Shown here: positions 1 through 64,000 of the stretch, one piece after another
Position numbering within the stretch: the stretch's first letter is position 1
How the letters are laid out: each line of letters starts with the position of its first letter
From: Acidobacteriota bacterium
GTDB taxonomy: Bacteria > Acidobacteriota > Thermoanaerobaculia > UBA5066 > Gp7-AA6
Assembly (NCBI GenBank): GCA_027307335.1
Contig: DAHUXD010000060.1
Location: 62,001-126,000 of the forward strand
Length of the DNA stretch: 64,000 nt
Direction of reading: 5' to 3'
Notes under the pieces: model-generated
What the model saw: only the letters and a program-made list of their open reading frames with translations
Told to the model about the DNA's origin: nothing
Database searches by the model: none
Position numbers and translations under genes: made by a program

Positions 1-486
1 CGCGGCGAAGTCCATCGCGTCCTCGCGCGAGGCGATCGACCACTCGCGCCAGGGCGCGATCACCGCGAGCTCCGGGGCGAGCGCCTGGTAGGCGAGCTCG
101 AAGCGGACCTGGTCGTTCCCCTTGCCGGTGCAGCCGTGGGCGAGCGCGTCGCAGCCGGTCTCCAGCGCGACCTCGACCTGCTTGCGGGCGATCAGGGGCC
201 GCGCCGACGCGGTGCCGAGCAGGTACTCGCGTTCGTAGATGGCGCCCGAGCGCAGGACGGGAAAGAGGTAGTCGCGCGCGAACTCCTCCTTGAGGTCGAG
301 GAGCCGGAAGTCCGCCGCGCCGGTGCGGCGCGCCTTCTCCGCGAGCCCCGAGGTCTCCTCCTCCTGCCCGACGTCGGCCGCGACGGCGACGACCTCGCAG
401 CCATAGGTCTCCCGCAGCCAGGGGATGATGATCGAGGTGTCGAGGCCGCCCGAATAAGCCAGGGCGACGCGGCGAATCGTCTTCAT
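1..486 (-). CDS. argG: Argininosuccinate synthase, N-terminal part (cut by window edge)
   Basis: Joins citrulline and aspartate using ATP in the penultimate step of arginine synthesis, in the cytoplasm. Translating the minus strand from the ATG at 486-484 gives [18 protein letters not shown], the N-type ATP pyrophosphatase P-loop (AYSGGLDTS) diagnostic of the family, followed by a conserved [13 protein letters not shown] stretch near residue 120. About 162 codons are visible; the C-terminal part lies beyond base 1. The start ATG overlaps the argD stop (ATGA, 483-486), so translation is probably coupled and this is the last visible gene of an argR-C-B-D-G operon. No frameshift is visible in the part seen. 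Confidence 0.95.
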
Positions 487-1679
487 GCGGGACGTTCCTC
501 CTTCAGGATGCGTTCGAGCTCTTCGAGAAAGGCGGACAGCGCCGCCCGCGGCACGATGTAGGGCGGCAGGAGGCGCAGGACGGTCGAGCGCGCCGTGCCG
601 ACGACGAAACCGGCGTCGAGCAGCCGGCGAGCGACGGGCGCCGCTTCCCGATCGAGCTCGATGCCCCACATGAGGCCGCGCCCCCGGATGGCGACGATCG
701 GCGGGGTCTTTCGACGGAGCCTCTCGAGGCGTCCGCCGAACCATTCCCCGAGTCGGCGGACGCGCTCGAGGAGCCCCGCTTCCTCGATCTCGTCCAGCAG
801 GGCGAGCCCGAGGCGGCACGCGATCGGGTTGCCCCCGAACGTCGAGCCGTGCTGGCCCGGGGCGATCGCGCCGTCGAACGACGGGCCGAGCAGAACGGCC
901 CCGAGCGGGAGACCCCCCCCGAGCGGCTTCGCGAGCGTCACCGCATCCGGGCGGACGCCGGAGGCCTCGAACGCGAAGAGGGTCCCCGTCCGGCCGAGAC
1001 CGCACTGCACCTCGTCGAAGACGAGCGTCGCGCCCGTCGCGTCGGCGAGCTCCCGCGCGGCCCGGAGGAACTCCGCCGAGAGCGGGACGACGCCGCCCTC
1101 GCCGAGCACCGGCTCGAGCAGGATGACGGACGTGCGCTCGGAGACGGCCGCGCGAAGGGCCGGCGCGTCGTTCGGCGGCACGAATCGCGCGCCCGGCACG
1201 AGCGGAACGAACGGCGCGCGGTACGGCGCGTGTCCCGTGACGGAGAGCGCGCCGAACGTCCGTCCGTGGAAGCTCTCCTCGAGCGCGACGACCTCGGGGC
1301 GGCCGGGGTTCTTGAGCCGCGCGAACTTCAGCGCGGCCTCGTTCGCCTCCGTGCCGCTGTTGCAGAAGAAGACCCGCGAGAGGCCCGAGGCCTTGGTCAG
1401 GCGCTCCGCCAGCATCCCCTGCGCGGGGTGGTAGTAGAGGTTCGAGACGTGCCACACGCCGGCCGCCTCGTCGCGCAGTGCGCGAACGAGACGAGGGTGC
1501 CGGTAGCCGAGCGCGTTCACGGCGATGCCCGCGAGCAGGTCCCAGTAGGTCTTCCCGTCCGCGTCCTCGAGCCGGGCGCCGCGCCCGCGCCGCGGATGGA
1601 AAGGCGTGCGGGCGTACGTGGCGGCCACGTGCGCCTTGTCGCGCGTCTCGACGGCGGCGGCGGACTCAGGCGGCGACAA
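483..1679 (-). CDS. argD: Acetylornithine aminotransferase
   Basis: PLP-dependent class III aminotransferase that converts N-acetylglutamate semialdehyde to N-acetylornithine in arginine synthesis. The 398 residues match the usual family length. Visible landmarks are the SGTEANEAA phosphate-binding loop (about 108-116), [12 protein letters not shown] with the PLP-contacting Asp222, and the Schiff-base lysine K251 in [14 protein letters not shown]. The only start in a suitable place is a TTG at 1679-1677, inside the end of argB, giving a 14-base overlap; a GTG 17 codons further in (at the HVAATYA stretch) is an alternative. The stop overlaps the argG start. A lysine-pathway or GABA aminotransferase role is possible in this fold, but the operon makes ArgD the best reading. 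Confidence 0.94.
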
Positions 1680-2454
1680 GGGTCGTTCCTCCCGGGCCGC
1701 CGGCGAGCGCGGCCTCGCGCCGCGCCGGACCGGCGATGACGATCTCCCGGATGCCCGCGCGCGAGGCCGCGAGGCAGGCCGTCAGCTTCGGACGCATCCC
1801 TCCCGTGACCGCCGGCGAGTCGAGGAGGCGCCGCGCCTCGAGCGGATCGAGCCGCTCGCGGAGGCGCCCCGCGCCGTCGGCGACGCCCTCGACGTCGGTC
1901 AGGAAGACCAGGCGCCGGGCCCCGATCGCGCCGGCGAGCGCGGCGGCCGCGGCGTCCGCGTTCACGTTCAGAAGGGAGTCGTCCGGTCCCGCGGCGAGCG
2001 GGGCGACGACGGGCAGCCGCCCCTGCGAGAGCGGCCCCTCGAGCGCCCGCGGTTCGGCGGAGGTCACCGTTCCGACGAAGCCGAGGTCGACGCCGCCGAT
2101 CGGGGGGTGAAAGTCCGCCCGCAGCAGGCCCGCGTCGCCGGCACAGAGGCCGACCGCGTCGGCGCCGGCGGACCCGAGCTCCCGAACGAGGTCCGCGTTG
2201 ATCCGCCCGGCGAGGACGGCGACGACGACCTCGAGCGTGGCGCGGTCCGTGATGCGAAGACCCTCGTGCACGCGCCTCGGGATGCCGCGGGCCGCGAGCT
2301 CGGCATCGATCCGCTTGCCGCCGCCGTGGACGAGGACGAGCGGCTCGCCGCCGCGCCAGAGGCGCGCGATCGCCGCGAGGACGGCCGCGCGGCCGCCCGC
2401 GTCCTCGAGGAGGCTGCCTCCGAGCTTGACGAGCGCCGGCCCCGGCCGCGTCAC
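1666..2454 (-). CDS. argB: Acetylglutamate kinase
   Basis: Phosphorylates N-acetyl-L-glutamate, the second step of the acetylated arginine pathway. The 262-residue protein has the amino-acid-kinase fold signatures: KLGGSLL at 10-16, the glycine-rich HGGGKRID at 43-50, and the LNVNADAAAAALAGA substrate/nucleotide region followed by FLTDVEGV and a TGGMRPKL loop. I chose the GTG at 2454-2452 because it overlaps the argC stop as GTGA and begins just before the KLGGS strand. Frames reading further upstream on this strand are shadows of argC. Whether the enzyme is arginine-feedback inhibited cannot be settled by eye; the N-terminal extension typical of the sensitive hexameric forms looks short here. 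Confidence 0.94.
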   Translation of the reverse strand: MTRPGPALVKLGGSLLEDAGGRAAVLAAIARLWRGGEPLVLVHGGGKRIDAELAARGIPRRVHEGLRITDRATLEVVVAVLAGRINADLVRELGSAGADAVGLCAGDAGLLRADFHPPIGGVDLGFVGTVTSAEPRALEGPLSQGRLPVVAPLAAGPDDSLLNVNADAAAAALAGAIGARRLVFLTDVEGVADGAGRLRERLDPLEARRLLDSPAVTGGMRPKLTACLAASRAGIREIVIAGPARREAALAGGPGGTTLVAA

Positions 2455-3536
2455 GAGAGGCCCTCCGCTTCGTCGAAGCCGGACACGAGGTTGTAGTTCT
2501 GCACGGCCTGGGACGCCGCGCCCTTGAGCAGGTTGTCGAGCACGGACACGACGACGGCACGGCGGCCGGGAAGCATCGCGAAGCCGACGGCCGCGCGGGG
2601 AGTGCCGACGACGTCGTTCAGCTCGGGCAGACGGCCGGGCGTCTCGACGTCCACGAAGGGGGCCGCACCGTAGGCGGCCTCGTAGGCGGCGGCGATCTCG
2701 TCCTCGCCGACCGCTCGCGAGAACGCGACGTGAATGGTCGAGAGGATGCCGCGCACGGTCGGCAGCAGGTGCGGCACGAAGACGAACGGGGCGTCGTCGG
2801 CGAGGCCGAGCTGCTGCCGCATCTCCGGTTCGTGGCGGTGGGTGCCGGCGCCGTAGGCCTTCAGGTTTCCGGCGAGCTCGGCGAAGGAGTAGGCGAGGTC
2901 GGTCTTCTTGCCCGCGCCGGAGACGCCGCTCTTGCAGTCGCAGATCACCGGCTGCGCGCCGTCCAGGAACGGGAGGATCGGCTTCAGCGCGAGTAAGACC
3001 GACGTCGGATAGCAGCCGGGATTCGCGACGAGCCGCGCCCCCGGCAGCGCCGCCCCGTTCCATTCCGGAAGGCCGTACACCGCCTCTTCGAGCAGCGCGG
3101 GCCGGGGGTGCGGGAACCCGTACCAGGCCGGGTAGTCCGCGGCGCGGGCGAGCCGGAAGGCGCCGGAGAGGTCGACGATCGAGAGCTCCGGAGCCCAGTC
3201 GAGCAGGAGCGGCACGAGCTCGGCGGACGTCTCGTTCGGCGTCGCGAGGAAGACGGCGTCGGGACCGTCCTCGAGCAGCGCATCCACGTCGAGCGGCACC
3301 GCGGCGGGGCCCGCACGGCCGCCGAGGCTCCTGTGGAGCGCCCCGAACCGGACCGAGCTCCGGCCGCCGCTCGAGAACAGCCCGGCAATCTCCGTTCGCG
3401 GGTGGCGGGCGAGCAGCGCGACGAGCTCTGCGCCGGCGTAGCCGGTCGCGCCGACGACGCACACACGCCGCTTCAGCGACGGCACCGGAGCGGGGGACGT
3501 CGCGGCGGAGGGGGCGGAGAGCGAGGCGCCGGCCAC
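2451..3536 (-). CDS. argC: N-acetyl-gamma-glutamyl-phosphate reductase
   Basis: NADPH-dependent reductase that makes N-acetylglutamate semialdehyde from the ArgB product. The 361-residue protein has the Rossmann motif GATGYAG at 29-35 and the active-site motif NPGCYPTS with nucleophile Cys175; a late HVAFSR stretch and the LDNLLKGAASQAVQNYN ending are characteristic of the type 1 family. The assigned GTG (3536-3534) abuts the argR stop with a one-base overlap. It adds about 20 low-complexity Ala/Ser/Pro residues before the Rossmann strand, so a slightly later start is possible. It sits directly between argR and argB in the operon. Confidence 0.94.
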   Translation of the reverse strand: MAGASLSAPSAATSPAPVPSLKRRVCVVGATGYAGAELVALLARHPRTEIAGLFSSGGRSSVRFGALHRSLGGRAGPAAVPLDVDALLEDGPDAVFLATPNETSAELVPLLLDWAPELSIVDLSGAFRLARAADYPAWYGFPHPRPALLEEAVYGLPEWNGAALPGARLVANPGCYPTSVLLALKPILPFLDGAQPVICDCKSGVSGAGKKTDLAYSFAELAGNLKAYGAGTHRHEPEMRQQLGLADDAPFVFVPHLLPTVRGILSTIHVAFSRAVGEDEIAAAYEAAYGAAPFVDVETPGRLPELNDVVGTPRAAVGFAMLPGRRAVVVSVLDNLLKGAASQAVQNYNLVSGFDEAEGLS

Positions 3537-4099
3537 TACGCGCGGCGGCGCGCCGGGCCCGACGGACGGCGTCGGCCGGGGAAGCGCGCGGGCCCGGCTC
3601 CCGACCGGGACCCGATCGTCTGGCGGAAACGGGCCGCGAGCGCGCGGGCGGCGGCGGCGGATCGCGTCGCGAGGAAGATCGTGTCGTCGCCCGCCAGGGT
3701 CCCGGCGATCTCGTCCATCGAGGCGGCGTCGATCGCGAGCGCGACCGGCTGGGCGTCGGCGGGCGGCGTCCTCAGGACGACGAGCGTCCCGGCGGCGTCG
3801 GCCGAGAGGACGAAGTCGAAGACGAGGCGCTCAACGGTCTGATTCCGGCGGAGCGAGAGGGACGCCGCCTCCTTCGGGGGAGCGCTTTCCGGCGACTCGG
3901 CGGGAGCCGCGTAGCCGTCGGCGCCCTTCACCAGGCCGAGCTCCCGGATGTCGCGCGACAGCGTCGGCTGGGTGGCGGCGAGGCCGCGCGCGCGGAGGAG
4001 CCGCGCGAGCTCCTTCTGGGAGCGCACCGGCGACTCGCCGATCAGCTGCCGGATCGCCTCCCGTCGACGCCGGGCGGGTCCGGTTGAATGATCATTCAT
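3536..4099 (-). CDS. argR: Arginine repressor ArgR, first gene of the arginine operon
   Basis: Arginine-responsive DNA-binding regulator. The N-terminal winged helix shows the ArgR pattern SQKELARLLRARG..TQPTLSRDIRELGLVK (about 27-58), and the C-terminal arginine-binding/hexamerisation domain ends with GTLAGDDTIFLAT, which corresponds to the GT..G.DT signature. At 187 residues it is about 30 longer than typical ArgR, because of an Arg/Pro-rich tail after the core. That tail may be real or a late extension; it runs to the argC start. The ATG at 4099-4097 has no visible Shine-Dalgarno sequence and lies a few bases after the predicted transcription start, so the message may be leaderless. Codons 1-5 lie inside a palindromic ARG-box-like site, pointing to autoregulation of the whole operon. 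Confidence 0.93.
   Translation of the reverse strand: MNDHSTGPARRRREAIRQLIGESPVRSQKELARLLRARGLAATQPTLSRDIRELGLVKGADGYAAPAESPESAPPKEAASLSLRRNQTVERLVFDFVLSADAAGTLVVLRTPPADAQPVALAIDAASMDEIAGTLAGDDTIFLATRSAAAARALAARFRQTIGSRSGAGPARFPGRRRPSGPARRRA
4085..4098. promoter_or_regulatory. ARG-box-like operator 1 (perfect palindrome over the argR start)
   Basis: The sequence TGAATGATCATTCA is a perfect 14-bp palindrome. It matches the core of the ArgR operator known from enterobacteria (TGAAT, four bases, ATTCA). It overlaps codons 1-5 of argR. Because it is symmetric, the plus strand also starts an apparent reading frame here, which I treat as a shadow. Confidence 0.8.
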
Positions 4100-4104
4100 C
4101 GGAT

Positions 4105-4118
4105 GGGATATTTATTCA
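4105..4118. promoter_or_regulatory. ARG-box-like operator 2 (degenerate) overlapping the -10 region
   Basis: One perfect ATTCA half-site (4114-4118) faces a degenerate left half (GGGAT, 3 of 5 matches) with the same four-base spacing as operator 1. The centres of the two sites are 20 bp apart, close to the spacing of paired ARG boxes bound by one ArgR hexamer. It covers the predicted -10 element. Confidence 0.55.
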
Positions 4119-4136
4119 TCGGCGCGATCGTGTCAA
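4109..4136 (-). promoter_or_regulatory. Predicted promoter of the argRCBDG operon
   Basis: On the minus strand TTGACA (4136-4131) is a perfect -35 hexamer, separated by 16 bases from TAAATA (4114-4109), a 3-of-6 match to the -10 consensus in the only AT-rich patch nearby. Nine bases separate the -10 from the argR ATG, so transcription would start within about three bases of the start codon. Confidence 0.6.
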
Positions 4137-4257
4137 GCGGAAAGTGCGGATTCCGGGATGGGCGACGCCGGGAGCCGCGGCGGACCGCCCGACCGATTCG
4201 GCCCGGCGCCCCGCTCTTGATTCGCGCGCCGCCCTCCGCTATCCTGCGCGTCCCCGA

Positions 4258-4332
4258 GCGGGAATAGCTCAGCGGTAGAGCGCCACCTTGCCAAGGTGGA
4301 TGTCGCGGGTTCGATCCCCGTTTCCCGCTCCA
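4258..4332 (+). tRNA. tRNA-Gly (anticodon GCC)
   Basis: A complete cloverleaf is visible. The acceptor stem is GCGGGAA (4258-4264) pairing with TTCCCGC (4322-4328). The D-arm contains AGCTCAGCGGTAGAGC, the anticodon stem is CCACC/GGTGG with loop TTGCCAA (anticodon GCC at 4290-4292), and the T-arm carries GGTTCGATCC. Discriminator T4329 is followed by an encoded CCA (4330-4332). Confidence 0.97.
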
Positions 4333-4354
4333 GCTCCCCGAAGAGATGGCGCCG

Positions 4355-4594
4355 CTAGGATCGAAGTCCCGGCGGTCGGCCTCGCCAGGCCGGACCCTTC
4401 CATTCCTCCGGCGTGAGACGCTTCCACCGTCCATCCTGGTAACGCGAGACCTCGACGATCGAGCCGAGCGCCGGCCGCACCGCCTCGCAGCGGGGGCATT
4501 TGAACTTGTACCGGCTGACGCTCGGGGGCGAAGCCGGTTCCCACAGCACGCGGAGAGCGGTGCCGCAGACGCATCGAACGTCGGTGAGACCCAA
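4355..4594 (-). CDS. Small hypothetical zinc-ribbon-like protein
   Basis: An open frame of about 79 codons between tRNA-Gly and the NTF2-like gene. It contains RCVCG near the start and KCPRCEA about 30 residues later, a CxC plus CxxC arrangement that could hold one zinc ion, followed by a strand-rich tail with SIVEVSRYQDGRWKRLTPEEW. The only start codon in frame near the cysteine pair is TTG (4594-4592), and no good ribosome-binding site precedes it, so the start is weak. Function unknown. It could also be the 3' remnant of a longer gene. Confidence 0.45.
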   Translation of the reverse strand: MGLTDVRCVCGTALRVLWEPASPPSVSRYKFKCPRCEAVRPALGSIVEVSRYQDGRWKRLTPEEWKGPAWRGRPPGLRS

Positions 4595-4619
4595 TGGTTG
4601 TTTCAGAGAGACGCCAGTA

Positions 4620-4641
4620 TACCTGTACCCGGGGACAGGTA
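4620..4641. terminator. 22-bp near-perfect palindrome after the NTF2-like gene
   Basis: TACCTGT (4620-4626) and ACAGGTA (4635-4641) are 7-bp inverted arms around a CCCGGG core, so nearly the whole 22 bp is symmetric. It lies 12 bp past the stop of the minus-strand gene 4654-5079 and before the zinc-ribbon frame. There is no T-run, so it may be a protein-binding site rather than an intrinsic terminator. Confidence 0.4.
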
Positions 4642-4653
4642 GAGCGGGAACGT

Positions 4654-5079
4654 TTACTTCGGCGTGTCCTGCGCGGCGACGATCTGCCACCGGCCCTGGC
4701 GCCGGATCCAGGTGTCGGTCCAGATCGCCGCGCCCTTGGCGCCGTCGGTCATCTCCCAGGAGTCCGTTCCCCGCGCGACGGCGGCGTCGCCGTAGACCCG
4801 CACGGTGATGTCGCCGGCGACGAGCGACTGGTATCGGCCCTTGCTGTCCCGGATGTCCTGGATCGCTCGCGCCTTCTCGTATCGGACGCCCTTCGACGTG
4901 ACGCCGACGAAGTCGTCCGCGATGAAGCGCTCCGCGGCGCCCGGCACGCCCTGCACGAAGCAGTCGGCCCATGCGCGCTCCAGGCCGGCGATCTGGGCGG
5001 CCGGATCGGACGGCTCGGGATCGGCTCCGGGCCCGATCGCGGCGAGGCTGACGAGGAGGGCGGCGAGGATCGGCGTCAT
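4654..5079 (-). CDS. Exported NTF2-like (DUF4440/SnoaL-type) protein
   Basis: A 141-residue protein beginning with a short hydrophobic signal (MTPILAALLVSLAAIG) and continuing with a cone-shaped NTF2-like domain: AQIAGLERAWADCFVQG, then FIADDFVGVTSKG, then SDWIR-type strands with a final WQIVAAQDTPK. This pattern fits DUF4440, small proteins of mostly unknown function that bind hydrophobic ligands or act as steroid-isomerase-like enzymes. The ATG at 5079-5077 has GGGAG about eight bases upstream; longer frames upstream lack any such signal. It is divergent from the lipoprotein gene at 5140. Confidence 0.75.
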   Translation of the reverse strand: MTPILAALLVSLAAIGPGADPEPSDPAAQIAGLERAWADCFVQGVPGAAERFIADDFVGVTSKGVRYEKARAIQDIRDSKGRYQSLVAGDITVRVYGDAAVARGTDSWEMTDGAKGAAIWTDTWIRRQGRWQIVAAQDTPK

Positions 5080-5139
5080 GGGACGACTCCCTTCATCGGC
5101 TCCGCGAGGGACGGCATCATATACAGGGGACGCCGGCGC

Positions 5140-5631
5140 ATGAATCGAACCTCTTCCCGCATCCGTCGCGCGCGCGCGGGCGCGCCGCTGCTGCTCGCCC
5201 TGACGTGCGCGTGCGGCGTTCGTCACTCGAAACCGCAGATCCTCTCGGGCCGCGACTTCCCGTGCCGTTCGGCGATCGGCCTCGAGGGCGAGCCCTCACC
5301 GGACGAGGTGGTCCGTTTGATCGGCGCCCCGCTCGAGCGCAGGGCGGTCGAGGGGGGAGAGGTCTTCCGGTATTCGGTGCGCGGAAAGTACGGCGATCAC
5401 GTCAAGCTGTTCGGCCTGATCCCGGTCTCCGAGCCTCACTACTTCTGGAGTTGCGACGTTCGACTCGAATTCCGCGGCGGACACCTGTACTCGGTCACCC
5501 ATTCCAGGGAGAGCCGGGGTGCGGACGGGGACGAAAAGGACGGACCGAGCACCAGGCGGGTTCGATCGGCGGATGAGGCCGACGGGAGAGACTCGGGGCC
5601 GTCCCCGACCAATCGTGTCAACGGCCGGTGA
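5140..5631 (+). CDS. Probable lipoprotein, SmpA/BamE-like
   Basis: A 163-residue protein with an Arg-rich start, a hydrophobic segment and a candidate lipobox around LALTCAC (about 20-26), so probably attached to a membrane after export. The core reads GEPSPDEVVRLIGAPLERR, then YSVRGKYGDHVKLFG and a run of short strands. This resembles the small SmpA/OmlA (BamE) fold, in which a helix-helix-LG.P motif precedes a beta sheet. The last 40 residues are charged and look disordered. Start ATG at 5140. Role in outer-membrane assembly is inference only. Confidence 0.6.
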   Translation: MNRTSSRIRRARAGAPLLLALTCACGVRHSKPQILSGRDFPCRSAIGLEGEPSPDEVVRLIGAPLERRAVEGGEVFRYSVRGKYGDHVKLFGLIPVSEPHYFWSCDVRLEFRGGHLYSVTHSRESRGADGDEKDGPSTRRVRSADEADGRDSGPSPTNRVNGR

Positions 5632-5732
5632 ATCCCGCCCCGGGCGGTGGCACGACGCGTGCAGCCCCGACTTCGAGGCTGCGGCCACGCTCCGAATGAC
5701 GCGATGCGTGGGCTTCGGCCAGGACGGTTGTC

Positions 5733-6050
5733 ATGCAGTGGACGAATTCCCCTGCCCCGGTTGCGAATCCTTTCCGCGCGGCCAGCCGCTCGACGGTCCG
5801 GCGGGAGATCGGCGCGCCGCCCGGGGCGTCGGGAGTCGTCGTCGCCGAGATCGCTCCGGATTCGCCGCTGTCGGATCAGGGCGTGTCTGCCGGCGACCTC
5901 ATCACCGAGGTCAACGGGGTGGCCGTTCACAGCGCCGCCGAGCTCGAATCCGAGCTCTCGAAGGTCGGGAAGGGCGAGTACGTTTGGCTGTACGTGCGCC
6001 GCTTCCAGCCTCAGGAGGTCTCGCGATACGTGGTCGTCCAGCTCGGCTGA
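5733..6050 (+). pseudogene. Orphan PDZ domain, probably the C-terminal remnant of an HtrA/Do protease
   Basis: A 105-codon frame whose residues 25-105 form one PDZ domain: GVVVAEIAPDSPLSDQGV, then GDLITEVNGVAV, then a final WLYVRR...RYVVVQL. This is the usual last PDZ of Do/DegQ-type serine proteases, including the closing strand. No protease domain, first PDZ or signal peptide is visible upstream in any frame, and the 25 residues before the domain look random. It could be translated from the ATG at 5733, but the simplest reading is a decayed 3' end. Confidence 0.6.
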
Positions 6051-6110
6051 GAGGTAGACCGATCCGCGCCGGCGCCCCGGCCCCGGATAGAGTCCGGCAG
6101 TGGTCCGGCC

Positions 6111-7982
<1,872 letters not shown>

Positions 7983-7983
<1 letters not shown>

Positions 7984-8195
7984 GTGCGCCGAGCCTCGTC
8001 GACTGCGGCGACGACCGCGCGAGCAAGCGCCTCGCCGCGAAGCTGATCGAAGACGTCGGGTTCGATCCGGTCGACGTCGGGCCGCTGCGGATGGCGCGAT
8101 ACACCGAGCCGTTCGCGCTCGTGGTCGCCGGGCTCGCGTACGGAGGGAAGCGGGGACCCGAGGTCGCCTATCGGTTCGAGCGATTCCGCGGCTAG
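7983..8195 (+). pseudogene. C-terminal remnant of an F420/NADP-type dinucleotide-binding reductase
   Basis: Immediately after the reductase stop, one frame reads CGDDRASKRLAAKLIEDVG, then FDPVDVGPLRMARYTEPFA and ends at TAG (8193-8195). This is the recognisable end of the F420-dependent NADP oxidoreductase-like family (a D.-.A...V..L..-.GF.PVD.GPL..AR..EP pattern). No Rossmann start (GxGxxG) and no start codon precede it, so about 150 N-terminal residues are missing. I read it as a gene remnant. Confidence 0.65.
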
Positions 8196-8335
8196 CGACC
8201 GGGGAAACATCGCCGAGCCGAGATTTCCCCGGCGCCTTCACGCCGTCTTCACGTCACGTGGGATACGAACGGCGCGAAAGTTGCAGGGCGCTCGAGCCAG
8301 CCCATCGTTCCTTCCCATCCCCCGAGGAGGTTGTC

Positions 8336-9367
8336 ATGTCGACCACCGTCGCCACCGCCACGATGATACTGGCCCGCGTTCCCAGACCCGGAGCCGACTT
8401 CGAACTCGTCGAAGCGGAGATTCCCGCGCCCGGCCCGGGAGAGGTGCGCATCCGCGTCCGCGCGTGCGGCGTCTGTCACAGCGACGTGCTGACCAAGGAG
8501 GGCTCGCTGCCCTGGATCCAATATCCCCGGGTTCCTGGCCACGAGGTTGCCGGCGTCGTCAACGCCCTCGGGCCGGGAGTCGCGCCATGGAAGGAGGGGC
8601 AGCGCGTCGGCGTCGGCTGGCACGGCGGACACGACGGGACGTGCCGCGAGTGCCGGAGGGGGGACTTCCGCAATTGCCGGAACCAGAAGATCACCGGGAT
8701 CAGCTATGACGGCGGGTACCAGCAATACATGGTGGCGCCGGCGGAGGCACTGGTGTCGATACCGGACGGCCTCGACGACGTCGATGCCGCGCCGTTGCTC
8801 GATGCCGGCGTCACGACCTTCAACGCGCTGAGACGCAGCGGCGCCATGCCGGGCGACCTGGTGGCGGTGCAGGGCCTCGGGGGCCTCGGCCACCTGGGCA
8901 TCCAGTTCGCGAGCAAGTTCGGTTACGAGGTCGCCGCGATCGGCCGGGGGTCCGACAAGGAGACATTCGCACGGCAGCTCGGAGCGAACGTCTACATCGA
9001 CGGCGCGGCGACGAGCGCCGTCGAGGAGCTGCAGAAGCGAGGCGGCGCCCGTGTCATCCTCGCGACGGCGCCGAGCTCGAAGTCGATGACGGAGCTGATC
9101 GACGGCCTCGGGCCGAACGGCAGACTGATGGTGGTCGGAGCGGACTTCGCTCCCATCGAGGTCACTCCGGCTCAGCTCATCTTCGGGAGCCGGTCGGTCC
9201 AGGGCTCGGCGTCCGGAACTCCGGCGGACTCGGAGGACACGCTGCGCTTCGCCATGTGGAGTGGCGTGCGGCCGATGGTGGAGACCTATCCGCTCGAGAA
9301 GGCGGCGGAGGGGTATGCCCGCATGCTGAGCGGACGAGCGCGGTTCCGGGTGGTGCTCACGATGTGA
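8336..9367 (+). CDS. Zinc-dependent alcohol dehydrogenase (MDR family)
   Basis: A 343-residue medium-chain dehydrogenase oxidising alcohols with NAD(P)+. The catalytic zinc site shows CGVCHSD and GHEVAG, and the cofactor-binding loop is GLGGLGHLGIQFA. In the structural zinc lobe the series reads GGHDGTCRECRRGDFRNC: the position normally held by the first of four cysteines appears to be Asp, leaving three Cys. The ATG at 8336 is preceded by a strong AGGAGG six bases upstream, which rules out the longer frame beginning at 8258. It is followed by two gene remnants, so its original operon partners may be lost. Confidence 0.92.
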   Translation: MSTTVATATMILARVPRPGADFELVEAEIPAPGPGEVRIRVRACGVCHSDVLTKEGSLPWIQYPRVPGHEVAGVVNALGPGVAPWKEGQRVGVGWHGGHDGTCRECRRGDFRNCRNQKITGISYDGGYQQYMVAPAEALVSIPDGLDDVDAAPLLDAGVTTFNALRRSGAMPGDLVAVQGLGGLGHLGIQFASKFGYEVAAIGRGSDKETFARQLGANVYIDGAATSAVEELQKRGGARVILATAPSSKSMTELIDGLGPNGRLMVVGADFAPIEVTPAQLIFGSRSVQGSASGTPADSEDTLRFAMWSGVRPMVETYPLEKAAEGYARMLSGRARFRVVLTM

Positions 9368-9399
9368 GGTCGGGAGCTCATCGGAAGGGGGAACCATGA

Positions 9400-9534
9400 G
9401 ATCGATTCGGAGTCTCATTCGTCCCCGCCGGAGCGATCCACACGGCGAAGAACGTCGGGACCGTCAGCGGGGAGGAGGGGCTCGGTACGAGCATCGTCGA
9501 GAAAAGCAAGCCGCTCGTCAAGATCATGAACTGA
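9400..9534 (+). pseudogene. C-terminal remnant of a cupin-domain protein
   Basis: A 44-codon open stretch that follows an in-frame stop and has no usable start. It reads SFVPAGAIHTAKNVG and ends GTSIVEKSKPLVKIMN before TGA (9532-9534). The PAG.-H...N-G and VEK.KPL patterns are those of the second cupin motif and C-terminus of small quercetinase-like cupins. The first motif is absent. It is too short to be functional and is read as a gene remnant. Confidence 0.6.
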
Positions 9535-9539
9535 ATCGG

Positions 9540-9863
9540 GGGCAGGTCTTCTCCGACCCCGAGCGGAGAGTCCAGAAGGACCTCGACATCCAGGAGTACA
9601 CCGACCGCGAGCACGACCCCATGATTCCGCACACGCTCGTGCTGAAGCCGGGCCTCGTCATCCACCGCGTTTACAACGGTTACTGGTTCTGGGGCCGGCC
9701 CTCCGTCGAAGACCTCCGCCAGGACCTGCGCGCGGTGACGCGCGAGATCCGTCCCGACTGGGATCTGAGCACGCCGGGGCTCCGGCAGAGGTGGGACGCG
9801 GGCGACTGGTCGCCGTTTCACGGGTGGAACAAGCGCGGGGATCCGAAATCGGCTGCGCGCTGA
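9540..9863 (+). pseudogene. C-terminal remnant of a peroxiredoxin-like (AhpC/TSA) protein
   Basis: From about residue FSDPERRVQKDLDIQEYTD onward the frame reads like the second half of a thioredoxin-fold peroxiredoxin: MIPHTLVLKPGLVIHRVYNG, then YWFWGRPSVEDLRQDLRAV and a charged tail. The conserved N-terminal half with the peroxidatic Cys is missing; the frame upstream (9396-9539) codes for an Arg-rich nonsense stretch and overlaps the cupin remnant. An ATG at 9621 could still allow a short product. Best explained as a truncated gene. Confidence 0.55.
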
Positions 9864-9906
9864 GATCGACGAGAGAGGGAAGCACGGCATCGAACAGGAG
9901 GCGACC

Positions 9907-10731
9907 ATGCCGACAATCACCACCAGGGACGGCGTCGAGATCTTCTACAAGGATTGGGGCAAGGGTCAGCCCATTGTCTTCAGCCACGGCTGGCCGCTGT
10001 CGGCCGACGACTGGGACACGCACATGCTGTTCTTTCTCCGGAACGGGTACCGCGTCGTCGCCCACGACCGTCGCGGCCACGGCCGCTCGAGCCAGACCGG
10101 CGAGGGTCACGACATGGACCACTACGCCGACGACCTCGCCGCGGTGACGGAGCATCTCGATCTCGAAGAGGCGGTGCACGTCGGACATTCGACGGGCGGC
10201 GGAGAAGTCGTGCACTACCTGGCGCGCCACGGCGAGAGCCGGGTCGCGAAGGCGGTGATCATCAGCGCCGTGCCGCCGCTGATGGTCAAGACGGCGGCGA
10301 ACCCGGGCGGGCTGCCCAGGAACGTCTTCGACGATCTCCAGGCTCAGCTCGCCGCCAACCGGTCCGAGTTCTACTGGAACCTCGCCTCCGGACCCTTCTA
10401 CGGCTACAACCGGCCCGGTGCGAAGCCTTCGCAGTCCGTGATCTGGAACTGGTGGCGGCAGGGAATGATGGGAGGCGCGAAGGCCCATTCCGACGGCATC
10501 GTCGCCTTCTCGCAGACGGACTTCACCGAAGACCTCAAGAAGATCGGTGTGCCCGTCCTCGTGATGCACGGCGACGACGACCAGATCGTCCCGTACGCCG
10601 ACTCGGGACCCCTGTCGGCGAAGCTGCTGAAGAAAGGCACGCTGAAGACGTACGCGGGATTCCCGCATGGAATGCCCACGACGGAGGCCGCGACCATCGA
10701 CGCCGATCTCCTGGCGTTCGTGCGCGGGTGA
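9907..10731 (+). CDS. Alpha/beta hydrolase, non-haem chloroperoxidase type
   Basis: A 274-residue hydrolase with nucleophile Ser95 in the elbow GHSTGGGE, oxyanion-hole motif [12 protein letters not shown] (about 25-36), acid in HGDDDQIVP and histidine in GFPHGMPTT. This set is typical of the cofactor-free haloperoxidase/arylesterase group. Cytoplasmic, no signal peptide. The ATG at 9907 follows AGGAGGCGACC. Activity is probably esterase or perhydrolase; the natural substrate cannot be told from sequence. Confidence 0.92.
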
Positions 10732-10960
10732 GCGTGACGCGCTCCGCCGAGGCAGCCATGACGCGCGATCGATGACGTCGAGCCGAATCGTCGCGGTCGC
10801 ACTCGCCGGCCTGCTCGGGGCGACGTGGGACGGATCCATCGTCCGGCTGACGCCGGCCGAGACCAGCAGTCCCGGTCAAAGGAGTAAACGAGCGTCTCGT
10901 CGTCGTCGTTCCGCGGAACGACACCCTTGCCAGGGTCGGCGCGGTATGATCGAAGTCAGC

Positions 10961-10978
10961 GTGAGCCTTCGGGCTCAC
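10961..10978 (+). promoter_or_regulatory. UUCG-tetraloop hairpin before the radical SAM gene
   Basis: GTGAGCC (10961-10967) and GGCTCAC (10972-10978) form a perfect 7-bp stem capped by TTCG. It ends 14 bases before the GTG start at 10993. It may stabilise the 5' end of the message or terminate upstream transcription; there is a G-run rather than a T-run after it. Confidence 0.5.
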
Positions 10979-10992
10979 GGGGGGGTGGGGAA

Positions 10993-12540
10993 GTGAAGCT
11001 CTATCTCATCGCACCCAAGAATCCCGAGTCCTTCTGGACGTTCGATCGGATTCTGCCGAGCCTCCGCAAGAAATGCGTCTTCCCCAACCTCTCGCTGCCG
11101 ACGGTGGCGGGGCTGACGCCGCGGGAGCACGAGGTCGTCCTCTGCGACGAGAACGTCGAGGACGTCGACCTCGACACGGACGCCGACATCGTCGGGCTCA
11201 CCGGCTATGTCATCCACTCGAAGCGGATCTTCGAGCTCGCGGCCGAGTTCCGCCGGCGCGGCAAGTTCGTCGTGGCCGGCGGGCCCTTCGCGTCCCTCTG
11301 CCCCGAGCTCCTGCGCGGCAAGGTGGATGTGCTCTTCGTCGACGAGGCGGAGTACACCTGGCCGCAGTTCCTGCGCGACTACGCCGCCGGCGCGTGGCAG
11401 GCCGAGTACAGGCAGATCGACAAGCCGAGCATGCACGACTCGCCGCTGCCGCGCTTCGACCTGCTGAAGCTCGACGCCTACCGCACGATGACGATCCAGT
11501 TCGCGCGGGGCTGTCCGTTCCAGTGCGAGTTCTGCGACATCATCGTCATGTACGGCCGCCGGCCGCGCACGAAGACCGCCGAGCAGCTCATGGCGGAGGT
11601 GCGCGAGATCCACCGGCTGGGCCTCAATCGCATCTTCGTCGTCGACGACAACTTCATCGGCAACAAGATCGAGGCAAAGCAGGTCCTGCATGCGCTCGCC
11701 GAGTGGCAGGAGGCGAACGACTACCCGATCGAGATGATGACGGAGACGACCCTCAATCTCGCGCAGGACGACGAGCTCCTCCAGCTGATGCGGCGCGCGA
11801 ACTTCACGACGATCTTCATCGGCATCGAGTCGCCCCGCGCCGAGAGCCTCCAGGAGACGCACAAGACGCAGAACCTGCGGGAGAACATCCTCGACTCGGT
11901 GCACCGGATCCAGCGGTCCGGCATCGAGGTGATGGCCGGGATGATCGTCGGTTTCGACCACGACGACCCCTCGATCTTCGAGGAGCAGTTCCGGTTCATC
12001 CAGGAGGCGCGGATCCCGATTTCCATGACCGGCATGCTCAACGCGATGCCCAAGACGCCGCTCTACGAGCGTCTGAAGCTGGCAGGACGCCTGATGGCCG
12101 AATCGGTCGGGGACCAGTTCGTGTTCACCAACATCATTCCCAAGTCGATGTCGAGCGCCGAGTTATACGACGGCTACCGTCGCCTGCTGCAGAAGCTCTA
12201 CGCCTACGCAAACTACCGGCAACGCGTGATGCAGCTGATCCTCGCGAAGGGATCGCAGATCAAGGGGCGGCTCTCCACGGGCGGCCAGGACCTGCGGATC
12301 TTGGCGCGGGTGCTCTGGTCCTGCGTCATCAAGGCGTCGCCGAAGCGCTCGCTCATGACGCTCTCGATTCTGGCGGAGACGGTCCTCCGCCGCCCGCGCG
12401 CAATCCGTCAGGCCGTGACTCTGGCGCTCATGCACAAGCACCTCTACGAGTACATGCGCGACACGTGCGCCCGGATCGAGGAGCTGGTCGACCAGATCGC
12501 GGCGAGCGACGCGGCGGAACTGAAGGCGGATACGGCCTAG
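10993..12540 (+). CDS. B12-binding radical SAM protein (HpnP/DUF4070-like architecture)
   Basis: A 515-residue protein. The N-terminal 140 residues resemble a cobalamin-binding Rossmann domain (LTPREHEVVLCDENVED, DIVGLTGYVIHS, FVVAGGPFAS). The radical SAM core follows with the cluster cysteines C174, C178 and C181 in ARGCPFQCEFC. The C-terminal 200 residues (GMLNAMPKTPLYERL, NIIPKSMSSAELYDGY) match the DUF4070 type seen in hopanoid C-2 methylase HpnP and related enzymes. Such proteins usually methylate or rearrange unactivated carbons. No hopanoid genes are visible nearby, so the substrate is open. The GTG start is chosen because MKLYLIAPKNP begins the first strand. Confidence 0.88.
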   Translation: MKLYLIAPKNPESFWTFDRILPSLRKKCVFPNLSLPTVAGLTPREHEVVLCDENVEDVDLDTDADIVGLTGYVIHSKRIFELAAEFRRRGKFVVAGGPFASLCPELLRGKVDVLFVDEAEYTWPQFLRDYAAGAWQAEYRQIDKPSMHDSPLPRFDLLKLDAYRTMTIQFARGCPFQCEFCDIIVMYGRRPRTKTAEQLMAEVREIHRLGLNRIFVVDDNFIGNKIEAKQVLHALAEWQEANDYPIEMMTETTLNLAQDDELLQLMRRANFTTIFIGIESPRAESLQETHKTQNLRENILDSVHRIQRSGIEVMAGMIVGFDHDDPSIFEEQFRFIQEARIPISMTGMLNAMPKTPLYERLKLAGRLMAESVGDQFVFTNIIPKSMSSAELYDGYRRLLQKLYAYANYRQRVMQLILAKGSQIKGRLSTGGQDLRILARVLWSCVIKASPKRSLMTLSILAETVLRRPRAIRQAVTLALMHKHLYEYMRDTCARIEELVDQIAASDAAELKADTA

Positions 12541-12571
12541 TTCGCGTCTCCCCCGAATCGTTCTCCTCAGC

Positions 12572-12592
12572 GGGCGGCCACGAGGGCCGCCC
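12572..12592. terminator. GC-rich hairpin between convergent genes
   Basis: GGGCGGCC and GGCCGCCC form an 8-bp stem around ACGAG, 31 bp after the radical SAM stop and 13 bp after the end of the convergent phosphatase gene. The same GC-rich core, differing by one or two bases, is the right half of the palindrome at 36307-36362, so this is also a dispersed repeat. There is no T-run. Confidence 0.5.
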
Positions 12593-12605
12593 CTGCCGGA
12601 AGAGT

Positions 12606-13250
12606 CTAGGGGACGGCGGCCGCAGCGGGCGGCAGCGTCGCGAGGGTGGTCGTCGCTCCCGGCGGCGGCGGGACGATGAGGACGCCGAGCTCCCGGCGGA
12701 GGGCGTCGACGTTCGCGCGCATCACGTAGCGATCGAGATTTCGGAACAGCCCGTTGTGGTGGTATCCGCCCTCGTTCATCTCGCGGACCGCCTGCTCCTT
12801 CGTCCAGCCCTGCACGACGACGCGGTAGAGGGCGACGATCGCGCCGGTGCGGTCGGCTCCGTGCGCGCAGTGGATCATCAGGGGGCGATTCTCCGGCTCG
12901 GTCATGATCCGCAGGGCCTTCAGGACCAGGTCGTCGCGGAGGCCCCACGCGCTCATCGGCACGTGGAACAGCTTCACGGTGCCGTCCGACACGAAGCGGA
13001 CGTCGCCGGACCCTCCCGCGAGGTCGAGAACGTTGCGCACCCCGAGCGCGGCGAGCTCGCGGAAGCCCGCCACCGAGGGCTGCGCGCCCCGGAAGAGGCC
13101 GTCCTCGATCCGGTACAGGTTGCCGACGCTCGTGCCGGCCACCGCGCTCGCCCACTCGGAGGGCCGCTGCGCGGGCCCCGGGGAGGCCGCGGACGCGGAA
13201 AGCGTGCAGCCGAAGAGGAGGACCGGAAGAACGAGATTTCGCCCTCTCAC
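12606..13250 (-). CDS. Exported dual-specificity-phosphatase-like lipoprotein
   Basis: A 214-residue protein with a lipoprotein signal (lipobox LLFGC, Cys15) and a cysteine-dependent phosphatase domain. The P-loop HCAHGADRTG gives the CX5R signature with Cys128 and Arg134, preceded by the FRGAQPSVAGFRELAALGVRNV region typical of the tyrosine/dual-specificity family. A Pro/Ala-rich tail ends the protein. It would act at the cell surface or in the periplasm, perhaps on phosphorylated proteins or lipids. The GTG start at 13250 is the only one that keeps the signal sequence. It lies downstream of the Rieske gene on the same strand. Confidence 0.82.
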   Translation of the reverse strand: MRGRNLVLPVLLFGCTLSASAASPGPAQRPSEWASAVAGTSVGNLYRIEDGLFRGAQPSVAGFRELAALGVRNVLDLAGGSGDVRFVSDGTVKLFHVPMSAWGLRDDLVLKALRIMTEPENRPLMIHCAHGADRTGAIVALYRVVVQGWTKEQAVREMNEGGYHHNGLFRNLDRYVMRANVDALRRELGVLIVPPPPGATTTLATLPPAAAAVP

Positions 13251-13325
13251 GCACCGGCAAAACAGGGCGGAGCTCCGAATCCTTCCCGGCGGACGGACGG
13301 AACCCGGCGAGCCGGCGCCGACGGC

Positions 13326-13907
13326 TCAGGCTGTCTTGATGAACGCCATCGGATCGCTCCACTGCCCGCGTTCGTAGAGATAGCGCACGGCCTTGTCCAC
13401 CATGATCTGGCCGTCGTCGGTCGACTCCCAGATCTGCGCGCGCTCGAGCGGCCGCGGCGTGGGGCCCTCGAAGTTGATGCCCGAGATGTAATAGCCGGAC
13501 CCGTGGCACGGGCACTTGAACTTGTTCTGCGCCGGAAGCCAGTTCGGCGTGCAGCCGAGATGCGTGCACGTGGCCACGAGGGCGTAGATCTGGGTCGTGT
13601 TCCGCACGATCCAGACTCCGAACTTCTCTTTCCATCGTTCGTCCACGCCGAGCGAATAGGTCGATGGGTCGCCGGCCTTGAAGCGCGTCGGCGGCTCGAA
13701 CAGCACGTTCGGGAACATGAAACGAACGACGCTGGTCAGGCCGGCCGCCGTGGCCACGGAGAAGCCGATCCAGGCGAGCGTCATCCACTTCAGCGTCGAG
13801 CGCCGCGTGAGGCCGTCCGCTTCGACGTCGGCGGACGGAGAGGTCCGCTCGGAAGACGGAGCTTCGGTCGCGAACGCGGCGGAGGGTCTGGCCGACAACT
13901 GTGTCAC
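13326..13907 (-). CDS. Rieske iron-sulfur protein with Tat signal
   Basis: A 193-residue electron-transfer subunit. Residues 34-40 (TRRSTLK) followed by a hydrophobic helix to about residue 65 form a twin-arginine signal/anchor. The [2Fe-2S] ligands are C114 and H116 in CTHLGC and C132-P-C134-H135 in CPCHGSGYY, the high-potential Rieske pattern of bc-type complexes; C119 fits the stabilising disulfide partner. No cytochrome b or c1 gene lies nearby, so it is an orphan or belongs to a complex encoded elsewhere. The GTG start at 13907-13905 is the only reasonable one before the Tat motif; frames reading further upstream are shadows of the glycosyltransferase gene. Confidence 0.88.
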   Translation of the reverse strand: MTQLSARPSAAFATEAPSSERTSPSADVEADGLTRRSTLKWMTLAWIGFSVATAAGLTSVVRFMFPNVLFEPPTRFKAGDPSTYSLGVDERWKEKFGVWIVRNTTQIYALVATCTHLGCTPNWLPAQNKFKCPCHGSGYYISGINFEGPTPRPLERAQIWESTDDGQIMVDKAVRYLYERGQWSDPMAFIKTA

Positions 13908-14014
13908 CCGGCGAAGACGCCATGGAGGCCGGCGCGCGCCTCGGGCTGGGGCGCGATTCGGACTCCACCGGGTACAAGCCGGCGGTGCGCGCCGGTTATT
14001 CCATTCGCCAGCCG

Positions 14015-15550
14015 TCAGTTCCAGTGGTGGTAGTGCCACCAGACCTTTCTCAGGTCGAAGCCGGCGTCCCGGCAGAGATAGATGGGCACGTTCTCCTCGC
14101 TCATGCCGTAGCGGGACTCGTGCGGAAACGCCTCGTACGAGCCGCAGTTGTCCTTCACGTCGTCGAGGCTCCACTGCAGCACGATCAGGTTGCGGTCGTC
14201 CTCCGTCGGGGGACCCCAGAACCAGTGGTTCTGATGCCGGCTGTACGCGTGCGGCAGCCCGAGCGCCGGACCGAAGAGGTTGATCGCGCCCGCCTCGCCG
14301 TAGTTGCCGGTGAGGATGCCCGTGCGCGCGCGCTCCTCGGGCGGCAGCGACCGGTAGATCGCCGCCACGTCGCGGGCGAGCTCCGGCCAGCCGAACTGGT
14401 CGCCCATCGGCTGAGGCAGGGGTCCCTCGTGGTGCACCTCCGCCTTCTGCGGGCGCGCGCCGAGCGCCTGCTGATACGCGAGGTACTTCTCCGGAGGCAG
14501 CATCCAGGTCGCGAGGGGAAGCGTGACGAGGCCTCCCGCGATGATCACCGAAACGGTCGCGGCGCGCACGGCGCGGCGGCCGGCGGTCCAGCGCTCGATC
14601 GCGACGCCGCCGCCGGCGAACGCCATGGGGTAGATCGGGAAGAGGTAGTAGTCCTTGGCGTGCGCCGCCATCATGAGCCCGAAGAAGACGACGAACGTCA
14701 GGCCGAGCGCGCGCCAGCGCCGGCTCCGGACGAGGAACACCGCGCCCGCGAGCCAGACGGGGAAGAGGAGCGGGTGCAGGGCGAGGATCTGCTGGAGGAC
14801 GAAGGCCGGCGGCGCGAGCACGACGTTCTTGCCCTCGCGACGGACGTTCGCGAGATCCTCGAGCGTCGGGAAGTGGTGCCGCCACTGCCAGACGAGATTC
14901 GGGAGGAAGAGCGCGAGCGCGATCGCGCCGGCGATCCAGATCCACCGCTCGCGGAAGACGCGGCGCTCGGGAGTCAGCAGCAGGGCCACGACGACGGCCG
15001 CTCCGAAGAAGAGCGTCGAGTGCTTGTTCTCGAGCCCGAACCCCGCGAGCACGCCGAACCACGGCCAGAGCCTCGTGCGGCCGGTCCTGAGAATGCGCGC
15101 GAGGACGAGGATCGCGCCCATCCAGAAGAGCGGCTCGAAGGCGTTCATCGTCAGCAGGCTGTCCATCACGAGGAGGCCCGGCGCGAAGAGGACCGCGAGC
15201 CCCGTCAGGAGCTGCGCGTAACGGCCGCCGCCCAGCTCGCGCGCGATCGAGATCGCGAGCGCGACGAGCGCCGTCCCGGCGAGCGCGGGAAGGATCCGGA
15301 GCGCGGCGAGCGAGCCGCCGAGCGCGAGTGCGACGCGCGCGTACACGGCGATCAGCGGCGCGGCGTCGACGTAGCCCCAGTCGAGGTGCCGCGCCATGTC
15401 GAGGTAGTAGAGCTCGTCGCGGAAGTACCCGTACCGCTGCACGCTCGTCGCCAGGTGGAGGAGGAGCTTCGCGCCGCACAACGCGGCGAGAACACCGCGC
15501 GACAGCGGCGGGAGGACGGGAGCGGGGGCGTCGTGCGCGATCGCGGACAT
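14015..15550 (-). CDS. ArnT/PMT-family membrane glycosyltransferase
   Basis: A 511-residue GT-C integral membrane enzyme that moves a sugar from a polyprenyl-phosphate donor. The first loop carries the conserved GYFRDELYYLDMARHLDWGY with the catalytic acidic pair, followed by about ten hydrophobic helices and a soluble C-terminal domain (from about residue 360). Acceptor unknown: lipid, protein or envelope glycan. I use the ATG at 15550-15548. A GTG at 15577 would add nine residues; its first base is next to the inverted-repeat element at 15578-15671, so that longer start may be an artefact of the insertion. Confidence 0.85.
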   Translation of the reverse strand: MSAIAHDAPAPVLPPLSRGVLAALCGAKLLLHLATSVQRYGYFRDELYYLDMARHLDWGYVDAAPLIAVYARVALALGGSLAALRILPALAGTALVALAISIARELGGGRYAQLLTGLAVLFAPGLLVMDSLLTMNAFEPLFWMGAILVLARILRTGRTRLWPWFGVLAGFGLENKHSTLFFGAAVVVALLLTPERRVFRERWIWIAGAIALALFLPNLVWQWRHHFPTLEDLANVRREGKNVVLAPPAFVLQQILALHPLLFPVWLAGAVFLVRSRRWRALGLTFVVFFGLMMAAHAKDYYLFPIYPMAFAGGGVAIERWTAGRRAVRAATVSVIIAGGLVTLPLATWMLPPEKYLAYQQALGARPQKAEVHHEGPLPQPMGDQFGWPELARDVAAIYRSLPPEERARTGILTGNYGEAGAINLFGPALGLPHAYSRHQNHWFWGPPTEDDRNLIVLQWSLDDVKDNCGSYEAFPHESRYGMSEENVPIYLCRDAGFDLRKVWWHYHHWN

Positions 15551-15577
15551 CGTTGTGAGCCGCGACAATGCTGTCAC

Positions 15578-15671
15578 GGGGTCAGGTCTCTGAATGTGTG
15601 ACTTTGCAGACCCGTGAGTCGCCTCGGGGGCTCGGGATACCCGAAGGTCACATTTTCAGAGACTTGACCCC
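15578..15671. repeat. 94-bp element with 25-bp imperfect terminal inverted repeats (MITE/REP-like)
   Basis: The left arm (15578-15602) begins GGGGTCAGGTCTCTGAA. The right arm (15647-15671) is its reverse complement with 22 of 25 matches. A 44-bp centre separates them. The sequence resembles the terminal palindromes that accompany REP-associated tyrosine transposases, but no transposase is present in the window. The right arm supplies the last seven codons and stop of the sigma factor gene; the left arm ends just before the glycosyltransferase start. No clear target-site duplication is seen. Confidence 0.8.
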
Positions 15672-16331
15672 AATGCGTCCGAGGACCCGCTCGACCATCC
15701 GGTCGCACCGGGTGCCGAGGAACGGGAAGGCCGCCCGGGCCTGGCCGCCCGCGAGCGCGAGCAACTCGCGCCGGAGCGATGCGCGGGCGCGGTGGAGGCG
15801 CGTCTTGACGGCCTCCTCCGACAGCTCCAGACACTCGGCCGTCTCGGCCGTCGAGAGCTCCTCGACTTCCCGGAGGACGAACACCGTCCGATAGGTCTCG
15901 GGCAGCGACCCGACCGCGGCCTCGAGCATCGTGCGGACCTCCTTGCCGAGGGCCTCCGCCTCCGGACCGGACTGTGCGAGCGGCTGTTTCATCGGCTTTT
16001 CCCCGTCCTCTTCCTCCGGGCGCCACTCCTCGAAACGGCGCTCCCGGCGCGCCCGGGCCCAGCCCTCGTGCAGCACGATCCGGACGAGCCACGTCGAGAA
16101 CGCCGCGCGTCCCGCGAACTCCCCGAGGTGCTCGTAGGCCCGCACCCAGGCCTCCTGGGCGAGGTCCTCGGCCTCGGCATCCGACGGCAGGATGGCCCGG
16201 GCGATCCGGAAGACGCGCTGGTTGTACCGGCGCATCAGCACCTCGAACAGCTCCACCTCGCCCCGGCGGACCCGTTCGATCACCTCGCCGTCGGGCGGGC
16301 CGGGGTTTTGCACGGACTTCGAGTGGGCCAT
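15648..16331 (-). CDS. ECF-type RNA polymerase sigma factor
   Basis: A 227-residue sigma-70 family factor with region 2 (LMRRYNQRVFRIARAILPS, then EAEDLAQEAWVRAYEHL) and region 4 (LPETYRTVFVLREVEELST, AECLELSEEAVKTRLHRAR). The linker between them is acidic and rather long. The ATG at 16331 has GGAG seven bases upstream and is preferred over a GTG 11 codons earlier. The last residues GVKSLKM and the TGA come from the inverted-repeat element, so the native C-terminus was probably different. No anti-sigma gene is adjacent. Divergent from the DoxX gene, it may control the 16437-17238 pair and itself. Confidence 0.9.
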   Translation of the reverse strand: MAHSKSVQNPGPPDGEVIERVRRGEVELFEVLMRRYNQRVFRIARAILPSDAEAEDLAQEAWVRAYEHLGEFAGRAAFSTWLVRIVLHEGWARARRERRFEEWRPEEEDGEKPMKQPLAQSGPEAEALGKEVRTMLEAAVGSLPETYRTVFVLREVEELSTAETAECLELSEEAVKTRLHRARASLRRELLALAGGQARAAFPFLGTRCDRMVERVLGRIGVKSLKM

Positions 16332-16436
16332 GTTCTCCGGCAACGTCAGGATAGAGTGTCCCACGCCCGAAAGGTGACGGGGGCTGTAACCTCCGGCGCC
16401 CGTCTCACTCTATCGCGTCGAGGAGGTGAGAGACAT

Positions 16437-16865
16437 ATGGACAAGCGCCTCGACTCCGCGTGGTGGGCCCTCCGCCTCGGCCTCGGCCTCGGGCCCTTCC
16501 TCGCCGGTCTCGACAAATTTTTCGACATTCTCGCCAACTGGGAGATGTACTTGAGCCCCCTCGCGCTGAAGGTCGTTCCCGTGAGCGCCACGACGTTCAT
16601 GCACGTCGTCGGCGTGGTCGAGATGATCGTGGGCCTCGCGATCCTGACCCGCTGGACGCGTCTCGGGGCTTACGTGGCGATGCTCTGGCTCGTCGCCATC
16701 GCGATCAACCTCGTCACGACGGGGATGTTCTTCGACCTCGCAGTGCGCGACGTCGAGATCGCGATCGGCGCCTACACGCTGGCTCGCCTGACCGAGGTCC
16801 GCGAAGCCGCCGGGGTGCGCACCGCCGCGCCTCCGATGCCGTCCGCCGCCACGAGAACCGCCTGA
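16437..16865 (+). CDS. DoxX-like integral membrane protein
   Basis: A 142-residue protein with four hydrophobic helices: ALRLGLGLGPFLAGLDKFF, the LKVVPVSATTFMHVVGVVEM region, YVAMLWLVAIAINLV and a final VEIAIGAYTLARL. This matches the DoxX/DUF417-like group found with ECF sigma factors and small secreted proteins in stress regulons. The ATG at 16437 follows an AGGAGG nine bases upstream. Function unknown; proposed roles involve thiol or redox homeostasis. Confidence 0.75.
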   Translation: MDKRLDSAWWALRLGLGLGPFLAGLDKFFDILANWEMYLSPLALKVVPVSATTFMHVVGVVEMIVGLAILTRWTRLGAYVAMLWLVAIAINLVTTGMFFDLAVRDVEIAIGAYTLARLTEVREAAGVRTAAPPMPSAATRTA

Positions 16866-16899
16866 CCAAGCCGTCTTTCGACGGAAGAAAGGGGAGAAA

Positions 16900-17238
16900 A
16901 TGAAGAGAGTCCTGCTGGTCGCATCCATCCTGGCCGCCCTTCCGCTCGCCGCGTCCGCCGAGGTCTGGAAGAACGCCTCGCTCCTCGACTCGATGTGCGC
17001 GGCGAAGGAGAAGGTCGCGAAGAATCCCGACGCGCATCCGACCTCGTGCGCGCTGCAGTGCGCCAAGAGCGGCTACGGGATCATGGCCGACGGGAAGTAC
17101 CTGAAGTTCGACGAGAAGGGCAACGAGCAGATCGCGTCGGAGCTGAAGGCGACGAAGAAGACCGACCACCTGCGCGTCACCGTCGACGGGGATCTCAAGG
17201 GCGACACGATCGCGGTCAAGAGCGTCAAGCTCGACTGA
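16900..17238 (+). CDS. Small secreted protein of unknown function
   Basis: A 112-residue protein with a clean signal peptide (MKRVLLVASILAALPLAASA, cleavage near residue 20). The mature part has three cysteines (MCAAKEK, SCALQCAKSGYG) and a compact strand-rich end (YLKFDEKGNEQIASELKATK, then VTVDGDLKGDTIAV). The cysteines may form a disulfide or bind a metal. It is 34 bp behind the DoxX gene with a GAAAGGGGAGAAA ribosome-binding site, so the two are likely co-transcribed under the divergent sigma factor. Confidence 0.7.
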   Translation: MKRVLLVASILAALPLAASAEVWKNASLLDSMCAAKEKVAKNPDAHPTSCALQCAKSGYGIMADGKYLKFDEKGNEQIASELKATKKTDHLRVTVDGDLKGDTIAVKSVKLD

Positions 17239-17246
17239 CGGCCGCT

Positions 17247-17338
17247 GTCATCCCGAGGGCGTCAGCCCGAGGGATTCCTTTCTGACCGATACGGCGGCTC
17301 GAAAAGGGATCCCTCGTCGCTTCGCTCCTCGGGACGAC
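17247..17338. repeat. Dispersed palindromic repeat, copy 1
   Basis: Outer arms are GTCATCCCGAG (17247-17257) and CTCGGGACGAC (17328-17338). Inner parts also repeat GAGGGAT and GATCCCTC. A second copy in the same orientation lies at 26120-26204. No reading frame is credible here; the remaining bases up to 17454 hold nothing I recognise. Confidence 0.75.
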
Positions 17339-17454
17339 GGAGCGCAGGAAACGACGAGGCGCGCGGCCGTCCGTTCGATTCGCGGCGAATGCGCTGCGCC
17401 GCCTCGTGCCCGTCGACCGCGTGCCTGCGCCCACGAACGGCTAGGATTCCGCCG

Positions 17455-18012
17455 ATGCCTTCTCGCTGGTCCGAACAGGAGCACGGGCTCCTCCGGGCGC
17501 TCGACGCGGCCGCCTCGGCCCCCACGGCGGCCGCCGTCCTCTCGCGCATCGCGGCCCGCGTCCTCGCGACGCTGGCGCGGGCGCCGGGCGAGATCGAGGC
17601 CTGGGAGGCCGTTCCGCTCGACGTGTACGGGCCGCTGCCTCCCGGCGTCGGGTCGAGCTGGGTGTTCGCGCTGCGGCGCGGCGTCGCGACGGGTCCCGAG
17701 CGTCACCCCAACAGCCGGCAGCGGATGTTCAGCTGGTCGGGCGGCGGCGACTTCCAGGTGCACGACGGCGGCCGCTGGGTCTCTCACCGCCTCCCGGTGG
17801 ATCGCGGCGCGCCGCTCGAGGAGCGCTGGCTCTCGATCCCGCCCGACACGTGGCACCAGGGCGTGGTCGGCGACGAGGACTGGGTCGTCGTCTCCTTTCA
17901 CACGGTGCCGAAGGCGGAGCTCGTCGAGGAGCGGCCGGATCCCGAGGACCCGGACCCGTTCCACCCGAGCCGCACGCGCCGGCGGAAGTACGCCGAGGTG
18001 GCGCAGCCGTAA
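17455..18012 (+). CDS. Cupin-fold protein of unknown function
   Basis: A 185-residue protein. The first 60 residues are helical (LLRALDAAASAPTAAAVLSR). The rest forms a cupin barrel: RHPNSRQRMFSWSGGGDFQV gives the first motif (His, then strand) and WLSIPPDTWHQGVVG with a later SFHTV gives the second. Possible metal ligands are the His in ERHPNS, the His in TWHQ and the His in SFHT. No signal peptide. The ATG at 17455 is the first start giving this fold. The gene ends six bases from the convergent transglutaminase stop. Confidence 0.65.
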   Translation: MPSRWSEQEHGLLRALDAAASAPTAAAVLSRIAARVLATLARAPGEIEAWEAVPLDVYGPLPPGVGSSWVFALRRGVATGPERHPNSRQRMFSWSGGGDFQVHDGGRWVSHRLPVDRGAPLEERWLSIPPDTWHQGVVGDEDWVVVSFHTVPKAELVEERPDPEDPDPFHPSRTRRRKYAEVAQP

Positions 18013-18018
18013 ATCGGG

Positions 18019-19104
18019 TTACGCCACTTCCTTCGACGTAATCTCGTACTGGAAGCTGGCCGGATCGAGGCAGTCGAGGCGGCCCTCGGCGGTCTCCGCC
18101 TGCGGATACATGAAGAACACGAGCGGCGGTCCGCTCGCGCCCGGCAGCGCCACCTCGTGGGCGAAGTTGTACGCCATCCAGTTCATCTCCCAGGAGCCGA
18201 AGAGCCGGGCGCGCGCCTTCGCGACCATCGCATCGTCGATCGGGCGGTTTCCGGGCGGCTCCTCGAGGACGACCTTGCGCACGTCCGCCGGGTCGACCGG
18301 GACCCAGCGTCCCTCGAGGTAGACCTCGGCGCGGCAGTGCTGCGCTTTGGTGACGTTTTCGGTCGCGGCGCCGAGGCTCTTGTAGCCGAGCGCCGAGGAC
18401 GCGACGCGGATGCCGTAGACGTCGCGCGCCGGGAGGCCGGAGGCGCGGGCGAGCGCGACGTAGAGCGCGTTCAAGTCCGCGCACTTGCCGCCGAGGTTCT
18501 TCGTCTCGAGCATCGACGCGACGTTGCCGATCCCGCAGCCCTTGACCTTCGGATCGCGAAAGGTGTTGTCGACGAGCCACTCGTAGAGCGCCCGGGCCTT
18601 CTCGACGTCGGTCTTCGCGCCGATCGTCGCGCTCTCGGCGGTGGACTTCACGAGCCCGTCCGTCGGCATGTAGGCGCTCGAGCGGAGGAAGTGCCGGAGC
18701 TCGGCGGGCGTCGCGGCGGGCGAGGCGGGGGGGGCCGTCGGATCGACGGCGTAGTCGCGCGTCTGCACGCGGCTCGTCAGCGTGAGCACCGGCTTCGCGC
18801 CGTCGCGGAACACGGCGGAGACGATGCCGAGCGCGTCCTCCTTCCGGTCGACGAGCTCGGCCTTGCCGCCATCGGCCCGGAAGTCGTTCGAGAGGGTCCT
18901 CTGAAACGGCGTCTCGCCGATGAGCGCGGCCGGGAGCCAGACCCGGGTCGAGCCCGCCGGCTTCAGGATCTCGGCGCGGGTCGTGACCTCGAAGGTGCGC
19001 CACGGGCCGGTCGTCGCCGCGCGCGCGAACAGGAGTTTCGACCCCGGGAAGGCGAGCGCCGCCGAGGCGGCGCCGGCGGTGCGGATGAAAACGCGGCGAT
19101 TCAT
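18019..19104 (-). CDS. Exported transglutaminase-like cysteine protease family protein
   Basis: A 361-residue protein with a twin-arginine-like signal (NRRVFIRTAGAASAALAF). The catalytic triad of the transglutaminase core is visible: Cys208 in GGKCADLNALYVALAR, His in KAQHCRAEVYLEGRW and Asp in VPVDPADV. These domains in bacteria usually cut or cross-link peptides, or process envelope proteins. It faces the cupin gene on one side (gap six bases) and is divergent from the DUF3943 gene on the other. The start ATG at 19104 keeps the RR motif at residues 3-4. Confidence 0.88.
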   Translation of the reverse strand: MNRRVFIRTAGAASAALAFPGSKLLFARAATTGPWRTFEVTTRAEILKPAGSTRVWLPAALIGETPFQRTLSNDFRADGGKAELVDRKEDALGIVSAVFRDGAKPVLTLTSRVQTRDYAVDPTAPPASPAATPAELRHFLRSSAYMPTDGLVKSTAESATIGAKTDVEKARALYEWLVDNTFRDPKVKGCGIGNVASMLETKNLGGKCADLNALYVALARASGLPARDVYGIRVASSALGYKSLGAATENVTKAQHCRAEVYLEGRWVPVDPADVRKVVLEEPPGNRPIDDAMVAKARARLFGSWEMNWMAYNFAHEVALPGASGPPLVFFMYPQAETAEGRLDCLDPASFQYEITSKEVA

Positions 19105-19182
19105 GCGGAGCCTCCCTGATGCAAAAGCATTACCAGAGGGAATCTATATTGATCGCGGGCCGCGCGGAGCGGCCCCCGGACG

Positions 19183-20739
19183 ATGGCGACGCGATGGCGG
19201 CCCTGGGCGCGAGGATTCCCGCGGGCGGGCGCCGCCCTGCTCGCCGCCGGACTCCTCGTTCCGGCGAGCGGCGCGGCGGGGGAGCCGCCGTTCTCGCTCT
19301 TCGCGGGTCCGGGCGGCGATTCCCCGGGGGAGTTTCGTCTCGGCGCGCGGCCGTGGTTTGCCCCGCTGCCGGCCGGCGGCATCGTCGTGCCGGCGCCCTG
19401 GACGAGCGTTGTCGGCGAGACCGACCGGTCCTCCCCGCCGGCAACCCCCCGGCCGAACCGTTTCGTCCTCGCCGCCGGCGAGCTTGCGCTCGGCATTCTC
19501 GTTCCCTGGGTGTACGACCGCTACATCGCCGACGAGGACTTCGCGCGCATCTCGTGGCACACCGTCAGCGAGAACTTCAAGGCGGGCTTCGGCTTCGACC
19601 GCGACGACTTCGACACGAACCAGTCGTACCACCCCTACCACGGAAGCCTCTTCTTCGAGGCGGGCCGGTCGAACGGCTACACCTACTGGGAGTCGGGCCT
19701 CTTCGCGCTCGCGGGCAGTTTCATCTGGGAATGCTGCATGGAGAACGACCGCCCGTCGATCAACGACCTGGTGAACACGACGCTCGGCGGCATGACGCGC
19801 GGCGAAGTGCAGCACCGCCTCTCGATCATGGTGCTCGACACCACCGCGACCGGGAGCGAGCGGGTCTTCCGGGAGATCGGGGCCGCGATCCTGAATCCGA
19901 TCGGCGCGATCACGCGCCTCGCCGACGGCGACATGGGCCGCGTGTACCCCAACCCCGAGGAGCGCTATCCCTCGGGCTTCGCGCTCTCGGTCGACGTCGG
20001 GTACCGGCACGTCGAGGAGGCCGAGCACGAGAACCAGGCGCTCATCACGGTCGACGCCCGCTACGGCGACCCGTTCGCCGGCGACGTGGAGAAGCCGTTC
20101 GACTCGTTCTGGGCCGCCATGGACATCGATTTCCCGAACCACCAGCCGATCACCCGCTTCGAGGAGCGCGGGATTCTCCGGGGCTGGGACCTGAACGACC
20201 GAGCCGCGGAGACCCGTCACCTCTTCCAGGTGACGCAGGACTACGAGTACTTCAACAACGCCGCCGAGGTCTTCGGCGCGCAGATGTTCAGCGCGGGCGT
20301 CCTCTCGCGTTATGCGCTCGGCAACGGCGTGTACGCGGCCGCGGAGCTCGACGCCTCCGTGATCCCGCTCGCGGGCGTGAAGACCATCGACTTCGAGAAT
20401 CCGGAGACCGGGCGCAACTACGACTACGGCCCGGGCGGGGGCGTTCGGGCGGGGGTGCGGATCTACCTCGGCGGGCGCGAGCTCCTCGACGTCGGCTACG
20501 GCGTGGCGTGGATCGCCACCGTCAACGGGTTCTCCGACGACAGCACGCTGCAGTTCTTCCGCGCGGAGGCGACGGTCCCGGTCGCGGGGTGGTTCGGAGT
20601 GGGCGGAGGGTATCGCTGGTACAGCCGGAAGACGAGCTACTCGAACGGATTCTTCGAGCCGCGGCAGACCCAGTCGGAGTGGCGCGTCTTCCTGAGCTTC
20701 GCGTTCGGCGCCGAGGGCCTCCGCGCGCCGAGGGACTGA
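19183..20739 (+). CDS. DUF3943 outer-membrane protein
   Basis: A 518-residue exported protein (Arg-containing signal, hydrophobic stretch to about residue 30). The DUF3943 core is recognised by NQSYHPYHGSLFFEAGRSNG, WESGLFALAGSFIWECCMEN and RPSINDLVNTTLGGMTRGE. The second half consists of alternating strands ending in FLSFAFG, as in outer-membrane beta barrels. Function unknown. It has its own promoter region facing the transglutaminase gene, and the amidohydrolase gene follows 62 bp later. Confidence 0.75.
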   Translation: MATRWRPWARGFPRAGAALLAAGLLVPASGAAGEPPFSLFAGPGGDSPGEFRLGARPWFAPLPAGGIVVPAPWTSVVGETDRSSPPATPRPNRFVLAAGELALGILVPWVYDRYIADEDFARISWHTVSENFKAGFGFDRDDFDTNQSYHPYHGSLFFEAGRSNGYTYWESGLFALAGSFIWECCMENDRPSINDLVNTTLGGMTRGEVQHRLSIMVLDTTATGSERVFREIGAAILNPIGAITRLADGDMGRVYPNPEERYPSGFALSVDVGYRHVEEAEHENQALITVDARYGDPFAGDVEKPFDSFWAAMDIDFPNHQPITRFEERGILRGWDLNDRAAETRHLFQVTQDYEYFNNAAEVFGAQMFSAGVLSRYALGNGVYAAAELDASVIPLAGVKTIDFENPETGRNYDYGPGGGVRAGVRIYLGGRELLDVGYGVAWIATVNGFSDDSTLQFFRAEATVPVAGWFGVGGGYRWYSRKTSYSNGFFEPRQTQSEWRVFLSFAFGAEGLRAPRD

Positions 20740-20801
20740 ACCGTCTGGCGGCCCGGGCGCCGTTGTGGTGTGATCGCCGCACCATCGCTGGAGGAAAACG
20801 C

Positions 20802-22064
20802 ATGAAGGTCCCTCGCGCCGTCCTGTCTCTCGGCGTGTGGCTCGGGGCCGCCGTTCTGTCCGCCCAGGTCACCGCGATCCGCGCCGGGCGGCTCGTCGAC
20901 CCGGCGACGGGCGCGACGACCCGCAACGCCGTGATCCTGGTCGAGGGCGGGAAGATCAAGGCGGTCGGTCCGTCGGTCGCGGTCCCGCCGAACGCCCGGA
21001 TCGTCGATCTCTCCGGGAAGACGGTGCTGCCCGGCCTCTTCGACGTCCACACGCACCTCTGCCTCGGGATCAAGACGCAGGGCGGCAACGGGCTGCCGGA
21101 GCTGCTCCGGTCGCTGCTCGCCGCGACGGCCATCGAGACCGACGCGTATCGGGCGATCCAGGGCGTCGCGAACGCGCGCGACATGCTGCGCGCCGGCTTC
21201 ACGACCGTTCGCGACGTCGGCAACGCGGGGAACTACGCCGACACGGCGCTGCGCCGCGCGGTCGAGGACGGGCTCGTGCCCGGCCCGACGATCGTCAACG
21301 CCGGACGGATCATTACTCCCTACGGCGGGCAGTACCACGGCCTTCCGCCCACGCGGGCCGACATCGCGCAGCCGGAGTACCTCTACGCGGACACGCCCGA
21401 CGAGATGCGGAAGGCGGTCCGCGAGAACATCGCGTTCGGCGCGACGGTCATCAAGATCGTCGTGGACGATCAGCCCTATCTCTACTCGGTCGAGGACGTG
21501 AAGACGCTCGTGCGCGAGGCCGCGGCGGGAGGGCTGAAGGTCGCGGCGCACTGCGCAACCGACGCGGGGGCGAAGATCGCGGCCGAGGGCGGCGTCGCGT
21601 CCGTCGAGCACGCCTATCGGGCGACGACGCCGACGCTCGAGCTGATGAAGTCGAAGGGCACGTTTCTGGTCGGGACCGACTTCACCCGGCAGGCGGCTCA
21701 CGAGATGGGAATGGACGAGTACCACGGCTGGGTCGTCGATCGCCTGAAGCGGGCGTACGCCGTCGGCGTGCCCGTGGCGTTCGGGACGGACGTCGTCTTC
21801 GAAATGCCGGGGGAGACGCGCGGCACGCTGTCGATCGAGTTCGTCACGAGCTTCGTCGAAGCCGGCGTGGCGCCGGCGCAGATCCTCCGGGCGATGACCG
21901 TCGACGCGGCGAAGCTGCTCGGCATGGAGAAGGAGCGCGGCGCGATCGCGCCCGGCTACTTCGCCGACATCGTCGCGGCGGACGCCAACCCGCTGGAACA
22001 GATCGATGCGGTGCGGCACGTGAGCTTCGTGATGAAGGGTGGAGTCATCATCCGCAACGACTGA
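20802..22064 (+). CDS. Exported metal-dependent amidohydrolase (imidazolonepropionase-like)
   Basis: A 420-residue amidohydrolase with a signal peptide (about residues 1-21). The metal centre shows DVHTH (HxH), AAHCATD and SVEHAY histidines and the catalytic Asp in FGTDVVF; C-terminal DIVAADANPLEQI is the typical small beta domain of this superfamily. Related secreted enzymes cleave Xaa-Pro or Xaa-Arg dipeptides or organophosphates; the substrate here is unknown. The ATG at 20802 follows GGAGGAAAACGC, which separates it from the much longer overlapping frame upstream. Confidence 0.9.
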   Translation: MKVPRAVLSLGVWLGAAVLSAQVTAIRAGRLVDPATGATTRNAVILVEGGKIKAVGPSVAVPPNARIVDLSGKTVLPGLFDVHTHLCLGIKTQGGNGLPELLRSLLAATAIETDAYRAIQGVANARDMLRAGFTTVRDVGNAGNYADTALRRAVEDGLVPGPTIVNAGRIITPYGGQYHGLPPTRADIAQPEYLYADTPDEMRKAVRENIAFGATVIKIVVDDQPYLYSVEDVKTLVREAAAGGLKVAAHCATDAGAKIAAEGGVASVEHAYRATTPTLELMKSKGTFLVGTDFTRQAAHEMGMDEYHGWVVDRLKRAYAVGVPVAFGTDVVFEMPGETRGTLSIEFVTSFVEAGVAPAQILRAMTVDAAKLLGMEKERGAIAPGYFADIVAADANPLEQIDAVRHVSFVMKGGVIIRND

Positions 22065-22093
22065 TCGAGCCGCCGCGGCAGCCTGATAAGACG

Positions 22094-22129
22094 TCACCCC
22101 TCTCCCTCCGGAAGAGGGGGTAGGGGTGA
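22094..22129. terminator. Hairpin between convergent amidohydrolase and glpK genes
   Basis: TCACCCCT (22094-22101) pairs with AGGGGTGA (22122-22129), and the inner CTCCCTC/GAGGGGG extends the stem around CGGAA. It sits in the 69-bp convergent gap and may stop transcription from both sides. The CCCCTCTCCCTCCGG core is of a kind often repeated in GC-rich genomes. Confidence 0.55.
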
Positions 22130-22133
22130 GGGG

Positions 22134-23657
22134 TTAGGTGTCGCCGACCCTTTCCTCCTCCACCCACTCCCGCGTCCGCTCCACCGCCCGCTGCCACCCG
22201 CGGTAGGCCGACTCGCGGCGGTCGTTCGACCAGGACGGCTCGAAGGTGCGCTCCGCCTTCCAGAGCCGGCGCAGCGCGTCGGTCGAGTCGAAGGCGCCCA
22301 CCGCGAGTCCGGCCGCGAACGCCGCCCCGAGCGCGGTCGTCTCGCGGACCGCGGGGCGAACGACCGGGATGCCCAGCACGTCCGCCTGGAGCTGCATGAG
22401 GAAGTCGTTGGCGCTCGCGCCGCCGTCCGCCTTCAGCGCCGAGAGCGGATGTCCCCCGTCGGACGCCATCGCGTCCGCCACGTCGCGCGTCTGGAAGGCG
22501 ATCGCCTCCCGCGTCGCGCGCACGAGGTGGGCGCGGCTCGCGAACCGCGTGAGCCCCACGATCGCGCCCCGGGCGCGCATGTCCCAGTACGGCGCGAAGA
22601 GTCCCGAGAATGCGGGCACGAAATAGACGCCGCCGGCGTCGGGCACGCTCGCCGCGATCGCCTCGGTCTCGTCCGCAGCCGCGATGAGACCGAGTCCGTC
22701 GCGGAGCCACTGGACCGCGGCGCCCGAGATCGCGACGGACCCCTCGAGCGCGTAGGCCCGGGCGCCGTCACCGGACGCCGCCGCCGTCGCGAGGAGGCCC
22801 GCGGCGCTCGCGGCCGGACGATCGCCGACGTGCTCGAGCAGGAAGGAGCCGGTGCCGTAGGTGTTCTTGGCCTCTCCCCTCGAGAAGCAGGCCTGTCCGA
22901 AGAGCGCCGCCTGCTGGTCGCCGAGATCGCCGCAGACCGGGACCGCCGCGGCGAAGGGGCCGCCGGCCGCCGTGCGGCCGTACGGCTCGCGCGCGATCGA
23001 CGGCCGGATCGCCGCCAGCGTCTCCTCCGGCACGCCGAAGCGCTCCAGCAGGACCGCGTCCCACGCGAGGCTCTCGAGGCCGCACAGCATCGTCCTCGAC
23101 GCGTTCGTCGGATCGGTGACGTGGGCGCCGCCGTCGGGTCCGCCCGTCAGGTTCCAGACGAGCCAGCTGTCGATCGTGCCGAAGAGCAGCCGGCCCGCGC
23201 GGGCCAGCGCGCGGACGCGCGGCTCGTGATCGAGGAGCCAGCGCATCTTCGTCGCCGAGAAGTAGGTCGAGATCGGCAGCCCGGTGCGCCGCCGCACGTC
23301 GTCCTCCTGGCCGCTTTCGATCGCGGCGCGGCACGCGTCCGCCGTGCGCGTGTCCTGCCAGACGATCGCGTTCGCCGCCGGCCGGCCGTCGGCCCGGTCC
23401 CACGCGACGACCGTCTCGCGCTGGTTGGTGATGCCGACGGCGAGGAGCCGCCCCTCGGGCGCGCTGCGGAGCGCCTCGAAGACGACCTCGTCGACCCGCT
23501 CGCGGATCTCGACCGGATCGTGCTCGACCCACCCCGGGCGCGGGAAGATCTGCTCGTGCTCGCGATAGGCCGAGGCCACCGGCCGGCCATCCGGGTCGAA
23601 CAGGATGCAGCGCGTGCCGGTCGTTCCCTGGTCGATCGCGGCGAGGAGGTCGGGCAT
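22134..23657 (-). CDS. glpK: Glycerol kinase
   Basis: Phosphorylates glycerol with ATP to glycerol 3-phosphate. The 507 residues match the normal family length. FGGY-kinase landmarks are the phosphate-1 loop IDQGTTGTR (about 8-16), GITNQRE, the substrate loop WQDTRTADAC, and the second-domain GYGTGSF-like sequence NTYGTGSFLLEH followed by the adenosine motif KADGGASANDFLMQ. No glycerol facilitator or GlpD gene is adjacent. It starts 10 bp after the MFS transporter stop, so the two form an operon, and the transporter may be linked to a polyol or phosphorylated substrate. Confidence 0.95.
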   Translation of the reverse strand: MPDLLAAIDQGTTGTRCILFDPDGRPVASAYREHEQIFPRPGWVEHDPVEIRERVDEVVFEALRSAPEGRLLAVGITNQRETVVAWDRADGRPAANAIVWQDTRTADACRAAIESGQEDDVRRRTGLPISTYFSATKMRWLLDHEPRVRALARAGRLLFGTIDSWLVWNLTGGPDGGAHVTDPTNASRTMLCGLESLAWDAVLLERFGVPEETLAAIRPSIAREPYGRTAAGGPFAAAVPVCGDLGDQQAALFGQACFSRGEAKNTYGTGSFLLEHVGDRPAASAAGLLATAAASGDGARAYALEGSVAISGAAVQWLRDGLGLIAAADETEAIAASVPDAGGVYFVPAFSGLFAPYWDMRARGAIVGLTRFASRAHLVRATREAIAFQTRDVADAMASDGGHPLSALKADGGASANDFLMQLQADVLGIPVVRPAVRETTALGAAFAAGLAVGAFDSTDALRRLWKAERTFEPSWSNDRRESAYRGWQRAVERTREWVEEERVGDT

Positions 23658-23667
23658 GCCGCCGATC

Positions 23668-25230
23668 CTATCGACTCTTTCGCCGCTTGCCCCTCACCCC
23701 GATCGCGCCGCAGGCTCCGCCGAGGAACGCGAGCCCCGCGCAGAGGAGATTGACGTCGCGGAACGCCGCCTCGACTCCCCGGACGACGCCCTCGCGCACC
23801 GCGCGCGCCTCCTCCGGCGTCGCGTCCGGCGGCGGCTCGAGGGCGCCGAGGCGCGTGCGCTCTCCGTGGACGCGCTGCCGGACGGCGGGAGAGACGCGCG
23901 CGGCGTCGAGCCGCCGCGACAGCTCGCTCTCGAACGCCCCGATCGCGACGATCCCGAAGCCCGCCACGGCGAGGAGCGCGGCGAGGCGCGCGATGGCGTT
24001 GTTGATGCCCGAGGCGGTTCCCTGGTCGCCGCGATCGACGGAGTTCAAGACCGTCGTCGTCAGCGGGGCCACCGCGGTGCCGATGCCGAGGCCGACCACG
24101 AGGAGGCCCGGCAGGAGGGACACGGCGTAGCTCGCGTCCGGCGGCAGCAGCGCGATCAGGAGGAACCCGGCGCCGACGACGAGCGGTCCGACCGTCAGCG
24201 GCATTCGCGGCCCGATCCGGTCGGCGACGGCGCCCGCTCGGCGGGACAGCGCGGCGACGACGACGACGAGCGGGAGGAGCGAGGCCCCGGACGCGGCGGG
24301 GGAGTAGCCGCGCGCCTGGATCAGGACGAACGGCAGGAAGAAGAACATCGCCGCGAGCGCCCCGTAGATCAGGAGCGTCAGCAGATTGACGGCCGCGAAG
24401 GTCCGGCGCCGGAAGAGGCCGAGCGGCACCATGGGGGCGGCGGCGCGGCGCTCGATCCGGAGGAACGCGCCGAGGGCGGCCGCGCCGGCGGCCATCGACC
24501 CCCACGAGCGCGGGTTCGCGATGCCCGCCGTCGGGGTCTCGATCAGTCCGAAGACGATGAGGGCCAGGGCCGTCGTGACCGCGACGGCGCCGGCGACGTC
24601 GAGCTCGCGCTTCGAGGCGCCGCGCGTCTCCCGCACCCGTCGCGCCGCGATCCCGAGCACGGCCGCGGCGATCGGGAGGTTGATGATGAAGACGGCCCGC
24701 CACGAGATCGCCTGCACCAGCCAACCGCCGAGCGCGGGTCCGATCGCGATGCCGATCGACGTCAGCGCCGACCAGGCGCCGACGGCCTTGCCGCGCTCCT
24801 GCTCGGAGTATGCGGCGCCCAGCATCGCGAGGCTCGAGGGCACGAGCAGCGCCCCGCCGACGCCCTGCACGGCGCGCGCGGCGATCAGCCAGCGGATCCC
24901 GGGCGCGACGCCGCAGCCGAGCGACGCGGCCGCGAAGACGATCGTCCCGAGGAGGAAGATGCGCTTGCGCCCGAAGCGGTCGGCGAGGGCGCCGCCGACG
25001 AGCACGAGCGCGGACAGGAACAGCTGGTAGGCCTCGACGATCCACTGCGCGCTCGACACGCTCGCGCCGAGCTCGCGCTGCAGCACCGGCAGCGCCACGC
25101 TCACGACGCTGCCGTCGATGAACGCCATGCTCGACCCGAGGACGGACGCGGCGAGCACCCAGGGACCGGCCGCCTTCGGTCCGGCGGCTCCGGACGAGCC
25201 CGGTCCCGACCTTCGCGAGGGAGACGACAT
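23668..25230 (-). CDS. MFS transporter, EmrB/QacA (DHA2) family
   Basis: A 520-residue proton-driven exporter with about 14 hydrophobic helices. Landmarks are FIDGSVVSVALPVLQRELG in helix 1 (motif D1), LADRFGRKRIFLLG (motif A) and GIAIGPALGGWLVQ (motif C), all characteristic of drug:H+ antiporter family 2. A charged loop near residues 430-470 is followed by a last helix pair and a Lys/Arg-rich tail. It precedes glpK by 10 bp on the same strand. The substrate cannot be predicted. Confidence 0.88.
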   Translation of the reverse strand: MSSPSRRSGPGSSGAAGPKAAGPWVLAASVLGSSMAFIDGSVVSVALPVLQRELGASVSSAQWIVEAYQLFLSALVLVGGALADRFGRKRIFLLGTIVFAAASLGCGVAPGIRWLIAARAVQGVGGALLVPSSLAMLGAAYSEQERGKAVGAWSALTSIGIAIGPALGGWLVQAISWRAVFIINLPIAAAVLGIAARRVRETRGASKRELDVAGAVAVTTALALIVFGLIETPTAGIANPRSWGSMAAGAAALGAFLRIERRAAAPMVPLGLFRRRTFAAVNLLTLLIYGALAAMFFFLPFVLIQARGYSPAASGASLLPLVVVVAALSRRAGAVADRIGPRMPLTVGPLVVGAGFLLIALLPPDASYAVSLLPGLLVVGLGIGTAVAPLTTTVLNSVDRGDQGTASGINNAIARLAALLAVAGFGIVAIGAFESELSRRLDAARVSPAVRQRVHGERTRLGALEPPPDATPEEARAVREGVVRGVEAAFRDVNLLCAGLAFLGGACGAIGVRGKRRKSR

Positions 25231-25599
25231 CGACGCGCCGGCTCAGCGGCCGGCGGGCTCGTGGCCCGCGATGGCGTCCCCCACGGAGCGGGACACTCCA
25301 CCATCTTTCGAGAACGGGAGCCGCATGCGGCGGAACGGTGCAACTTGGCTGCCAGGCCGCATGGCTCGCGGATTGCACGCCTCTCGCCCGATGAGAGTGA
25401 TCCCCATCCCCGGACACGCGGGCTGGCCAGGGCGCTCCCGGATCGCGGCGCCGGTTCCGGCTCTGAAGGTCCAGCCGGGGCGGGTCGAGTTCTTCTTGTG
25501 AGCGCCGTCAGAGACGGCTCGCGCCCGAGAGGAGAGGTTTAAAGAGGAGAGGCGAGTTCGGGATCAGCGAGGGAGGCAGCCCGGTTCCACCGGGCCACG
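25231..25599. other. Intergenic stretch without a recognisable gene
   Basis: About 370 bp between the divergent MFS and VOC genes. Frames are open in places because of the high GC content, but none codes for a domain I recognise and none has a ribosome-binding site. I see no clear terminator or operator. Confidence 0.5.
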
Positions 25600-25653
25600 G
25601 ATACGGGATGCGGGATGCGGAATCGTCGGATTTCGCATCTCGGATCTCGCATC
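25600..25653. repeat. 54-bp imperfect palindrome
   Basis: Arms of 25 bp (25600-25624 and 25629-25653; 20 of 25 matches) around GTCG. Each arm is itself built from short GATNCGNGAT-type units (GATACGGGATGCGGGATGCGG on the left). It lies 32 bp before the VOC gene and could form a strong cruciform or RNA hairpin. Confidence 0.7.
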
Positions 25654-25685
25654 GAATCTGCCTCGCCCCGAGGTGGAGGAGAGCG

Positions 25686-26105
25686 ATGCCGCTGCTGCCC
25701 AATGGCGGGCGGAAGCCGGCCCGTCCGGCGCTCGGCTCGGGAGAAGCCGTCGCGACGGTACGGGTCAAGGACGTCCGCGCTGCGCGAAAGTTCTACGAAG
25801 ACGTGCTCGGCCTGAAGCCCTCGCCGGACCGCACCGGCGACGCGTTCGCGTACGAAGGCGCGCGCTCGCGCGTGTTCGTGTACGCGTCGCCGATCGCGGA
25901 TCAGGCGCCGCCGACCTCGGTCACCTGGGTCTGCGACGACGTGGACGCGACGGTCGGGAGCCTGCGGGCTCGGGGCGTTCGGTTCGAGCACTACGACATG
26001 CCGGGCGTGCGGCGCGAGGGCGACGTGCACGTCGCCGGCCGGATGCGGGCCGCGTGGTTCCGCGATCCGGACGGGAACGTGCTGGCCATCGTCAGCAGCG
26101 GGTAG
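25686..26105 (+). CDS. VOC-family (glyoxalase/bleomycin-resistance fold) protein
   Basis: A 139-residue protein with one vicinal-oxygen-chelate domain: VATVRVKDVRAARKFYEDVL (first strand-helix unit with KDV..A..FYEDVLGL) and WFRDPDGNVLAIV (last strand with the conserved DPDGN). Such proteins are metal-dependent lyases, dioxygenases or binding proteins acting as dimers. The glutamate that usually closes the last strand as a metal ligand (DPDGNxxxxxE) is not visible, so this may be a non-catalytic member. The ATG at 25686 follows GGAGGAGAGCG. Confidence 0.82.
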   Translation: MPLLPNGGRKPARPALGSGEAVATVRVKDVRAARKFYEDVLGLKPSPDRTGDAFAYEGARSRVFVYASPIADQAPPTSVTWVCDDVDATVGSLRARGVRFEHYDMPGVRREGDVHVAGRMRAAWFRDPDGNVLAIVSSG

Positions 26106-26119
26106 TCACCGTCCGTCTC

Positions 26120-26204
26120 GTCGTCCCGAGGCCGTGGGGCCGAGGGATCCCTTTCAAGTCGCGGCGTCGCTTCGAAAGAGATCCCTCGCTCCGCTCGGGA
26201 TGAC
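26120..26204. repeat. Dispersed palindromic repeat, copy 2 (convergent junction)
   Basis: Outer arms GTCGTCCCGAG (26120-26130) and CTCGGGATGAC (26194-26204) and inner GAGGGATCCCTTTC / GAAAGAGATCCCTC parallel copy 1 at 17247-17338 in order and orientation. It fills the gap between the convergent VOC and SLH genes. Confidence 0.75.
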
Positions 26205-26213
26205 AAAGAGGCC

Positions 26214-28154
26214 CTACGGCCCGTACAGCAGCAATCCGAACGTCTTCACCAGGAACACCGCCATCTGGCCGCGGTTGACGGCGGTGGCCGGGCAGTAGTT
26301 GCCGCCGCCACAGCCGCCGGTGATGCCCTCGGCGTTCAACTCGTTGATGAAGTTCACGAACTGCGCCCCGGGGCACGCCACGTCCGTGAACACCGTCGCC
26401 GAGCAGGCCGGCGGCACGTACGCGCCTCCGTGCTCGCCCTTCAGGAGGAAGACGGCCATCTGGCCGCGCGTGACGGAATTGCCCGGACAGTAGTTGCCGC
26501 TGCCGCAACCGCCCGTGATGCCCTCGGTCGCGAGCTGGTTGATCCAGTCGACGAACCCGCCGGTGGGACACGGCACGTCGGTGAACATCGTGCCCGCGCA
26601 GGCGGGCGGCAGGTAGGACGAGCCGTGCTCGCCCTTCAGCAGGAACACGGCCATCTGCGCGCGCGTCACGGGGTTCGCCGGGCAGTAGTTGCCGCCGGCG
26701 CAGCCTCCGGTCACCCCGTTGTGGAAGAGGTTCTCGACGTACTTGTAGAACTGGTGGCTCGTCGGTACGTCGGGGAAGCTCTCGCCGACGTGCAGGGTCC
26801 AGCGCTGGATGACCGAGAAGGGGGCAATCGTCTCCTCGATCCGCGTGTCCCAGTGCTGCTGCGGGCGGCCCGTGGTCGTGAGCTGCACCGTGTAGCAGTC
26901 CGTGCACTCCGCGCTCGCGCCGGAGGCGATGGTGCCGTAGTCGCCGGAGGCGTCGGGATTGCCGAAGACCGTGGTCGCGACGCCGATGCCGAAGAAGTTG
27001 CCGGTCGTGCCCGTCAGGTGCTGCGAGGCGTCGCTCGCGTTCGTCCAGGTCGGCTGGAGCGCCGCCGTCTCGCCGACCTCGAGCACGCCGTTGCCCGCCG
27101 CGTCGACCGCGATCGAGGGCGGATAGGCCGGCGAGATGTGAGCCGTGAGGACGACGTCGTGCTCGGAGCCGCCGACGTAGGTGATCTGGAAGGTCGTCTG
27201 GTTGACGAGGAAGAGCGCGCCCTCGGCGAGGCCGTCGAACTGGCCGATGCTGCCTGCGACGTTCTTCACGATCGTGAACTGAGTGCCGTCGATCGGGAGG
27301 TAGTTGGGGTCCATCTTCACGTCGAGCGCCACGTGGGTCAGGGCGAGCGTGCCCGTGACATTCAGCTGGTCGTAGTCCGTTCCGGCGGTCGGGCCGTTGA
27401 TGCGCACGACGAGCGCGTTGCGCGTTCCGCTCGAACCGAAGACGGCGCTGCCGGTCGAGAGAATGCCCGTCGCGGACGGAACGCCGGGCGAGACGATCGC
27501 GTACTCCGAAGGGAACGAGTTGTTCACCGTCAGCGGGGCGGTGAACGAGCCGTGACCCGCGAGCATCGGCGTCCCGCTCGACTCGGCCACGACGACGCCG
27601 CTCGTGCCGGTGAGCGTGCCGTTGACGACGAGGAACCCGCCGGTTCCGGCGGCCTCCGTCTCGCCCGTGTACGAGTCGGTGCCGCCGAGAATCACGGGGC
27701 CGCCGCCCGTCGCGTCGATTCCCCCCGCGCCGTCGATGTCGCCCTCGAGGTCGATCGTGCACGCGGATTGCGTGCCGACGACGATGGTCGTGTTGACGGT
27801 GATCGGGAGGGTGATGGTGTTCTTGCCCGAGACGCCGCTGGTGCAGAGGATTTCCCCGCTCACGATGCCGTTGCCCGAGAGCGTGTACCCCGGCCCGTTG
27901 AACGAGATCCCGACCACGTTCAACCCTGCCGCCAGATCGTTGTTGGTCGCGAGGATGGTGGAGGTCGCCGGGAAGGTCAGGTCGTCGCCGTCGTGCGGCG
28001 GATGTCCCTCGTCCCAGTTGGAGCCGTTCGACCAGTTCGCGTCGACGGGCGTCGCCTTCCAGTGCATGGAGATTCCGAAGACGGCGCCGGGGAGGAGGAC
28101 GAGGAGGAGCGCGAGGGCGAGGCGAAGGCGCAGACGGAAGCTCCAGGACTTCAT
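26214..28154 (-). CDS. Secreted surface protein with C-terminal triple SLH domain (paralogue 1)
   Basis: A 646-residue exported protein (Arg-rich signal with a long hydrophobic core). Residues 30-440 are strand-rich and low in charge, with GGTDSYTGETEAAGTGGFLV and similar units like autotransporter-associated beta-strand repeats. The last 190 residues hold three S-layer-homology repeats, each with a cysteine signature: GVTGGCAGGNYCPANPVTRAQ, then GITGGCGSGNYCP and GITGGCGGGNYCP, with further Cys pairs in PPACAGTMFTDVPCP. The SLH part is closely similar to that of the proteins at 54823 and 56831. The ATG at 28154 follows AGAAGGAGACCGCCC. Probably bound to the cell wall or outer envelope. Confidence 0.85.
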   Translation of the reverse strand: MKSWSFRLRLRLALALLLVLLPGAVFGISMHWKATPVDANWSNGSNWDEGHPPHDGDDLTFPATSTILATNNDLAAGLNVVGISFNGPGYTLSGNGIVSGEILCTSGVSGKNTITLPITVNTTIVVGTQSACTIDLEGDIDGAGGIDATGGGPVILGGTDSYTGETEAAGTGGFLVVNGTLTGTSGVVVAESSGTPMLAGHGSFTAPLTVNNSFPSEYAIVSPGVPSATGILSTGSAVFGSSGTRNALVVRINGPTAGTDYDQLNVTGTLALTHVALDVKMDPNYLPIDGTQFTIVKNVAGSIGQFDGLAEGALFLVNQTTFQITYVGGSEHDVVLTAHISPAYPPSIAVDAAGNGVLEVGETAALQPTWTNASDASQHLTGTTGNFFGIGVATTVFGNPDASGDYGTIASGASAECTDCYTVQLTTTGRPQQHWDTRIEETIAPFSVIQRWTLHVGESFPDVPTSHQFYKYVENLFHNGVTGGCAGGNYCPANPVTRAQMAVFLLKGEHGSSYLPPACAGTMFTDVPCPTGGFVDWINQLATEGITGGCGSGNYCPGNSVTRGQMAVFLLKGEHGGAYVPPACSATVFTDVACPGAQFVNFINELNAEGITGGCGGGNYCPATAVNRGQMAVFLVKTFGLLLYGP

Positions 28155-28304
28155 GGGCGGTCTCCTTCTGGACGACACGCGGGAAGGCGGGCCGGAAAGG
28201 ATCACCACTCGAGCGGACGGGATACGATGCCCCCCCGTGCGACGGAATCAGGCTCGCACTCCGCGCGTTGCTGTTACGGTCGCCTCCGAGGAGCTGAGAA
28301 AAAG

Positions 28305-29792
28305 ATGAACTCGATTCGCTCGATTTGCGCCGTTCTCGGCATGCTCGCTGCGGCGGTGTCCGGCGCGGCCGTGCAACAGCCCGCGCGCCGACCGACGCCG
28401 CTGCCGACCCCGGTGCCGGAAACGGCGGCGCCGCTCCCGATGAAGAAGCCCTGGAAGGGCGACTTCGACGCCATGCTCGCGCGCCGCGAGATCCGCGCCC
28501 TCGTGCCCTTCTCGAAGACGCTGTACTTCGTCGTCAAGGGCCAGCAGCGGGGCGCGGCGTACGACATCCTTTCCCAGTTCGAGAAGTGGGTCAACGAGAA
28601 GTACCCCCCGAAGACGAAGAACCTCCGCCTGCACGTCGTGATCGTGCCGACGTCCCGGGGCGAGATCCTGAAGAACCTCGATGCGGGCATCGGCGACCTC
28701 GCCCTCGCCGCGCTGACGATCACTCCGGAGCGCCGGAAGCTCGTGGACTTCAGCGAGCCGACGGCGAAGGGGATCAGGGAAATCGCGGTGACCGGCCCAG
28801 CGTCGCCGAAGATCGCCTCGCTCGACGACCTCTCCGGACAGGAGGTCTTCGTGCGGCGTACCTCGAGCTACTGGTCTTCGCTCGAGCGCCTGAACGAGCG
28901 TTTCGGGAAGGAGGGAAAGAAACCCGTCACCCTTCGCCCGGCCCCCGAGGATCTCGAGGACGAGGACCTCCTCGAGATGCTCAACTCGGGACTCGTGAAG
29001 ATCCTGGTCATGGATGCCTACATGCCCCGCGTGTGGGCGAACGCGTACCCGAAGGTCGTCGCGCACCCGGACGTCGTGCTGAACGACGGCGGCGATTTCG
29101 CCTGGGCCTTCCGAAAGAACTCGCCGCAGCTCGAGAACGTCGTCAACGACTTCGTGCGCACGCACCGGCAGGGCACCGCGTTCGGCAACACGATCATCAA
29201 GAGGTACACGACGCCGGGATCGAAGGCGCTGATGAACCCCCTCTCGGACGAAGAACGGAGGAAGTTCGAGGTTCAGGTGGAGCTGTTCCGGAAGTACTCC
29301 GACCAGTACAGCGTGGACTATCTCCTGATGGCGGCGCAGGGCTTCCAGGAGTCGCGGCTGAACCAGGACGCGAAGAGCGCCGTCGGGGCGATTGGCGTCA
29401 TGCAGCTGATGCCGGCGACCGGCGCGGACATGAAAGTCGGCGACATCCACGACATGGAGGCGAACATCCATGCCGGCGTGAAGTACATCCGGTTCATGGA
29501 GGACCAGTACTTCGCGAAGGAGCCGATGGACGACCGCAACAAGGCCCTCTTCGCGTTCGCCTCCTACAACGCGGGCATCGGTCGAATCCAGGGACTCCGG
29601 AAGGTCGCTGCCCAGCGGGGGCTGAACCCCAACGTCTGGTTCGGCAACGTCGAGATGATCGTGGCCGAGAAGATCGGCATGGAGACTGTGACCTACGTCT
29701 CCAACATCTACAAGTACTACGTCGCCTACCGGCTCCTCATCGACCAGAAAAACGAGCGCCACAAGGCGATGGAGGCCGCGACCGCGAGGTGA
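28305..29792 (+). CDS. MltF-like membrane-bound lytic murein transglycosylase
   Basis: A 495-residue exported protein joining a periplasmic binding protein type 3 domain (about 50-270; GQQRGAAYDILSQFEKWV, IGDLALAALTITPERRKLVDFSEP) and a lytic transglycosylase SLT domain (about 335-480). The catalytic glutamate is E349 in QGFQESRLN, followed by SAVGAIGVMQLMPATG and FASYNAGIGRIQ. This is the MltF architecture: cuts glycan strands of murein, with the SBP domain sensing a muropeptide-type ligand. The ATG at 28305 follows GAGGAGCTGAGAAAAAG. It is divergent from the SLH protein gene. Confidence 0.9.
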   Translation: MNSIRSICAVLGMLAAAVSGAAVQQPARRPTPLPTPVPETAAPLPMKKPWKGDFDAMLARREIRALVPFSKTLYFVVKGQQRGAAYDILSQFEKWVNEKYPPKTKNLRLHVVIVPTSRGEILKNLDAGIGDLALAALTITPERRKLVDFSEPTAKGIREIAVTGPASPKIASLDDLSGQEVFVRRTSSYWSSLERLNERFGKEGKKPVTLRPAPEDLEDEDLLEMLNSGLVKILVMDAYMPRVWANAYPKVVAHPDVVLNDGGDFAWAFRKNSPQLENVVNDFVRTHRQGTAFGNTIIKRYTTPGSKALMNPLSDEERRKFEVQVELFRKYSDQYSVDYLLMAAQGFQESRLNQDAKSAVGAIGVMQLMPATGADMKVGDIHDMEANIHAGVKYIRFMEDQYFAKEPMDDRNKALFAFASYNAGIGRIQGLRKVAAQRGLNPNVWFGNVEMIVAEKIGMETVTYVSNIYKYYVAYRLLIDQKNERHKAMEAATAR

Positions 29793-29825
29793 CCGCGCGC
29801 CCCGGGAACCGCGCCCCCGAGTCCG

Positions 29826-30377
29826 TCAGGGCGTCGTGGCAGTCGGGCGCGCCGGGGGCGTCGCCGTCCACCGGTCGCCCTCGCTCCCCGGTCCGGGCGT
29901 GCCGGCGGTGCGCGGCGTCGGGCCCGCCGCGCCGCCGGGGCCGGGCGATCCCGTGCCGGACGGCGTGATGTTCGGCACCGCCGTCGCGGGCGGCGGCGAG
30001 GTCATGCCCGGCGCCGACCTCTCGATGTCGGACGGAGCCCCGGGCGGGCCGGTGATCGACATGACCCGCGTCGCGCCGCCGGCATCGGTGTTCCACATGA
30101 CCGCCGCGAGCTTGCCGACGGTCACGGCGCCGTCCACGCGGACGCCCTGCTGGAGCGGCATCCGGTATTCCTTGCCGTCGCTCGCCTTGATCGTGATCGA
30201 CTGGCCCGGCGTGTAGTCCCACACGGTCCCGCTCATCAGCTGCGTGCCGACGGCGTTGCGGTTCTGCGTCTCCGGATTCGGGGCGGGCGTCGGCGTCGGA
30301 TTCTGGCGCTGGGCGAGCGCGGTGACGCCCACGAGGGCGGCCGCGATCGCGAGGAGCGCCGGCGTCGGCTGGGTCAT
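29826..30377 (-). CDS. Secreted Pro/Thr-rich hypothetical protein
   Basis: A 183-residue protein with a signal peptide (about 1-22) and a short strand-rich core (LMSGTVWDYTPGQSITIKAS, EYRMPLQQGVRVDGAVTVG, AAVMWNT) framed by Pro/Thr/Gly-rich segments. The core resembles small OB-like domains that bind ligands at the surface, but no named family is recognised. The ATG at 30377 has GAGGTGAATCC upstream. It lies between two stops of opposite orientation, 33 bp from the MltF gene. Confidence 0.6.
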   Translation of the reverse strand: MTQPTPALLAIAAALVGVTALAQRQNPTPTPAPNPETQNRNAVGTQLMSGTVWDYTPGQSITIKASDGKEYRMPLQQGVRVDGAVTVGKLAAVMWNTDAGGATRVMSITGPPGAPSDIERSAPGMTSPPPATAVPNITPSGTGSPGPGGAAGPTPRTAGTPGPGSEGDRWTATPPARPTATTP

Positions 30378-30417
30378 GGATTCACCTCGGGGACGAAGGA
30401 TACAAGTTCCGTGCCGG

Positions 30418-31530
30418 TCAGCGGACGAGCCGCGCGACCTCGTCCGCGATCGCCGGCGACGCGGTCAGGCCCGGCGACTCGATGCCGACGAGGTCGATGA
30501 AACCGGGAAGGCCGCGCGCGGTCTCCTCGGCGATCACGAAGTCCCGGAAGGGCTCGCCCCTTCCCTGGAGCTTCGGCCGGATGCCCGCGATGTCGGGCTC
30601 GAGCTCGTCGTCGGCGACGTCGGGGAGCAGCCGCCGCGCGGCCGCGCCGAACGCGGCTCTCTTCGCCGGATCGACGCGGTAGTCGCCGGCGCGCGTCGCG
30701 AGGTACTCGGCGTCGGGGCCGAAGCGCAGGCGGCCGCCCGTGTCGATGACCACGTGCACGCCGAGGCTCTCGGGCGCCGGAACCGGATAGACGAGCCGGG
30801 AGACGAGCCGCGCGCAGCGGCTCGACGCGGAGAAGTAGCTGCCCTTGCACCAGTGGAGACGGTACCCGGCCGCGTCGGGGTCGATCCCGGCGAGCGCCGC
30901 GACCGTGTCGGCCTCCAGGCCCGCGGCATTGCCGACGCTCGCGGCGGTGACCGACTCCGCGCCGGCCGGGCCGCGCACCGAGAGACGGTACCCGCCGGGG
31001 GAGGGCTCGATGGCGACGACCTCCGTGCGCGGCTGGAACGTCGCCCCGGCGGCGAGGGTGCGCTGGAGGAAGTGGTCCATCAGGGCGTGCGCGTCGACGA
31101 CTCCCGACTCGGGCGACCAGAGCGCCCCGACGGTGCGGATCGCCGGCTCGAGCGCGCGCGCCTCCGCGGCGCCGAGACGCTCGACCGGCACCCCGTTGCC
31201 CCGCGCCGCCTGCTCGACGCGATCGAGCGCCGGCAGCTCCTCCTCGCGCGTCGCGGTCACCAGCTTGCCGGTCTTCCGGTGCGGGATGTCGTGGTCGCGG
31301 CAGAGGTCCCAGATCCGCCGCCGCCCCTCGACGCACAGCCGCGCCTTCAGCGAGCCGGCCGGATAGTAGATGCCGGCGTGGACGACCTGGCTGTTGCGGC
31401 TGGAGGTCTCCGTCCCGTGACGCGGGTGCCGCTCGAGCAGGACGAGCCCCCGGCCGTCTTCGGCGAGCCGCGCCGCGACGGCGAGGCCGACGACGCCGGC
31501 GCCGATGACCGCGATGTCCGTGTCGGGCAC
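30418..31530 (-). CDS. lhgO: FAD-dependent L-2-hydroxyglutarate oxidase-like protein
   Basis: A 370-residue FAD enzyme of the DAO family. The dinucleotide-binding motif GAGVVGLAVAARLAE is at residues 10-24, SSRNSQVVHAGIYYPAGSLK is the diagnostic LhgO/YgaF segment, and GIRPKLQG with a GIESPGLTAS end completes the FAD site. It oxidises L-2-hydroxyglutarate to 2-oxoglutarate, passing electrons to the membrane quinone pool. The GTG start keeps the first strand. It is divergent from the CO-dehydrogenase maturation genes with a 72-bp gap between the two starts. Confidence 0.88.
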   Translation of the reverse strand: MPDTDIAVIGAGVVGLAVAARLAEDGRGLVLLERHPRHGTETSSRNSQVVHAGIYYPAGSLKARLCVEGRRRIWDLCRDHDIPHRKTGKLVTATREEELPALDRVEQAARGNGVPVERLGAAEARALEPAIRTVGALWSPESGVVDAHALMDHFLQRTLAAGATFQPRTEVVAIEPSPGGYRLSVRGPAGAESVTAASVGNAAGLEADTVAALAGIDPDAAGYRLHWCKGSYFSASSRCARLVSRLVYPVPAPESLGVHVVIDTGGRLRFGPDAEYLATRAGDYRVDPAKRAAFGAAARRLLPDVADDELEPDIAGIRPKLQGRGEPFRDFVIAEETARGLPGFIDLVGIESPGLTASPAIADEVARLVR

Positions 31531-31602
31531 ATTCGAAGTTTACCCACGCCGCATTGACCCCCCGACCCCGCGGGTATACGTTGGCCGTTCCGGAGTGGCG
31601 GC

Positions 31603-32682
31603 GTGAAGCACTGGAAGGAAACCGCGCGGATTTTCGAGCGGCTGGTCCGTGTCTCGGCCGCGGATCGCCGCGCCTCGCTTGCCACCGTCGTGCGGATCGA
31701 GGGATCGGCGTATCGCCGCCCCGGCGCGAAGCTCCTCGTCGAGGAGGACGGCGAGACGCTCGGCTCGATCTCCGGCGGCTGCCTGGAGGGGGACGTGCGT
31801 GAGATCGCGCTCGCCGTTCTCGCCGACGGCGCTCCCCGCCGCAGGCGCTACGACACGGGCGCCGACGAGAACGAGGCGTGGGGCCTCGGGCTCGGCTGCG
31901 CCGGATCGGTCGATCTCTTCGTCCAGCCGGCCTCGACCGCGGCGACGCTCCCCGCGATCGAACGGGCGCTGGAGCTCTTCGCCGAGGGGCGGCCCTTCGC
32001 GCTCTGGACGCGCCTCGAGGGTCCCCGGGCGGGCGCGATGGCGGCGTTCGACGCCGACGGGACGATCTCGGGATCGCTCGGCGGCGGCGAAGACGCGATT
32101 GGCCGGCGGGCGGCCGAGACGATCGCGGCGCGCGCTTCGCGCCTCGTCGACGATCCGGAAGGCGCGCTCTTCGCCGAGGTGCTGCTGCCGTCCCCGCGCC
32201 TCGTGGTGTTCGGGGCCGACGAGGACGCGCGCCCGCTCGTGACGCTCGCCGCGGCCGCCGGGTTCGACGTCGTCGTCGTCGACCATCGTGAGGCGCTCCT
32301 CGCCCCGGAGCGGTTTCCGGAGGCAGAGCGACGCGTCGTCCGGCGGCCGGAGGACGGCCTGGCGGGGCTGTCGATCGGACCCCGGACGTTCGCCGTCGTG
32401 AAGACCCATCGCATCGTCCACGACCGCGACTGGGCGCGCCGCCTGCTCGAGGCGGGCGCGGGCTACGTCGGCCTGCTCGGTCCGCGGGCGCGCGCGCGGG
32501 AGATCGTGCGGGAGATCGGCGCCGAGTCGGACGACCGCGTCTTCGGACCCGTCGGGCTCGACCTCGGCGCGGAGGGACCGGAGCAGGTGGCGCTCTCGAT
32601 CGTCGCGGAGCTGCTCGCCGCGGGCTCGGGCGTCGAACCGCGGCACCTGCGCGCCAAGGCGCGGGAGATTCATGCCCGCTGA
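31603..32682 (+). CDS. xdhC: XdhC-family molybdenum-cofactor insertion protein
   Basis: A 359-residue protein that binds and sulfurates or delivers the molybdenum cofactor to a molybdo-hydroxylase. The N-terminal CoxI domain shows VVRIEGSAYRRPGAKLLV, then ISGGCLEGDV with a conserved Cys, and GLGLGCAGSVDLFVQP. The C-terminal Rossmann-like domain starts LVVFGADEDARPLV and ends in YVGLLGPRARA. First gene of the co-oriented cox cluster; it starts at GTG 31603 and its 3' end overlaps mocA by 11 bp. Confidence 0.9.
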   Translation: MKHWKETARIFERLVRVSAADRRASLATVVRIEGSAYRRPGAKLLVEEDGETLGSISGGCLEGDVREIALAVLADGAPRRRRYDTGADENEAWGLGLGCAGSVDLFVQPASTAATLPAIERALELFAEGRPFALWTRLEGPRAGAMAAFDADGTISGSLGGGEDAIGRRAAETIAARASRLVDDPEGALFAEVLLPSPRLVVFGADEDARPLVTLAAAAGFDVVVVDHREALLAPERFPEAERRVVRRPEDGLAGLSIGPRTFAVVKTHRIVHDRDWARRLLEAGAGYVGLLGPRARAREIVREIGAESDDRVFGPVGLDLGAEGPEQVALSIVAELLAAGSGVEPRHLRAKAREIHAR

Positions 32683-33295
32683 CGCCGTCCCGGCCGCCGG
32701 CGTGGTCCTCGCGGCTGGCGCGTCGACGCGCATGGGCGAGAACAAGCTCCTCTTGCGGCTGGACGGAGAGACGCTCGTGGCCCGTGCCGCCCGGACCGCG
32801 GCCGAGGCGGGACTCGATCCGGTGATCGTCGTGCTCGGGCACGACGCCGCCCGGGTCGAGCGGGAGCTCGAGGGCATCGCCTGCCTCCGCGTGCGCAACG
32901 CCGAGCACGCGAGCGGGCAGGGCTCGTCCTTCCGCGCGGGCATCGCGGCGGTGCCTCCGTCGGCGCCCGCCGCGGTCGTGCTCCTCGCCGACATGCCGCA
33001 CGTGACCGCCGGGATGATCGCGGCGCTCCTCGAGCGCCGCCGCGCGACCGGCGCCTCCCTGGTCGTCTCCGAGTACGGCGGCGTCCCCGCGCCCCCGACG
33101 CTCTACGGACGCGCGCTCTTTCCCGAGATCGCGCAGGCCCGCGGCTGCGGCCGCGACGTCGTGCGGCGGCACCGCGCGGAGCTGGAGACGGTGGCGTTCC
33201 CCGCCGAACGCCTCGCCGACCTGGACGAGCCCTCCGACCTCGACCGGCTCCGGGCCTCCGGCGCCGAGATTCAGCGATGCGCGCCGACCTCCTGA
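32672..33295 (+). CDS. mocA: Molybdenum cofactor cytidylyltransferase
   Basis: A 207-residue nucleotidyltransferase of the MobA/MocA family: LAAGASTRMGENKLLL (nucleotide-binding loop, about 14-29), GHDAARVERELE, and LLADMPHVTAGMI with the metal-binding Asp. CO dehydrogenases use molybdopterin cytosine dinucleotide, which MocA makes, so its place here fits. Starts within xdhC and ends inside the next gene's start region (19-bp overlap). Confidence 0.9.
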   Translation: MPADAVPAAGVVLAAGASTRMGENKLLLRLDGETLVARAARTAAEAGLDPVIVVLGHDAARVERELEGIACLRVRNAEHASGQGSSFRAGIAAVPPSAPAAVVLLADMPHVTAGMIAALLERRRATGASLVVSEYGGVPAPPTLYGRALFPEIAQARGCGRDVVRRHRAELETVAFPAERLADLDEPSDLDRLRASGAEIQRCAPTS

Positions 33296-34278
33296 TTCTC
33301 AGCGCGGACCTCGTCCGCCGCGAGGAGCCGTTCGCGCTCGCGACGGTCGTGCGCCGCGCGCCGGCGAGCTCCTCGCAGCAGGGCGACGGCGCGATCGTCA
33401 CGGCGGACGGAGCGTTCCACGGCTGGCTCGGCGGCAGCTGCACGCAGCCGACGGTCGTTGCGGAGGCCCTGCGCGCGATCGCGGATGGCCGTCCCCGCTT
33501 AATCGCGCTCTCGCCGGATCCGAAGAAGGAGAGCCGTCCCGGCGTCCTCGTGTTTCCGATGACGTGTCACAGCGGAGGGACCGTGGAGATCTACCTGGAA
33601 CCCGTGCTGCCCGCCGAACGGCTGCTCGTCTTCGGCGTCTCACCGGTGGCGCGCGCGATCGCGCGGCAGGGAAAGGCGATGGGCTTCGCCGTCGACGCGG
33701 CCGACCCCGAGGCCGACCGGACGGCGTTTCCCGACGCGGACCGCGTGCTGAGCGACCTGGGCGCGATCGTTCGCGGGGGCGTCGCGAAGACGTGGGCGGT
33801 CGTCGCGACGATGGGCGAGCGCGACGAGGAGGCGCTCGCCGCCGCGCTGCGCGCCGCGCCGGCGTACCTCGGCGTCGTCGCGAGCGCGAAGCGGTACGCG
33901 CAGATCCGCGACAATCTGGTCGCGCGCGGCACGCCGGCCGATGACCTCGCCGGGGTCCGCAACCCCGCCGGCCTCGACATCGGGGCGCGCACGCCGGAGG
34001 AGATCGCGGTCTCGATCCTGGCCGAGATCGTGCAGCGGCGCCGCGGTGCCGCGGAAGCGATCCCGGCCGCCGGCGGCACGCCGATGGCGCTCCCGGTCGC
34101 GGCCGCGCGCGAGGAAACGGACCCGGTGTGCGGCATGAAGGTGGCGGTCGCCTCCGCGAAGCACACGGCCGAGGTCGCCGGGAAGAAGTGGTACTTCTGC
34201 TGCGGCGGGTGCCGCGAGAAGTTCGTGGCGTCTCCCGAGCGCTACCCGGTCCGCGCCGGCATCGGGGGCATGGCGTGA
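33277..34278 (+). CDS. XdhC/CoxF-like protein fused to a C-terminal YHS domain
   Basis: A 333-residue protein. Residues 1-260 form a second XdhC/CoxI-type unit (VRRAPASSSQQGDGAIVT, WLGGSCTQPTVVAEALRA, MTCHSGGTVEIYLEP, then LLVFGVSPVARAIARQGKA). Residues 285-325 are a YHS domain: DPVCGMKVAVASAKHTAEV then WYFCCGGCREKFVASPERY, with cysteines set to bind a metal. YHS domains occur on copper-handling proteins; here the fusion suggests a link between Mo-cofactor insertion and the Cu of the CODH active site, which is inference. Its stop overlaps a GTG of the next gene. Confidence 0.85.
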   Translation: MRADLLILSADLVRREEPFALATVVRRAPASSSQQGDGAIVTADGAFHGWLGGSCTQPTVVAEALRAIADGRPRLIALSPDPKKESRPGVLVFPMTCHSGGTVEIYLEPVLPAERLLVFGVSPVARAIARQGKAMGFAVDAADPEADRTAFPDADRVLSDLGAIVRGGVAKTWAVVATMGERDEEALAAALRAAPAYLGVVASAKRYAQIRDNLVARGTPADDLAGVRNPAGLDIGARTPEEIAVSILAEIVQRRRGAAEAIPAAGGTPMALPVAAAREETDPVCGMKVAVASAKHTAEVAGKKWYFCCGGCREKFVASPERYPVRAGIGGMA

Positions 34279-34295
34279 AGGAGGAGATTCGCGCG

Positions 34296-35159
34296 ATGCA
34301 GGACGCGATGGAGCGCTTCGGCTACATCGCGGAGCCGGAGATCGCGACCGCCGTCTTCCTCGCGAAGGAGATGGGCAAGCCGCTCCTGATCGAGGGCGAT
34401 GCGGGCGTCGGCAAGACCGAGGTGGCCAAGGTCCTCGCGCGGATCCTCGACACCGAGCTCATCCGCCTCCAGTGCTACGAGGGGCTCGACGTCCAGACCG
34501 CGCTCTACGAGTGGGACTACCCGAAGCAGATACTGCGCGTCCGCCTGGGCGAGGACGAGGGCCGGTCGGCCGACGAGATCGAGTCGGTCATTTACTCGCG
34601 GGACTACCTGCTCGAGCGGCCGATCCTGCGCGCGATCACGCGGTCCGAGCCGCCCGTCCTCCTCGTCGACGAGGTCGACCGCGCCGACGACGGGTTCGAG
34701 GCGTTCCTGCTCGAGGTGCTATCGGACTTCCAGGTCACGATCCCGGAGCTCGGCACGGTGCGCGCGGAGCGGCCGCCGTTCGTGGTTCTGACGTCGAACC
34801 GCACGCGCGAGATCGGCGATGCGCTGCGGCGCCGCTGCCTCTACCTCTACATCGAGCATCCGAGCCTCGAGAAGGAGGTCCGGATTCTCCGCGCGCGCGT
34901 GCCCGGCGCGAGCGAGCGGCTGGCCGCGGAGATCGGCCGGTTCGTCCAGGCGCTCCGGGCGCGGCAGCTGCTGAAGACTCCGGGCGTCGCGGAGTCGATC
35001 GACTGGGCGCAGGCGCTCGTGCGCCTGCACCGGGAACACCTCGACGTCGAGACGGTCGAGCGGACCCTCGGCTGCATCCTGAAGGACCGGCACGACATGG
35101 CGGACGTCGGCGGCGAGGCGCTCGAGACGATGGTCGGGGAGGCCGTCGCGATGGGGTGA
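34296..35159 (+). CDS. coxD: MoxR-family AAA+ ATPase, CoxD-like
   Basis: A 287-residue ATPase with Walker A GDAGVGKT (34-41), Walker B VLLVDEVDRAD, sensor 1 LTSNRTRE, and arginine-finger-like RRRCLYLYIEH. CoxD in Oligotropha assists assembly of the [CuSMoO2] centre of CO dehydrogenase. An AAGGAGG 11 bases before the ATG at 34296 favours this start over the GTG at 34275, which overlaps the preceding stop. The stop overlaps the coxE start (GTGA, 35156-35159), so translation is coupled. Confidence 0.88.
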   Translation: MQDAMERFGYIAEPEIATAVFLAKEMGKPLLIEGDAGVGKTEVAKVLARILDTELIRLQCYEGLDVQTALYEWDYPKQILRVRLGEDEGRSADEIESVIYSRDYLLERPILRAITRSEPPVLLVDEVDRADDGFEAFLLEVLSDFQVTIPELGTVRAERPPFVVLTSNRTREIGDALRRRCLYLYIEHPSLEKEVRILRARVPGASERLAAEIGRFVQALRARQLLKTPGVAESIDWAQALVRLHREHLDVETVERTLGCILKDRHDMADVGGEALETMVGEAVAMG

Positions 35160-36274
35160 CGGCGCGGGACCTCGTCGCTCACGTCGCGCGCTTCTCCCGC
35201 GCGCTCCGAGAGGCGTCCGTCCGGACGTCGCTGTCCGACGAGGTCGACGCGGTCGAAGCGCTCTCGCGCGTGGACCTGTCCGACCGCGACGAGGTCCGGC
35301 GGGCGCTCCGGATCTCGCTGAAGATCGGGCCGCGAGAGGCGGAGGCCTTCGACGCGCTCTTCGAGCGCTGGTGGTCGGCCGCCGAGGCGCGTCGGCGCGA
35401 GCCCCGTCCGGATCCGCCGAAGCCGATCCCGGTGAAGCGCCCCGGTCGGGTGCCGGAGCCGGCCCGCGCGCCGCGCGAGCTCGAGGTCGAGCGGCCGCAG
35501 GGGGATGCGCCGAGCTGGAGCCGCGAGGCGGTGCTGCGCCGGAAGGCCTTCGACGAGTGCGGGCCGGCGGAGCTCGCCGCGATGGAGGCGCTCGTCTCCC
35601 GGCTCGTGCTCCGCCTCGCGACGGCGAGGAGCCGCCGTCTCGTCCCGACGCGCGGCCGCGGCCGCGTCGATCCGCGGCGGAGCTTTCGCGCAGCGGTCGC
35701 GACGGACGGGGAGTTCCTGCGCCTCGCGCGGCGCGCCCGGGCGATCGAGGAGGCCCGGCTCGTCGTCCTGTGCGACACGAGCGGCTCCATGGATCCGCAC
35801 GTCCGGTTCGTCCTGGCGTTCCTCCTCGCTCTGAAGAAGGCGGCGCGCCGGACGGAGCTCTTCGCCTTCAACACGTCCCTCGTGCGCCTGACACCGTGGA
35901 TCTCGGCGGGCAAGCTCCGGCCGACGCTCGAGCGCCTGTCGGCCGCCGTGCCCGGCTGGTCCGGGGGCACCCGGATCGGGGAGTGCCTGATGGAGTTCGT
36001 TTCCCGTCATCGCGACGAGATGGTCGGCCCGAGGACGGTCGTCGTCGTCGTCAGCGACGGGCTCGACCGCGGCGAGACGGACCTCGTGGGCAAGGCGATG
36101 CGCGCGATCCGGAGCCGCGCGCGCCGGATCGTCTGGCTGAACCCGCTCCTCTCCGATCCCCGCTACGAGCCGACCGCGAAGGGCATGGCCGCGGCGCTGC
36201 CCTTCGTCGACGTGCTCGCGCCCGCGCACAACCTCGAGTCGCTGGAGCGGCTCCTGCCCTTGCTCGCGGCATGA
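35156..36274 (+). CDS. coxE: VWA-domain protein, CoxE-like
   Basis: A 372-residue protein that partners the MoxR ATPase in metal-cluster maturation. The N-terminal 150 residues are helical and charged. From about residue 185 the VWA/DUF58-like domain shows the MIDAS motif DTSGSMD ([15 protein letters not shown]), then GGTRIGEC and [10 protein letters not shown]. The GTG start overlaps the coxD stop. No signal peptide or transmembrane helix is visible, so it is cytoplasmic. Confidence 0.86.
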
Positions 36275-36306
36275 TCGTGGTAGAGAGAGGCCATGGTGCT
36301 GCACAG

Positions 36307-36362
36307 GTGTAGGGGCGGGGCTTGCCCCCGCCCGCGGGCGGCCGCGAGGGCCGCCCCTACAC
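36307..36362. repeat. 56-bp palindromic element between coxE and coxM
   Basis: Perfect 12-bp outer arms GTGTAGGGGCGG (36307-36318) and CCGCCCCTACAC (36351-36362). Inside are GGGCTTGCCCCCGCCC and GGGCGGCC / GGCCGCCC. The right half is nearly identical to the hairpin at 12572-12592. It may be a terminator, a processing site or a mobile miniature repeat; it lies inside an otherwise tightly packed cluster. Confidence 0.7.
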
Positions 36363-36402
36363 GGCTCGGCCGGCCATCGTTCCGACCTCGAAAGGAGGCC
36401 CG

Positions 36403-37271
<869 letters not shown>

Positions 37272-37275
<4 letters not shown>

Positions 37276-37757
37276 CGATGGCGATGCACAGGATCAGGGT
37301 CAAGGTCAACGGCGCCGCGCACGAGAGCGAGGTCGAGTCGCGCCTCCTGCTCGTGCACTACCTCCGCGAAATGCTGCGGCTGACCGGCACCCACATCGGC
37401 TGTGACACGACGCACTGCGGGGCGTGCACGGTCCTCCTCGACGGACGGCCGGTCAAGTCGTGCACGGTGCTCGCGGTGCAGGCCGACGGCCGTGACGTCA
37501 TGACGGTCGAGGGCCTCGAGAAGGACGGCAAGCTCGATCCGATCCAGGAGGGCTTCTTCCAGGAGCACGGCCTGCAGTGCGGCTACTGCACGCCGGGCAT
37601 GATGATGACGAGCCACGCGCTGCTGCAGCGGAACCCGAACCCGAGCGAGGGCGAGATCCGCCAGGCGATCTCCGGCAATCTCTGCCGCTGCACGGGTTAC
37701 GTGAACATCGTCAAGTCCGTCCAGCACGCGGCCGCGGCCGCACGGAGCCGGTCATGA
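37272..37757 (+). CDS. coxS: Aerobic CO dehydrogenase, small [2Fe-2S] subunit
   Basis: A 161-residue protein with two iron-sulfur clusters. The plant-type N-terminal cluster is in [16 protein letters not shown] with a fourth Cys in VKSCTV; the C-terminal helical-domain cluster is in [11 protein letters not shown] and NLCRCTGY. It links the molybdenum site to FAD in CoxM. The ATG overlaps the coxM stop and the stop overlaps the coxL start (ATGA at 37754-37757). Confidence 0.96.
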
Positions 37758-40129
37758 GCGCCCCCACGCCGAAGACGACGCCCGAGGTCGGGGGCATGGG
37801 CCACTCGATCAAGCGCAAGGAGGACCCGCGGTTCCTGCGCGGCCGGGGCAACTACGTCGACGACATCCAGCTGCCCGGCATGCTCCACATGGACATCGCG
37901 CGCAGTCCCTACGCGCACGCGAAGATCAAGAAGATCGACACCGAGAAGGCGATGAAGGTGCCGGGCGTCCTCGCCGTCATCACCGGCGCGACGCTCGAGC
38001 AGTACAAGCTCCACTGGATGCCGACGCTCATGTCGGACACGCAGATGGTCCTCCCGACCGACCGCGTGATGTACCAGGCGCAGGAGGTCGCGGCCGTGAT
38101 CGCGACGGACCGCTACGCGGCGGCCGACGGCGCCGCCGCCGTGGAGGTCGAGTACGAGCCGCTGCCGGTGGTCGTCGATCCGTTCAAGGCGCTCGAACCC
38201 GGCGCGCCCGTCCTGCGCACGGACAAGCCCGGCAAGAAGGACAACCGCATCTGGCACTGGGAGGCGGGGGACCGCGCCGCCACGGAGAAGGCGTTCCGCG
38301 AGGCCGACGTCGTCGTGAAGGAGCAGATCTACATCCCGCGCATCCACGTCGCCTCGATCGAGACCTGCGGCTGCGTCGCGGACTTCGACCGCGTCACCGG
38401 CAAGCTCACCGTTTTCATGACGACGCAGGCGCCCCACGCGATCCGAACGGTCTTCGCGCTCGTCGCCGGCCACGTCGGCCTGTCCGAGGAGAAGATCCGC
38501 ATCGTCTCGCCGGACATCGGCGGCGGCTTCGGCGGCAAGGTGCCGGTGTATCCCGGCTACGTGATCGCGGTCGCGGCCTCGGTCGTCATCGGCAAGCCCG
38601 TCAAGTGGGTCGAGGACCGGATGGAGAACCTCCAGGCGGACTCGTTCGCCCGCGACTACCACATGACCGCCGAGCTCGCCGCGAAGAAGGACGGCACGAT
38701 GACGGCGGTGCGCATCAAGACGCTGGCCGACCACGGCTACGCCGACGCCGCGGCGAACCCGTCGAAATTTCCCGCCGGCCTCTTCTCGATCTGCACCGGG
38801 TCCTACGACCTGAAGAACGCCTTCTGCGAGGTGGACGGCGTCTACACGAACAAGCCGCCGGGCGGCGTCGCGTACCGGTGCTCGTTCCGCGTCACCGAGG
38901 CGGTCCACGCGATCGAGCGGATCACGGACCGGCTCGCGCAGGAGCTGAAGATGGACCCGGCCGCGCTCCGCATGAAGAACTTCATCCCGAAGGAAAAGTT
39001 CCCGTACCACTCGGCGCTCGGCTGGGAGTACGACAGCGGCGACTACCCGGCGGCGCTGAAGAAGGCGATGGACCTCATCGGCTACGACGCGCTCCGGAAG
39101 GAGCAGGTCGAGAAGCGGGCGAAGGGCGAGCTGATGGGCATCGGCATCTCGAGCTTCACCGAGATCGTCGGCGCGGGCCCATCCAAGCACTTCGACATCC
39201 TCGGCATCAAGATGTTCGACTCCTGCGAGCTGCGGGTGCATCCGACCGGCAAGGCCATCGCGCGCTTCGGCACGAAGTCGCAGGGGCAGGGCCACGAGAC
39301 GACGTACGCGCAGATCATTGCCGAGGAGCTCGGCATTCCGGCGGCGCACGTCCAGGTGGAGGAGGGCGACACCGACACCGCGCCGTACGGCCTCGGCACC
39401 TACGCGAGCCGCTCGACGCCCACGGCCGGAGCCGCCGGCGCCATCGCCGCGCGCAAGGTCCGGGACAAGGCGAAGAAGATCGCGGCGCATCTGCTCGAGG
39501 TGTCGGAGGACGACCTCGTGTGGGAGCCGGGCAAGTTCTCGGTCAAGGGCGCCCCGCAGAAGGCGAAGACGATCCAGGAGATCGCGCTCGCGGCATACAC
39601 GAACCACCCGCAGGGCATGGAGGCGGGGCTCGAGGCCGTCGACTACTACGATCCGCCGAACCTGACGTTCCCGTTCGGGAGCTACATCTGCGTCGTCGAC
39701 ATCGACCGGGGGACGGGCGAGGTGAAGATCCGCCGCTTCGTGGCGGTCGACGACTGCGGCAACATCATCAACCCGATGATCGTGGACGGCCAGATCCACG
39801 GGGGCCTCACGATGGGCATGGCGCCGGCGCTCCTCGAGGAGATCAGCTACGACGAGCAGGGCAACAACCAGGCGGGCAGCTTCATGGACTACCTGGTGCC
39901 GACCGCGATGGAGACGCCGAGCTGGGAGACCGCGAAGACCACCACGCCGTCGCCGCACCATCCCTTCGGGGCGAAGGGAGTCGGCGAGTCGGCGACCGTC
40001 GGGGCGCCTCCGGCGATCGTCAACGCGGTGGTGGACGCCCTGGCGCACCTGGGCGTGAAGCACCTCGACATCCCGATCACCCCCGAGAAGGTCTGGAGGA
40101 TCCTGAAGGAGAAGGGGGTCGCCGAGTGA
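37754..40129 (+). CDS. coxL: Aerobic CO dehydrogenase large subunit, form I
   Basis: The 791-residue Mo-Cu catalytic subunit oxidising CO to CO2. The active-site loop is A373-Y-R-C376-S-F-R, matching the form I consensus AYXCSFR, where the Cys holds copper; form II proteins have AYRGAGR. Other landmarks are the molybdopterin-binding GGGFGGK stretch (256-262), [12 protein letters not shown], and the catalytic glutamate in [15 protein letters not shown]. Length and N-terminal start ([15 protein letters not shown]) are typical. It ends the operon; a hairpin follows. Confidence 0.96.
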
Positions 40130-40138
40130 GGATTTAAG

Positions 40139-40166
40139 CCCTCTCCCCCCGCGAGGGGGGAGAGGG
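40139..40166. terminator. 12-bp GCGA-loop hairpin after coxL
   Basis: CCCTCTCCCCCC (40139-40150) and GGGGGGAGAGGG (40155-40166) are perfectly complementary around GCGA, a GNRA-type tetraloop. It sits in the 51-bp convergent gap between coxL and the M56 gene and could end transcription from both sides. There is no T-run. Confidence 0.65.
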
Positions 40167-40180
40167 GAGGCTAACGGGAA

Positions 40181-42550
40181 CTAGTCGGTGTCCCCGGACC
40201 GCTCCTTCGCCCGCGCGATCTCGACGGCCTTTCGGTAACGGCTGTCGCCCCTCAGGTTGTCGAGGTCCTCGTCCCAGCGAAGCGTGGACGTCTCGTCGAA
40301 GCCGGCGTCGAGCGCCTTGAAGAGCCAGTCGAACGCGGCGTCCTTCTGGTCGAGCCGCGCGTACGTGCAGGCGAGGTTGTACATCGTCGCGGGCTTGCGG
40401 TAGCCGAGATCGAGGGCCTTGCGGAACGGCGCGGCCGCCTCCTCGGCTCGGTCTCCGGCGAGCAGCGCGAACCCGAGGTTGTACCAGCCGCGGCCCTTCT
40501 GGGGATGCTCCTCGGTGTAGGTCTCGAAGCGCTTGGCGGTCTCGCGCCACTTCGCCCGGCTCGTGTGCCGCCCGATGTTGAGGAACCCGACGCCATAGCC
40601 GGGCAGCGAGAGGTCCTTCGCCTCCTTCGCGATCGCGGCGAACCGCGGGTCGCCGCGCACGGCGTCGAGGTCGTCGTCGGACCGGAACATGTCGGGCTGA
40701 TCGAAGCCGGCGTCGAGCGCCTTCTGGAGGAGGGCGATCGCGTCGTCCTTCTTCCCGTCGAGCGACGCGGCGCACGCCTCGTTGTAGAGCGACGTCCCCA
40801 CGCGGTGGCCGCGGTCGGCCGAGGCCTGGAACGCCTTCGCGGCGAGGCCGTACTCGTCGACGCGCAGCAACTCGCGGCCGACCTCGAAGAACGGCTCGCC
40901 GTTCTTCGGCGCCTCGGCGACGAGCTTCTCGTACCGGCGGGCGACGGGCCGCGCCTTCGCCTTCTCGGACGAGGACCGTTCCTCGCGCGCGGCCTTCTTG
41001 ATCTCCGCCCAGCGGGGGTCCTCGTGCAGGCTCTCGAGGTCGTCGTCGCTCCTCAGGTACGACGACAAGTCGAATCCCTCCTCGAGCGAGCGGCGCAGCC
41101 ACTCGAAGGCCCGGTCGCTCTCGCCGAGCAGCGCGTAGCCGCACGCGATGTTGTAGCTCGCGGCGTCCTCGCGGTAGCCGTCCTCGATCGCGTTCCCGAA
41201 GGCCGCGATCGCCTCCTTGTAGCGGCCCTTGCGGTGCAGTCGCATGCCCTCGTCGTACCAGTCGCTCCCGTCCCGCCTCGAGTGTCCCGATTTCTTCGAG
41301 GCGAGCACGAATCCCGTCGCGGGGCGCGGCGAGCCCGGCGCCTCCTTCGCGTCGACGCGCCAGATGGCGGGCAGGCTGCGGCCCGGCTCCGGCAGCGACG
41401 GCAGCTCGGACTCGTCCGGCTCCGCCGTCGCGGGGGCGTCGGCGGCGGCCGGAACGGTTTCCGCCTTCGTCACGACGCGGGTCGTCGCGCGCGTCTCCGT
41501 GCGCGTCTCGGCGACCGTCTTCGCGGACGCGCCCATCGGCGAGTGCGGGCACGGGTTCTTCCCGGAAGCCGCGGCCGGCGTCGAACGGCCGAGGCCCGCG
41601 AGCGGGCGGGCGGCGTTGCAGGGGACGAGCAGCAGCGCCCCGACGCTGAAGGTCAGGAGCCCGGCGAGCGCCAGGGATCCGCTCGTGTCGTCCGCGCGCC
41701 CGATCGGCGTCCGCGGCTCGAGGATCGCGCGCAGGCGCGACTCGAAGTGGCTCGGCCGCACCATCGCGAGCGCCGCCGCCGCCGGCGCCGGGGCCTCGCC
41801 GACGGACCGGAAGATTCCGAGAAGGTGTCCGGCATAGACGGACGGTTTCGTGCCGGTCGCGATCACGAGCTCGTCGCAGGCCTGCTCGGCCTCGCGGCGC
41901 ACGCGGCCCACCAGCCAGATCGCGAGCGGGTGGAACCAGTACACGGCCGCGGCGAGCTCGGCGAGGAGCAGCGCCGGCCAGTCGGAGCGCTTCACGTGGG
42001 CGAGCTCGTGCAGGAGCACGATGCGCCGGCGCTCGACGGCCCAGTGCCGGGCCATCCGCCCCACCAGGAGGAAGGGCCGGCGCCAGCCCGAGGTGATGGC
42101 GACCGAGACGTCCGCGCTCTCCTTCAGCGCCACTTCGCGGGAGAGCGACAGCCGGCGGGCGGCCGCGTCGCGCTCCGCGATCCACTCGCCGTCCCGGAGC
42201 GGTGTTGCCTCGCGCGAGAGGCGGCGCACCCGCAGCGTCCCGACGACGAGCCGGACGACGACCGCGGCGACGCCCGCGGCCCAGAGCGCGAGGAGGACGA
42301 AGCCGATGCCCGGCCGCGAGGCCGTCACGTCCGGAAGCTTCGGCAGATAACGCGTCGGAACCTTCGGCATTACGAGCGCGAGGGCCGGGAGGGCGACCGC
42401 GGCGGCGAGGCCGGCCGTCGCGACGCGGTGCCGAACGGCGGGCGAGGCGCGCCGCAGCGCGAGCAGGGCGGCGGCGGTCGCGAGCAGGACGAGTGTCGCG
42501 CGGGCGAGCACGCCGGCGGCGAACGGCAGCAGGGCGGCGAGGACGATCAT
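40181..42550 (-). CDS. BlaR1-like M56 membrane metallopeptidase with TPR-like repeats
   Basis: A 789-residue membrane protein. Residues 1-320 have four to five hydrophobic helices and a cytoplasmic zinc-protease domain with H181-E182-L-A-H185 (HELAHVKRSDW) and the late ligand region REAEQACDE. A Pro/Ala linker (about 330-440) leads to repeated TPR-like units such as YKEAIAAFGNAIEDGYREDAASYNIACGYALLGE, followed by four similar blocks ending with DEDLDNLRGDSRYRKAV. Instead of the penicillin-binding sensor of BlaR1, this TPR region probably senses another signal. One base separates its ATG from the BlaI stop (operon). Confidence 0.85.
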   Translation of the reverse strand: MIVLAALLPFAAGVLARATLVLLATAAALLALRRASPAVRHRVATAGLAAAVALPALALVMPKVPTRYLPKLPDVTASRPGIGFVLLALWAAGVAAVVVRLVVGTLRVRRLSREATPLRDGEWIAERDAAARRLSLSREVALKESADVSVAITSGWRRPFLLVGRMARHWAVERRRIVLLHELAHVKRSDWPALLLAELAAAVYWFHPLAIWLVGRVRREAEQACDELVIATGTKPSVYAGHLLGIFRSVGEAPAPAAAALAMVRPSHFESRLRAILEPRTPIGRADDTSGSLALAGLLTFSVGALLLVPCNAARPLAGLGRSTPAAASGKNPCPHSPMGASAKTVAETRTETRATTRVVTKAETVPAAADAPATAEPDESELPSLPEPGRSLPAIWRVDAKEAPGSPRPATGFVLASKKSGHSRRDGSDWYDEGMRLHRKGRYKEAIAAFGNAIEDGYREDAASYNIACGYALLGESDRAFEWLRRSLEEGFDLSSYLRSDDDLESLHEDPRWAEIKKAAREERSSSEKAKARPVARRYEKLVAEAPKNGEPFFEVGRELLRVDEYGLAAKAFQASADRGHRVGTSLYNEACAASLDGKKDDAIALLQKALDAGFDQPDMFRSDDDLDAVRGDPRFAAIAKEAKDLSLPGYGVGFLNIGRHTSRAKWRETAKRFETYTEEHPQKGRGWYNLGFALLAGDRAEEAAAPFRKALDLGYRKPATMYNLACTYARLDQKDAAFDWLFKALDAGFDETSTLRWDEDLDNLRGDSRYRKAVEIARAKERSGDTD

Positions 42551-42551
42551 G

Positions 42552-42944
42552 TCAGCGTCCCTCCAGTCGGGCCTGTTCGATCAGATCGGACAGGCGGTCG
42601 AGATCCGCATCCGTCAGTTCGTGGCGGGAGAGGTCGAGAAGAGCGGCGACCGCCTTCTCGGCCGAGCCGTCGAAGAAGGTCTCGAGCACGCCGGCGAGCG
42701 CCGGGCGGCCCGCGCGGTCTCGCGAGAGCCGCGGCTCGTACACGTACCGGTTGCCGTCGGCGGCGTGCCGCACCTGGCCCTTGTCCTCGAGGATGCGCAG
42801 GAGCGCCCGGACGGCCGAGTAGCCGGGAGGATCGGGCAGCCGCTCGAGGACCTCGGAGGCCGTCGCGCGGCCCTCGCGGTAGAGGACCTCCATGATCTGC
42901 CGCTCCCGGCGGGACAGGCTCGAAAGGGCTTTCTTCGCGGCCAT
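42552..42944 (-). CDS. BlaI/MecI-family transcriptional repressor
   Basis: A 130-residue winged-helix repressor: LSRRERQIMEVLYREGRATASEVLE gives the recognition domain, DPPGYSAVRALLRILEDKG the wing, and a helical dimerisation end (AVAALLDLSRHELTDADLDRL). It is normally cleaved by the M56 partner to relieve repression. The ATG at 42944 is preferred because an AGGAGG lies 10 bases upstream of it, inside the longer alternative beginning at 42968. The operator is the palindrome just upstream. Confidence 0.9.
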   Translation of the reverse strand: MAAKKALSSLSRRERQIMEVLYREGRATASEVLERLPDPPGYSAVRALLRILEDKGQVRHAADGNRYVYEPRLSRDRAGRPALAGVLETFFDGSAEKAVAALLDLSRHELTDADLDRLSDLIEQARLEGR

Positions 42945-42972
42945 CGTGTCGGCGCCTCCTCGAGGCATCCAG

Positions 42973-42988
42973 TGCTAAAAATTTAGCA
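42973..42988. promoter_or_regulatory. Palindromic operator candidate for the BlaI-like repressor
   Basis: TGCTAAA (42973-42979) and TTTAGCA (42982-42988) are perfect inverted arms around AA. A degenerate second copy (GCGAAATTCTTAGC, 42992-43005) follows after three bases. The site lies between the divergent blaI-like and DUF4097 genes in the only AT-rich patch for hundreds of bases, so it probably controls both. Confidence 0.7.
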
Positions 42989-43146
42989 TATGCGAAATTC
43001 TTAGCGCTCTCGCGATGAAGGTACGAGGCCGGCCGGGGAAGGTTTCCCGGAAAATTCCAGGTCCGTCCCCTGTGACTCTTTGGCGCGACTTCGCCCGCTG
43101 GAGAACCTTTCCGGTCGGACCGCGTCTTCTTCGCACAGGAGGCGCC

Positions 43147-44232
43147 ATGCGCAAGACCTCGTTCCGGCCGAATCCCGCCCTCGCGGTCGCCCTCTTCGCC
43201 GCCGCGGCCGGCCTCCGGGCCGAGTCCGTCCGGACCCTCAAGCTCGAGCTCTCCGGCGCCGACGCCTCCCGCTTCGCGGTCGAGAACCTCGTCGGCACGA
43301 TGCGGGTGTCGGCCGGGACCGGCGGCTCGGTCGAGATCGTCGCCACGGTCTACGGAGAAGACGACGCCGTCGCCGGCGCCGTGCGTCTCGAGCGGGTCTC
43401 CGGGGAGGGCGCGACCGTGCGCGTGCGATACCCCTACGACCGCGTGTCGACCTTCCGCTACCGCGCGCCGTCCGACCGGAACTCGGGACCATTCTCGGGC
43501 TGGTCCTCCTCCGACGAAGTCGAGTACGACGGCCACCACGTCCGCATCAGCCGCGGCCACGGCACGTGGCTCCACGCCGACCTCGACGTGCGCGTCCCCG
43601 CGTCCCGCGTTCAGGCGCGGTTCGTCCAGAAGGTGGGCCTTCTCGACGCGGAGCATTTCCAGGGCGATCTCGGCTTCCTGGTCGCGAGCGCCGATCTGCG
43701 CCTGCGCGCGCTCGAGGGCTCCCTGAAGCTCGAGGGCTCCTCCGGCGACGTGCGCGCGCGCGACGTCAAGGGGACCTGGTCCTCCGATTTCTCGAGCGGC
43801 GACTGCGACCTCGTCGGGTTCGAGGGGGACTCGCTGTCGATCCGCACGACCTCGGGCGACGCGTCGCTGCGCTCGGTCAAGGCGCGGCGCGCCGAATTCG
43901 AGTCCACCTCGGGCGACGTCCGCCTCGTCGACGCGGACCTCCAGGAGCTGTCGGCCGAGGCCAGCTCGGGAGACGTCGCGTTCGAGGCGGCCGGCGCATC
44001 GCTGCGCGAGGCGCGGATCCGCACCTCGAGCGGGGACGTTTCGCTGCGCCTTCCGTCCGAGTCCAGTTTCCAGGTCGAGGCGGACCAGTCGAGCGGCGAC
44101 ATGGAGGTGAATTTCGACGGCGGCTCGGTCGTCAATCACCGGGACCGGGTCGTCGGATACCACCACGGCACCGGCGGCGCCCGCATCCTGGTGCGCACCT
44201 CGAGCGGCGATCTGACGGTCTCGCCCGGCTAG
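43147..44232 (+). CDS. Exported DUF4097 beta-repeat protein
   Basis: A 361-residue protein with a signal peptide (about 1-25) and a solenoid of short beta strands built on repeated SSGD/TSGD turns: SSGDVRARD, SSGDCDLVG, TSGDASLRS, TSGDVRLVD, SSGDVAFEA, SSGDVSLRL, SSGDMEVNF, SSGDLTVSP. This is the DUF4097 (YvlB-like) repeat with unknown function, often under the control of ECF sigma factors or BlaI-type repressors. Start ATG follows AGGAGGCGCC. It faces the BlaI operator and may be its second target. Confidence 0.82.
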   Translation: MRKTSFRPNPALAVALFAAAAGLRAESVRTLKLELSGADASRFAVENLVGTMRVSAGTGGSVEIVATVYGEDDAVAGAVRLERVSGEGATVRVRYPYDRVSTFRYRAPSDRNSGPFSGWSSSDEVEYDGHHVRISRGHGTWLHADLDVRVPASRVQARFVQKVGLLDAEHFQGDLGFLVASADLRLRALEGSLKLEGSSGDVRARDVKGTWSSDFSSGDCDLVGFEGDSLSIRTTSGDASLRSVKARRAEFESTSGDVRLVDADLQELSAEASSGDVAFEAAGASLREARIRTSSGDVSLRLPSESSFQVEADQSSGDMEVNFDGGSVVNHRDRVVGYHHGTGGARILVRTSSGDLTVSPG

Positions 44233-44348
44233 ACGTTCGCCAGTTCTCGGAGCCCGGCCCTCGCTTCGCTCGGTCCGGAGCCGCGTGCTCTATCTTCTTC
44301 TCGGGCTTTGGGTTACACTAAGATCAGAGAAGCCTGGGAAGAGAGGGG

Positions 44349-47042
44349 ATGTCGGCGCAGCCACCCAACGCGGAGGTCGAGGAGGCGCTCGTCGAGCTGC
44401 AGCAGTATCTGTCTGACGCTGTGGCGCCGCTGATCGTCTGCGATTCGATCCTGCTGCTCATGAGATACCCGCCCGAGGTGGTGGCCAACGCCATCCGGGC
44501 GTGGACGGGGGCGCAGTACAGCCGCGGCGGCGGCGGAGCGGTTCCGATCTCCGACTACCTGTACCACACGCTCAAGAAGATCCACATGATGGCCGAGTTC
44601 CGGCTCGTGGCGCAGGAGCCGCTCGAGCAGTACCTCGCCGCGCTCCGGCCGCTCATCATCGGTCTCTGCCCGGCCGACGACCGCGCGCTCCTGATCGAGA
44701 ATCTCGGGCGACTGGGGGAGGTGCAGACGGTCGGCATCTCGCAGGCGCAGACGATCTTCCGTCAGGCGTCACCGGGCGGCGCCGGAGCGCGCGGCGCTCC
44801 CTCGGCGGCGGCCGCCGCAGCGGGAGCCGGCGGAGGAGCGGGCGCGTCCGCCATGACGGGAACGCCGCTGACCGAGGAGAGCGTGCGCGGCCTGCAGCGT
44901 TTCACGCTGCTGCTCGACCGGCTGAGCGCGCAGGGCGCTTTCCCGGCGGCGCCGCCGATGCCGATGCCGATGCCGACGGCGGCTCCCGCGGGCGGTGCGG
45001 CGACCTCCCCGGCGGCCGCTCCCGCGCCCGCCGCTTCCGCGCCCGCCGCCGCTGTCGCGATCCCGGGAGAGCCGCCGCCGCTCGCCCCGCTGCCGTCGCT
45101 GCCGATCGCGCCGGCCGCCGGAGAGGCGCTCGCTTTCGCCGCCCGGACCGCGCACTCGCTCCAGGAGCTCGAGACTTATCTTCTCCGGCTCCGTGGCATG
45201 GGCCTCGAGGCCGGAACCGAGAACGTCTTTCGCGCGCTGTCTCAGTCCTTGCCGGGCTGGGTGATGCCGTCGGTCCCGTCCGTCCCGGGAGCCCCGCCGG
45301 TGGCGCCGCCCGAGAGCGGTGCGATCGGCGCCATGCGCCGGATCATCGCCGACACCGAGGATCCCGTCGAGGCGGGGAAGCGGTTCCAGGAGATGGTTCG
45401 CGCCGCCATCGAGAGATTCAACGAGGGCGCGCTTCCCCAGGCGGTTTCGACGCTCGAACTCGCGGACCGGCTGACGTCGGAGAAGAAGGTCGACGCCGGA
45501 ACGGTCGAACTCGTCCGCCGCCGGCTCGGCGACCTGCTCGACGGCGAGCAGATGCGCAAGGCGACGGAGAAGCCCGACCAGCACCCGCTCCTCCGGAAGG
45601 TGCTCGCCTTCTTCACGGCCTTTCGGCCGGAGAGTCTCCTGGAGGAGCTGCGACGGGAGCAGAAGCGCGACCGCCGGCGGCTCATTCTCGCCCTGCTCGA
45701 GGTGCACGGCGCGACGGCGCGGGCCACCGCTTACGAGGAACTCTCCCGCGTCCCGTCGCACGCGGTGGACGAGGAGGAGTGGTTCTTCCGGCGCAACCTC
45801 GTCTATCTGCTGCGCCGCATCCCGAAGAGCGCGGAGGCCACCTTCGAGGACGAGAGCGAAGTGGTCGTGCGCCACGCGCAGCTCGGGCTGCCGCTCCTGC
45901 TCCTCAAGGAGTCGATCGCGACGCTCGGTCAGTACAAGGACGAGCGCGCGGAGCAGGGGCTGACGCAGCTCCTCTTCGAGATCGAGGCGATGCTCGGCGA
46001 GACGGAGGGGGCGCCCTACGAGGCGAAGGACCTCCGCGCGCTGCTCGACCGGGTCGCCGCGACGCTCGGCAAGCTGCCCGCGCCGCGCGCCCGCCGCGCG
46101 CTCATCGAGCATGCGGGCCGGAAGCAGCCGGCGCTCGGCGACACGATGGCGCGCCTCGCCGAGCTCGGCGGCCAGGACATGTCCGACGACCCGGAGACGG
46201 TCGACCAGCTCCTCGCGCTCCTGAAGTCGAACATGCCGTTCAAGCTGCTCGGCATGACGCTCCGCCAGAACGATCAGAGCCTCGGACGGGTCGTGGAAGC
46301 CCTCGCGGGCACGCCGGCGCCGACGGTGCGCCGCGCGTTCGAGGAGCTCGTCACGCGCTTCGGAGCCCAGGACGTCGGCCGCGCGGCGAAGAAGGCGATC
46401 GCGGGCTTCGACCGCCCGAAGGCGGGCGAGACTTCCTCGCCGAATGCGGCCGCGGCCTCTTCGCCCGGGGGGGCCATTGCCAGCCTGCAGGGGGACCTCG
46501 AGGTGTTCGGGCTCCCCGCGCTGCTCCAGAGTCTCGCCGAGTCCTCCGCGAGCGGGTCGCTGACGCTGCACGGTCCCAAGGACGGCGAGGTGTTCGGCTC
46601 GTTCGTCCTGCGCGAGGGCAAGCTCGTCGAGATCCGTCGCGGACATCTCCAGGGAGAGGACGCCTTCTACCAGATGTTCGAGCGGCCGCAGCCGGGACAG
46701 TTCGCGTTCGTCAAGGGCTCGTCGAAGGGCGCGGCTTCCGGAACGCCGCGGGAGATCCTGCCGCTGACGCTCGAGGCGATGCGGCGCTACGACGAGTTCC
46801 AGGAGGCGCAGGCGCTCGTTCCCGACGACGTCCGGCTCGAGCGTTCCGCGGTCAATGCGACGCCTCCGCCCGGCGAGAAGGACGGCAGCTTCCTGCAGGC
46901 GCTCTGGGAACGCGCGAGCCAGGGCGGCACGCCGGTCGACTGCGAGGCGTCCATCGCGAGCGATTCCTACCGCATCCGCCGGACGCTCGCCCACTGGGTC
47001 GAGCAGGGGGCCCTGAAGCTGCCGGGGAAAATCCCGAGCTAG
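44349..47042 (+). CDS. DUF4388 protein with helical repeats
   Basis: An 897-residue cytoplasmic protein. A helical N-terminal region (residues 1-140) is followed by an Ala/Pro/Gly-rich linker (140-250). Residues 330-700 look like HEAT-type helical repeats (LEELRREQKRDRRRLILALLEVHGATARATAYEELSR). The DUF4388 (PATAN-like) domain is at about 710-830: GDLEVFGLPALLQSLAESSASGSLTLHG, FGSFVLREGKLVEIRRGHLQGEDAFYQMFE. A winged-helix-like end (SIASDSYRIRRTLAHWVEQGAL) closes the protein. DUF4388 proteins are linked to bacterial signalling and gliding. Convergent with the kinase, 16 bp apart. Confidence 0.75.
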   Translation: MSAQPPNAEVEEALVELQQYLSDAVAPLIVCDSILLLMRYPPEVVANAIRAWTGAQYSRGGGGAVPISDYLYHTLKKIHMMAEFRLVAQEPLEQYLAALRPLIIGLCPADDRALLIENLGRLGEVQTVGISQAQTIFRQASPGGAGARGAPSAAAAAAGAGGGAGASAMTGTPLTEESVRGLQRFTLLLDRLSAQGAFPAAPPMPMPMPTAAPAGGAATSPAAAPAPAASAPAAAVAIPGEPPPLAPLPSLPIAPAAGEALAFAARTAHSLQELETYLLRLRGMGLEAGTENVFRALSQSLPGWVMPSVPSVPGAPPVAPPESGAIGAMRRIIADTEDPVEAGKRFQEMVRAAIERFNEGALPQAVSTLELADRLTSEKKVDAGTVELVRRRLGDLLDGEQMRKATEKPDQHPLLRKVLAFFTAFRPESLLEELRREQKRDRRRLILALLEVHGATARATAYEELSRVPSHAVDEEEWFFRRNLVYLLRRIPKSAEATFEDESEVVVRHAQLGLPLLLLKESIATLGQYKDERAEQGLTQLLFEIEAMLGETEGAPYEAKDLRALLDRVAATLGKLPAPRARRALIEHAGRKQPALGDTMARLAELGGQDMSDDPETVDQLLALLKSNMPFKLLGMTLRQNDQSLGRVVEALAGTPAPTVRRAFEELVTRFGAQDVGRAAKKAIAGFDRPKAGETSSPNAAAASSPGGAIASLQGDLEVFGLPALLQSLAESSASGSLTLHGPKDGEVFGSFVLREGKLVEIRRGHLQGEDAFYQMFERPQPGQFAFVKGSSKGAASGTPREILPLTLEAMRRYDEFQEAQALVPDDVRLERSAVNATPPPGEKDGSFLQALWERASQGGTPVDCEASIASDSYRIRRTLAHWVEQGALKLPGKIPS

Positions 47043-47058
47043 TTTCCCGCTCCCCGTC

Positions 47059-52752
<5,694 letters not shown>

Positions 52753-52848
52753 GGTCGAGCCGCAGTGTAGCCGAACTCGGAGCCGGGTCCCTCTTCGACC
52801 TCGGCAAGGCGCACGACCTCGCGAAGAAGCGGCGGCCCGCCGCCATGG

Positions 52849-54717
52849 CTATATGGAGATAGATCGAATCCCGATGCGGCGGAGCAGGTCCTCGAATCGC
52901 GGGTCGCCACGCAGGCGATCGAAGATGGGGTCCGCGCCGAGCAGGAGCAGCGAGGACGAACGGAGGCGGTAGCCTTCGTCGAGCCGGGACAGCGCGGCCT
53001 CCAGATCGCCGAGGGCCAGGGCGACGGCGGCGGCGGTCATCCAGCTCTCCGGGCCGGTGACGGCGGACAACTCCGCCTCGGCCTCCTCGCGTTTTCCCGC
53101 GTGAGCGGCGACGAGAGCGAGGCAGTTGTGACCGATCCACCCGTTCGCGGAAGAGGAAGGACGAGAGCAGACTTGCCTCGCAGCCTCCAGCTCCCCTCTC
53201 TTCACCAGAGCCACCGGAAGAAACTGGAGCGCCTGTCCGAAGCGCGGGTCGAGTTCCAGGACCCGGCGGAATTCCGCGATGGCTTCGTCGTATCGTCTTC
53301 CGTAATACAGCATCAGGCCCGCGTCGACGCCGATCGAAGGCGAGAGCGGATCGGCTTGCCGGGCCTGGCGGATCTCGCGCGTCGCCCCCTCGAGGTCGCC
53401 CCGGACCAGGAAGCAATAGGCGAACCACTGGTGCGCGGTCGCGTAGGAGGGGTTCAGGTCGAGAGCGCGCCGGAAGTGGGATTCCGCCTCGGCGAAATTC
53501 CAGTCCGTGAAGAGGCTCAGGTTTCCGAGAGAGGCGTGCGCCTCGGCGAGCGAGTCGTCGAGCTCCAGGGCGCGACGAGCGAACTCTCGCGACCGGGCGA
53601 GGTCGCCGGGACCGGGAAAGTAGTGCATCGCGTCCGCGAGGCCCGCATAGGCGAGGGCATAGCGGGGATCGAGCGCGATCGCCCGGGCGAAGAGCTCTCT
53701 CGCCCGGCGGGTTCCCGATTCCGAACGCTGGTTCCAGAAGTACCGTCCCTTCAGGTAAGCCTCGTAGGTCTCGGGCGAGGTCGGACGGTCCCGGCCGACG
53801 CGTTGCTTTTCCCCGGCGGAGAGGCTCGAGGCGAGAGAGCGCGCGACGGTCTCGGAGATCGAGTCTTCGAGCGTGAAGAGGTCCGCCTCCTTCACGTCGA
53901 ACGTCTCGGACCAAATCTCCCCGCCGTCCCGAACGCCCACGAGTTGTGCGGTGACGCGGATGCGGCCGCCCGACCTCTGGATCCTGCCCGCCAGCACCGC
54001 ATCGACACCGAGCTGCCGGCCCGCAGCGAGGGGATCGCCGGTGCCCTCGAGCGCGCTCACCGACGCGGTCGGCCGCACGAGCAGGCGGCGGACGTACCCG
54101 AGGCGCATCGTCACGGCGTCGGCGAGGCCGAGCCCCAGATAGTCGTCAGCGCCGGATGGGCCGAGCATCTTCATCGGGAGAACCGCGATCGAGCGGACGG
54201 TGCGAAAGCTCGGCGGTGTCCGGCGGGCCGTCCACAGGCCGACAGCCGCGACGAGCGCGACAGCAATTCCGCCGAGGATCGTGGCGAGGGTTCTTCGGGA
54301 CCGGGACGGGAGAGGCGGATCCGACGTCGAGGTCGGCCGCGGAGGTTCATTCTGCGGCGGGGAGACCCTCCGCACGGCTGCCGCGAACCGGTAACCGCGG
54401 CGCGGGACCGTCTCGATATAGTCGCGTCCGGGGGCGCCGTTCGTCAGGGCGCGGCGCAGCAGGAACACGTTCTGCGACAGGTTGCCCTCCTCGACGTACA
54501 CCCCCGGCCACAGCGCCTGGAGCAGCTCCTCCTTCGTGACGAGGTGTCCCGACCGCTCGATGAGGTACACGAGCATGTCGAAGGCGCGCTGCGGAACGGC
54601 GATCGCCTGTTCACCGTAGAGGAGACGGCGTTCGAGCGGCTCGAGTCGGAACGCACCGAACTCGTAGGCGACCGGTCGGCGCCCCGGCTCCGGCGTCGGC
54701 GGATTTGAGAGATCCAT
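52849..54717 (-). CDS. CadC-type winged-helix regulator with membrane helix and TPR
   Basis: A 622-residue protein. The OmpR/PhoB-type DNA-binding domain is at about 18-105 (FGAFRLEPLERRLLYGE, LLQALWPGVYVEEGNLSQNV, YIETVPRRGYRFAA). One transmembrane helix (LATILGGIAVALVAAVGLWT) is at about 145-165. Next comes a TolB/FlgO-like domain (SIAVLPMKMLGPSGADDYLGLGLADAV, DAVLAGRIQRSGGRIRVTAQLV), then about eight TPR units. Such one-component regulators couple a periplasmic TPR sensor to transcription. The ATG at 54717 is chosen because the DNA-binding domain starts soon after it. It is divergent from the SLH gene at 54823, a possible target. Confidence 0.88.
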   Translation of the reverse strand: MDLSNPPTPEPGRRPVAYEFGAFRLEPLERRLLYGEQAIAVPQRAFDMLVYLIERSGHLVTKEELLQALWPGVYVEEGNLSQNVFLLRRALTNGAPGRDYIETVPRRGYRFAAAVRRVSPPQNEPPRPTSTSDPPLPSRSRRTLATILGGIAVALVAAVGLWTARRTPPSFRTVRSIAVLPMKMLGPSGADDYLGLGLADAVTMRLGYVRRLLVRPTASVSALEGTGDPLAAGRQLGVDAVLAGRIQRSGGRIRVTAQLVGVRDGGEIWSETFDVKEADLFTLEDSISETVARSLASSLSAGEKQRVGRDRPTSPETYEAYLKGRYFWNQRSESGTRRARELFARAIALDPRYALAYAGLADAMHYFPGPGDLARSREFARRALELDDSLAEAHASLGNLSLFTDWNFAEAESHFRRALDLNPSYATAHQWFAYCFLVRGDLEGATREIRQARQADPLSPSIGVDAGLMLYYGRRYDEAIAEFRRVLELDPRFGQALQFLPVALVKRGELEAARQVCSRPSSSANGWIGHNCLALVAAHAGKREEAEAELSAVTGPESWMTAAAVALALGDLEAALSRLDEGYRLRSSSLLLLGADPIFDRLRGDPRFEDLLRRIGIRSISI

Positions 54718-54822
54718 GAGCGATCCCTGAGGACTTCTCCGCCCCTGGCTCGGTATTGCCTCGAGGTGGGCGAATTCTATCCCTCCCGCGGCCCCGGGCG
54801 GCGAGGCAAGGAGGAGAAGTGT

Positions 54823-56817
54823 ATGGGCGCCATGAAGTTCCCGAGGATTTCGACTCTCGTGCTGACGGCCGCGGCAGCGCTCCACTGGAGCCGGGGCTTC
54901 GCGGCCGCGCAGGGCTACACCGTTCTTCACTATCTCGCCACCGACGCCAGCGAGGGAATGCAGCCTCAAACGGAGCTGGTCGAGCTCGGGGGTAATTTCT
55001 ACGGGATCTGCTGGGCGGGTGGCCAGTACTCCAACGGCACGGCGTTCAAGATCACGCCGGGCGGCACGTTCACAAAGATCCACGACTTCGACTTCACGGT
55101 GGACGGGAGCACGCCGCTCGCTCTCGTCGATGGCGGCGATGGCAACCTGTACGGGTTGCTGGAAGGCTATGCCTCCGATCCCGGCAACCCGCTCACCTTT
55201 CAGCCCGGCGTCTTCTTCAAGATGACGACGGCCGGGACCGTGACGGTCCTGCATCTGTTTGCGCATGACGGCAGCGAGGGAGGGCTCGGGCCGGCTTTCC
55301 TCATGCTCGGCTCGGACGGCAATTTCTACGGCACGTCCTGGACGGATGGCGCGAACGGCTACGGCACGGTGTACCGGCTGTCCAACGGCGGCGGCTACGC
55401 CAAGCTCCACGACTTCGGGCCGTTCGGCGACGCCGGCGGTTCGAGCCCGAACAGCCTCATCGAGGTGAGTCCTGGAGTTCTCTTCGGGACCACGCTTGGC
55501 GGCGGGGCCAACAACTACGGAACCGTGTTCCAGCTGGCGGAGTCGGGAAGCTCATTTTCGGTGGTTCACTCGTTCGCAACCAGCGAAGGCGGACTGCCGG
55601 GAGGGGGCTACACGGCCCCGCCCCTGGTCCTCGCGACCGACGGCAGGGTCTACGGGACGACCGCCGAGGGCGGGGCCTACGATCAAGGCTCCGTCTGGGG
55701 AATCAGCACCGCGGGCGACTTCAGTGTGCTCCATCAGTTCCACACGACGGCCGAGGGCTTCCTCTCCTATGCCGGGATCTTCGAGGCGAGCGACGGCACT
55801 CTCTACGGCGCCACCTCTGGCGGGACGGGTGACGGGTTGCTCTACCAGGTCACTTTGTCGGGCAGCGAGACTCCCTTTCACGCGTTCGATCCGAGTGGCG
55901 CCGACGGCGCGGCCCCATACTCGGGCCCTATCCAGGGGAGCGACGGCAAGCTGTACGGCGCGACCTACGGGGGCAATTCCGGCGTCGGCGTGATCTACCA
56001 GCACACGCTCCCGCCTTCCGTGCAGTCGCTCAACCCGACCTCCGGTCCCTCGACGGGCTCGACCGCGATGGCGATCATGGGGACGAGCTTCGCCAGCGGC
56101 GCCACGGTGACGGTCGGCAGCGTTGGCGCGACCGGCGTCGGCTTCGTCAGCGCCACGCAGCTTCAGGCCACGACGCCCGCGCTTTCTCCGGGCACCCTCA
56201 ACGACGTCACCGTGACCAACCCGGACACGGTCATCGGAACGCTGCAGGGCGGTTTTCTCGCCGACTTCCTCGACGTCGCGCAGACGGACCTCTTCCACGC
56301 GTACGTCGAGAAGGTCTTTCGCCACGGCATCACGGCCGGGTGTGGGGGAGGCAACTATTGCCGCAACAATCCCGTGACCCGGGCCCAGATGGCGGTCTTT
56401 CTGCTGAAGGGGAAACACGGTTCGACCTTCATTCCTCCAAACTGCACCGGCATCTTTCCGGACGTGCCCTGCACGCCGGGATTCGGGTTCCCCGACTGGA
56501 TCGAGGAACTCGCCAACGAAGGGATCACGGGCGGCTGCGGCGGCGGCAACTACTGCCCGACCAACCCGGTCACGCGGCAGCAGATGGCGGTGTTTCTGCT
56601 GAAGACCGAGCACGGCTCGGGCTACGTGCCGCCGGCTTGCACCGGCATTTTCGGCGACGTTCCCTGCCCGAGCCAATTCGCCGATTGGATCGAGCGGCTG
56701 TACGCGGAGGCCGTGACCGGTGGATGCCAGGTCTCGCCGCCCCTTTATTGTCCGGCCAGCTCCGTGCTCCGCGGCCAGATGGCGGCGTTCCTGACGAAGA
56801 CGTTCAATCTGCCTTAA
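54823..56817 (+). CDS. Secreted GloVer-repeat surface protein with triple SLH domain (paralogue 2)
   Basis: A 664-residue exported protein. Residues 25-395 consist of GloVer tandem repeats with the pattern GG.FYG/LYG.T..GG....GTVF..T..G....LH.F, for example GGNFYGICWAGGQYSNGTAF and GVLFGTTLGGGANNYGTVF. An IPT/TIG domain follows at about 400-480 (SVQSLNPTSGPSTGSTAMAI). The C-terminal three SLH repeats carry GITAGCGGGNYCRNNPVTR, GITGGCGGGNYCPTNPVTR and AVTGGCQVSPPLYCPASS. The ATG at 54823 follows AAGGAGGAG. It precedes the next SLH gene by 13 bp (operon). Confidence 0.87.
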   Translation: MGAMKFPRISTLVLTAAAALHWSRGFAAAQGYTVLHYLATDASEGMQPQTELVELGGNFYGICWAGGQYSNGTAFKITPGGTFTKIHDFDFTVDGSTPLALVDGGDGNLYGLLEGYASDPGNPLTFQPGVFFKMTTAGTVTVLHLFAHDGSEGGLGPAFLMLGSDGNFYGTSWTDGANGYGTVYRLSNGGGYAKLHDFGPFGDAGGSSPNSLIEVSPGVLFGTTLGGGANNYGTVFQLAESGSSFSVVHSFATSEGGLPGGGYTAPPLVLATDGRVYGTTAEGGAYDQGSVWGISTAGDFSVLHQFHTTAEGFLSYAGIFEASDGTLYGATSGGTGDGLLYQVTLSGSETPFHAFDPSGADGAAPYSGPIQGSDGKLYGATYGGNSGVGVIYQHTLPPSVQSLNPTSGPSTGSTAMAIMGTSFASGATVTVGSVGATGVGFVSATQLQATTPALSPGTLNDVTVTNPDTVIGTLQGGFLADFLDVAQTDLFHAYVEKVFRHGITAGCGGGNYCRNNPVTRAQMAVFLLKGKHGSTFIPPNCTGIFPDVPCTPGFGFPDWIEELANEGITGGCGGGNYCPTNPVTRQQMAVFLLKTEHGSGYVPPACTGIFGDVPCPSQFADWIERLYAEAVTGGCQVSPPLYCPASSVLRGQMAAFLTKTFNLP

Positions 56818-56830
56818 CGCGGGAGTGGCC

Positions 56831-59563
56831 ATGTACAACCGTACCGCTTCGGTCGCGCTGGTTCTCTTCGTCGCGAGCAATTCTCGGGCGCTCGCTGACT
56901 GCCAGGCGAATTGCTACCTGGTCAACACGGCTGCCGACACGATCAACCCGAGTTGCGACGTCGGCGGGATCGGGACGTGCAGCCTGCGCGATGCGATTAC
57001 CAAGATGGCGCTGAGCAGCAACAACGTCATTCAGTTCGCGATCGGAAGCGGGCCGCAGACGATCACGCTCTTGAGCGACCTGCCGGACATCCTCCTGCCC
57101 GTGACGATCGACGGAACCACGCAGCCTGGCTACGCGGGGGTCCCGCTCATTCAAATTCGGAGGGGCGATGCGGGAACGGCGAACCACGGACTGGAGACGC
57201 GAGGGCCGTTGACGAACACCCTCACGTTGAAGGCGCTCGTCCTCAGTCACTTCAACGGTCTTTGCAACCTGTGCGCCGCCATCATTCTGAGCGATCCGGC
57301 GGACCTCGTGCGCCCGGGCGGGCACACGATCCAGGGCTGCTACATCGGCACGGACCCGACGGGGATGACCGCCGACGGCAACCTCTACGGAATCGAGGAC
57401 AACACGGAGGGCGCCAACACGTTCGGGGGAACGATGGCAGCCGAGCGCAACGTGATCTCCGGCAACGCGACGGGAATTGCCATCGGCAAGTTTCTCGCCG
57501 GCTACTCGGTTCAGAGCGTCGTCGAGGGCAACTACATCGGCACCGACGCGACCGGAACGGCCCTGATCGCGAACACGTATGGCGTCATGACGGGCGCGCC
57601 GTTCCCGGGGTTCTCGCCGGCGATCGTGATCGGTGGCTCCGGTCCGGGCGCCGGCAACGTGATCGCCGGAAACGGCAACGGTATCCAAATGAACGAGGGC
57701 GTCGGCAACACGATTGAGGGAAACCTCATCGGGCTCGACGCGACCGGCATGAGCAAGCTCGGCGAAGAGGTCGGGATCCTCCTGGAGGGCGAGACGAACG
57801 CTTCGATCCTGAACAACTTCATCGCAGGGACGAGCTCGGCCGCCGTCAGCCTCTCCGAGGAGGCCGTCACGAACATCCCGACGGCCGGAACTGTGATCCA
57901 GGGAAACTTCGTCGGCACCGACATCACAGGAACGCGTACCGTTTCGGAGGGGGGGGGTGGAATACTGATCGCAGGGGGCGCGCCGAACAACACGATCGGC
58001 GGTCCCGGCAACGGGCAAGGCAACTTCATCGGCGGATTCTCCCAGGGCATTCAGATCGAGGGGACGGGCTTCGGCTCCCAGAGCACGGGCAACGTCATCC
58101 AGGGCAACCACATCGGAATCGGCCTTGCTGGCTCGCCGATACCGAACTCCACCGCCGGCATCGAGCTGTTCGGGCCGGATGGCGGCACGATCGTCGGCGG
58201 GACGGCGGCGGGGGAGGAGAACTACATCGCCTTCAACGGCCTCGGGAATCCTCCGGGCGCGATCGCTCCGGGCGTTTCCGTGCAGTTCGGCGCGGGCAAC
58301 GTGATCCTGGGGAACTCGATCTTCCAGAACACCGGCAAAGGGATCGATTTCTACTTCCCTGCCAACCCCTTGCCGTATCCGAACGACATCGAGGACGCCG
58401 ACTCAGGGCCGAACACACTTCAGAACTTCCCGATACTGACGGGGGTGACCATTACGCCGACGAGCATCCGCGTCCAGGGCACGTTGAACAGCGTGCCCCA
58501 GCACGGCTTCCTTTTCGAGTTCTACGCCAACCCGGCGCCGGTCCATCCCGCCGACTTCCTGCAGGGTCAGGCATTCCTGGGAGTCGCTGGACCTCCGATA
58601 GAGACGGATCTGCAGGGCAACGCCGCGTTCGACGTGACCTTCAACCTGACGACGGTTTCGAACATCTGGATCAGTGCCACGGCGACCGACGTGACGGGCT
58701 GCCCGGCACGCCCCGAGACCAACCCCTACTGCGGCAACACCTCCGAGTTCTCGCAGCGTAGCCTCTTTTCGATCACGCCGAATCACGGTCCTTCGACGGG
58801 CGGCACGCCCTTCACGATCTCCGGGCAGCTCTTCCAGTCGGGTGCAACCGTGAATTTCGGTGTTCCGCCGGGCGGCTTCGCCACCGGTGTCAACGTCGCG
58901 GGCCCGACGCAAATCACGGGACTGACGCCCGGCTTTCCGCCCGGGCTCTACTCGGTCACGGTCACCAATCCGGACCTGACGACGGCGGTCATGCCGAAGG
59001 CATACCTGATGGACTTCCAGGATGTTCCTCCGGGCTCGCCCTTCTATCCGTTCGTCACCTCGCTCGCGCTGGACGGCGTGACGAGCGGATGCGGCGGCGT
59101 CAACTACTGTCCCGGCAACGACGTCACGCGGGCCCAGATGGCGGTCTTCCTTCTCAAGGCGAAGTACGGCCCGTTCTGGGTCCCGCCGCCGGCGACAGGA
59201 ACCGTCTTCAGCGACGTCCCGGCCGGCTCCTTCGCGGCCGACTGGATCGAGGAGCTCTTCCACGAGGGCATCACGGCTGGCTGCGGCGGCGGCAACTATT
59301 GCCCGGGAAGTCCCGTCACGCGCCAGCAGATGGCTGTGTTCCTGCTGAAGGCCGAGCACGGCTCGAGCTTCGTGCCGCCCGTGTGCGCCGGGATCTTCGG
59401 AGACGTGGCCTGTCCGAGCCTCTTCGCCGACTGGATCGAGCAGCTCTACGCCGAGGGGGTCACGGGAGGCTGCCAGGCGAGTCCGCCGCTCTACTGCCCG
59501 GGCAACGACGTGACGCGAGGCCAGATGGCAGTCTTCGTCGTGAAGACCTTCAAACTCCCGTAG
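56831..59563 (+). CDS. Secreted beta-helix surface protein with triple SLH domain (paralogue 3)
   Basis: A 910-residue exported protein. A signal peptide is followed by the CSLRD motif (GTCSLRDAI at about 48-56) typical of polymorphic outer-membrane/beta-helix proteins. Residues 90-520 form a right-handed beta helix with repeats such as NVISGNATGI, NYIGTDATGTAL and NVIAGNGNGI. An IPT/TIG domain is at about 655-725 (ITPNHGPSTGGTPFTISG). Three SLH repeats end the protein (GVTSGCGGVNYCPGNDVTR, GITAGCGGGNYCPGSPVTR, GVTGGCQASPPLYCPGNDVTR). The ATG at 56831 is preferred over a GTG two codons earlier. Its 3' end overlaps the convergent epimerase gene by 14 bp. Confidence 0.87.
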   Translation: MYNRTASVALVLFVASNSRALADCQANCYLVNTAADTINPSCDVGGIGTCSLRDAITKMALSSNNVIQFAIGSGPQTITLLSDLPDILLPVTIDGTTQPGYAGVPLIQIRRGDAGTANHGLETRGPLTNTLTLKALVLSHFNGLCNLCAAIILSDPADLVRPGGHTIQGCYIGTDPTGMTADGNLYGIEDNTEGANTFGGTMAAERNVISGNATGIAIGKFLAGYSVQSVVEGNYIGTDATGTALIANTYGVMTGAPFPGFSPAIVIGGSGPGAGNVIAGNGNGIQMNEGVGNTIEGNLIGLDATGMSKLGEEVGILLEGETNASILNNFIAGTSSAAVSLSEEAVTNIPTAGTVIQGNFVGTDITGTRTVSEGGGGILIAGGAPNNTIGGPGNGQGNFIGGFSQGIQIEGTGFGSQSTGNVIQGNHIGIGLAGSPIPNSTAGIELFGPDGGTIVGGTAAGEENYIAFNGLGNPPGAIAPGVSVQFGAGNVILGNSIFQNTGKGIDFYFPANPLPYPNDIEDADSGPNTLQNFPILTGVTITPTSIRVQGTLNSVPQHGFLFEFYANPAPVHPADFLQGQAFLGVAGPPIETDLQGNAAFDVTFNLTTVSNIWISATATDVTGCPARPETNPYCGNTSEFSQRSLFSITPNHGPSTGGTPFTISGQLFQSGATVNFGVPPGGFATGVNVAGPTQITGLTPGFPPGLYSVTVTNPDLTTAVMPKAYLMDFQDVPPGSPFYPFVTSLALDGVTSGCGGVNYCPGNDVTRAQMAVFLLKAKYGPFWVPPPATGTVFSDVPAGSFAADWIEELFHEGITAGCGGGNYCPGSPVTRQQMAVFLLKAEHGSSFVPPVCAGIFGDVACPSLFADWIEQLYAEGVTGGCQASPPLYCPGNDVTRGQMAVFVVKTFKLP

Positions 59564-60632
59564 CAAGTTCGCAGACTCCGAGCCCCGGCGCGTCGAGCGT
59601 GCGCATCACGCCGTCGACCAGCGTGAAGCCGCCCTCGACGACGTCGCGCGCGAGGTCGAGCGAGCCATCGAGGTCGAGGAAGCGGGTGGCGGGCGAGGCG
59701 AAGGCCGCGTGGAGCGCGGCGGCGATCGAGATGCGACTCTCGTCCATGCACCCCCACATCAGCGCGATGCCGGCGGTCTCGGCGATCGCCGCGATCCGCA
59801 GCGCCGGGCGAATGCCGCCGCACTTCATGAGCTTGATGTTGTAGATGCCGCACGTGGGCTCCGGCGCCGCGAGCGCGAGCGCGTCCTTCTCGTCGTGCAG
59901 GCTCTCGTCCGCGGCGATCCGGGCCCGGCGGCGAGGCGTGAGCGTCCGGATCTCCTCGAAGGCCTCTCGCGGCACCGGCTGCTCGACGAACTCGATCGAG
60001 AGCGGCGCCGTCCGCTCGAAGAAGCGCGCGGTCTCCTCGACCGTGTAGCCGATGTTCGCGTCGACGCGAAGGGCCACGGCCGAGCCGATGCGCTCGCGGA
60101 GCCTCGTCAGTCGTTCGACGTCCTCCTCGAACGCGTCGCCCACCTTGACCTTCAGCACCCGGAACCCGCGTCCCACGTACTCGTCGGCCTCGGCGAGCGT
60201 CTCCTTCACCGATTTGATGCCGATCGTGATCGAGGTGGGGAGCGCCTCGTGCGCGCGGCCGAGCATGTCCGCGAGCGGCACGCCGAGGCGGCGGGCGGCG
60301 AGGTCGTGCAGCGCGACGTCCACGGCGGCGCCGGCCGCGGGCGTTCCGGCGGCGCGCGACGCCGCCTCGCGGCAGAGCGCGGGGAGCGTCCGGACGTCGC
60401 GGCCCACCAGCCACGCGAGGCGGTCTCCGTCGAGCGCGGCGCGACAGGCGTCGAGCGTCTCGCCCGTGACGTGCTCGCCCGGCGACGCGGCGCCGAGGCC
60501 GGCGAGCCCGTCCTCCCCCTCGAGGCGCACGATCACGTTGCCGACCTCCGCGATCGGCTCCTGGCCCGAGATCGCGTACGGCCGCGTCAGCGGGAACCGC
60601 TCGAGCCGGGCCGATGCGGCGCGGATCCTCAT
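59550..60632 (-). CDS. Enolase-superfamily racemase/epimerase (dipeptide epimerase or DgcA type)
   Basis: A 360-residue mandelate-racemase-like enzyme. The K-x-K acid/base pair is in FRVLKVKVGDA, the metal ligands are in RVDANIGY, FVEQPV and IAADESL, and the opposite lysine is in YNIKLMKCGG; GCMDESRISIAAALH and a DxD (FLDLDG) follow. This set fits L-Ala-D/L-Glu epimerases that recycle murein peptides. However, it is translationally coupled (ATGA) to a DUF1611 gene, as in the dgcN-dgcA pair for D-glutamate use, where DgcA is an N-acetyl-D-glutamate racemase. The ending overlaps the SLH gene on the other strand. Confidence 0.85.
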   Translation of the reverse strand: MRIRAASARLERFPLTRPYAISGQEPIAEVGNVIVRLEGEDGLAGLGAASPGEHVTGETLDACRAALDGDRLAWLVGRDVRTLPALCREAASRAAGTPAAGAAVDVALHDLAARRLGVPLADMLGRAHEALPTSITIGIKSVKETLAEADEYVGRGFRVLKVKVGDAFEEDVERLTRLRERIGSAVALRVDANIGYTVEETARFFERTAPLSIEFVEQPVPREAFEEIRTLTPRRRARIAADESLHDEKDALALAAPEPTCGIYNIKLMKCGGIRPALRIAAIAETAGIALMWGCMDESRISIAAALHAAFASPATRFLDLDGSLDLARDVVEGGFTLVDGVMRTLDAPGLGVCELATGV

Positions 60633-61699
60633 GCCCGCGCCTGGCTCGCGAGGAACTCCCGGATGACCGGGATGAGCGCGCCGACGCCCTCCTCGAGCGG
60701 CCGGATCACGGGGATGCCGAGGCCCCAGCGCAGGCGCTGCTGTTCCGCGCGGAGGGCCTCCGGGGACATGCCCTCGCCGTTCAGCGTGACCGCCAGCGTC
60801 CGCGCGCCGTAGCGCCGGATCAGGTCGATCTCGTCCGCGACCGGCGGGATGCGCAGACCGAACTCCTCGGCGCTCTCGTAGTGCGTCCGCCCCGGAGCGT
60901 GCTGGAGCACGACGCCCTCGGCGCGGGCCGAGACGAGAAACTCCGAGCCGCAGGGGCCCGAGGGATTGCGCAGCGCCGACTGCCCCTCCAGCAGGATCAG
61001 GTCCGGCCGCCGCGCGTTCCAGCACGAGACGACCGCGTGCTCGAGCTCGCCCGACACGAAGTCGTTCGGCACGGAGTCGAGCACGAATCCGAAGGGCTCG
61101 CCCTGCATCCAGCCGGTCTGTCCCGTGTAGATGAGCTCGGTGGCGATGCCCACGGCGCGGCACGCCTCGAGCAGGAAGCGCGCCGTCGTGCGCTTGCCGA
61201 GCGCGCAATCGGTGCCGATGACGGCAAGGCGCGGGGCGCGGACCGTCAGGATGTCCCCGCTCCAGAAGTGCAGCTCGATGCGGGGGGGCGTCTTCCGGAC
61301 GTCTCGGATCGTCACGCCCTTCCGGGCCGCGGCCGCCGCGAGGCCCGGGTCGTCCGAGAGGAACTCGTGGAGGCCGTTGACGACCGACATGCCCGCCTCG
61401 ATCGCTTCCGAAAGCAGCGCCCGCAGCCCCGGCGTCACGCGGCCGCCGGACGTCGCGACGCCGACGACGCAGAAGTCCGGCCTGGCGGACAGGGTCCGGA
61501 GCGCCTCGGCGATCGTGGCGAAGACGGGAATGCCGCGCCGCACGCCGTCGAGCGTCTCGCCCGCGTCGCGGCCCGCGGACGGCCCGTCGACGACGCCGAG
61601 AATGCGATAGCGCTCGGTGCCGCGCACGAGCCCGTGCGCGGTCTTCGCGTTGGCCGTGGCGAAGAGGTCGTCGCACACGACGATCGCGGTGCCGTCCAT
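60629..61699 (-). CDS. dgcN: DUF1611 P-loop protein, DgcN-like D-glutamate N-acetyltransferase
   Basis: A 356-residue protein. The N-terminal Rossmann-like part (VVCDDLFATANAKTAHGLVRG, FCVVGVATSGGRVTPGL) and the C-terminal P-loop domain with GTDCALGKRTTARFLLEA, GQTGWMQG and LEGQSALRNPSG are diagnostic of DUF1611. One DUF1611 protein, DgcN, has been described as a D-glutamate N-acetyltransferase working with DgcA; that assignment is from family knowledge and not proven here. The stop overlaps the start of the epimerase gene (60629-60632), so the two are coupled. Start ATG at 61699. Confidence 0.8.
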   Translation of the reverse strand: MDGTAIVVCDDLFATANAKTAHGLVRGTERYRILGVVDGPSAGRDAGETLDGVRRGIPVFATIAEALRTLSARPDFCVVGVATSGGRVTPGLRALLSEAIEAGMSVVNGLHEFLSDDPGLAAAAARKGVTIRDVRKTPPRIELHFWSGDILTVRAPRLAVIGTDCALGKRTTARFLLEACRAVGIATELIYTGQTGWMQGEPFGFVLDSVPNDFVSGELEHAVVSCWNARRPDLILLEGQSALRNPSGPCGSEFLVSARAEGVVLQHAPGRTHYESAEEFGLRIPPVADEIDLIRRYGARTLAVTLNGEGMSPEALRAEQQRLRWGLGIPVIRPLEEGVGALIPVIREFLASQARA

Positions 61700-61809
61700 C
61701 GCGGCGCATTATCCCCGAATCGTGCGGCGGGGCAGGTTAGACTGCGCCGAACGCGGAGGACACTCTGGAAGAGCAACGCGCGAGCGGCCGCGCGTCGCGC
61801 GCCGGCCCG

Positions 61810-63789
61810 GTGCGCCACGACGCGCCGATGATGGGCGAGCAGGATCTCCACCTGTTCCACGAGGGCACGCACCTCCGCCTGTGGGAGCGCCTGGGGTCGC
61901 ACGCGCGCGCGCTCGACGGGGAGGACGGGACCTCCTTCGGCGTCTTCGCGCCGAACGCCGAGGCGGTCTCGGTCGTCGGCGACTTCAACGGCTGGGACGC
62001 GAAGCGGCACCCGCTCGCGCGCGTCGGCGAGTCCGGCGTGTGGGAGGGCTTCGTGCCCGGCGTCCACCGCGGCGCGGTCTACAAGTACCACGTCGCCTCG
62101 CGGCAGAACGGCTACCGCGTGGACAAGGCCGATCCGTACGCGGTGCGCCAGGAGACGCCGCCGCGCACGGGCTCGGTCGTGTGGGACCTCGACTACCGCT
62201 GGCGCGACGAGAAGTGGATGGCGGCGCGCGCGGAGCGGCAGTCGTACGCCGCGCCGATCTCGATCTATGAGGTCCACCTCGGCTCGTGGCGCCGCATTCC
62301 CGAGGAGCACCATCGCCCGCTGACGTACCGGGAGATGGCGCGTTCGCTCGCGGACCATGCGCTCGGGCTCGGCTTCACGCACGTCGAGCTCCTGCCGGTC
62401 ATGGAGCACCCGTTCGCGGGCTCCTGGGGCTACCAGACGACGGGGTACTTCGCGCCGACGAGCCGCTTCGGCTCCCCGCAGGACTTCATGTACCTCGTCG
62501 ACACGCTGCACCGGGCGGGGCTCGGCGTGATCCTCGACTGGGTGCCGTCGCACTTTCCCTCGGACGAGCACGGCCTCGTCTTCTTCGACGGCACGCACCT
62601 CTACGAGCACGCGGACTGGCGACAGGGCTATCACCCGGACTGGTCGAGCTGCATCTTCAACTACGGCCGCAACGAGGTCCGGAGCTTCCTGCTGTCCTCC
62701 GCGCTCTACTGGCTCGACGTCTACCACGGCGACGGGCTGCGCGTGGACGCGGTCGCGTCGATGCTCCACCTCGACTACTCGCGCAAGGCGGGGGAGTGGG
62801 TGCCGAACCAGTACGGCGGCTGGGAGAACCTCGAGGCGATCTCGCTCCTGCGGCGCCTGAACGACGAGGTGCGTGAGCGGCATCCCGGCGCGCTGACGAT
62901 CGCCGAGGAGTCCACGGCCTGGCCGATGGTCTCGCGGCCCACCTACGTCGGCGGTCTCGGCTTCGACATGAAGTGGGACCTCGGCTGGATGAACGACACG
63001 CTCGACTACATGGAGCTCGACCCGATCTACCGCAAGTTCCACCACACCGACCTGACGTTCCGGCGGATGTACCAGTACACGGAGAACTTCGTCCTGCCGC
63101 TCTCGCACGACGAGGTCGTGCACCTGAAGAAGTCGCTCCTGTCGAAGATGCCCGGCGACGCGTGGCAGATGCGGGCCGGATTGCGCCTGCTCTACGCGTA
63201 CATGTGGGCGCAGGCGGGCAAGAAGCTCCTCTTCATGGGCGGCGAGATGGGGCAGTGGGCCGAGTGGAACCACGACACGAGCCTCGACTGGCACCTCCTC
63301 GAGAAGCCCGAGCACGGCGGGATCGCGCTCTGGCTGAAGGACCTGAACCGTCTCTACGCGGAGGAGCCGGCGCTCCACGTCCTCGACTTCGACCCGCGCG
63401 GCTTCGAGTGGATCGACTGCCACGACGCCGACCACAGCGTCGTGTCGCTCGAGCGGCGCGGCGTCGGGCCGCGCGAGCGGATCGCCGCGGTCTTCAACTT
63501 CACGCCGGTCCCGCGTCATGGGTACCTGGTCGGCGTGGACCTCCCGGGCGACTGGATCGAGGTGCTGAACAGCGATGCGGCCGAGTACGGCGGCAGCGGC
63601 GTCGGCAATCGCGGCCGAGCGGCGGCGCTCCCGGTGCCGGTCCAGGGGCGCACGCACAGCCTCGCGCTGACGCTGCCCCCGCTCGGCGCGCTGTTCTTTC
63701 GGCCGGCCCCGGAGCCTGCGGCGGTCATCGAGGCGGCTCAGACCGTCGATTCCGATGTTCCGGACGAGGCGACCTTACAGGGTCCATGA
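61810..63789 (+). CDS. glgB: 1,4-alpha-glucan branching enzyme (GH13)
   Basis: A 659-residue glycogen branching enzyme. The N-terminal CBM48 domain (GTSFGVFAPNAEAVSVVGDFNGWD, about 40-130) precedes the GH13 barrel: IYEVHLGSWRR, then ELLPVMEHPFAGSWGYQTTGYFAP, nucleophile Asp in GLRVDAVASMLHLDYSR, acid Glu in TIAEESTAWP, and LSHDEVVHLKKS. The GTG start at 61810 could be replaced by ATGs at 61828 or 61831. Its stop overlaps the start of the next gene (ATGA at 63786-63789), a glycogen/alpha-glucan operon. Confidence 0.94.
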   Translation: MRHDAPMMGEQDLHLFHEGTHLRLWERLGSHARALDGEDGTSFGVFAPNAEAVSVVGDFNGWDAKRHPLARVGESGVWEGFVPGVHRGAVYKYHVASRQNGYRVDKADPYAVRQETPPRTGSVVWDLDYRWRDEKWMAARAERQSYAAPISIYEVHLGSWRRIPEEHHRPLTYREMARSLADHALGLGFTHVELLPVMEHPFAGSWGYQTTGYFAPTSRFGSPQDFMYLVDTLHRAGLGVILDWVPSHFPSDEHGLVFFDGTHLYEHADWRQGYHPDWSSCIFNYGRNEVRSFLLSSALYWLDVYHGDGLRVDAVASMLHLDYSRKAGEWVPNQYGGWENLEAISLLRRLNDEVRERHPGALTIAEESTAWPMVSRPTYVGGLGFDMKWDLGWMNDTLDYMELDPIYRKFHHTDLTFRRMYQYTENFVLPLSHDEVVHLKKSLLSKMPGDAWQMRAGLRLLYAYMWAQAGKKLLFMGGEMGQWAEWNHDTSLDWHLLEKPEHGGIALWLKDLNRLYAEEPALHVLDFDPRGFEWIDCHDADHSVVSLERRGVGPRERIAAVFNFTPVPRHGYLVGVDLPGDWIEVLNSDAAEYGGSGVGNRGRAAALPVPVQGRTHSLALTLPPLGALFFRPAPEPAAVIEAAQTVDSDVPDEATLQGP

Positions 63790-64000
63790 CCGAGCCGCCA
63801 CCGTTCCCCGCTCACGTCGGCGCGTCGAGCGCCGCTTCTCACCGTCTCGTCTGCATCCACGGCCACTTCTACCAGCCTCCCCGCGAGAACCCGTGGCTCG
63901 AGGCGATCGAGAATCAGCCTTCGGCGTACCCGTACCACGACTGGAACGAGCGCATCGCGGCCGAGTGCTACGCGCCCAACGCGAACGCGCGCATCCTCGA
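63786..64000 (+). CDS. GH57-type glycosidase (DUF3536), N-terminal part (cut by window edge)
   Basis: About 71 codons are visible from the ATG at 63786, overlapping the glgB stop. After 20 variable residues the sequence VCIHGHFYQPPRENPWLE, then YPYHDWNERIAAECYAPNAN, is the start of the GH57 alpha-amylase/DUF3536 family; HGHFYQPPREN holds the first conserved histidines. It probably cuts or rearranges alpha-glucans with GlgB. The rest lies beyond base 64000. Confidence 0.88.
   Translation, partial: MTEPPPFPAHVGASSAASHRLVCIHGHFYQPPRENPWLEAIENQPSAYPYHDWNERIAAECYAPNANARIL

Follow-up and report, generated by a model that had tools for sequence, protein, structure and literature searches.

An inverted-repeat element, probably of the TIRtron kind, that supplies the C-terminal tail and stop codon of an ECF sigma factor

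In the window, the whole stretch of 64,000 nucleotides analysed here, the gene for an ECF sigma factor (15648..16331, minus strand) ends inside a 94-bp inverted repeat. This arrangement raises the question of what kind of repeat can provide the last codons of a regulatory gene, and how it came to rest there. The preliminary description, made from the bare sequence, saw an insertion that seemed to have trimmed the sigma factor. Gene calls in the present analysis come from a codon-usage model, for which 27 long open frames in the window served as the training set, not from a standard gene finder.

The element (15578..15671, G subline, see below) is present as first described. Its left arm (15578..15605, plus strand, GGGGTCAGGTCTCTGAATGTGTGACTTT) and its right arm (15644..15671, read on the minus strand as GGGGTCAAGTCTCTGAAAATGTGACCTT) form an inverted repeat with 28-nt arms that are 86% complementary and separated by 38 nt; three positions differ across the first 25 nt, in agreement with the 25-bp ends with 22 matches reported originally. 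The spacer between the arms (15606..15643) varies in length and sequence among the copies found by comparison across the genome. Exact matches to GGGGTCARGTCT in the window are confined to these two arms, and by eye no direct repeats or target-site duplication are apparent in the 12-nt flanks of the copies. Membership in a known Rfam RNA family was rejected, as a search with the element gave two sub-threshold matches only, to mir-640 and a viral stem-loop, both far under the gathering scores. A literature search with the letters of the repeat returned an unrelated match only. Elsewhere in the window, downstream of a gene at 16900-17238, lies a repeat of a ATCCCGAGG...GAGGGATTCC...CGCTTCGCTCCTCGGGACGAC kind (17245-17350); one 22-mer of it occurs in five copies in the genome with at most two mismatches, against none for the control.

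The sigma factor is 227 residues long from its ATG, with a GTG upstream at 16364. It scores 256.9 bits against NF008888 (cut-off 204), and sigma regions 2 and 4 are matched nearly end to end; its domains are intact. The minus strand from 15671 to 15648 reads GGG GTC AAG TCT CTG AAA ATG TGA, which bears out the earlier reading that the right arm encodes the last seven residues (GVKSLKM) and the TGA. In 11 aligned orthologues, from genomes of which the nearest belong to other genera rather than to close strains, this tail is absent throughout; it was thus seen in no aligned orthologue lacking the repeat. Identity to these orthologues is 6% over the last seven residues, 54% over the preceding 20 and 45% over the whole protein. 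Past the conserved CDR motif the window protein has 16 residues and the orthologues have 9-25. Because the domains are intact and the orthologous tails are unconserved and of similar length, a replaced tail fits better than a trimmed one, and the proposal that the sigma factor had been shortened was dropped, although its companion, that the element supplies the C-terminus, stands. The alignments therefore support a C-terminal tail written by the element; loss of residues is unsupported.

The next gene on the minus strand encodes a PMT_2-type glycosyltransferase (14015..15550), identified by Pfam, the codon-usage model and its orthologues. A GTG codon (15577-15575) does abut the left end of the element, as was pointed out at the outset, but it is probably not the start of this gene, because the codon-usage model favours the ATG at 15550, which lies 27 bp past the element, and alignments with orthologues of more than 55% identity leave out at least the first 15 residues of the GTG-started protein.

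The element is one of many. With at most two mismatches, GGGGTCARGTCTNTGAA has 48 + 44 matches in the 4.37-Mb genome, compared with 0 + 1 for a reversed control pattern, and a chance repeat was rejected on these counts. A scripted search of 51 fetched loci (L033-L083), taken around arm matches and the two transposases of the genome, found 45 paired copies; with the window copy there are 46. One nested duplicate call in L041 was removed, and six loci (L034, L052, L077, L079, L080 and L083) were left out, having no pair under 260 bp. The copies fall into two sublines of 23 each, G with CTCTGAA arms (GGGGTCAGGTCTCTGAA) and C with CTCTCAA arms (GGGGTCAGGTCTCTCAA); for this count, which was used for placement, L058, L070 and L081 were assigned to G and L053 to C. 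The analysis of arms and folds has 24 G and 22 C copies because L053 is counted as G there. Under this latter rule the G copies are 63-170 bp long, with cores that vary in length and sequence, and the C copies mostly 61-62 bp. In the C subline (e.g., L056, L064 and L068) the outer 14 nt are common with G and the inner arms are different. The copy at L038 (1001-1170) has an extra arm inside, i.e., nested or partly duplicated ends. Across 60 genomes, the organism's own and 59 relatives, the repeat is multi-copy in its own genome only; two relatives have one match each and 57 have none.

Two Y1 transposases are encoded in the genome, on contigs C16 and C60. The C16 gene (C16:106386-107354) specifies 323 aa from its ATG and matches both NF047646 (REP-associated tyrosine transposase, NCBIfam; 98.4 bits, cut-off 80) and Y1_Tnp (45.1 bits, cut-off 23), with NHYH and YVVLNP motifs in its sequence. 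The presence of a RAYT-type gene, raised as a check in the preliminary description, is thus borne out, and the gene is flanked by the same ends as the element: it sits between family arms (L034, 999-1036 and 2000-2037; 38 nt, 84%), and most copies have GGGGTCAG at their ends, as does the transposase element. The last codons of the transposase (KVTLSET) and its TGA lie within an arm, so an outward-read arm of the full element ends the transposase, and an inward-read arm (GVKSLKM) of the window element ends the sigma factor. No transposase belonging to the C subline was found in the genome. Beside the right end of the transposase element lies a third arm (L034, 2036-2073), as though by tandem addition of ends. 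The C60 transposase is flanked by GTAG-tagged repeats, which form a separate family (42 + 50 matches versus 5 + 4 for the control); the window holds an inverted pair of these repeats (36309-36325, plus; 36344-36360, minus).

These features bear on the class of the element. Its ends had been compared with the palindromes linked to RAYT transposases; a RAYT-type transposase with the same ends does exist, but it belongs to the TIRYT/TIRtron branch and not to the GTAG-type REPs. TIRtrons carry TIR-associated tyrosine transposases (TIRYT), and many of their TIRs are reported to share the motif GGGGWSAS (Di Nocera et al., 2013, PMC3733652). As in TIRtrons described there, the transposase is a long Y1/HUH enzyme (motifs NHYH and Y---NP) whose gene is flanked by inverted repeats that contain GGGGWSAS, present in this family as GGGGTCAG, and that overlap the gene, and TIR repeats, single or dimeric, are dispersed in the genome. 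Unlike in that account, the dispersed copies are here nearly all compact inverted pairs, and a second subline (C) has only its outer ends in common. The best reading of the element is that of a non-autonomous TIRtron derivative, TIRtrons being TIR relatives of REP/RAYT systems, because the C16 transposase gene is enclosed by the same ends and an arm provides its final codons and TGA. The TIRYT group largely corresponds to TnpAY1 subclass 2.1 (Quentin et al., 2018, PMC6006769), for which a C-terminal HTH extension is reported; the C16 protein has about 180 residues after its core, where such an HTH did not register in Pfam, a search up to E 10 giving Y1_Tnp only.

With REPINs and GTAG REPs associated with RAYTs (PMC3116915, PMC3733652) the family has in common inverted repeats around a short spacer and an associated Y1 transposase, and, like GTAG REPs (PMC3733652), it lies mostly between convergent or same-direction genes. 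Its ends are 25-28 nt TIRs with GGGG, in contrast to the short GTAG-tagged palindrome of those REPs, and the stop that they supply is TGA in two frames, where GTAG REPs supply TAG (PMC3733652). Membership in the GTAG REP/REPIN class was rejected, since the ends have GGGG and no GT[AG]G foot, and the GTAG repeats of this genome surround the C60 transposase. A further parallel is QMITE2 of Coxiella burnetii (PMC5896051), a short non-autonomous element at gene 3' ends that adds residues to a protein, although QMITE2 is 150-190 bp long and has direct repeats of 7-11 nt (PMC5896051); where it or other bacterial MITEs are fused to reading frames, functional annotated genes are reported to be affected at their 3' ends (PMC5896051, PMC2229807). 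The element family is new, while the repeat type and the gene-end habit are already known.

The association of such transposases with inverted repeats extends beyond this genome. When named genomes were scanned, relatives of the C16 protein turned up at 80 loci (Acidobacteriota, Aminicenantes, Deltaproteobacteria, Nitrospirae, Verrucomicrobia and others); 67 of these loci were used, the rest being omitted mainly as the contig or match ended nearby, by no fixed rule. An inverted repeat scoring at least 16 joins both flanks at 45 of these 67 loci, compared with 29 of 1321 mismatched pairings, which themselves still share motifs. A test for out-facing GGGGWSAS separates the sets weakly (29/67 real versus 433/1318 mismatched). 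Many of the relatives' repeats start with GGGGTCA, and near-identical outer ends occur at L125 (GGGGTCAGGTCTGTGATC...) and L149 (GGGGTCAGGTCTCTAG...).

The position of the copies relative to genes is the main point of interest. The codon-usage model was used to look for a gene entering the element at each edge. For the G subline this gave 33 incoming gene ends, 30 of which have their stop in the interval from 24 nt inside the element to 9 nt before it: 13 of the 33 stop inside, 17 stop 1-9 nt before it, two are far off and one is apparently spurious, L038 right being probably a spurious call. Ten of the 13 stops supplied by the element end the protein as xGSGL and three are of the GVRSLKM type, the sigma factor included; the coding score is weak (35.9) for one of the 13, L040 right. 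Pfam domains were found in nine of ten element-ended products scanned, and in several (e.g., thiolase, MTHFR and L-PSP) the match runs to the last positions of the family. In the C subline 17 of 25 incoming ends hug the element, nearly all with their own stop 0-11 nt before it. Stops occur in two of three inward frames in 39 of 48 G arms, and the C arms have fewer inward stops. Such hugging of gene ends is already known for REPs, which between convergent genes are mostly no more than 20 bp from each 3' end and often supply the stop codon with their ends (PMC3733652), and is seen here in a TIR family.

From these observations, a short non-autonomous TIRtron copy very probably was moved in trans by the C16 transposase, landed at the 3' end of the sigma gene and wrote its tail and stop. 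The element would be a pair of transposon ends without a gene between them, mobilised by the only long REP-associated tyrosine (HUH) transposase of the genome, the gene for which is bounded on C16 by the same ends. It would have come to rest at the extreme 3' end of the ECF sigma gene, where the first 24 nt of the right arm are now read in frame as GVKSLKM and TGA, leaving the sigma domains in place with a transposon-derived tail. Such landings would be mild, because only gene ends are touched and most G arms carry a stop in two of three inward frames, and copies would persist mainly where they touch only the last codons or a few bases after the stop, with selection as the presumed cause of the position bias. 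When transcribed, the element may form a long hairpin over the stop codon that probably affects mRNA 3'-end stability or termination efficiency.

The hairpin itself invites a different account, in which the repeat is a functional 3'-end cassette, bidirectional, ending transcription or protecting mRNA, and kept by selection between convergent or same-direction genes. The element RNA has a strong predicted fold (-50.3 kcal/mol, z -6.97) with the stop codon buried, all 46 paired copies fold stably in silico, and a hairpin in the joint transcript, as envisaged from the start, is thus predicted. Of the convergent copies, 8 of 10 in G and 5 of 7 in C lie close against both genes (3 of 151 random points), and G copies are never found between divergent genes (0/23, compared with 588/1932 random points; C 5/23). 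Against a cassette, no terminator-like site or U-tract was found in 15400-16500, and the two arms do not covary within G copies, 402 of 2000 permutations reaching the observed within-element match; C arms match even less within elements than between them, the observed value being equalled or exceeded in 1985 of 2000 permutations. Since two arms are no better matched for belonging to one copy, there is no sign of selection for hairpin pairing in either subline. Nor is the repeat an old shared feature, given its absence from 57 of 59 relatives and its single matches in the other two. A cassette kept for its function is accordingly rather unlikely. As neither a U-tract nor arm covariation was found, an effect of the hairpin on expression is an inference; it is likely but would be incidental. 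In E. coli, REPs within 15 nt of a stop are reported to stall ribosomes (PMC12306157, citing Liang 2015).

The bias could also arise if the transposase directed insertion to stop codons or to structure there, instead of random insertion followed by selection. Incoming ends fall within -30..+11 nt in 30 of 33 G and 17 of 25 C cases, compared with 190 of 1495 random intergenic points of the window; Fisher values for placement are nominal, because this control samples one 64-kb window repeatedly. The GGGG follows a T at 28 of 46 G edges, but no other fixed target sequence is seen, and in a related family in genome G060 close placement is rare, the arms lying mostly 30-90 nt or further from gene ends; among the 27 arm rows listed there, some of which repeat one arm, an incoming stop at -24 to +9 is confined to L236, L240 and L242. 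The ends of that family (L223-L252) are mostly solitary (9 + 21 matches, with a partner only at L240/L241). Closely spaced genes and purifying selection could account for some of the bias, and we consider targeting unlikely as its source, while the data do not split targeting from selection. An improbable third account holds that a rearrangement at an existing copy brought the sigma and glycosyltransferase genes together, the copy then happening to end the sigma frame. When the window flanks are joined without the element, the sigma frame continues into the glycosyltransferase frame and meets no stop before that gene ends, an unlikely in-frame fusion; the site is therefore not a clean insertion into a recognisable ancestral end, and a later change or rearrangement must be assumed. 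In G004 and G006, which have the best sigma matches, the two genes are on separate contigs, but contig breaks make synteny uncertain, and most other copies fit gene ends as closely with no rearrangement needed. Among 16 gene ends that run into elements, joining the flanks recovers a stop within 13 nt in six, the chance estimate assuming base composition at 70% GC, and none within that distance in ten; at L048 it restores an ATGA overlap of two genes.

A bolder extension, which we regard as quite doubtful, is that the ends are shaped for quick inward stops and the transposase favours gene ends, so that the family would spread as ready-made 3'-end cassettes (C-terminal tag, stop and hairpin) that re-end host genes, the sigma gene included. 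Of three inward frames, 1.45 contain a stop in the upstream arms at 49 related transposase loci, versus 1.05 when the arms are base-shuffled, and 0 of 500 shuffles reach the real value, although this count is not independent evidence because the arms share ancestry.

In this genome a TIR-type tyrosine-transposase family acts like REPs: its copies crowd against gene ends and provide the final codons of some dozen predicted genes, including enzymes as well as a regulator. With its clean set of copies and a single candidate transposase, the family is suited to asking whether targeting or selection places such elements, and for annotation it carries the warning that protein tails such as GVRSLKM and GSGL are transposon-derived.
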